A stretch of 41,132 bases of DNA, taken from Capniomyces stellatus. Lineage: Eukaryota > Kickxellomycota > Harpellomycetes > Harpellales > Legeriomycetaceae. The position numbers were made by a program, and so were the translations under genes. The first letter of the stretch is position 1; every line of letters begins with the position of its first letter. Below, piece after piece: positions 1-41,132 of this stretch. The stretch is taken from positions 126,926 to 168,057 of the forward strand of contig LUVW01000027.1 in assembly GCA_001661515.1 (NCBI GenBank), in the 5' to 3' direction. Under the pieces are notes generated by a model. That model had not been told where the DNA came from and did not search any database. It saw only the letters and a list, made by a program, of their open reading frames with translations.

Positions 1-20
1 CCCCCCCCCCCCCCCCCCCC
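1..20. repeat. Poly-C tract at the left contig end
   Basis: Twenty C in a row start the window, immediately followed by AT-rich unique sequence. The right end of the window is a poly-G run, and both multi-base N gaps are embedded in poly-G, so this is probably a homopolymer that stopped assembly. There is no telomere-like repeat next to it. Confidence 0.9.
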
Positions 21-681
21 TAAATCTAAAGTAGGATCAACTAGAATTAAACTGACTCGATTTTACTATAGTAACATTCATAATTTTTCACATTTATTAA
101 CGACCATAACGGCAAATTTCAATAATGAAAAAAAAATAACTAGCCAACTAGAGCTCAAATCGAAAATCTGTTATTTTGGCATGTAATAAATGGTTAACTA
201 GAATATATAATGCCAAATTTATTACAAGAATGTACAATTGTGTTCATTATACCAACCAATATATCCAATTGCACAAAGAATTACATTTGCGAGATTCTCG
301 TGACTTAAACCACAATTATACCAAGAGCCAACGCCTTTCTATTTCAATAAACAATTTTTTACATTATATGATGATCAACTTGGTGGTGGTTATTAGTTGT
401 TGATTCCGAACCATCAATCAATTTGTCAACTAGCCAAGCAGCGTAGCGAAAGTGTAGCTTGTTTAACATTTCCAAATACATAGTTCTATTCAAAAATCAA
501 TCTTCACACTTCAACAACATGGGGTTTCCACCTTATTTTAAATATAGCTTAGGTATACATTAGATTCGATTCCAGTTATGGCATTTCTAAACATCTAAAC
601 ATCTAGTTATATATTCATCTAAATATCTAATCATCTAAATATCTAGTTATATAAATGCTTGGTGTTGAACTGTCGGTCAAT
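21..681. other. Intergenic AT-rich stretch with a short direct repeat
   Basis: No convincing coding region was seen; the one open frame here (176-403) is low-complexity. A 22-base near-identical direct repeat built on CATCTAAAYATCTAGTTATATA lies at 592-613 and 632-653, with a related CATCTAAATATCTAA between them. This stretch probably holds the 3' flank of the minus-strand terminal exon at 682-819. Confidence 0.6.
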
Positions 682-819
682 TCATGTTTGAACTTGGCAT
701 CCTGCGTATGTGTCTTCTGGAATGATTTTTGACAGGTATCCGCTGTACTCTGTCCAATCGCACTTTGACAGATCACACCAGGCTTTATTTGTCTCTTTAT
801 CAACTGGCAACTCAATCAC
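682..819 (-). CDS. Orphan terminal exon of an unidentified spliced gene
   Basis: On the minus strand a long T run ending in NAG (the N is at 822) makes a strong splice acceptor. It is followed by a 45-codon open exon beginning VIELPVDKETNKAWCDLSKC and ending GCQVQT with a TGA stop. Composition is balanced, with W, C, D and E, and unlike the low-complexity frames nearby. The intron would run upstream through the T/C-rich stretch (plus-strand A/G-rich, about 823-960). A short upstream exon near 1090-1125 could join in frame through a weak GTTGGT donor, but I could not settle it. I do not recognise the family; two closely spaced Cys and the acidic end are all that can be said. Upstream exons may be missing or unseen. 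Confidence 0.45.
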   Translation of the reverse strand: MIELPVDKETNKAWCDLSKCDWTEYSGYLSKIIPEDTYAGCQVQT

Positions 820-822
820 CTN

Positions 823-1749
823 AAAAAAAAAAAAAGTCACTGGCATAATGTTGTAAAAGCGAAAAAGAAAAAGAAGAGTAAAAAAAGAAAGCGAAAAAGA
901 AAAAGGCAAAAAGTTGGATGAAAACAAAAAAAAAAAAAAAGATTAAGTAAAAAAGTAAAGAAAAAGGAAGGGAGAGTAACTTGCTTTTAATAATTTAGTA
1001 TAAATTGAAGATTTATTATAGTAAACCAAACTACAGCAACAGAATCAAGATCATCTTGACAAGGATAAGAACAAAAATAAAATAATTACCAACTTTAAAG
1101 ATCACAACAGGCAATAGGCAAGACTTTGGCTAATTGCGATATTAGCAGACACAATTTTATTTACAACTAATTTGTACTTTTTCTTTTTCAACTCACACTC
1201 TTTATGATTGATAAACTTTCTAGTATATAACATAACGAATAGGTTTATTTTTTTTTAAAAAAGATATTCATATTCCGAGTACTTTATATAAATATTCGCT
1301 CATCAAGATAGCTTTTATAGACAAAATATATATATTCCAGTTTAATAACTTTTCATCGTTTATTTTTGATATTTGCATCGAGAACAAGGCTTGGCGATAA
1401 TTTTGGGGGAAAAAAACTATTCTCAACTCTAAGATTGCAAGGATAAATAGATTAAGAGATTGAAGCAGGCAGTGAACAAAAGAAAGAAGCAAAAGAAAGG
1501 AAAGAAAAGAAAAGAAGGAAGAGACAGTGATTTGTATATTCAGGATTAAGAGAATCTCGCGTACAAATAGATAACAGCGGTAATATAGTAAAGGGAAGTA
1601 AAGGAGAAAGCAAAGGAAATAAAGGGAAAAGAAAGTAGCACTACAAAAGGGGGATTGATTCAAAAGATAAAGATAAAGGAAAGGACAGAGAGATAGCAGT
1701 GATATAAATAAATAAATAAAAAGAAAAGAAAAGGAAATAAAATATAAAG
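823..1749. promoter_or_regulatory. DHH1 upstream region: TATA-like box and purine-rich leader
   Basis: A TATATAA element sits near 1285 (context ACTTTATATAAATATTCG). From about 1430 to the DHH1 start codon the plus strand is almost pure A/G (AAAGAAAGGAAAGAAAAG type), which looks like a long purine-rich 5' leader. The left part (823-960) is also A-rich and serves as the reverse complement of the putative T-rich intron of the minus-strand exon. No other gene is supported here. Confidence 0.4.
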
Positions 1750-3438
1750 ATGGCGAGTGCAAAAGCAAAAAGCTTGGCAGATGATGGGCAAGATTGGAAG
1801 CAGCAGCTAAATTTGCCAGAGAAGGATACACGTTTACAGACAGAGGACGTGACGGCAACAAAGGGGAATGAGTTTGAGGATTACTATTTAAAGCGAGAGT
1901 TGTTGATGGGGATATTTGAGGCAGGATTTGAACGGCCTTCACCGATTCAGGAGGAGTCGATACCAATAGCGCTGACAGGGAGAGATATACTGGCACGAGC
2001 AAAGAACGGGACAGGGAAGACAGCGGCGTTTGTGATACCGGCATTAGAAAAGATAAACACAGGAAACCCAGATGTGCAGAGTTTGATACTGGTGCCAACA
2101 AGAGAATTGGCGCTGCAAACATCGCAGGTATGCAAGATGCTAGGGAAACACATGAACATCCAGGTGATGGTGACAACGGGAGGAACAACGCTAAAAGACG
2201 ACATTATGCGACTATCGGAAACAGTGCACGTGGTGGTGGGCACACCGGGAAGAGTGTTGGATCTTGCCAGCAAGGGAGTGATCGACCTGGCAAGAGCAGA
2301 AACGTTTATTATGGACGAGGCAGACAAGCTGTTGAGTCCCGAGTTTACGCCAGTTATTGAGCAGCTGTTGGGATTTTTCCCCAAGAAGAGACAGATTCTG
2401 CTCTACTCGGCCACGTTCCCGCTGGTGGTCAAGACGTTTAAGGACAAGCACATGGTCAAGCCATACGAAATCAACCTGATGGACGAGCTGACACTGAGAG
2501 GCGTTACGCAGTACTATGCATTTGTTGAGGAGAAGCAGAAGGTACACTGCCTCAACACTCTGTTCTCCAAGCTCCAAATCAACCAATCAATCATCTTCTG
2601 CAACTCCACTAACCGTGTTGAACTGCTCGCCCGCAAAATCACCGAGCTCGGCTACTCCTGCTTCTACTCCCACGCCCGTATGCTCCAGTCCCACCGCAAC
2701 CGCGTCTTCCACGACTTCCGCAATGGCGCATGTAGAAACCTCGTTTGCTCTGACCTCCTCACTCGTGGTATTGATATCCAGGCCGTAAACGTCGTCATCA
2801 ACTTTGACTTCCCCAGAAACGCCGAAACTTACCTCCACAGAATCGGTCGTTCTGGTCGCTTTGGCCACCTTGGTATTGCCATCAATCTCGTTACCTACGA
2901 GGACCGCTTCAACCTCTACAAAATCGAACAGGAACTCGGCACCGAAATCCAACCAATCCCCCCAATCATCGACAAACGTCTCTACGTTGCCCCCTCCGCA
3001 ATCGACGAAGAACCCCAGCAACCCCAGCCAAGATCCCAGCAAATGATTGCCCAACAAGCCCAAAACAACCAACAGTCCCAAAATCGACGCCACCCACATT
3101 CCCACCACCACAACAATCGCCCAGCTGGCCCCCCAGGTCTCCGCAACAACAGACCCCAAAATCCAAATTTCCCCCAAGAAAATGGCCCCCCCGGATACAA
3201 CAACCAAAATCAAAATCAAAGGTACAACAACAACGATAATGATAATAACCAACAAAACCAACAAAACCAACAACAACAAGGTCAATATTTCCCTCAAAAC
3301 CAAAATCAAAACCAAAATCAAAATCAAAACAGACAATACCGCAACCCCAACCCCAATTCCAACCCCAACCCCAACAAAAACAAAAGTAACAACAACAACA
3401 ACAACTACAACAACAACTTTGGTAATGGCTCCAATTAG
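1750..3438 (+). CDS. DHH1: DEAD-box RNA helicase Dhh1 (DDX6/Ste13 family)
   Basis: Cytoplasmic ATP-dependent RNA helicase that activates decapping and translational repression, a P-body component. The 562-residue product has every family motif in order: Q motif around F60-Q67, motif I AKNGTGKT at 84-91, PTREL at 116, TPGR at 165, DEAD at 189-192, SAT at 220-222, IIFCNS at 281, LLTRGID at 336 and HRIGRSGR at 363-370. The flanking text ([35 protein letters not shown]) is specific for Dhh1/DDX6 rather than eIF4A. Residues about 418-562 form an N/Q/P-rich low-complexity tail with NQNQ and NNN runs, longer than in animals and typical of fungal Dhh1 proteins that phase-separate. There is no intron. 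The ATG is preceded by a purine-rich leader. Base use drifts strikingly: the first half is A/G-rich, the second C-rich, and the 3' flank T-rich. Confidence 0.97.
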
Positions 3439-4235
3439 ATTGTCTCTTGTGCCATTGGACCCTTGATAATAGATTTTTTTTCTATTTCTATTCCTTTTGT
3501 TTTTTTTTCTTTTTTTTTTTTTTTTTTTTTTTCAACACCACAACTACTAGGAATTTAACTTGAAATAAAAATAATAAAAAAAAAACTTGCATTAAAAATT
3601 ATACATTAAGAACCTATTACTTTTTTTTTATTTTTTAATTGGTTTTTTTTTGTCCAATTTTTAAGTGACCTTTCAAACTCAAAAGCTTCAGTCTTATTGA
3701 AACGTGATTTTTAATAGCTTTACTGTTTTTACCTTGATTCTCTATAACCGCCTTCTCAATAAAAACTCGAGCGTCTTTATTCATCAGATGGCCCTATAAA
3801 CTTACCGTTTATTGAAGCTCAGACATACCGGCTACATTGCCTCGCCATTGCTTATCCAGCGTATTTGATCTTATTGCCATTCAAGAGTAATGGCTGATTT
3901 CCTGACTGCGATTTGACTCTTTACTGTAACTATTCACATCTGTTTGTCAACACCCAAATTGACTGTGAGTGTTATACATCGATCTTTCCTTAGTACTATC
4001 GTTTTGTCACTTCATTCCTACTACCTCGCATTGCTGTTGTTCGTTTGTATAAATGTAAACAGTATGCTGCTGGATCCCAAACTCTATAAAGAGCAGGTTT
4101 TTTTTAAAAAAAAAAAAGGGAAAAGAAAAAGAAAAGACTTACTCCCATCACATTACATCTTGCCCAATAGTTTTATTTCTGATTTTCAGTTCCAGTTGGT
4201 GTTATAAACAGAAGGTATAGTTATCCAATAGTAAA
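3439..4235. other. Intergenic: DHH1 3' flank and HMG-A promoter
   Basis: A T-rich tract (3474-3532) follows the DHH1 stop and probably carries its 3' processing signals. TATA-like sequences lie near 4049 (TGTATAAATG) and 4083 (CTCTATAAAG), 150-190 bases before the HMG-A start. A single copy of the 14-bp minisatellite unit (TTATTGAAGCTCAG) occurs at about 3809-3822. A hydrophobic open frame at 3944-4207 has no supporting features and is not called. Confidence 0.5.
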
Positions 4236-5390
4236 ATGGAAGTTGACGATTGCCAAACAAACTCTAAAACTGATCCCAACTTGTTTGTTGATTTATCAGC
4301 GTATGCTGGTATCGGAACGGACCAGGACACATCTGCGTCAGATATTGTTTTGCAGCTAAAAGAGATGTCAGAGTATTTGCACAAGTTTTATAGCAGTTAT
4401 AACACACCAGAAGCGGAAAGTTCCGTTACTTTTGAACAGGACAAGGAAAGTGTGTGCAAAAGCGGTGATTATAGCTATATTGACGTTGATGATGTTCAGG
4501 GATCTGTAGTTAAAAATCCAGTATTAGATTTGAATCAAAATCTGGAATTGGGTTTAGATCTAAATATGGACTTGGATATGTACTTGGATCCAATTGATGC
4601 ACCAGAAACAGCAAACCAGTCAGTCAAAAAATCAAAATCAAAACCAAGACCAAAGCCAACAAAGCCAAAACCAAAACCAACAGAGGGTTTGGAAAAGGTG
4701 ACAAAGCCACCAAACGCCTTTATGATATATAGATCAATGTTCCACAAGTTCTACTTGCAGTATTATCCAAATGCACAGGCCAAACACATTTCGCCAATAA
4801 TCTCGCACAACTGGAAGCACATCTCATCATCGTCAAAACGGGTGTTTTTGGACAGGTCGAATTATTTAAAGTTGGAGTACATGGACACAACAAGTAAAAA
4901 TGATAAAGACATTGATTTCAGCTGCGGTGACAACGCCGAATGTGACTGCGACTGTGATGAGTGTGGGCCTGTACATTGCCCTGATAACAACACGTTGGAG
5001 CTAGATAAAATTATGTCTTTGAGGCCGCAGATTCCACCCAGTGTACTCCTAACCCCCGAGTTTCCCTCACAACAACATATGTTTTTGCAGCACTTGTTCA
5101 ATTCCCACATAAATGAGAGTATCAATCCACTCAATACCCACAACATTGACTCAAATACAAACTACCTCCACGCACCAACCGACCCAAACTATCTCTATAC
5201 GCAGAACCAGGAGCTAAACATCTATGACTTGCTGAATCAGTTGGTCTACCAAGAATCCGAGTTGGGTGTTTTGGGCTCAACTAATAATTGTGTTGATATT
5301 GACACAAACACCGGTATTTGTGCTCAGTTTGAGTCTTGTGGCGATACTGGCAACATTGGCGATATTGTACACAACAGTGAGTACACTTAA
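4236..5390 (+). CDS. HMG-A: MATA-type HMG-box transcription factor
   Basis: Sequence-specific DNA-binding protein of the fungal mating-type/SOX-like HMG class, acting in the nucleus. The 384-residue product has an acidic N-terminus and a basic P/K stretch (KSKPRPKPTKPKPKP, about 130-145) that could be a nuclear localisation signal. The HMG box at about 157-225 has the MATA signature KPPNAFMIYR, then QAKHISPIISHNWK and a basic helix. Directly after the box a cysteine cluster (C230, C236, C238, C240, C243, C248) is set in acidic residues, which is unusual for this family and could bind a metal. The C-terminal half is N/Q/L-rich and may be an activation region. It lacks the GYTPILIPNK motif of HMG-B and HMG-C. 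No intron. It is first of four co-oriented related genes downstream of DHH1. Mating-type function is inference. Confidence 0.85.
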   Translation: MEVDDCQTNSKTDPNLFVDLSAYAGIGTDQDTSASDIVLQLKEMSEYLHKFYSSYNTPEAESSVTFEQDKESVCKSGDYSYIDVDDVQGSVVKNPVLDLNQNLELGLDLNMDLDMYLDPIDAPETANQSVKKSKSKPRPKPTKPKPKPTEGLEKVTKPPNAFMIYRSMFHKFYLQYYPNAQAKHISPIISHNWKHISSSSKRVFLDRSNYLKLEYMDTTSKNDKDIDFSCGDNAECDCDCDECGPVHCPDNNTLELDKIMSLRPQIPPSVLLTPEFPSQQHMFLQHLFNSHINESINPLNTHNIDSNTNYLHAPTDPNYLYTQNQELNIYDLLNQLVYQESELGVLGSTNNCVDIDTNTGICAQFESCGDTGNIGDIVHNSEYT

Positions 5391-6058
5391 TGGTATATTT
5401 TTAACAAAAATAGCAGCATGTTCTTATCAACTTTATTTTCGTTACGTCTCTTTACACAGGTCAACAGCAAACAAGCAAAATCGTCGACTACAAAGTAGTT
5501 TGCTAAACTTTTTTCAAGTACAAAAAAAAAACGGGGTTTATTCTCGTGTATTTTTCCACCTCCAATAAAACCTCACAAATCCATGCTTCTCTCTTTTGAA
5601 CTTTTCCTTTTAAATCATGTAGTCCAATTATCATGCACCATTTAACAACTTTTTTTTCTTTTTCCTCCGCCTTGTTTAAATCAGGCTTCATCGGTGCTGA
5701 ATAAGGAAACTCATTCCAACTTAAAGGTCCATTATAAAACGCACACACAAGCAAGTGATTCGTACAGGAATAATGCTAATAGATATTTATTTACTCCCGG
5801 TTTTGTTTTGCCTTGTTAACATCACATAAAAAAGCAAAACGGTATAAACTTACTGCAATACGTATATCAAGCTGTTTATTTTACTTTTTTTTTAAATTGT
5901 TAGGCGGTTGAATAATGTATAAATACCATCAGCACTCTGACCAGAAAAATAAGCTCCACATGGAATTCTGATCTTTTATAGGTACAAGATACACGCACAC
6001 GCACTGTATACATACATACATACATACATACATACATACATACATACATACATACTCA
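5391..6058. promoter_or_regulatory. Intergenic with TATA box upstream of the box-less HMG relative
   Basis: No gene was seen. A good TATA element, TATAAATA, lies at 5918-5925, about 135 bases before the ATG at 6059. This suggests that the small downstream gene is, or recently was, transcribed from its own promoter. The remainder is AT-rich, with antisense open frames lacking any domain. Confidence 0.4.
6008..6055. repeat. (CATA)n tetranucleotide microsatellite
   Basis: About twelve near-perfect CATA units end four bases before the ATG at 6059, so the array would form the end of the 5' leader of the small downstream gene. Length variation here could alter its expression or start-site context. 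Confidence 0.9.
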
Positions 6059-6250
6059 ATGTGCGACTCACCAAACAACAGTCCAAGTGACAACAAAGGA
6101 TACACGTATATCTATGTCTCAAATGAGCTGATTAACAATGGATATAGTCTCGTCTTTACAAAGATAAACAGCATTACTTCCAACTTTACTATTGAATTCA
6201 AACTCAAAAGTGATAAATGTGGCAAAAGTGGATCAGATACGCGTTTGTAG
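6059..6250 (+). CDS. Truncated, box-less relative of HMG-B and HMG-C
   Basis: A 63-residue product that ends in TAG. Residues 14-31 (GYTYIYVSNELINNGYSL) align with the conserved N-terminal block of HMG-B (GYTPILIPNKYMSSGYKI) and HMG-C (GYTPILIPNKCFRKGCFL). The following stretch (VFTKIN versus LICQVRN and VVSKIKN) also matches, so homology extends over about 35 residues. No HMG box follows in any frame before 6900. It therefore looks like a gene that lost its DNA-binding half, either a pseudogene remnant or a small protein keeping only the N-terminal module. A TATA box at 5918 and an intact frame favour expression. It lies between HMG-A and HMG-B on the same strand. Confidence 0.5.
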   Translation: MCDSPNNSPSDNKGYTYIYVSNELINNGYSLVFTKINSITSNFTIEFKLKSDKCGKSGSDTRL

Positions 6251-7407
6251 TCATTAGCTTGGTCACGTGTCTCCGGAATACTCGACTTGATACAGTATAA
6301 CCAACGGTCGGTAAATGAATTGAAAATTTGGAGTACTTGGTGAAAATATAATAGTATTTTATCTATAGATATTCGCTATATCGATATTTGGCTTGATCCG
6401 GATTAGGTTGATTTAAATAGGTACTCTGTTTCTTTGACCAAAGAAGTTTATTTCAATTAAATTAGATTTGGAGCTTTTGTTTGTTTGTTTGTTCCCCCCA
6501 CCTCATTTTTTGCGCCAAATTTCGTAATTTAAGCAAAACATGTATTGTTTTGATGATATTAAAGATACTGTAATAAGGTCATAACTTCTTTGTTTTCAAA
6601 CCTTAATGAGGTCTGGTATAAAAGATACCATTTATTTTAGGTTAAATGAACGGTGCAATTATACCCTGCTAATGAATATATACTGCATCGCACCAATTAG
6701 AAAGAGGGGAGTGGGTGAGAGATATACTGATTTTGGCTCTAGAAATATAACTTTTGGACAAAATCTTCTTTGATGGGTCGATTCCTAAAAGCAAATAAAA
6801 TTAGCAGTCCTTTTCCAGAAAATACAAATTAAAAATCCAGAAAGACTTGCACAACAACTAAAAGCAACGCAAAGTGCTTGGTTTTTAGAGCCAGTAAACA
6901 TAAACTTTGCATGTCAGATCAAACAAAGTATCAGGCCTCGAACTAGCTCAAAGGCATTAAGTACTCGTTTGAGTTGTTTATTTAGGTGAAAAGCGAATCT
7001 CAACCATAGTGTGTAAATGGCTCTAAACTTTAATATATGTCGATTTGTCAATATGCGCAGAACATCTGTTGCCATATTTACAGTGTGTACAAGCCGGAGC
7101 AACAGCTTATACAAAAGTGTTAGCACCTATTGATACTATCAAGCAATCGAAAGTGTATAAATAACTCAATAGAGCTATGTGTGTATCACAATTTAATTTA
7201 CTCTTGTTTTTTATTCTATTGATCTTTATATAATAGATCATTATCACAGTACTGGTATATACATCTACAACATCAAAGCAAAAAGTTACCAATTCTTTTG
7301 TTTTAATTTTAATTTTTATTGAAAGTTCTTTTATTTTTTTATTGCAAGTGAGAACCATCAATTTTTAACCTTAACAAAGGACGCTTGGCTAACAGAGACA
7401 GCTAAAT
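6251..7407. other. Intergenic between the truncated relative and HMG-B
   Basis: I searched this stretch for a leftover HMG box and found none. A TATA element (TATAAATA, 7155-7162) lies about 250 bases before the HMG-B start. A palindromic GGTATAAAAGATACC occurs at about 6615-6629. Antisense frames at 6914-7126 and 7107-7361 show no recognisable domain. Confidence 0.5.
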
Positions 7408-8379
7408 ATGGCTAAGCCTCAAATACATAACTTGTACCCAATCGATGCACATTTTAGAGACAGTATTACACAGCTGGACTCAAATGGCATGGTTGTAGAA
7501 ACAGGCTATACCCCGATTTTAATCCCTAATAAGTACATGAGCAGTGGATATAAAATATTAATTTGCCAAGTCAGAAACAAAGAGGATCAAGAAAATATGT
7601 TTAATTTGGGTCTAATAGTTGATAATCTCGGAAGCAGAGAGTATAGCAGTGAGATAGAAGCAAGCGGTATACAGCTTGAAAACAGAGTAAAAGAACCAAT
7701 ATTCACACCACCGTCCAATTCAAGCCTCAACCACAGTAACAGGCATCCACGTATGTTATCAAATTCCGTTGATAGAGTTCGTAAAACAAACTATTGCAGC
7801 TCCAAGGATAAAAAAAAGGATCCAGGAAAGCCACCAAATGCATTCATACTTTACCGCCGGGACAAGCACAAGTTTATGCTGATGAATAGCCCAAAGCTAC
7901 AAGCACGCCACTTGTCATCGCAAATAGCCATTATGTGGAGAGACGAGAAACCGCAGGTGAAAAAGTACTACCAAGACCAAGCAAAGGTTGAGAAGCAGTT
8001 GTTCAAGAAGAATTTGGACATGGGTATGCTGCTAAAGAGCAAGCAAGAAGGTTTGGAAAAGTCCGGATATATCTCGTTAAATAGTCTGATTGAACCAAAT
8101 TTACAGCTATGCTCGGAATTCCTAAAACCAATTAGCCCAAACTACCAAAGCAGCAACAGCCTGACATACAGCGCTTTTGGAAATATTAGCCCATCAGAAA
8201 ACCAACCAGACTTTTCGCTACCACTAGTTTTTCCAAACAGGTTTCACACAAACGAGTTTTTAAGTGGAAACAGAGAGGTAATGCATTTGACCAGCCCGAA
8301 CCTAAACACCAACTTTCTAGCAGACCAAGAACTGAGCTTTATGAGCGACATGAATATTCTGAACCCATATGACTATTAG
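7408..8379 (+). CDS. HMG-B: MATA-type HMG-box transcription factor with GYTPILIPNK module
   Basis: A 323-residue nuclear DNA-binding protein. It has an N-terminal conserved block at about 33-57 (GYTPILIPNK then SSGYKILICQVRN), shared with HMG-C and the 63-residue relative and not known to me as a named domain. A variable S/N-rich linker carries a basic KDKKKD stretch just before the box. The HMG box is at about 141-207, with the signature KPPNAFILYRRDKHKF, ARHLSSQIAIMWR and a K/Q-rich third helix. The tail of about 115 residues is N/S/P/F-rich with repeated ISP and SPN motifs and is probably a disordered regulatory region. No intron. KPPNAFILYR is characteristic of fungal MAT1-2 and sex-locus HMG proteins, so a sexual-development role is likely but inferred. 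It lies upstream of the minisatellite and HMG-C. Confidence 0.85.
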   Translation: MAKPQIHNLYPIDAHFRDSITQLDSNGMVVETGYTPILIPNKYMSSGYKILICQVRNKEDQENMFNLGLIVDNLGSREYSSEIEASGIQLENRVKEPIFTPPSNSSLNHSNRHPRMLSNSVDRVRKTNYCSSKDKKKDPGKPPNAFILYRRDKHKFMLMNSPKLQARHLSSQIAIMWRDEKPQVKKYYQDQAKVEKQLFKKNLDMGMLLKSKQEGLEKSGYISLNSLIEPNLQLCSEFLKPISPNYQSSNSLTYSAFGNISPSENQPDFSLPLVFPNRFHTNEFLSGNREVMHLTSPNLNTNFLADQELSFMSDMNILNPYDY

Positions 8380-9335
8380 CCATTAAATATCTCTAATTTA
8401 TTTACTTAATTTATCTATTATGTTTATTTTGGCTATATTGACTATCCACTGATACCATTTAGTTTCATCATTTGTATTTAATAATCAATAAATAACAGCT
8501 TTGCAGTAAAAAAATAATAATGGTATACTCTGGTCATGTAAGCGCTTGGTTAGTTATTGAATTTTTTTGTGAAGTACGAGTATAAAACTTGGTACAAAGT
8601 AAAAACTCTGTTGGCATATCAATGCCCATTAGTTTATTTAGACTGATACTAGCCAGTGTTTTGGTAAACGGTTCGTGCTTTTATTTTATTTTTATTAATG
8701 AGTGATAGTAATAAAAAGATTACTAGCCATCTATTGAGGCTTGGCTATTGAAGCTCAGCTAAGTATGGGTTATTGAGGCTGAGTTGTTGAAGCTTGGCTA
8801 TTGAATGAAAGCTATCGAGTATTAACTATTGAATGGAAGCTATTGAGTATGAACTATTGAGTATGAATTATTGAATGAAAGCTATTGAATGGAAGCTATT
8901 GAGTATGAACTATTGAGTATGGACTATTGAATGAAAGCTATTGAATATAAGCTATTGAGTATGAACTATTGAATGTGAGCTATTGAGTATGAACTATTGA
9001 ATGGAAGCTATTGAGTATGAAATATTGAAATTGTATTATTGATGTTTAAAGATGAACTGTGTTCTATTGAAATCGGTCTATTGATGGATCAACTTTTTTT
9101 CGATGTCTATAGTAATTTAAAGATGCTAAGTTGAAATTGTTACTCTTTATTTTTAAATTGCAAGAGTGTACGCCTGAAGTTAAAGATTTATAACAGCGTA
9201 CACCTGCCTTGATTCCAGCAATACATAAAGTTTTTTCAATTACAGAACCAGGTTGATTAAAATAGCTATAACTTTCGATTAGAGTATATAGTTGTTGATT
9301 AATAACAGCGTATAAGAATCAACAATCGTGTAGAA
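8380..9335. other. Intergenic between HMG-B and HMG-C
   Basis: Mostly AT-rich, with a large 14-bp minisatellite array listed separately. A TATATAG element near 9283 lies about 50 bases before the HMG-C start. No coding region was seen. Confidence 0.5.
8731..9035. repeat. 14-bp minisatellite array (about 21 units)
   Basis: Units of 14 bases with consensus CTATTGARTRKRAR run almost continuously from 8731, with a short 11-base interruption at 8759-8769. From 8798 seventeen units follow without a break. Two unit types alternate, roughly CTATTGAGTATGAA and CTATTGAATGRAAG, hinting at a 28-base higher-order repeat that spread by duplication. The period is not a multiple of three and the array is not coding. 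It sits between two HMG paralogues. Confidence 0.92.
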
Positions 9336-10010
9336 ATGGATACAGATCTGTATACTCTTGATAATATCATCCTTACTCCACCTGCTGGATTTAGAAACAT
9401 TGATGAACCTGGGTTAAGCGAGAAAGTGTGTGTAGCTGCAGAGGGATATACTCCAATACTGATTCCCAACAAATGCTTCAGAAAAGGTTGTTTTCTGGTA
9501 GTGTCAAAGATCAAAAATGGCGAGATCGTGGACAAAGTGCTCTATAAGTTTGAAAACGCAAACCCACTCAGTGGTAAGAGCCATTATAGTCAAGATCCAG
9601 CAGATGGTTACTTTAATGCAGATAGCTATACCCAGAACAATGAAGTGTACAGCAGAACAGAGAGTCTAATTCTTAGTAGGGCGAGTAGTCAACCGGATAA
9701 TGTGTCGTGTGAACCATACAGACCAAATACCAATGACTTCATGCTTGTACAAGAAAAAAAGCCACCAGGAAAACCACCTAATGCGTTTATATTATATCGC
9801 AGCGATTGGCACAAGGCAATGATCAAACATAACCCTAAATCCCAAGCTAAGTATATATCTCCATACATAGCCGAGCAATGGCGAAAGGAAAGAAATGAGG
9901 TTAAAAGGTACTATTTGGATCTGGCTAGCAAGTTAAACAAAGAATTCAAAAAAAATAAAAACTCGAATATTGGGTATGTAAGACGGAAAAAAAAAGAGCT
10001 AGCTGAGTAG
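9336..10010 (+). CDS. HMG-C: short MATA-type HMG-box protein with GYTPILIPNK module
   Basis: A 224-residue DNA-binding protein, likely nuclear and closest to HMG-B. The N-terminal conserved block GYTPILIPNK is at 37-46, followed by GCFLVVSKIKN. A linker of about 80 residues leads to the HMG box at 146-208 (KPPNAFILYRSDWHKAM, AKYISPYIAEQWRKERNEVK), and a short basic tail with RRKKK may act as a nuclear localisation signal. It lacks the long C-terminal tail of HMG-B, so it may be a pure DNA-binding competitor or partner. No intron. B and C look like products of a local duplication: the N-terminal block and the box are conserved while the linkers have diverged. Last of the plus-strand HMG run. 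Confidence 0.85.
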   Translation: MDTDLYTLDNIILTPPAGFRNIDEPGLSEKVCVAAEGYTPILIPNKCFRKGCFLVVSKIKNGEIVDKVLYKFENANPLSGKSHYSQDPADGYFNADSYTQNNEVYSRTESLILSRASSQPDNVSCEPYRPNTNDFMLVQEKKPPGKPPNAFILYRSDWHKAMIKHNPKSQAKYISPYIAEQWRKERNEVKRYYLDLASKLNKEFKKNKNSNIGYVRRKKKELAE

Positions 10011-11266
10011 AATTGTAATTGTCGTTGGATGCATAGGTAGGAGAGAGTGCTATGATGCTTATGATTGTAGTGCACACCTGAAATGATATCTAGGCGCTAT
10101 TAAGCCACATACCTGGCTGTAACGTAAAGCTAGAATATATCTCATAGGTGTTTTAAAAGGTGTTGGGTCAGTACTAACAAAAAGATTAGCCCCGGATACT
10201 TTAGATTGCGTGGAACAGTACTTGTAGACTCGATTTAGCTATAAACACCACTAATAATGTATACACTAAGCAATAATGGCAAGCTCCCAGACGAGTAGCG
10301 ATTAAAGAGCAGGTATTAGCATACTTTCTCAATGACTGTGTGCAAGAAAAATGCATATGAGAGAACTTTCTGAGCTCGATCACTTTACCGATTAGCCGTT
10401 TTCCAATAGTTTATAATTACATATTTGCATCCTAGTGTTCTTAAATTTGATTTTTCAAACCAATATCTGAATTGTTTTAGAACATTAAAAGCTGAAAAAA
10501 GTTGAATTTTTTTTTTGAATTTTTGATTTCAAATTACCGACTAAATCAAAAAGTTGGCAAATTTGCTACTAATCATCAACAAAAACAAAAACAGCTAAGT
10601 TAAAATAAAAAAGCAGCCATGTTCAAAAAATCAAAGTACATCACATTTCATTGGCTAAGATACATGGTCAGTTAGCTAATCCAAATAACAGTAAACATAG
10701 AAAACGAATGAAAACAAATATCAGGTTAAATTGTAAACACAAAGGCAGTTGAAATAAGATATTAGAGAAAAATTAAACGTAAATAAAAAGTTTATTAATT
10801 CAAGCCCAAAGGAAAAACGTGTGAGAGGAAAACTATATATTACGCCAATTGTTCAACACAATAAAGCCTAGCGATGTTTTCTTCCTTGTAACTCACAAGG
10901 CGAAAAGACAGGAATAAAAGCAAAACAAATCTGTTATATTTCATCATATTAAACTTTAGTTTTGACTAGTTAAATCCAATATATCCAACAGCAAGTTGGA
11001 CTAACCATAAATATATCCGAGAATTGCTTGTATTCCCTGGACTGTAATACAGCTCTTTAACCTCGGGGTTTTATCAGATAGATCGATAACTAGCTTGGCT
11101 TATTGATTTTTTTTTGTTTTGTTTAATAATCCAAACATAATTCAGGCAGAAAAACAAACCCAATAATTGTACACAACAGCTGGAGTAATAACACGAGGAA
11201 GCAGGGTTAAATAAAGCATAGGCGAAACAAAACAAAACAAAAGCCAGAAGAACAGAAGAATAGAAA
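10011..11266. other. Intergenic between HMG-C and TPX2
   Basis: An AT-rich stretch of about 1.25 kb with stops in all frames. No domain, RNA gene or repeat array was recognised. The last 50 bases before TPX2 are an A-rich leader with AACAAAAC repeats. Confidence 0.5.
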
Positions 11267-13934
11267 ATGGCTGACGAATTTGGAAAAAGGGAAATGACAG
11301 AGTCACAGTATGTGTATGACCCGGTTTTTGAGTTTGATGTACCCAGAATGTACGATTTAAACAACACGCCAGGGTCGGGAGTTGATGACTGGTTTGGTAA
11401 GTTTGGCTGGCTGACTTTGTAACAAAAAGCTTGTATATACTGAATGTTTACACTAATGATGTGAATATGTGGATTGCTTGTGTGTATATGTTAAAAAAAA
11501 TGGTGTATTAACTGGCATCGGTATCAACAATAGCACTCAACAAAGAAACCCCGTGGACAAAAGGGAAAGGTGATCTAGAGAAACAAAATATAATAGGCGA
11601 ATCGACGATGAGTCTGGATTTTCAGAGCCCGAATTCAAGCAAGAAAAAGATTAGACATCGGTCAACCCCATTCCCAAAGAGAAAAATATTACTAAAGGAA
11701 TCTCCAGAATCGTCAGAAAATACTAGAAACTTGATGGACGACTCGAACATAGAGTTTGAAAGCCCGGTGAATACCAGAAAACATTCGAGGAATTCAGCAG
11801 CACTACACCAAAGCGATAAATTAGGACTTGATAGGGAGGAGAAAGTGATAGAGAATAGAAGATTGTCGGAAATATTTAGGAGGCAGATATCGGCCAAAAA
11901 GGATGGGTGGGTGGTAAAAACAACGCCTAAGAGGCTTCATGAGGGCGAGAACGATGAGGATTTTGGGAATTATGGGCTGGTGGGGACTAAAGATAAGGAT
12001 AATGTGGAGAAAAGCAACGGGGAGCCGATACTGAAAAGCAGTATGAAAAGCAGTATGAAAAGCAGTATGAAAAGCAGTATGAAAAGTAGTATGAAGGAGT
12101 TTGGGTCGGTATCAAAGAAAGTGGGGTTCGGTAGTGTTGATATAGCAAAAAGCGAAAAGAAAAGAAGTACAAGGTTTGAGATTGATGAAGGTGAAGCTAG
12201 TTTTGAATACTATGATGACGGGAAGAGTTTTGAGTATCAAGAAACGTTAAAAAATCTTTCAGACGGCGATGTCGGTGGTGCTGATGGAGCTTGTGGATAC
12301 AGTGACGATGTGCTGATAGAAAACTCGACCAGGGATTCAATTACTAACTCGGATGGCTGTCCTGGCAGCTATTCTGGGAGTTACTCTGGCGATGAAACAA
12401 ATAGGATTGATGTAAAAGAGGCTGATGATGAATTTGGAAATTATATGGATGGACTGGGTGGCAATACTGGGTCAATGATTGAGAGCGAAAGTAAGATAAT
12501 AAGCTTGAAGCAAGAATTCAAAGAAAGCAATATGAACGCCTTTGCATTGCAGCTGGAGATGATCAAGAAGGCGCAAAATTCAATTGATAAAGTCAAAACC
12601 AACAATAGGAAAAGAAAAGTGGATGAACTTCAGGAGGAGGATCAGACGGATATTGAAAACGAAACCATGCAGATCCAAAGCTACGAGCCTGAAGACGTTG
12701 GTGGGCTTAATGACGCGACCAGCTTGGATGTTGGAGGGTTTAAAAAAGAGAACGGGGTAGGGAACGGCGGCCTGATTACAAATAGAGAGTTGTTTTTAAA
12801 AAAACTGACGCCAGTTAAGAAACGAAGAATGATTAGGGTAAGACATATTTGCATTAGGACTTTTGCTATTAGTAAAACTCACCATTCCAACGGGGGGGGG
12901 GGGGGNNNNNNNNNNNNNNNNNGGGGGGGGGGGGGGTTATCTCTTGGCGTGTACCACAGTGGGGTTTTAAAAGAGCAACGCATACTGAATTATGATGTGC
13001 TGTATAAATATTTATTTGTTAGTTGACAAAGCCAATCACACCGACGTTTGAAACAGATAAGCGCAGCAAACTTTTGAGTGCCAAAAAGAAAAGCAAATAT
13101 TCGTCTGGAAAGGGCTCAAAAAGGATCGATAAAGTGGTAAACAGATCCCAGTTGAGAAGAGGGTCAAACGAGGAGCCTATTTGGATGAGGAAACGGGCTG
13201 TAGATATAAAGAAGAACCCAAGGTTGGGTTTTGAAGCAAGAGAAAAGGAGGTGGAGAAGAAAAAGGAGAAACTGCATACAGTTCCCTCGTTGACCCAGCC
13301 TAAGCCATTCAAATTCCTGACCGACAGGTTTGCTGAGCAAAAGTTGGAAAGGCTCAGAGATGCGATCAAGTATATTGAGGAGAGAGAGAGGGAACAGAGA
13401 AACTTCAAGGCACAGCCAATACCTGCATTTGGAACACCCAAGCTGCCTGTTAAGCAGTCAAAGTCACCGGTCGAAGTAAAGCCATTTAACCTTCAAGTGG
13501 ATGTTCGTGGAGATATTTACCAAGAAAGCCTGGCAAGAAAAATAGAAAAGCTGCAGCAAACAAGGCAAGAAAGGGCTAATTTCAAGGCCAACTCGATCCC
13601 TGAATCTATTTACTTCCCCTTTGAGGTCAGCAGGAGTAGCAAAATGCTCACCAAGCAAATGGAAATCACCTTGAACACCGATATACGGCATCAGTCTAGG
13701 GAAGCTTGGAATGAAGGCCTGAGACAACGCGAGCAGAACAAGGAGATGTTGTTGGAAAAGCTGAGACAGGAAACCCTTGAAAAGGAAAAGGAAAGCATTC
13801 GGCTGCTAAGAGCCTCGCTTGTACACAACCCGCTTCCAATACCTGACCACACCCCAATGATCATACATCCCTCCGAGAAACCACTAACCAAGCCAACCAC
13901 TCCTTCCTGGTGCCATCCTACTAACCCTGGATAG
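11267..13934 (+). CDS. TPX2: TPX2-like spindle assembly factor / Aurora A activator
   Basis: Microtubule nucleator and Aurora A activator acting at the spindle. Exons by splice signals and phase: 11267-11396, 11534-12837, 13023-13934, giving 781 residues (human TPX2 is about 747). Exon 1 encodes the Aurora-binding N-terminus: YVYDPVFEFD at 15-24, then VDDWF at 39-43, joining across the intron to ALNKETPW, parallel to the YSYDAPSDF...DSWFEEKA arrangement of animal TPX2. The middle is charged and disordered, with a five-fold SMKS repeat (about 211-231) and NLS-like KRKRK/KKRRM stretches. Exon 3 has TPX2-type repeats: KPITPTFETDKR near 480, KPFKFLTDR at 572-580 with FKAQPIPAF at 606-614, then KPFNLQVDVRG with FKANSIPES, and long coiled-coil K/E/R stretches. 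Intron 2 contains a poly-G tract with a 17-base N gap. It converges on the RRM gene. Confidence 0.87.
12029..12096 (+). repeat. 12-bp in-frame coding minisatellite in TPX2
   Basis: Five tandem copies of a 12-base unit (AAAAGCAGTATG; the last copy has one change) encode SSMK repeats. The perfect nucleotide identity of four copies indicates recent slippage or expansion in a disordered part of the protein. Confidence 0.93.
12892..12936. repeat. Poly-G tract with 17-base assembly gap in TPX2 intron 2
   Basis: Fourteen G, then N at 12906-12922, then fourteen G. The tract lies on the coding strand inside an intron bounded by GTAAGA (12838) and TTGTTAG (acceptor ending 13022). The true length is unknown. 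Confidence 0.9.
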
Positions 13935-14520
13935 TACTCTAGACATTTGATTACCACGGCACTGATGCTTAAATCACTACCTTTTCTTTTTGTCTATTTT
14001 TCTTTACACATCTACTCTTGGTTTTTCTTTTACTCTCTTTTTCTCTATTTTTTTTTCTTTTTTTTTCTCTTTCTTTTTCTATTTCTTTTCTTCCTCCTCT
14101 TTTTTTTCTTATAGGCATAGTCCAATGTGGTGTTTATACACCCTTTTGTTTAATTAGTATCGTTTCATTTAACTTACACTTTTTATATCCCCCCCCCTCA
14201 CTAACAACATCAATACCAAGTTGTCAATAGTAAAGGGCAAAAAAATTACAATATATCCCTCCTCTCAGAATTATAGTCAAGTGCTACTGTTGCCACTGTT
14301 AGAGTAAAGATTATAAATGTGTATATTTAAAGCAAAGGACAATGAGTAGGCAAAAAAAAAGGGTATATAACAACGTAAAAGCAGAAAAAAAGCTTAGAAT
14401 AAAAGTAAAATCAATAGAAAAAATAATACTAAATGTCAACTATTGGCCATATTCCACCGAGTGCCCTGTAATAACCCTTTTTCAGCTTTGATTGATATAT
14501 TTTTAAACTGCTGGCTCTGT
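13935..14520. other. Convergent intergenic region, T/C-rich
   Basis: The 3' flanks of TPX2 (+) and the RRM gene (-) meet here. Positions 13981-14112 are a long pyrimidine tract (TTTTTCTCTTTTTCT type), consistent with the T-rich 3' flanks seen after other genes. The open frame through it is low-complexity and not called. Confidence 0.55.
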
Positions 14521-15066
14521 TTAGAAGTCTTCGTTGTTTCCGCGGCTTCTATCTCCACCGTTGTTTCCGTATCTTCTATCTTCACCATTGTTTCCGTATC
14601 TTCTATCTCCGCCGTTGTTTCCGGATCTTCTTCCGTCTCTGTTGAATGATCCACCATTTTGGTTGTTTCTTGGGCGGGCCTGGTTGCTAATGTTTACACG
14701 GATGTTTCTTCCCATAAATTCAATTCCGTCCATCTTTTCTACAACATTGTTGACAATGGCTGTGGCTTGCTCGATCTCCTCTGGTGCTGGGAAGCCTGGT
14801 GGTGGGGTTCCATCTTCACTTCTTGGTATACGTTCGCCAACAATATATCTGACAAATCCAAATCCTTTAATACGACCATCGTCGAATTTTGGAAGGTAGA
14901 CTGAATCCAATGATCCAAATGATCCAAAGCTTTCTTTGATGTTTTCCTCTGTGGTCTCCCATGGCAAATTTCCAACGTAGATTGACTTTACGCAGAACTC
15001 ACGCATTTGCTTGCTAGCAACAACCTTTGTTGATCCTGCCAATCTTGAACGTAAAACTGAGAACAT
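14521..15066 (-). CDS. Single-RRM, glycine/asparagine-rich RNA-binding protein, probably mitochondrial
   Basis: A 181-residue protein. Residues 1-25 are rich in R, S, A and V with no acidic residue before E23 (MFSVLRSRLAGSTKVVASKQ), as in mitochondrial presequences. One RRM follows, with RNP2 IYVGNL at 29-34 and RNP1 KGFGFVRY at 67-74. Between RNP1 and the last helix/strand (IVNNVVEKMDGIEFMGRNIRVN) there is a proline-rich insertion of about 25 residues (around 76-100), which is unusual for an RRM. The tail from about 130 is G/N/R/D-rich, with repeated RRYGNNG units encoded by an imperfect tandem repeat, and should bind RNA non-specifically. The closest described group is plant and fungal glycine-rich mitochondrial RRM proteins. 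No intron. The exact target is unknown. Confidence 0.85.
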   Translation of the reverse strand: MFSVLRSRLAGSTKVVASKQMREFCVKSIYVGNLPWETTEENIKESFGSFGSLDSVYLPKFDDGRIKGFGFVRYIVGERIPRSEDGTPPPGFPAPEEIEQATAIVNNVVEKMDGIEFMGRNIRVNISNQARPRNNQNGGSFNRDGRRSGNNGGDRRYGNNGEDRRYGNNGGDRSRGNNEDF

Positions 15067-16957
15067 TATGTATACTGTTTTTTTTTGATCTACTAGTAGT
15101 GTTGTAAACTTGTAAAGTTAAATATTTTCTTGTTTATTTTAAAAATGTAAATCTAACTATTTTAAAATAAAGAGGAGAGGCAAGAGTAAAACAAAATATT
15201 AATATTGATTTATATTTTTATGTTAATCTTTTAAGTTGCTAATCTGGATCAGAAAAACTGTTTTACTTTTTCTTCTTTTTCTACTTTATGGAAATTATTT
15301 TATAAACAATATTCGTACAAGTTTGAGTATAGTTTTGATATTTTTAATATTCGATAAATAAATTTTTTTCTTTTTTTTTTTTTTTTTTTTTTTTTTTTCT
15401 TCTATGTTTTGAAGGACGATTTTTATGATACTTGGCCGCTGTAAAAAAAAATAGTGAAAAGAAATGGTAATCAAGATAACTTTACTGATTTGAAAATACA
15501 CTGCTCTTATTCGCTGATTTTCACCTTCTAAAAAGTTTTTTTTTTTTTCAACATTTAGCATAATACTATCGTGTAAAAGATAAAAGAGCGCATTAATATC
15601 ACTGTTGGAAAAGGCTTGGCTACATTGTTTCTGATATTGTTGTTTCTGTTAACTCAATTTCAGCAATTTATACAAACACGCGTCCAGCCAGATAATGTAC
15701 ACTACAGTATATACCTTGATTTTAAACTTATGACCATCAAACTGTCGATAGTTGGTGTATATCAGTAGATGTATGCTTATGTATAGCAAAGACTGTCTAC
15801 TTGCAAAAGATCTATAAGCCTTTATTTATCGCCTAGTTGTAATGGCAAAATCAAGAAACTAAAGATATCGTCTTTGCTTGCCATTCACTAGGAGAAAGAG
15901 AAACTATTTACCCATTACATAAGCCAAATCGGAAAAAAATGCTAGTAATTGCAACGCGAAAAAAAATCTTACGATAATATTTTAAAGCTTAAAGGTACGT
16001 TGAAGAATGCATCAACGCCGTTTATCCTTCAGTTTATCTTTTTTTTTTATTGAGTTGAGAAGTTTTTTTCCAATTAAAAAAAAACGCTAGTGGAATTCGT
16101 TTATGTTTGAGGCGCTCAATATAGTGACTGAGGGGACGATAGGCAAAAGTATTGATATATTTATAAAAGGGACAAGTCCAAAGTCGCCACCCTCTCATTT
16201 TTATTGTAACTCTGTTAAAAAGACCTCCGCGGTTCAAAAACTAGCTAATGGATAATAAAAAGCAGATTATTTGAATAAAGTCCAGTTTAGTCTGCTGCCT
16301 AGCTGGTGTTTCTGCCAAACCTCAGACATCAACTACAATGGGCTCGACCACTAGCAAGATATCAGCAACAAAGTCGGCAAACTGGAGCATAAAAGTAGAG
16401 CTTTGTAAAAATAGGCAATATAATAGAAAATAAACAATCAAAAAAGCAACAGTTGGCTAAAATGAACACGAATCAAACACAATAAGAACCATTCTTTCTA
16501 TTTCTGCTTTATTTTTAGCCCTTTCTTTTTACTATTAACCGATTGTTTATTGGATTTAAAAGCCATGCTCTTTCATTCACCAAAAACGATTTCTCAGCTT
16601 AAACTCAAAATGGCATTCGTTGATTTCATTTGCTAGATCCTGGGTTAATAAGTTCACTACTTTACTTGCTTTTGCAGCCACTTGGAGAGGTTGGGGGAAT
16701 AATTAAGGCTAGAAACTATGACAATTGTGTAATTAGTCTTAAAATAACTTTAATTTAGCCCACAACCAAACCAACTTAATTTTCTATGCAGCAGTCAAAG
16801 TGTTTAGAGAAACCTCAAAATCACTGATTACTACACTGTTTTTCAATTCACAAGCACACAAATAAACTCAACAATAATAAAATAATTTTGCTTGTCCAAA
16901 TCACTTCACCTCACTCTTCCTCCTCCCCCTCACCAAATATATTTGGGAGCATTATAA
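15067..16957. other. 1.9-kb intergenic region, RRM gene and PMT2 promoters
   Basis: The two flanking genes diverge from this region. It contains a run of about 28 T at 15371-15398, several shorter A/T tracts and a TATTTATAAAAGGG motif near 16156. A 67-codon antisense frame (16034-16237) and others show no domain. I see no RNA gene. Confidence 0.5.
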
Positions 16958-19222
16958 ATGTCTTTTATCAACATCAAGAATAGAGAGCTGTACCACAGCA
17001 GTGAGAAAAAAGGATCAATCTACATTTTAGATGACCTGAAGGATTTTGATGAGACAGGAATCGAAAAGGTAGAAACAAAAAGAAGCAATGTTTATAGAAG
17101 AAATGGTAGGATCGTGGCTTTGTGGAGTAAGCACAAAGCAGTAGCGGTCCCAGTGATTCTCACGCTGCTTTCCCTGGTCACAAGGCTGTATAGAATTGGC
17201 TACTCTAACAGGGTTGTTTGGGACGAGGCTCATTTCGGGAAGTTTGGCGGTTACTATGTCAAAGAAACTTTTTACCATGATGTACATCCACCGCTTGCAA
17301 AAATGCTGGTTGGGTTATCCGAAGTTTTGACGGGGTTTGACGGGGGCTTTGGTTTCGAATCGGGAGAAACCTATCCAGCAAACTTAAACTACAAGTTTAT
17401 GAGACAATTCAACGCCATGTTTGGGGTCGCTCTTGTTCCCTTTGCCTACTTTACCATGTTGAATTTTGAAAGCTCGATTCAGGCAGCAGCATTGGCGGCC
17501 ACGTTTGTTTTGGCCGATAATGCGCTGTGCACAATCAGTCGTTTTATTCTCTTGGACTCTATGCTGCTGTGTTTTACGGCTATGAGCTTGTATGGGTTGA
17601 GTGCGCTTTACAAATACAGGAACTACCCGAGCACGCGGGAATGGTGGTTCTGGTTGACCTTTACTGGCGCGGCTTTGGGCTTAGTCATGAGCTCAAAGTG
17701 GGTTGGGCTTTTTGTTTACGCATTGGTAGGACTGTATACGGTGGAGGAGCTGTATAACATGTTGGGCGATATCAAGCTGACTCCTAAAAAATATGCGTAT
17801 CATTGGGCAGCCAGAGCAGCAACGTTGATTTTCCTTCCCGCAGCAATATACATGTTTACTTTTAAGATACATTTTATAATTCTGAATAGATCAGGGCCAG
17901 GCGATGCAACAATGGGATCCCTGTTCCAGGCTAACCTTAGAGGCAGCGACTTGAAAAACCAGCCATTTGAGGTAGCGTACGGCTCCAAGGTCACGATAAA
18001 ATCGTCATTGGGGGACGCTGGGCTTCTTCATTCGCATGACAGCAGGATTCCAGGAGGCTCAAATGAACACCAGATCACTTGCTATGGCCACAAGGACAAC
18101 AACAACGAGTGGAACATATTAAAAACATCAGGAGTACCATTTAACTCGACAGCTGATAGTATAGAGTACGTTAAGCACGGATCCATTGTGCGGTTAAAAC
18201 ATATAAATACTGGCAGTTTCTTGTCATCGAATAGAATCCAGTGGCTGCTAAACAGCAAGTACTATGAGGTTTCGGGCAGAAGAATTCCAAAGGGCGAAGT
18301 GCCCAGCAGTTCAAACAACGACCATTGGAAAGTCGAGTTTATATACAAGCACAGGAGCAAACGAGACAATGTATTGAAGGCATTGGCTGTAAACTTTAGG
18401 CTGAGACACGTAAACTCAAATTGTCTTTTGCAGATTACTGGGAACAATCTGCCAACATGGGGATTTGACCAGTCTGAGACTGTATGTGGTCCCGACTCGC
18501 TCCCAGAAACAGACGAATCGGTGTGGAATGTAGAGAACCAATGGAACTCTAGGCTTGAGAATGGAAATCCAGAAAAGATGAAAACAAGCTTTTTTAGCGA
18601 TTTTATACACCTAAACAAGGCTATGGCTCGGTCAAACAATGCACTAGTTCCTGATGAAGACAAGATAGACGAGCTCTCTTCAACGCCATGGGACTGGCCT
18701 ATTCTAAAGTTGGGTCTGAGAATGTGTGGGTGGGAAAGCCAGCAGTACAAGTTCTATCTTATTGGAAACCCAACTATCTGGTGGACAACAACACTCTTTG
18801 TTTTGGGGTTCCCAATAGTGCTTTTGGTGTCGTATATTCGGTATAGAAGAAACACAAAAGAGTATATATTTTCTGAAAAATCAAACTATGTGTATCCTTC
18901 CCTAATTCTTTGGCTTGGGTGGTTTTTGCACTACCTGCCCTTCTTTATTATGGGCCGAGTCACTTATTTGCACCACTACTTCCCATCGGCCTACTTTGGC
19001 ATGCTATTCCTGGCTGGCCAACTAGACCATATCTCCAAAGCATACCCTTCACAGTTCGGTGCCAACAAAAGGTTTGGATTTGTGTCATTGATCCTTGTAG
19101 TTGGCTTACTGGCGGTAATCAACTTTCTGTACTTTGCTCCCTTCACCTTTGGGTTCAACTATCCTGCATACCAAATAAGGAACAGGAACTGGCTATCTTC
19201 ATGGAATATGTACGACAAATAA
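16958..19222 (+). CDS. PMT2: Dolichyl-phosphate-mannose protein mannosyltransferase, PMT2 type
   Basis: ER-membrane enzyme that transfers mannose from dolichyl-phosphate mannose to Ser/Thr of secretory proteins, normally as a Pmt1/Pmt2-type heterodimer. The 754-residue product matches family length. A cytosolic N-terminus of about 60 residues precedes the first membrane span. The first luminal loop carries the catalytic D89-E90 in VVWDEAHFGKFG and FYHDVHPPLAKMLVGLSEVL; several further spans follow. A luminal MIR region covers about 325-520 (GSLFQANLRGS, HQITCYGHKDNNNEWN, GSIVRLKHINTG, LRHVNSNCLL). C-terminal spans include the YLHHYFPSAYFGM motif. The HFGKFG and GETYPANLNYKFMRQFNA text is PMT2-subfamily rather than PMT1 or PMT4. 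No intron. It converges on ALDH7A1, with a 400-base pyrimidine-rich spacer. Confidence 0.95.
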   Translation: MSFINIKNRELYHSSEKKGSIYILDDLKDFDETGIEKVETKRSNVYRRNGRIVALWSKHKAVAVPVILTLLSLVTRLYRIGYSNRVVWDEAHFGKFGGYYVKETFYHDVHPPLAKMLVGLSEVLTGFDGGFGFESGETYPANLNYKFMRQFNAMFGVALVPFAYFTMLNFESSIQAAALAATFVLADNALCTISRFILLDSMLLCFTAMSLYGLSALYKYRNYPSTREWWFWLTFTGAALGLVMSSKWVGLFVYALVGLYTVEELYNMLGDIKLTPKKYAYHWAARAATLIFLPAAIYMFTFKIHFIILNRSGPGDATMGSLFQANLRGSDLKNQPFEVAYGSKVTIKSSLGDAGLLHSHDSRIPGGSNEHQITCYGHKDNNNEWNILKTSGVPFNSTADSIEYVKHGSIVRLKHINTGSFLSSNRIQWLLNSKYYEVSGRRIPKGEVPSSSNNDHWKVEFIYKHRSKRDNVLKALAVNFRLRHVNSNCLLQITGNNLPTWGFDQSETVCGPDSLPETDESVWNVENQWNSRLENGNPEKMKTSFFSDFIHLNKAMARSNNALVPDEDKIDELSSTPWDWPILKLGLRMCGWESQQYKFYLIGNPTIWWTTTLFVLGFPIVLLVSYIRYRRNTKEYIFSEKSNYVYPSLILWLGWFLHYLPFFIMGRVTYLHHYFPSAYFGMLFLAGQLDHISKAYPSQFGANKRFGFVSLILVVGLLAVINFLYFAPFTFGFNYPAYQIRNRNWLSSWNMYDK

Positions 19223-19622
19223 AGCTACATAACTCCCTTTCCCATCTTCTTCCCCGCCTTCTTTCCCACCCTCTTTCCCACCTTCTTTCCCATCTTCTTT
19301 TCCAAGTTGCTAACCAACTTCTAAACAAAATTACATTTCTTTAAGCTTATTTATAATATCTTTTTCTTTTCTGCTTTACTTTTTTCTCACACGGAAATCT
19401 TTAAAAATTTCATCTAAAAAAATGCTTTGCGCTAGAATTTGACTACTGGTAAATCAATAACAGTAAACACCTTTCCCCGTATGATATACCGTCAAAGCAC
19501 CTTGTGTTATAAATAGAAAAGCAAATGTTTTATTGGTAGATACATGCAACACAGCATTTCATATTAAGTAATGAAATAACTATCCAAATACAGGGAAATT
19601 AATTGAATTGAAATGAAATTGA
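19223..19622. other. Convergent intergenic region with pyrimidine repeat
   Basis: Immediately after the PMT2 stop lies an imperfect tandem repeat of about 12 bases, YCTTCTTTCCCA, at about 19234-19305. It is the pyrimidine-rich 3' flank seen elsewhere in the window. The remainder to the ALDH7A1 stop is AT-rich and empty. Confidence 0.6.
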
Positions 19623-21334
19623 TTATTCGAATTTAATTCCTTGGGCCAAAGGCAAGCTTCCGCTATAATTGATGGTGCATGATTGTTGTCGCATGTACTG
19701 CTTCCAAGCATCGCTGCCACTTTCGCGCCCACCACCAGTTTCCTTTTCGCCTCCAAAAGCGCCACCAATCTCGGCGCCATTTGTGGGGATGTTGACATTT
19801 ACAATTCCGCAATCGGAACCGGCAGGACCAGTCCATTTGAAGATCTTTGCAGGATCGTTGGTGAATAGACTGGAGCTTAGACCTTGGCCTACAGAGTTGT
19901 TCATCTCAATAGCTTCATCCAGTGTTTTGAATTTGATAGTGTGTAGAATTGGCGCAAAAATTTCGTTCTGGACAACTTCAGCGTCATGGCTGATAGATGT
20001 GATGGTTGGCTCAACATAGTTTCCGTGACCAAGCTCGCTAATAAGGTTTCCGCCGTACAGGATCTTTCCACCTTGGACTTTCACGGCCTTGATTCCGGCT
20101 TGGTACTCTTGGACTGCGCGCTTTGTGTGGAGTGGTCCGCAGAGTACACCTTCTTCCAGAGGATTTCCTATAGTTACTTGAGAGTAGGCCTTGATTAGTC
20201 TCTCTATGAACTCATCGTGGATCTTTTCGTGTAGGAAAAGTCTACGTGCTGTTGTGCACCTCTGGCCTGCTGTTCCAACTGCGGCAAACAGAACGGATCT
20301 AACTGCAAGGTCCATGTTTGCGTCTTCATCAACAATTATGGCATTGTTGCCTCCAAGCTCCAAAAGCGATTTACCAAATCTGCTTTGTACATTTAGAGCA
20401 ACCTCCTTTCCGATCTAAGATACATCCCCACAAGCAAAGCAAATGGTGTTTAGAACCAGCATACATAAAAACACACTTATATAGCCAATACCGCATAACA
20501 AGCAGCTGATAAAGTCTAGTCAACATATATAACCAGTATACATACCTTTGTACTGCCAGTAAACGACAACAGATCAATGTTCTTGTTATTGGACATGGCT
20601 TGGCCTACATCAGCACCGCCTGTAACCAACGAACAGATAGAGCCTGGCAAGTTGTTGTCTTCAAGAACCTTTTGCAGGATTCTGGTAACCGCGATGGCAG
20701 AAAGTGCTGTGGTGGTGGCAGGCTTCCAAACCACTGGGTTTCCGCAAATCAGACTAATTGCACTGTTCCATCCGTAAACAGCGACAGGGAAGTTGAATGC
20801 GCTAATGACACCAACAATACCAATAGGGTTCCACATTTCCATCATGAAATGGCCAGGGCGCTCAGAAGGGACAACTTTTCCATTCAACATGCGACTTAGA
20901 CCTGTAGCATAGTCAGCAACGTCAATGTACTCCTGAACCTCGCCCACTCCCTCAACAAAGATCTTGCCCATTTCCAAACTCACCAGTTTACCCAAAGGCT
21001 CGGACTTGCTTGACAAAGCCTCGCGCATCTGCCTAACAATATCTCCTCTTCTAGGCGTAGGAATTTCTCTCCAGACCTTTTTGGACTGCTCCATCAGCGC
21101 CAATGTTGACTTCAAATCCTCAACCGTTCCTGAACGAATCTTTCCCAACACCTCCCCGGTTGCTGGACTGACCGATTCAAATACATCGCCGTTGCCTCCC
21201 CATTTTCCATTATATACACCATCAAAGACAGATTCCTGAGTCGGTTTTAAATCCAAGGCCTTCAGCACTGAAGGAACATCAATCTTGTTTTTCAAGCTTG
21301 ACTTTATAATCTTAAACGAAGGGTTAATACTCAT
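19623..21334 (-). CDS. ALDH7A1: Alpha-aminoadipic semialdehyde dehydrogenase (antiquitin)
   Basis: NAD+-dependent aldehyde dehydrogenase that oxidises alpha-aminoadipic semialdehyde in lysine degradation; cytosolic or mitochondrial. Exons on the minus strand are 21334-20546 and 20414-19623. The intron 20545-20415 (donor GTATGT, acceptor CTTAG) is phase 0, giving 526 residues. Landmarks are [36 protein letters not shown] across the splice, the general base E282 in LLELGGNN, the nucleophile C316 in [14 protein letters not shown], and the antiquitin-specific end [17 protein letters not shown] text, [18 protein letters not shown] and [10 protein letters not shown]. This separates it from methylmalonate-semialdehyde dehydrogenase (ALDH6). 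The N-terminus is basic and could act as a weak presequence. No PTS1 is present. It lies head-to-tail downstream of PCCA on the same strand, so the two may share catabolic regulation. Confidence 0.96.
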
Positions 21335-22950
21335 TTTTGATTATTCTGTTTTTTTTTCTCCTTAATGGTACCCTATTTCTGTCTTGCTACTGCTCTTATT
21401 TCCGTGGTGGGCGATGGAGTTTTTCTTTTTTTTTTTTACTTTTTATTTGGACTGGTCTCTAATTTTTATTTTATTTTCCGCACAGATACACTACTATTTA
21501 TACTTTTTATTTTTCAGCTCTAGTTCCTGGAGTTTATGAAATACCTTAAAGGTTGGGTGTTTTATTTTTATTTTGCTTTTGCTTTTGCTTTTGCTTTTGC
21601 TTTTGCTTTTGCTTTTGCTTTTGCTTTTTCAACTGTTATTTGGCTTTGGTTAATTTCTTGTTTACATTGCAATTCAGCCAACAACATTGGATGGCTTTTC
21701 AATTGATTAATGAAATCCTATTTAAACAAGAATAGAAAAAATAAAACCCCTTTTATTCTTGTAATCCACACCATTAAAACTTGGCCAAAATCATTGGACA
21801 GAAGCAAGTCGAAATGTGCTATTAGGTAAATTATACCTGTTTAAATCGTCGCATTCACCGTACTTTCCCACCACACTACAAAGTTTACTTTGATGCTGGA
21901 TGTTTTTGCAGTTATTTTTCCTCCTTTTTACTTTTATCCTACCCCTTCTAACCAAAAGTATACTTATCACCAAACTACAGCCACATTTTTTTTTCTTTCT
22001 CTACTTGACTTTATGAAATACGTTTTATTAATAACGATTAAAATTAAAGAGTTAAGATTGCAAATTCAAAACAGAATGGCGTAGGGCAAATTTACTTTAA
22101 AAACCAAAAGCAATCGAAGAAGAAAACTGGACGGCTAATGGTCCTGAAAACTTGACTGGTTTTTTTGCTTACTACTGATTTATAAGTTCAAGCTCATCAA
22201 GCACAAATAGTAGCATGTATGAGCTCACTCTTTAATCAGTTCTGTTGTGCTGGGTTTGATGTACAATACGGAGCGTGTTTCATCATTTAGTGTTTTGATT
22301 GAATGAAGGGCATCGTTGCGGCTTTATACTCTATTGTTTATTATTGGTAGTGTAGCAAAGATGGGTGGAAATGGAGTGGAAGAAGATAAAAATTTTGTTT
22401 AGCAAGGAGAAAGGCGAAAGAAAAAAAAATTGTCGCTATTTTATCGTAATCACTCACTAATGAGTATAAGTTACTCATTGCTTGAGCTTGAAATGGGCGA
22501 ATTGCTCTGTTTTTGTGTCTTTTTGACGTTACATTGATCTTTAGCAATATTTATAGAAAAAAATAAAAAATAAAAGCTGATGTTGATGTCGAGATTGGCG
22601 TATTAAATATGTTTATGGAAATTCCTTAATAATCCAAATATCTGCTTGCAAACCAAGAGAGTCTGTGAAACCATTCAAAAAGCAAATGAAGTGTATGCTA
22701 TTGGATATAAGACACAGTGGAATGCGGAATAAACGGGCATATTTAGTTTATCGAGCTTATGGTTAGATAGAAGAGCAAAACTTGAAAAAATAAAGACAAG
22801 ACCAATCTAATTGATAAAATGATTGTAAAATAAAAGAGAAGTGAAAAAGAAGGAAAGGTGAGTAAACACAAAATAAAGTAAAAAAGAGCAAGAGAATGAG
22901 AGAGAGAGAGAAAAAAAAAAGAAGAAAAAAGAGAAAAAAAGGTATTAGGG
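21335..22950. other. 1.6-kb intergenic region, ALDH7A1 upstream and PCCA downstream
   Basis: A hexanucleotide array lies at 21572-21636 (separate entry). Before the PCCA stop, 22830-22943 is A/G-rich with a short (GA)n, which on the PCCA strand is a T/C-rich 3' flank. No convincing gene; open frames are low-complexity. Confidence 0.55.
21572..21636. repeat. (TTTTGC)n hexanucleotide microsatellite
   Basis: About eleven consecutive TTTTGC units. The array lies about 240 bases upstream of the ALDH7A1 start on its template side, in the promoter zone. It produces a spurious FCFCFC open frame, which is not called. Confidence 0.93.
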
Positions 22951-25296
22951 CTATTCAGCCTTTTCCAACTCGACCAAGATATCCTCACCACCAACAGCAG
23001 CACCAGCGACTACGTTAACGCTCTTGATGACACCGGTTCTGGGGGATCTGAGGACGTTTTGCATTTTCATGGCCTCAATCACAGCAACCTCCATGCCCTC
23101 GGTAACAGTCTGGCCTACTTGGACAGAGATTGAAACAATGGTTCCAGGCATTGGGGCCAATATCAAGCTTGAAGTGTCGAGTTTTGGTCGTTCCTTCATG
23201 TAGGTCAAAAGCTGAGACTGTTTTGGCGATACGACGTTAATGTCGAACTTGGAGCCTTTATACTGGATGTTTAGACCGAGAGGAGTCTGGTCCAAGTACT
23301 GGATAACAAAGTCTTTGGAGTCAGGGGTACCAGCAGGCTTGTAGTTGACCTTTACAAATGGCGAGCTGACACTCCAGTCAAGAGTGATTTCTGAGGTGAC
23401 AGCAGGCAAAGACTCGAAGCCCTCAACAGTGGCCGAGGCAACAAAGGTGTTTTTGCCAGTCAAGTCAACAGCGTTTCCGTTCTTCAGCGAAATGCTGACA
23501 TTGACGTTCAGTCTTTTGGTTTCGCCTTGCTCGTCGGTTTGGGGAATGGAAACCACAAATTGATTGGCTGGGAATGGGTTGTTGACAATGTTGGAGGAGA
23601 CGCCCTGGGTAAACTCTCTTGACAGCATAATTGCCTTGACGGCAGCAGATGAAATAGCCAACTCTGCAGCCTCGTTGTTCCCTTCATCTGTCAACAAGGT
23701 ATGGCCCTTGAATCCGGTTGGGTAGTGCTCAGCCAGGAACCCGGTAAACAGCTCACCCTTTCTAAAGGTTGGGTGGGCAATCACGCTTCTCAACAAAGGA
23801 ATGTTGTGGTTAACTCCGCTGATCAGGTACGTGTCCAATGCGTGCTCCATAGTGTCGGCTGCCTCTTTGCGTGTTTTTCCAAATGTGGACAGCTTGCAGA
23901 TCATAGGGTCGTAGTACATTGAAATCTCTGATCCCTCAGTAATTCCCGAGTCGCACCGCACGTCGTTCTCATACTTGTATGGATGTGGCTCAACATACTT
24001 TGACAGCGTTCCTATTGATGGCAGGTAGTGTTCAGGGTCCTCTGCGTAGACTCTTGACTCAATAGCCCATCCCTCGCATTTCACCTCCTTTTGGTTGGTT
24101 GTGCTGAGGTTTAGCCCAGCTGCCGACCTGATCATCTCCTCCACCAAATCAAATCCTGTGATATACTCTGTGATTGGGTGCTCCACTTGCAGTCTGGTGT
24201 TCATCTCCAAAAAGTAAAATCTCTTTTGCGAGTCTACCAAAAACTCCACTGTTCCCGCCGACGTGTAGCCTACATTCTTTGACAAAGCAACTGCCTGCTC
24301 TCCCATAGCTCTTCTTGTCGCCTCATCGATGTGTGGCGATGGTGCCTCCTCAATCACCTTCTGGTTCCTTCTTTGGATCGAGCACTCTCTCTCTGGCAGA
24401 TACAACGTGTTTCCCTGCTTGTCTGCTATAATTTGGATCTCAATGTGTCTTGGGTGGTCAATAAATCTCTCTACTAACAATCTGCTATCTCCAAAACTGC
24501 TCTTGGCTTCATCTGTACATAGCCTGAACCCCTCAACAAGATCCTCATCGCTTCTTGCTATTCTCATTCCCTTTCCTCCTCCGCCTGCTGAAGCCTTCAA
24601 CATCACTGGGTACCCTACTTCATTTGCTATCCGCTTGGCCTGCTCAACATCCTCTACCACCCCATTAAACCCTGGAATCACATTTACCCCTGCCTTCTTT
24701 GCTATGATTTTTGACTGGATCTTATCTCCCATTGCCTTCATTGCATACTCTGATGGCCCTATAAACTCCACCTTGTTCTTTTCAAGCAGCTTTACAAATT
24801 CAGAGTTTTCTGACAAAAACCCATACCCTGGATGAACCGCCTGTGCCCCTGTTGTTCTGATCGCCTCCATAATTGCTGGTATATTCAGGTATGATTGTGA
24901 AGTCGGTGCTGGTCCCTAATTCCATGTTAATCATTGTATACTTTTAACACTACTCCTTCTATCTAATAAATACATCATAACATATCTCATACACGCGTTG
25001 AGCCAAGTCACTGCCAAATATATTTTTCTGCTGTCTATATCACCCAACAAACCCGATAACTTACAACACGAACAGCCTCGTCAGCCAATCTGACGTGCAG
25101 TGAATCTGCATCAGCGTCAGAGTAAATCGCTACTGTTTTGATTCCCATCTTCTTTGCTGTTCTTATCACTCTGCAAGCAATCTCTCCTCTGTTTGCAATC
25201 AGGATTTTGTCGAATGTCTATCATATATACAGTATACCCCTAGTGCTTTAACCAATTGCTGCAAACAATACTAATACTACTACTACTACTACTACC

Positions 25297-25337
<41 letters not shown>

Positions 25338-25575
25338 CACTACCACTACCACTACCACTACCACTACCACTACTGTTGTTAATTCGTGTCACTATAACTT
25401 TGTATTGCTCATTTTGTCGGCTTTAAATACATTGTATCAAAATAGTAAATACCTTTTCTGTTGTTTTACTTGGCCCATAGTATTTCCGGCTTTGTAAAGC
25501 TCTTAGACTTTGAATTGTTGGCAAATTGCCTCTCAGCAATTTACGGTTTGCTTTCAAGATTGCTTGTTTAAACAT
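22951..25575 (-). CDS. PCCA: Propionyl-CoA carboxylase alpha subunit (biotin carboxylase / biotin carrier), mitochondrial
   Basis: Biotin-dependent ATP:propionyl-CoA carboxylation to methylmalonyl-CoA, with PCCB, in the mitochondrial matrix. Exons on the minus strand are 25575-25453, 25217-25065 and 24915-22951, all joined in phase 0, giving 746 residues. Exon 1 is a typical presequence ([16 protein letters not shown]...[11 protein letters not shown]). Exon 2 starts the biotin-carboxylase domain ([20 protein letters not shown]); exon 3 continues [20 protein letters not shown]. The ATP-grasp glycine loop is at about 203-208 (GGGGKG), and [10 protein letters not shown] is at 329-338. The biotinyl domain has APMPGT and EAMKMQN with biotinyl-lysine K709, near the end ILVELE. 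EAMKMQN and LVELE fit PCCA rather than methylcrotonyl-CoA carboxylase (IAMKMEH). The gene is divergent from PCCB. Intron 1 contains an ACT/ACC triplet repeat. Confidence 0.96.
25270..25374. repeat. (ACT)n/(ACC)n trinucleotide repeat in PCCA intron 1
   Basis: Plus-strand ACT units pass into alternating ACC-ACT units over about 105 bases, wholly within the intron between presequence exon 1 and exon 2. Confidence 0.93.
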
Positions 25576-27147
25576 TTTTTTTTTGGTTTTACTTTGCTTT
25601 ATTTGGCCTTGTCTCCGCTTTGAATTGTTGATAAACTCTGTTTGTGTATCTCACAGCTTTCCTTTTATTATCCTGTTTCTACACCTTAGCCCTATTCCTT
25701 GTTTTGGTGGTAATATAAAACAAAACAACACTGTTTCTATTCTTTAAAACAAAGCAAGTAACTCTTGGCTAGAAAACTGTTTTTCCAAATTCAAAACTGT
25801 GCGTGTTTTTTTTTTCTTTTTCTTTTTCTTTTTCGTTTTTGTTTAACGAACGAACTTTCTTGGGAACTAAATATACAGCATATACCTCTGTTTATATTGT
25901 TCCAGGATACTCCTCCTTTTTCTATTAATATTTTATTAATTTGGTAAAGTATAAACTATCCTAAAACATTCGTTGTTTACGATTGTTAATTTGTTAATAC
26001 TATTGTTTTGCTTTGTGTTGATTTTAGTGATTTGTAAAATATTATTAGCATATCAATATACGGAAATGAAAGTGAAAATGAAAATGAAAAAAAAAGTTCA
26101 ATCCGCCTACTTTCACTTGACTCATTGAGTATATTTCTTCTTACAGTTACTTTAGCTCTGCCAATAATGCTATGAAAATTCTCGTGTATTCTTTTAACCT
26201 AATTCCAACTCTGTCTCGTAATGCCTACTCGGCTATGGGTACGACATATCGTTCTATACCACCATCACAATATGCAATTAATCCCGAAATATAGGTAAAA
26301 TAGTGGAGGGAGGAGGGATGGGGTTAATGATATATAGCACCTACTATTAGTATCTGTGGTTCATGTTTTACCAAAAAATAAAATATTCTAAACGGGATGT
26401 GTGCTATGCAACTTTGTCAAGTGGCTTTAGACCAAGTGAGAATTGTACATCTTGTTTCATTTTTTTTTACAGCTTCCAAAACAATCAGCAAGTCAGATCT
26501 ATCCTCACAGCCTACACCAGAAAGGCGCTTAATTTTGAATGTTCAACGCATTTAGAACAAATCGCAATATGTCCAAAGCAAGGACACGTAGCCCTCTTTG
26601 GTTGCATTCGGTGTTCAAACTTGGTTAGGCGCTTGAGCTTATAGTCCAGATCAATGCAAGAAATAAAGATAACATGGTATTTTTGACTGTCCCGCCATAC
26701 TAACACTGCCGGCATACACCAACACTGTCAGCTCTCTTGACTCATCTTCATTTGTGTCTAGATTCTACATCCTGCTAAAACATTACTTTTTCCATAAAAA
26801 AAAAGAGTATATTCTACCATATACTTATTTGTTTGATTAGAAACAATGGTTGATTAGTCTGATAACCAATCTGGCTTTACACTGGAATTTGTAAAATAGA
26901 TATATTTCCATAATCACTGCTAGAAATCATTTAAGAATGTATCTCAGTTATCATTTTTCTATTACTAGGTCTTGATTCTGGACTACCGTACAATCCGATA
27001 CTCCAGGTTGAAAAATAATAAATTGGAAACAAACATCAATTTGGCTTTCACAAAGGGTTTTGCCATCATATTCGCCCGATAAGCCAGCAGTCAGCACTCA
27101 GGTTGACTAAAGTCGCCTCACAAAGAACCAATTTTTTCTCCCTTTGA

Positions 27148-27333
27148 TTACACAGAATCAAATTTCGACACTAGTCGTTTTTTGTTGGGATTTATTCTAC
27201 CCCTTAAAGTGTCAAAGTCAACCACTTGTTGTACTTTCACATAAAAACTACCGCATTCAGTTTGGCTCTCCCATTTCAACACCAATTTGCCGCCAACTAC
27301 CTGAATTTCGTATGAATCAGTTGGTGAAAACAT
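27148..27333 (-). CDS. Small hypothetical ORF with two upstream CCAAT boxes
   Basis: A 61-codon frame beginning MFSPTDSYEIQVVGGKLVLK, basic toward the C-terminus (RGRINPNKKRLVSKF). Minus-strand GACCAATGG and AGCCAATTA motifs lie about 110-125 bases upstream, which fits a CCAAT-driven promoter. Composition looks more protein-like than neighbouring frames, but no family is recognised. It could be one exon of a longer gene. Confidence 0.25.
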   Translation of the reverse strand: MFSPTDSYEIQVVGGKLVLKWESQTECGSFYVKVQQVVDFDTLRGRINPNKKRLVSKFDSV

Positions 27334-28384
27334 AGTGCTCTTCCATTTACTTCTTCGTTTGATGTATTATGTAAATGTAAATAGTTGAGTGATTAAACAT
27401 TGAGAAGTTGGTAACTGATTGCGATTAATTGGCTACAACCCATTGGTCCTATCCTTGTTTCAGATCCAGCCAGGTTGAAGGCAAATCTCTTTCGCAAATA
27501 GGAGTTGCTGATCCTTGTCGTGCTACAAAAAAATAAAAAAATAAATAAGGATAATAGCAGAACATGATTTACTCTTTAAAACTCCACTTTCAAAAAAAAA
27601 GCTGCGTTTTACGTAATTTAGGAATTATGGCATATGATAATTTGGAATGTTAAGATAAAACCTCAGTCAACAAAACAAAACCAAACCTTTCTTATCTTGG
27701 TGTCTATGTTAACTCTCAGCCTTATGCGCACAGTTCAACATAATTATTGGAGTATTTAATGCTTTACTTTGTTGTTTTTGGGATTTTAACCTATCTATAA
27801 AGCCTTATATTGAATGTTACTCGCTATATTGGAATTGAGGTTCGTTGTAAAATCCAACAAGTTGTATGATGATGACTGCTGATGTAAACGCTGCCACCAC
27901 CAATAATAGCCAACTTTTTGGTTAACAAGAAAGAACATTGGTTTCCATCCTAGTTCTGGCAGATGTCATTTACTCATTAAACTCTTTTCTTGACGCCCCT
28001 AATATTGACTCACCAACATGGTTTAAAGTAATTTGGCAAACCGAACTTATTGTTTAAGGTTATAGTGTTTGGTACAGCAACATTGCGGTTTTTTATCATT
28101 TCGAATCAAACGCATCACTAAACTGTTTTTAGTAAATTGGTTAAAAGTTGGGGAAGGAGAAAAGTTGTTGTTTTTAGTTGGCAGCAATACTACTTTGAAA
28201 CAGGATTCTCCTTTATCGGCATATTGTAAAATTGAAAATATAATATGCTTATTACGTTATGTTACGTAATATCATGTTAGATGTTTCTGTTTTGATTATA
28301 AAAGCGCTGTTTTTTTAACAAACTCGCAATCTCCTGGTTGAACGTGGTGTTGATTGGCTAATCGTAGTCACAATTTATCTGCAA

Positions 28385-28576
28385 ATGGTGCGTATAGCCC
28401 AGATAGTTGATCCTACTGCTCGCAAAGCACAAATAAATCAGGCTGGTAAGATGTTTCACTCGGGCTGTGGTATCTTTATCATCATCTGTTTACCAATTGG
28501 AGTCGCGTTTACTTTGTGTTTTTATTTTTTTGTTTTTCTTGAGCGCCTAGCCATTAGAAATGTAGAAAACCCATAA
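28385..28576 (+). CDS. Small single-span membrane protein (hypothetical)
   Basis: A 63-codon frame. Polar N-terminal 25 residues (MVRIAQIVDPTARKAQINQA) precede one strongly hydrophobic span at about 30-52 (FIIICLPIGVAFTLCFYFFVFL) and a short tail, ERLAIRNVENP. Upstream lie TATAAAA near 28299 and an inverted CCAAT box (GATTGGCT) near 28353, 85 and 30 bases before the ATG. A GGTAAGA inside the frame at 28447 could be a splice donor; in that case only the first 21 residues are coding and the hydrophobic part is intron. No family is recognised. Confidence 0.35.
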   Translation: MVRIAQIVDPTARKAQINQAGKMFHSGCGIFIIICLPIGVAFTLCFYFFVFLERLAIRNVENP

Positions 28577-29867
28577 TGTTGATTGTCAAGTGTAAATAGA
28601 AAGTAGAGAATGTATATATGTGTATTAGCTTTATCAACGCGCATGTAGTTATACACACTTTATTCTGTGACTACTGGTAACAGGGTCACACTACCAAACA
28701 GATTAGTAGCAAACATGAGCTGAAATTGGAGGTGAACTGGCAACTGAAAAAAAAAATGTCGTTGTCTTTATCAAGTAACAAAAAAAAAAATTCTGTGCGG
28801 TTAGTGTTAGACGAGTATGGTTTAGGGTAAAATTACCAGATAAACTAGTATTCATCTTCACATCGGTGTTGGGGGTAAAGGCGTTTTTAACTGTAATATC
28901 ACTAACGCATCTGATTCTTGTAAAGTTCATTATACAAAAATGCCAACTGCTGGAGCTAGCTGCGTTTAAACAATAAAACGAGCCATTGGTGAATAGAGCA
29001 AAAGTAATAATCAGTACTAAGAAAAAAAGTAATAATTAGTAGACCGTCTGCAAATAAAATGAATCCACACCATCTATATTCCCTATACCATTTATATCAT
29101 ACAACATAGTGACTGTGGTTTATGGGAGAGAGTTGATGTCTCACATTTTGATAAGGCTATTGTTGGACTTCATTATTGAAAATGCACGAACAGGTTACGG
29201 TGGATTTTTTACTTTCACAGCTTAGAGTTTAAAAGACAAAGGTCAGTTCAAGTGTCGAATTGTGCCTTTGATAGGTGCTTGGGCTTAGAAAAGAAGTTTA
29301 TTGGTTAAATGCGGTATATGGCCAAGTCTGGTAGATGTAACGAGAAATACTTCAAAGTCAAAAAGTGGAATATATTTTACAGTAATAATCAGATTGAGCT
29401 GCTAAAAAAAAAAAAAAAGTAAATGTATGTTTGATGTAAAGCAAAATAGTAGAAGCAATTATAAACAAAAAGTGTTGATACAATGTGAGTAGGTTTAAAT
29501 CAGCCCTACAAACAAAGGCTAAACATTAACTAATTAAAAATCCGCAAATCAATGACAACAAGCTTGAACGAATTTACAATCCCAGTTTCTAGCGTTGATT
29601 AACTTGGTGCTCAATCGCTAAATAGCCAGAGTATAAAATAAAAGCTAAAATTCAGATTTTGCCCAATTTCGCTATTATAAAGTCTTTTATATAAATATCT
29701 CCCATCTATTCTAGGTTTTAGAATAACTACAAGGAAGCAAAATACATATAAACATAGCTATATAGATAATTGCTGTAGCTAGTTGGCAAAAAACGCAAAG
29801 ACGCAAAGTACGCCTGTAGTAGGGAATAAACAAAGTGACAATAATATAAAAAGCAGAAAAGACGGTA

Positions 29868-31869
29868 ATGTACTCCTCACTAACCAAAAGTTTCTCAATT
29901 GGCGCCTTGAAATGTGCAGCCAGAGCACCAAGAAGCTTTGCCTTGAGAGCCTATGCCACCTCCACCACGAGAAACGCAGTAAGTTCCTGGTTGCTTTAGC
30001 GAATATATATAAAAGTATAGAATATCTGCTGCTGTGTATACCGAGATAGTTGCGTTGCTACGGCTGGGCTTAACTAAGGTCTGGTGTCGTGCTAGCAGGG
30101 AAACACCATCACCATGCCCTTATTACGTTAACAAATAAATGGCAGTAGTGATATCAACAATAATGATGACAAAAACTGTTTGTTAGGGCGTCTTGGATAA
30201 AATCAATAAAAAAAGAAGCGAGGCTTTGTTAGGTGGTGGGCAATCTAGAATTGATGTTCAACATGCAAAGGTAAAACATAACTATAAAGAAACGAAAATA
30301 ATACATGGTGGAAATAGGTTATATGCGCGTTGGTTATTTGGCAAACGATGTACAAAAAAAAAAAATACAAGGAGGAAGAATTAAAAAAAAGCAAGTTAAT
30401 GATAGAAAAGCGACTAAAGAAACACCGTTTATAAATAGGGCAAATTGACGGCAAGAGAAAGAATTGAAATTTTGGTGGACCCTAACACTTTTAGAGAGTA
30501 CGATGCTTTTGTAGAACATCAATGCGTTGATTTCGGGATGGAAAAAACGAAAATCACAGGAGATGGAGTTGTGACAGGAGTAGGAAAAATCAATGGGAGA
30601 TCAGTATATATATTTTCACAAGACTTTACGGCTTTTGGAGGTAGTTTGTCAAAGACTTTTGCGCAAAAGATATGCAAAATTATGGACAAGGCAATGCTGG
30701 TCGGTGCGCCAGTTATTGGGCTAAACGACTCGGGCGGGGCTCGTATTCAAGAGGGAGTTGACTCGCTTGCAGGGTACGCAGAGATTTTCCAAAGGAACGT
30801 ATTGGCATCAGGAGTAGTCCCACAGATTTCGGTGATTATGGGGCCATGTGCAGGAGGAGCGGTGTATAGCCCAGCGCTGACGGATTTCACGTTTATGGTT
30901 AAAGACACGTCGTATCTGTTTGTTACCGGACCTGAGGTGGTGAAGACTGTTACTAAGGAGGAAGTTACTCAGGAGGAGCTTGGAGGAGCAAAGGTGCACA
31001 CAACCAAGTCAGGAGTGGCACATGATGCGTTTGAAAACGATGTTGTTGCCCTGGCTAAACTCCGGGACTTGATGAGCTACTTCCCGCAGTCAAACAAGGA
31101 CGTTGCGCCAATCAAGTATACAACAGATCCTGTCTCAAGAGCAGACGAGGCGCTTAACACGCTTGTTCCATTGGACTCGACCAAAGCTTATGACATCAAG
31201 GTAGTGATCAAGAGAATAGTTGATGATGGCGGCTTTTTTGAGATTATGCCCGACTATGCAAAAAACATTGTAATCGGATTTGCCAGAGTTGGTGGCCGTT
31301 CGGTTGGAATTGTTGGCAACCAGCCACTGGTCTCGTCAGGAGTGCTGGACATAAATGCCTCGGTAAAAGCAGCCAGATTTGTCCGTTACTGCGACGCGTT
31401 TAACATTCCTATTGTGACATTTGTTGACGTTCCAGGGTTTTTGCCAGGAACCCAGCAAGAACACAACGGAATTATCCGCGAGGGTGCCAAGCTCTTGTTT
31501 GCCTATGCTGAATGCACAGTTCCAAAAATCACAATCATCACCAGGAAGGCGTATGGTGGCGCATATGATGTCATGAGCAGCAAACATCTTAGAGGCGACA
31601 TCAACTACGCCTGGCCAACAGCTGAAATCGCCGTTATGGGTGCTAAGGGCGCGGTAGAGATTATCTTCAGAAAGGAAGCCGATAGGTCGCAAGCAGAAGC
31701 CGACTACATTGACAAGTTTGCCAACCCATTGCCTGCTGCCCAGCGCGGATTTTTAGACGACATTATTGCTCCCTCGACCACTAGACAGCGAATTGCTGAA
31801 GATCTTGATATTCTTGAACGCAAAAAGCTGGAGAATCCTTGGAGAAAACACAGCAACATGCCATTGTAA
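29868..31869 (+). CDS. PCCB: Propionyl-CoA carboxylase beta subunit (carboxyltransferase), mitochondrial
   Basis: Transfers CO2 from carboxybiotin on PCCA to propionyl-CoA in the mitochondrial matrix. Exons are 29868-29978, 30187-30270 and 30439-31869, all phase 0, giving 541 residues (human 539). Exon 1 is a presequence ([20 protein letters not shown]...[11 protein letters not shown]). Exon 2 has [17 protein letters not shown], joining to [15 protein letters not shown] in exon 3, exactly the family order. The carboxyltransferase landmarks include [102 protein letters not shown] and the end WRKHSNMPL. The specificity text is PCCB, not MCCB or acetyl-CoA carboxylase. The introns (208 and 168 bases) lie only in the 5' part, as in PCCA. 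Base use shifts from purine-rich in the 5' half to pyrimidine-rich at the 3' end. Confidence 0.97.
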
Positions 31870-33935
31870 TCCCTCCCCTCTACTTTGCCTATATTTATGA
31901 ACGATTTAAATAGAAAGCACTTTTGCCTTTTGCCTTTTTACTTTTGCCTTTTGCCTTTTTACTTTTGCCTTTTTTACTTTTTTTTTTCCTTACTATTACT
32001 GACATTTCAAACTTTTCAACAGTCATTAACACAATTTTTACTTTCACCATTTGTCTTTTTCTTTTGGTTTGCCGTTTTTTAAAGCAAGAAGGAAAAAAAA
32101 CAAATAATGGTCGTTTTAGTTGCCATATTATCAGATATTTTGGCTTTGAACCAAGCCATTGGCGATACGTTGGGTGTTTTATGCCCTGATATTGCCAGTA
32201 AACCAGAGTATGACCTTATTCGTTTTTCTCTTTTTTTTATTAGAGAAAAAATTGACTGCACCTTTCACTTAACAACAGCATACATATCATATACAGATAG
32301 TTAAATGGCAGTGTTAGGTCTTGAGACAGTTGTTGACATAGTTGGTGGGTATTCTAGGGAAAAAAAGGCTATCGAGCACCATTCCTATACATTTTGCTGT
32401 TAGTAGAAAGTATACAAAGCCGTAATGTTCTGGATTTAGAGCGGAAGTTATTTTTTTTTTTTTAAACTATGGGGTTAACAATCAAGTGGTTGTGGCATTT
32501 ATTGTTTTGAAATTCCAAAGTCTGCTAGTTGAATTCGCGGAATGAATTTTATACATTTCAATTGCTTTTTTTTATTTTTTATTTTTTCCTTTTCCCGGAT
32601 GATTGTTGATTTTATTACTACTAATTTTTGTGCTGACAAACTTAATCAAGAAAGTTGATGGAATGAACAAAAACCCAATACCAACATTTCAATAATAGTA
32701 ATAAAAAAAAAACCAATACCAGAAACTGAGCCAAAGCCAAAGCCAAAAACCAACACACGACATAAAATGTCAACTTTTTAAGCAAAAGAAATATAAATAG
32801 CGTCAAAGCTTTATTTAAAAAAAAAACATCATAGGGGTTTCATAATCCCACAATTGATAAAGTACAAAACAGTCCAATTAAAATAGCAAACATTATTGGC
32901 AGATAAACCAGTGCAGTAAATATAAAATCAGAATAATTCAATAAAAAAAAAACACACACACCAAGTTATCAAGTTTCATTCATAAATAGTTGTAGCCAAT
33001 TGTCTGTTGTGGTTTTTACTATATTTGAATTTGAATTTGATGGAGTAAAGGACGTCTGATTTGCTATTTATATAATAGCATCGCCAATGCTTAAAAATCC
33101 AAATAGGAAATATCCCTTTCTGCAAAAGTAGTAAACAAAAGTAAAAGTGAAAAATTCGAATCTTTGCGCAAAGTGCTGTTTATTATTAAGTGCCACATAA
33201 TGATTCGCTGAGGAGGGATTTTTTTTAATGAGGTTAGTTTGGATAAGTTTGTTTTTAAGTTAATCACTGACACGAAATGTCGAATGCATTGCAGCCAATG
33301 GTGTGTAAGGGTAGCAACAGGAAAAGCCAAATAACAAACTGTTTTTTTTTTTTTTTACAGTAGTTTAATTTAATTTAATTTTTTTTTTTTTTTCGTCAGG
33401 TCGAGTTTAAAGTTGGTATTAATAAAACTTTTTGTGTTAAAATAAAAAGGTTTTTTTTTAAAACTTTTTTAGTACGGGTTATAATAGTTTTGCATTCCTA
33501 ATTGGTAAATGCTATAATCAAAATAATCCAAAAGAATAAATTCATTTTTGAGGTTGTTTAATTATTCGCGAATAGGTTGATAGGAAGATATAAGCTCAAT
33601 TGAGGGTGCGTTGGTTTTTTTTTTTTATTCGTTTTTTTTATGTATTAAAATTTGAAAGAATTGAATCCAATTCCCAAGTATTTCAGTTTGTTTTTGAATA
33701 ATTTTCAGTTTGTTGAAAGATAATTTGTTTAACTTGAAGTAGCGTTATTTAATAAAAATAAATCTTTTTGCTCTCATTGATTAATTATTGTTTTCTACAG
33801 CTTTAGTATAATATCTGTATATTCTCAAATAGCCATAGAATAAAGCCACTTTGAATCAGCTCTTTAAATTAGAGAAACAAAATAACATAAATATATACAC
33901 ACAGCAATCCAATTTACTAATTTATATTAAACAAG
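31870..33935. other. 2.1-kb intergenic region, PCCB 3' flank to HAP3 promoter
   Basis: A CTTTTGCC/TTTTTACTTTTGCC repeat cluster follows PCCB (31918-31978). Overlapping weak frames at 32079-32304 on both strands have no domain. The remainder is very AT-rich with many A or T runs (for example 32450-32463 and 33379-33393). No RNA gene was recognised. Confidence 0.5.
31918..31978. repeat. CTTTTGCC-type imperfect tandem repeat
   Basis: CTTTTGCC and CTTTTGCCTTTTTA units repeat about six times directly downstream of PCCB, in its probable 3' UTR. It is similar in flavour to the TTTTGC array upstream of ALDH7A1. Confidence 0.8.
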
Positions 33936-35137
33936 ATGTCAGAAACCGATGCAGCCCAACAAAACCATTCTGATGAGGAGATCGACGTTAAGGAACAAGA
34001 TAGATTTCTACCAATAGCCAATGTTGCCAGAATTATGAAACGCGCACTTCCTCAAAATGCAAAAATAGCAAAGGAGGCCAAAGAGACCGTTCAGGAATGT
34101 GTATCAGAATTTATTTCATTTGTTACCAGCGAAGGTATGAAACCATTTCTTTCTTTGTTTTTTTCTGTTTTTTCTGTCTTTCCCACTTTTCCATATATAT
34201 TACTTTTATTTTTAAGTTTGATATTGTGCGCTATTGGCTTGGCTTTGTATATTGTGATGGTATCCACAACAGGAACATGCAAGCTGGAATGTCTTAAAAA
34301 CAAGAATAGACACTCAACAAGTATATTTTTTTTGAAACAAAGAACGGCGCTTTTGAAAGAGAAAAAAAGAAAAAAAAAGGGGGGTGGTGGAGTGACAATA
34401 AAACTATAGTACATTTAAACACCAGTGCAGAGTAATAACACGATTCAACATACTTTTTTTTACTTTTATAGCCAGTGACCGTTGCCAACAAGAAAAACGA
34501 AAGACGATCAATGGAGAAGATATTCTATACGCTATGCAATCTCTTGGGTTTGAGAATTACGTAGATGTCCTAAAGATTTATCTTGCCAAATATAGAGAGG
34601 TTAGTAGTTTTAGTTTTGTTTTTGATTACCAGCCAAACACGGTTTACAAATGCCCGTTAAAAGCGCGTCATCAGTGCACGCTGAAGCAGATAGTGTCTAC
34701 TGGTATTATTTCGAGTACACCGCTTTTTAATGAGCGTTGCTACTATACCCAAACCAGCGCACCAAACTGATTTTAGGCAGCGTTGATAAGTTGATAAGAT
34801 GATATTGTGTGTGTTTTTTCGGGTGCTGAGTTAGCAACATATTGTTTTAATTTTTCAGCATTGATGTACTAATATTGTTGATATTAATTTTCGACTTTAG
34901 GTTATTAAGCCAGAAAGAGAAATGGATCCAACCAAGTCCGAAGAAAACGCACAGGATACACTAAGTGGAGCTGATTTGGTTGATGCAGCTTCGAGCCAAG
35001 CCCAAATGCAGGCCCAAGTACAAGCCCAGATCAACGCACAAACCCAGTTTGGCAATGCAAATGTACAGGACCCTAATGTTGCTTTGTATATGAACCAAGC
35101 GGCAGCAGCTACAAACGCATTTTATGGCCAAAACTAG
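33936..35137 (+). CDS. HAP3: CCAAT-binding factor subunit HAP3 / NF-YB
   Basis: Histone-fold subunit of the heterotrimeric CCAAT-binding complex (Hap2/3/5, NF-Y), nuclear. Exons are 33936-34134, 34472-34599 and 34901-35137, giving 187 residues. Exon 1 ends with one base of the Ala codon, and exon 2 completes it ([20 protein letters not shown]). The conserved core about 22-109 includes [54 protein letters not shown] and [19 protein letters not shown], diagnostic of NF-YB. Exon 3 encodes an acidic linker and a Q/A-rich tail ([17 protein letters not shown]). Intron 2 has a TACTAAT branch-point-like motif 33 bases before the acceptor. CCAAT motifs occur upstream of small ORFs in this window. It converges on ZPR1. 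Confidence 0.96.
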
Positions 35138-35763
35138 ACGATCGACTTTATAACACAGAAAAAAAATAAAAAATGGCTCCTTGATATACTCTTCCACTTT
35201 CACATTCTTTTTCTTTTTCTTTTTCTTTTCTTAAAGAAAAGGAAAGGTGTCAAGAGTGAATACTTGATTAATCTTGCAAACATAAACACCTATAAATGTT
35301 TGTTGGCTTTTACTATCTACAAAACGTCGATAGGTATGGTATGATCTTATAAAGTGTTTTTCTTCTTTTCTTTACCACTACTACTATTTTGTCTACTTTT
35401 ATTATATTTACCACTGGTGAATTTTGAAATATATTATATTATTTACTATACTTTTATTAATTTTATTGTTGTTTTTAAATACATGATCTTCTGTATCCAA
35501 AAGAAAGAAGAAAAGGGAACATGAGCTAAAAGAAAGCAATTATGCCTGGCAACCCAAACACTTTACATAAATATGGCCAATATCGGCCAATACAAACGAG
35601 GAAAGAGGGAGGAAGGAGACTAAGGTTTTGTATTTTAGAAAAATTGTAAAATCGGGTTAGAAAAAAAAAAAAACATAGAAATATAAAGGGTAATTTAGCT
35701 ATTGGTATAAAGGAGAATTAGACAATATAAGAGCGGCGAAATAGTAGGAAAAAAAAAAGGTAT
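35138..35763. other. Convergent intergenic region with short palindrome
   Basis: The 3' flanks of HAP3 (+) and ZPR1 (-) meet here. An 8+8 inverted repeat with one central base (CTTTTCTT-A-AAGAAAAG, 35225-35241) lies at the end of a T/C tract and could mark 3' ends on both strands. Nothing coding. Confidence 0.5.
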
Positions 35764-37167
35764 TTATGCTTGGTAGTTGTCAACGTTCAAGTCATTCAAA
35801 CCCAAGTCCTCGTTCTGTTCATCTGTACGATCGTAGTGTTCGATTGACATGTTTGGGTCGCTATCAGGAGCATAGAGGTTTTGCAAGTAGCTGTTGCTGG
35901 CAGGATCATCTAGAGTTAAATGGAATGGGAACATTTTGCCTTCGATTGTGTCCATTAGTCGCTGTAAAAAGTCTTTAAACACCGCACGTCTTTCCTGAAC
36001 CACCGAGTCGCCCTCTGAAAACGGCGCGTCTCTGTTGAGATCGTCGTAGACCTGGCGAAGAAGTCCTTCGATTGTGGTGAATCTGCCGCCCAGAGTACCA
36101 AGGGTGAGATTCAGGTCGATTTCTGGAATCGAAAGTCCGCAAGTTTCCGACTTGAGAATGTCACGTGAAAGATCTTCTTCGTTTGTAAGCTTCAATGTGA
36201 TTCTGGATCCCTTCTCCATAATTGCACCGCCCGACTTGACCTCGTTGGTTTTGTATCCACAATTGTCACATGCTGTAGCCATAACAATAACGTTTTTGAA
36301 GTGTGGAATGTCGATCTGTCTCATTCTTGTTTCGCATGGTGCGTTGCACACGTGGCAATTTGAAAAGAATTTTGCAACTTCTTCCGCTCCAAACTCGCCA
36401 TTCTCCACTGCGCCTTCCTCTCCATCCATTTCCTCATCCTCTTCTTGGATTACGCCCAACGATTCGTCTTTAGTTTCCTCTTCCAAGTCGTCTGCGGATA
36501 GCATTCCCAGCTGCACCTCTTGCTCGCGGCTTCTTTCAAAGTACTTGATCTTTAGCTTTGCGTCAAGAATCGGCGCCTCCAAAGACTCTATGTAACTATT
36601 TCCGCTTGGATCGTAAAGAACCAACTCAAACGCCTCCTTGTTCTGCAAGTACCCATTCAAGCTCGCAATAATCGTCTCTATTGCACTGAACGCTTCGGGC
36701 AGCTGCTCCTTTCTAGCTGGCTGATCTGTTTCAAGATCCAGAATTATCCCGCTAATCAGCCCCTCAATCGTCGTAAGCTTAGTACGGTTGTTTGGTGGAA
36801 GCTCCAGGTCTATTTCCTCAATTCTTAACGTTGCTGATCCATGTCTAACAATCTGTCTGCTAAGATCTTTAGAATCCTCAATTTTGCATCTCCATTCCTG
36901 TCCTTTCTCCTGGATCGCTTCTCCCGATTGAACCTCGTTGTTCTTGTGTCCACAATGCGGACATTCAAACGACACTACAATTATCTCTTTGAAGTGTGGA
37001 ATCTTTGTCAACATTAGCCTTGTTGTTCCATTCTCGTAGCAATTCATGCACACACTTTCAATAACTGTCACTGGCGTCTCCTCGTCAATGTCAACAAACA
37101 GTGTGTTGCCTTCCTGTCTAGGCTTTTTGTTTGGCAAATCAACGTGTTCATCAGTGCGTTTTTCCAT
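35764..37167 (-). CDS. ZPR1: Zinc-finger protein ZPR1
   Basis: Essential eukaryotic protein that binds eEF1A and assists its folding; it shuttles between cytoplasm and nucleus. The 467-residue product shows the duplicated ZPR1 architecture. Zinc finger 1 uses C40/C43 and C69/C72 (SVCMNC, CPHCGHKNNEV), followed by an alpha/beta domain with TKLTTIEGLISGI and YDPSGNSYIESL. An acidic linker spans about 226-262. Zinc finger 2 uses C271/C274 and C300/C303 (CHVCNAPCETRM, CDNCGYKTNEVKSGG), followed by FTTIEGLLRQVYDDL and LDDPASNSYLQNLYAPD. No intron. It is divergent from PSTK with about 0.9 kb between starts, so the two may share a promoter region; ZPR1-eEF1A and PSTK both touch the elongation/tRNA machinery, but a functional link is only inference. 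Confidence 0.97.
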   Translation of the reverse strand: MEKRTDEHVDLPNKKPRQEGNTLFVDIDEETPVTVIESVCMNCYENGTTRLMLTKIPHFKEIIVVSFECPHCGHKNNEVQSGEAIQEKGQEWRCKIEDSKDLSRQIVRHGSATLRIEEIDLELPPNNRTKLTTIEGLISGIILDLETDQPARKEQLPEAFSAIETIIASLNGYLQNKEAFELVLYDPSGNSYIESLEAPILDAKLKIKYFERSREQEVQLGMLSADDLEEETKDESLGVIQEEDEEMDGEEGAVENGEFGAEEVAKFFSNCHVCNAPCETRMRQIDIPHFKNVIVMATACDNCGYKTNEVKSGGAIMEKGSRITLKLTNEEDLSRDILKSETCGLSIPEIDLNLTLGTLGGRFTTIEGLLRQVYDDLNRDAPFSEGDSVVQERRAVFKDFLQRLMDTIEGKMFPFHLTLDDPASNSYLQNLYAPDSDPNMSIEHYDRTDEQNEDLGLNDLNVDNYQA

Positions 37168-38061
37168 TTTACTTTACTCTTCGCTTTTATATTAGTATAT
37201 ATACTTTTGTATGTACGTTATTCCAACTAATGAAACTTAATCAAAGCTGATATATTAATTTGAAAAATAATTTATTTTTTAAATAAAAGTAGCGGTTTAT
37301 TTTATTTTATTTTATTTATTCAAGACTAGAGTTGTTACTTTTAATATGTATATTTATTTTATACCTTATTATAAATAAAAAAAATTTAAATTGATAGAAA
37401 AAAATTAATTGAAATTTGACTAGTGGAACTGCATCGATCAAAGTGTGTATTTTCTTTTTTTTTTTTTGTTTAAAAAAAATACTATCGTTATTTGAATTGG
37501 TAGTGAAAACAATTCAAAAAGTTCTAAACTAATCCAAAGCCAACCCAATTTCAAAAAGCAACTCAAATTTCGATATAAGAAATAGTAAATCAAATATCCA
37601 ATGATAGCTATTACTTATGCTTTTAAAAGTGCAAAACTCAACCCTATTATAAAGCTCAAAAACACTTGCTTAGTAATTGGTTTATATGTTGGAGCGAATT
37701 GTAACCAGATTGGCTAGCTAAAGTTTCCACATATTCACTCTTTTTTTTTTCCTGCTCAGGTCGTTATTATTTGTTTCCATAATATTCTAGATATAACAAG
37801 CTTGGTCTCATCAACCATTTTAAAGCTAGGCAGGAACCAGGGAACTCATACACAATAATATCTACAGTCCATTTCCAAGAATAAGAATATACCGCTCTTT
37901 AACTAGATTGATGCGGATAGAACCTATTGATTGTAATGCTGGTAATTTGGAATGTAAAAAAGATGGCTTTAAACCCTGAGGTTTAGAGTGAGAATTTCTT
38001 TCATTTCTTTTTGTTGTTGTTATTTTAATAAGGAAAAGGTCAAAACTGCAGATTGGTAAAC
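37168..38061. other. Divergent promoter region of ZPR1 and PSTK
   Basis: An AT-rich stretch of about 0.9 kb with no coding support. A TTTTA pentamer repeat lies at about 37297-37320. A TATATA motif near 37197 lies about 30 bases upstream of the ZPR1 start on its strand. Confidence 0.45.
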
Positions 38062-39384
38062 ATGGAAAAAGATAACGCAATGGTGATTGTGGTTTTGGTT
38101 TTTGGGTTGCCTGGTTCAGGAAAGTCCACTTTGGTCTCTAGACTCAAAGCTCAAATTGAAGAATTCCAAAGCAGTGTGCCCCAACCGAGTAATAATGAGT
38201 GTAGGGGCAGTGGTAGTGTTTTTGACAACAGTGTGTGGACAAAGTACTCGAACACTACTATAAGCGTTAAAGTGTGTGATTTTGACGAAAAGCTGCCGAA
38301 ATGGATAAAACCTGGAGAAGATGTAATATATAGAGGAAGCCTAGCAAACAGGGCTATACCTAAAAGCAGTCCTAGCACGCCACAAGAGCCGACCCTAAGC
38401 AGGTTGTCAGACAAAGAATCCAGTTATAAGAAAGATCGCGGTGATCTGATTGATGAACTGTTTAAAGAACTAGATATTGGAACCAAGAACTCCAACACAA
38501 TCGACCCTCAAAAAACAAATACCAAAGGTATATTAGAAGACGACACCATATCTACAAACAGGCATCAATGCCTGAGTATAATCATTGTTGATGACGTATT
38601 TCAGTACTATTCGATGAGAAAACAATGGTACAAAAAGTCAAACGCGTTTAGATACACATTTATGCAGATATTTGTGGACTGTGAGAAGGAAACACGGTAT
38701 GAAAGGAACAGGGCCAGGGGTATGGAAGCCGGGGGCACGATTGGTAGCGCAAGGGCGCAGATACCTTTGGAGGTGATGGTGTCTCTTGATGCTCGTTTTG
38801 AGCGCCCGTGCACTAATGCAAAGTCTTGGTGGGAACAAAAATACACGCTAAAGGTTGCTGGTTCGCCGGTGCCAACAAACACGGTTGACCAAGATGGCTG
38901 TATATGTGGTGCTCCAAATAACCCACATAAAAGCGCGTCTGATCTGTTAGAATGTACGAGTCTTAAATGCCTACACTGGATACTGGAGCGCAGTAGTGTG
39001 TTCGGGATTGAGCAGCTTGAAAGCTTGGAGCTGGCAAAACGAGCATTGTCCGAGTCAAAAAGCGGTTGCGAGGCAGAGTTTGGGTTGCATGGAGCCTACA
39101 ACCTGCTCAAGAGTTTGGTTAAGCAGTATGTGCTTTCTTTAGACAGGCTCTCGTCTACTAGTGCTGATAGGTATGGTAAAGGAAATGGATGCTTTGGTAA
39201 GTCATCTATGGTCAAAGAACACGCCAAGCTTTTGAATCGGATTAAAAACGATATATATAGCGAGATTAAGCTGAACTATGCTAATGGGTTCTGGCTGGGG
39301 TACGAGGAACGTGACTCGATAGTAGATAGATTTCAGCGTGTGTATAATGATAGCATAGGGAAGTCTTCCGATTCTACTTTGTAG
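38062..39384 (+). CDS. PSTK: O-phosphoseryl-tRNA(Sec) kinase (PSTK)
   Basis: Phosphorylates Ser-tRNA(Sec) to Sep-tRNA(Sec), the step before SepSecS makes selenocysteinyl-tRNA; cytosolic. The 440-residue product starts at the ATG at 38062 (nearby upstream in-frame codons include no ATG). The P-loop GLPGSGKST is at 15-23. CDFDEKLPKW is the counterpart of the YDD...P region. The family-defining block DDVFQYYSMRKQWY starts at D177-D178 and is followed by FMQIFVDCEKETRYERNRAR. Then IPLEVMVSLDARFERP and WWEQKYTL correspond to the PSTK lid and RxxEPxxxxxWE motif. The C-terminal domain ends YEERDSIVDRFQRVYN, like the YEKDNIVQKY end of animal PSTK. Longer than animal PSTK (about 350) because of polar insertions around 85-165 and 275-300. 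Kti12 shares the fold, but its motifs fit worse. No intron. Confidence 0.85.
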   Translation: MEKDNAMVIVVLVFGLPGSGKSTLVSRLKAQIEEFQSSVPQPSNNECRGSGSVFDNSVWTKYSNTTISVKVCDFDEKLPKWIKPGEDVIYRGSLANRAIPKSSPSTPQEPTLSRLSDKESSYKKDRGDLIDELFKELDIGTKNSNTIDPQKTNTKGILEDDTISTNRHQCLSIIIVDDVFQYYSMRKQWYKKSNAFRYTFMQIFVDCEKETRYERNRARGMEAGGTIGSARAQIPLEVMVSLDARFERPCTNAKSWWEQKYTLKVAGSPVPTNTVDQDGCICGAPNNPHKSASDLLECTSLKCLHWILERSSVFGIEQLESLELAKRALSESKSGCEAEFGLHGAYNLLKSLVKQYVLSLDRLSSTSADRYGKGNGCFGKSSMVKEHAKLLNRIKNDIYSEIKLNYANGFWLGYEERDSIVDRFQRVYNDSIGKSSDSTL

Positions 39385-40137
39385 ATATTAAAGCTTGGTA
39401 ATTTTGAACAAAAACCTGTTGCATTTTTTTAACATTACTTTTTTTTTTACACCAGTTAATTTTGCAAGTCACGAGGTACCATGAGCAAAAATGTGATTAT
39501 TGATAATGAAGTAGGAAGGGCATTCAGTTTATTTGCTCATTGTTAATAATGCAAAACAAATGCTATTCAGAAAGCAAATATTGGGAGTTTCTCTTGCTTT
39601 CAAAGCTAATTTTGGTTTGATATTGCGTAAAGCTAAAGGAGTCGAGTTTTTTTTCTTCTACTTCCAGGAATGAATAATTCAGGCCTTTATTTTACTTATT
39701 GTTGCTGGTTGGTTATCTTTGATATGGATTACAAATCAATAAATTCAGTGAATTTAATTTAGGGTTGGAGGGTGGGACAAAAATCAAACAAAAATTCAAA
39801 CTCCAACTTGTCTAATTTGAATAAATGAGGGAAAGATTCCACTTTTTGATACACTGAATTTCTGTTAGAATTCAACTTGAAATTAATATTAAAAACAGCT
39901 AAGAATTAAAAAGAAAAGAAAGGAAAAACCTGAAAAAAGCAAAGTGGAAAAAAAAAAGGAATAGAGAAAACTGAAAGCTGAAAAGGGAAATATATCAGCA
40001 AAAGAAAGCAATAATTAGATAAATTAAGTGGTCAAGAAAGATAAAAAAAAAGTGGGAAGCAGGTTTTATTATACTTTTACGATCGAACTTTTAGAAAGAA
40101 AGAAAAAAACACAAACACAATAGTACTGCTATTAAAA
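39385..40137. other. Intergenic between PSTK and rhodanese
   Basis: AT-rich, no gene. The last 200 bases before the rhodanese ATG are A/G-rich (AAAAAGAAAAGAAAGGAAAAA type), resembling the purine-rich leader of DHH1. Confidence 0.5.
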
Positions 40138-41020
40138 ATGCTTAAAAGTATCCAAGTCACCCGAAGACTAGTCTTCCAAGCCAGGCCATTCACGTCAAAA
40201 GCGGGACTTACAAACCTAGTTGATTTCACAAAGGTTAAAAATATTATTCACGGAAAAATCCCAGAAAAGGTAAGTTAGTTTTTGCTGGTTCATTCGTTGT
40301 ATGCGGTGCGGTTTATACTAGCTTTACCATTACAATTGCTGTTGCCATTGCTATTTATTTGGCGGTGTTTGAGGGGGGGGGGGGGGGGCTGGGGGNNNNG
40401 GGGGGGGGGGGGGGGGGGGGGGGGGGGGGCTCTGAGGCATATGGCAAAGTGTGTATTGGTACATGTCTGATTGGTGTATAAATGTATTGTTGATTGTTGA
40501 TGCGGTGATAAATAGTATGTTCTGATCGATGTAAGAAATCCATCGGAGGTAGCAGAAGGCAGAATCCCAACTTCAACTAACATTCCAATGGGGGAAATAC
40601 CAGAGGCATTCAAGCTTCCCAAAGAAGAATTCAAGAAAAAGTACGGAATCGAGTTTCCAACAGAGAATAGCAATATTATATTTTACTGTCTTAGCGGCAA
40701 GAGAAGCAAAATATCGTATGATGAAGTGGAAAGACTTAACCTAGGCTTCAAGTAAGTAATATATATGGTAAAATAAGGCTACAGGATATTTTCCATTCCA
40801 TTATTTTTTTTCTTTCTTCTTGCATTGTACCTTTCATACTTGTACGGTGTGTTCAAGATATTTTAAGGAGAAATTGCGATAAAGAAAATTCATTAGTCCA
40901 GCTTAGATACGGGTCATTGATGCATGTTTTATTTAGCTTGTGTGTTGTAAAAATATATGTAGCTTGTTTAACTACAAGGGCAGCTGGGCAGAGTACGAAA
41001 GAAATACGTTTGGCAGTTGA
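40138..41020 (+). CDS. Single-domain rhodanese, probably mitochondrial
   Basis: Sulfurtransferase (persulfide carrier). Exons are 40138-40269, 40516-40751 and 40963-41020; phases 0 and 2 agree, giving 141 residues. Residues 1-20 (MLKSIQVTRRLVFQARPFTS) form a typical mitochondrial presequence. The rhodanese domain follows: YVLIDVRNPSEVAEGRIPTS (CH2A-type region), NIPMGEI, and the active-site loop YCLSGKRS whose Cys is the persulfide carrier. The last exon supplies the family ending GFNLFNYKGSWAEYERN. It resembles the TSTD1/small eukaryotic rhodanese group. Intron 1 contains a poly-G tract with a 4-base N gap. It lies about 750 bases downstream of PSTK on the same strand. The final exon is only 58 bases and would be missed by simple ORF calling. 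Confidence 0.88.
40373..40429. repeat. Poly-G tract with 4-base assembly gap in rhodanese intron 1
   Basis: G runs of 16, 5 and 30 are separated by CT and by N at 40396-40399, all on the coding strand between donor GTAAGT (40270) and acceptor AATAG (ending 40515). True length is uncertain. Confidence 0.9.
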
Positions 41021-41114
41021 TTTCGATAGCAATAGTTGGAGAAGCAACGTAACGTTCAAAAAGTCTAATTGTGTTTTTTAGAAGGTCAAGGTTTTAATCA
41101 AATACTATTAACTT

Positions 41115-41131
41115 GGGGGGGGGGGGGGGGG
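41115..41131. repeat. Poly-G tract at the right contig end
   Basis: Seventeen G follow AT-rich unique sequence and are followed by a single T at the end of the window, mirroring the poly-C at position 1. Confidence 0.9.
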
Positions 41132-41132
41132 T

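Follow-up and report, generated by a model that had tools for sequence, protein, structure and literature searches.

A divergent PSTK-type kinase gene of the gut fungus Capniomyces stellatus and its probable place in a selenocysteine pathway

We found that a one-exon gene of the gut fungus Capniomyces stellatus very probably encodes a divergent O-phosphoseryl-tRNA(Sec) kinase (PSTK), in a pathway that would serve UGA codons lying in frame in two or more genes. The gene lies in a stretch of 41,132 nucleotides (hereafter the window; GC content 37.7%), which corresponds to C20:126926-168057 on a contig of 462 kb, in an assembly of 24.51 Mb and 59 contigs. The first-pass annotation had claimed a PSTK for selenocysteine (Sec) synthesis, and the sequence data support this claim, mainly through the pathway genes present elsewhere in the genome and two genes carrying an in-frame TGA. 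PSTK identity and a role in Sec synthesis are therefore the most likely reading of the gene, well supported mainly by genome context, and we infer the catalytic activity of the kinase, its substrate and the actual insertion of Sec. In the proposed pathway, the divergent PSTK would phosphorylate Ser-tRNA(Sec), SepSecS would turn Sep-tRNA(Sec) into Sec-tRNA(Sec) using selenophosphate from selenophosphate synthetase (SPS2), and eEFSec together with an SBP2 homologue would bring Sec-tRNA(Sec) to the in-frame UGA of SelenoH and SPS2. UGA would remain a stop codon elsewhere in the genome.

The PSTK-Type Gene and Its Product

The PSTK-type gene occupies 38062..39384 of the window on the forward strand. 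An intact, intron-free frame of 440 codons had been described at first pass, and this was confirmed, as the ORF runs without an internal stop from the ATG at 38062 to the TAG at 39382-39384, with a TTG at 38053 as the earliest in-frame start. It is not a chance ORF (about 2e-10 ORFs of this length are expected in the window, given its own composition). The assigned start codon and the single-exon structure are credible, since the homologue from Zancudomyces culisetae, a protein of 439 aa, aligns over 97% of the length, Met1 to Met1, in a MAFFT alignment.

This homologue, AX774_g1754, was the sole relative found at E-values up to 0.01 among 5.8 billion proteins (6774 candidates scored); it shows 33% identity over 97% and carries the UniRef name L-seryl-tRNA(Sec) kinase. 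A two-row profile search revealed no homologue beyond the Z. culisetae protein at E-values up to 10 among the best 8000 candidates. More distant PSTKs can escape the protein search, because shared five-residue words are required. A sequence search with the window protein found no PSTK among solved structures, and the structure model of the protein was poor (pLDDT 41.7) and unfit for a fold search. The two fungal proteins match over their full length (440 vs 439 aa), share an identical DDVFQYYSMR block and are apparently both encoded on a contig with ZPR1, whereas their linker regions and C-termini are divergent.

All the PSTK landmarks listed at first pass were found at their places on the forward strand, and four of the five are wholly or largely common to the Z. 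culisetae protein; the C-terminal one, in contrast, is weakly conserved. The P-loop GLPGSGKST (residues 15-23; 38104..38130), mostly conserved in Z. culisetae, lies within a Pfam AAA_33 match over residues 10-30. The DDVFQYYSMR block (residues 177-186; 38590..38619) and the QIFVDC strand (residues 202-207; 38665..38682) are identical in Z. culisetae, and the FERP...WWE block (residues 246-258; 38797..38835) is wholly or largely shared. RNRAR (residues 215-219; 38704..38718), which is RNKAR in Z. culisetae, fits the RxxxR motif of PSTK. In the C-terminal YEERDSIV (residues 414-421; 39301..39324), DS alone is common to both proteins, and a helix at residues 415-433 surrounds it in the low-confidence structure model. 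Thus, the protein has both the P-loop and the DD..Y.SMR block of eukaryotic PSTK, the latter being PSTK-typical.

Among 19 families, the top NCBIfam model by E-value was TIGR03575, eukaryotic L-seryl-tRNA(Sec) kinase (E 3.3e-10, 39.7 bits), in a match restricted to residues 173-260, which includes the DDVFQYYSMR block. This score lies far below the curated equivalog cut-off of 382.35 bits, and the Z. culisetae relative likewise stays under it (34.6 bits). Because the cut-off was missed, we term the window gene a divergent kinase of PSTK type, whose placement comes from its pathway context.

Selenocysteine Machinery Elsewhere in the Genome

The first-pass annotation had named SepSecS, EFsec, SECISBP2, SPS2/SelD and a tRNA-Sec(TCA) as partners to look for in the assembly, and all of them were found. 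The tRNA-Sec, at C38:80019-80104 on the reverse strand, scored 64.1 bits against a gathering score of 47, and ARAGORN reported it as tRNA-SeC with anticodon TCA; the remaining 8 of the 9 RF01852 matches stayed under the gathering score (37-39 bits) and are probably serine-type tRNAs. SepSecS was detected on contig C28 as four exon matches, and the joined pieces matched solved SepSecS proteins with E-values from 4.1e-88 for the human protein down to 4.6e-44 for an archaeal one. On contig C8, eEFSec was recognized by eukaryotic SelB domain III (59.9 bits, cut-off 27), and its joined pieces matched solved eEFSec at 1.5e-82, archaeal-type SelB at 7.7e-45, and the best EF-Tu at 2.3e-29. The SPS2 gene on contig C5 gave three matches, none of which reached the 125 bits set as cut-off for selD; once joined, the pieces matched the solved protein selenide, water dikinase 1 with an E-value of 3.6e-91.

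The SBP2 homologue is a single ORF of 783 aa on the forward strand of contig C32 (L038:2837-5188), one of nine L7Ae-family matches, with an E-value of 2.8e-22 to solved SBP2 and 0.018 to the best L7Ae. We found that this ORF also bears ankyrin repeats (Ank_2, 27.5 bits with a cut-off of 27.3; Ank_3, 22.7 bits with a cut-off of 22.3). Of six papers found on SBP2 and ankyrin, none deals with such a fusion, as judged by their titles.

The genome holds a tRNA-Sec(TCA), the SepSecS, SPS, eEFSec and SBP2 genes, and two genes, SelenoH and SPS2, with a TGA at an expected Sec position, as is expected of a Sec-decoding organism. The animal-type Sec pathway comprises tRNA-Sec, PSTK, SepSecS, SPS2 with Sec, eEFSec, SBP2 and SelenoH, and all of these have their counterparts here. 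The differences are that no canonical SECIS was detected here and that the SBP2 homologue bears ankyrin repeats.

In-Frame TGA Codons in SelenoH and SPS2

A genome search with TIGR02174 found SelenoH at 30 bits, in a matched stretch with one TGA and one TAG, of which the TAG is intronic. The gene reads IEHCVS-TGA-STYK, followed by one intron of 118 nt, KQVVWSGIKMGPPRKLKFP and a TAA stop; the TGA, at C7:775275-775273 on the reverse strand, is codon 114 of a product of 194 residues and gives the Sec context CVSU. With the TGA (U) entered as Cys, the protein scored 44.2 bits for SelT/W/H, with a cut-off of 34.2. It stayed under the Pfam Rdx cut-off (19.4 vs 22.6), and the genome search with the Rdx family (PF10262) missed it.

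In SPS2, a frame that spans a GT-AG intron reads FDPSTLGLPLGWRLTSYSGLKG-TGA-GCKVSQERL, with the Sec context GUGCK. Its TGA, at C5:397149-397147 on the reverse strand, stands opposite the T in kgtgckv of solved selenide, water dikinase 1, where members of the family carry Sec or Cys. The gene likely has a further exon upstream, since its frame runs into a TAG before FDPST. In both SelenoH and SPS2, the coding sequence is conserved on both sides of the TGA, with GT-AG splice sites. The earlier proposal that TGA is not always a stop in this genome, and that some genes will be mis-annotated as truncated, gains support from TGA codons at the putative Sec positions of both genes; standard annotation would cut at least two genes of this gut fungus at TGA. 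Other families that we examined yielded no further selenoprotein: in two GPx loci and in MsrA, the stretch that was matched contains no in-frame stop. A search for Sep15/SelM found nothing, and no control was matched in it either.

TGA is also used as a stop codon. Although none of the 11 ORFs picked from 20 in the window ends in TGA, this codon terminates 6 of the 21 ATG-started ORFs of at least 250 aa, the SBP2 ORF included, in 45 genome pieces after removal of overlaps. The tally is rough, because some of the ORFs are exons or antisense and one is likely the first exon of SBP2; within this rough count, no depletion of TGA-ended ORFs was seen. A loss of TGA as a stop was therefore rejected, and TGA is not simply reassigned, since other ORFs end in it.

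Search for a Recoding Signal

SECIS prediction, proposed at first pass, gave nothing convincing. Rfam SECIS_1 had no match in the whole genome at E-values up to 10 (132 of 362 first-look candidates scored), in a search that had no positive control, as the model matched in 4 of 14 control genomes and exceeded its cut-off in none. Nor did Rfam SECIS match at either of the two loci, SelenoH and SPS2. Scanning for a SECIS motif yielded a single weak match, 1.1 kb after the SelenoH stop; with laxer rules, the scan yielded a single weak match that overlaps this stop, whereas the region after SPS2 had none. The 3' regions of SelenoH and SPS2 shared no common motif longer than 12 nt.

Downstream of the SelenoH stop, the strongest fold was a long and stable hairpin, not a canonical SECIS, within nt 71-160 (C7:774752-774841, L040:2753-2842; reverse strand), with a z-score of -3.31 and 0 of 200 shuffles. 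We regard it as a candidate recoding signal and a lead only, because it ranked first in a scan of 93 windows (37 + 56). Around and downstream of the SelenoH TGA, a stretch of 100 nt showed no unusual folding (z -0.67). Mariotti et al. in 2019 are said to have described most fungal selenoproteins as having no consensus SECIS and other RNA structures instead. One possible explanation, which we hold only tentatively and consider rather unlikely, is that Sec insertion in this fungal lineage proceeds via the ankyrin-fused SBP2 recognising a non-canonical 3' UTR hairpin and not a standard SECIS.

Alternative Explanations

The window gene might instead be a KTI12-type kinase, or another P-loop tRNA/nucleotide kinase, with no role in Sec synthesis. 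The protein exceeds the Pfam cut-off of KTI12 (PF08433; 38.5 vs 22 bits), a family of P-loop kinases that is broader than KTI12 proper; it misses the PSTK cut-off, and the archaeal-type PSTK model scores the KTI12 pieces of this same genome (37.1 bits) above it (26.8 bits). However, PF08433 matched at two loci only in the genome, namely the window gene (1 match) and contig C53 (5 matches), and the latter is a separate KTI12 that reads DSMNYIKGFRYQLYC and RYEEPSNTTKWD, motifs not present in the window protein. The eukaryotic PSTK model gave 39.7 bits for the window protein vs 16.2 bits for the C53 pieces, which are incomplete (171 aa), and BLASTP between the two proteins showed little outside the P-loop (best 22.7 bits). 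By these scores, eukaryotic PSTK is the closer fit for the window gene but not for the C53 gene, although profiles alone would not settle the identity. Since PF08433 occurs at only these two loci and C53 is KTI12, the window gene is the only PSTK candidate found, and the pathway found needs a PSTK. A KTI12 identity was therefore rejected, on the separate C53 gene, the profile contrasts and the BLASTP result; placement in that family, which the first-pass annotation had regarded as fatal to a PSTK, is not supported, and we judge a kinase of this type with no Sec-synthesis role very unlikely.

It is equally improbable, in our estimation, that the pathway is a relic in which the machinery genes are kept and UGA is no longer read as Sec. 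The failure to detect a canonical SECIS, in a search with no positive control, and the two GPx loci and MsrA with no in-frame stop in their matched stretches would fit such a relic. Against it, SelenoH and SPS2 are conserved on both sides of their TGA codons with GT-AG sites in place, and PMC12611240 reports expression of both the machinery and the selenoproteins of Z. culisetae. A different concern is the origin of the DNA. The Sec pathway is present in many animals. Insect guts are the habitat of Harpellales such as C. stellatus (PMC4974312), and the contig or the Sec genes could come from the insect host or another eukaryote. However, a ZPR1 zinc-finger gene (35764..37167, reverse strand) is the divergent neighbour of the PSTK gene, 0.9 kb away on the 462-kb contig, and its closest matches, among the best 120 of 4157, are Furculomyces (62%), Smittium (57-59%), Mycoemilia (57%) and Zancudomyces (68% over 78%). 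The contig appears Harpellales-like, since these closest matches belong to Harpellales and other Kickxellomycotina. Moreover, the one relative of the kinase is from Z. culisetae, where PSTK and ZPR1 are each assigned to a contig of 52,364 bases, very probably a single one, so that the linkage seems preserved. The other Sec genes of C. stellatus are found on separate contigs, which measure 0.23 to 1.08 Mb, ancestry having been checked at ZPR1 only. Contamination, a further possibility named at first pass, was rejected because of the Harpellales-like ZPR1 and the apparent PSTK-ZPR1 linkage in Z. culisetae, and we consider it the least probable of these readings.

Selenocysteine Use in Harpellales

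A divergent PSTK in an apparently complete Sec pathway agrees with earlier reports. In PMC12611240, the discovery of Sec in insect-gut fungi is credited to Mariotti et al. 2019 (Nat Microbiol), Sec machinery and SelenoH are described as common to Harpellales, and RNA-seq of Z. culisetae is given as evidence that Sec machinery and selenoproteins are expressed. The same work is cited in PMC8807479. PMC11378755 and PMC10778597 put the number of Sec-using fungal species at nine, and PMC10386755 assigns seven of the nine to Harpellales. C. stellatus is listed among the species of Mariotti et al. in PMC7988114, so that the machinery and SelenoH found here match a trait already described for gut fungi, this species included. 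The first-pass annotation had stressed that fungi were long thought to have no selenoproteins, with a few early-branching lineages as exceptions; the surprise is smaller, because this fungus belongs with the Harpellales, whose Sec use was published in 2019.

A 2021 proteome survey disputes fungal Sec, and with it the 2019 report, on the grounds that fungal protein records contain no U (PMC7988114). The absence of U may arise because gene callers read TGA as stop, and the TGA genes SelenoH and SPS2 may offer an answer to that dispute. Taken together, the Sec pathway looks complete and is already known in kind, probably in C. stellatus itself; our independent reading confirms that the machinery for the 21st amino acid is retained in a gut fungus. 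Less explored are the missing SECIS and the fusion of SBP2 to ankyrin repeats, and a testable question is which RNA signal replaces SECIS in Harpellales fungi.

Other Features of the Window

Homopolymer tracts of G or C occur at 1-20, 12892-12936, 40373-40429 and 41115-41131 of the window. Two of these tract sets surround N gaps (12906-12922 and 40396-40399) and are perhaps artefacts of assembly or gap filling. A spliced gene at 40138-40757, by eye mitochondrial rhodanese-domain-like, carries a G-tract and an N gap in its intron. We also found three adjoining ORFs, at 4236-5390, 7408-8379 and 9336-10010, with HMG boxes of 35.3, 48.7 and 43.5 bits, respectively (Pfam cut-off 25.4), each of which also matches the mating-type alpha HMG box below threshold; the three ORFs may form a tandem family or a region resembling a mating-type locus.
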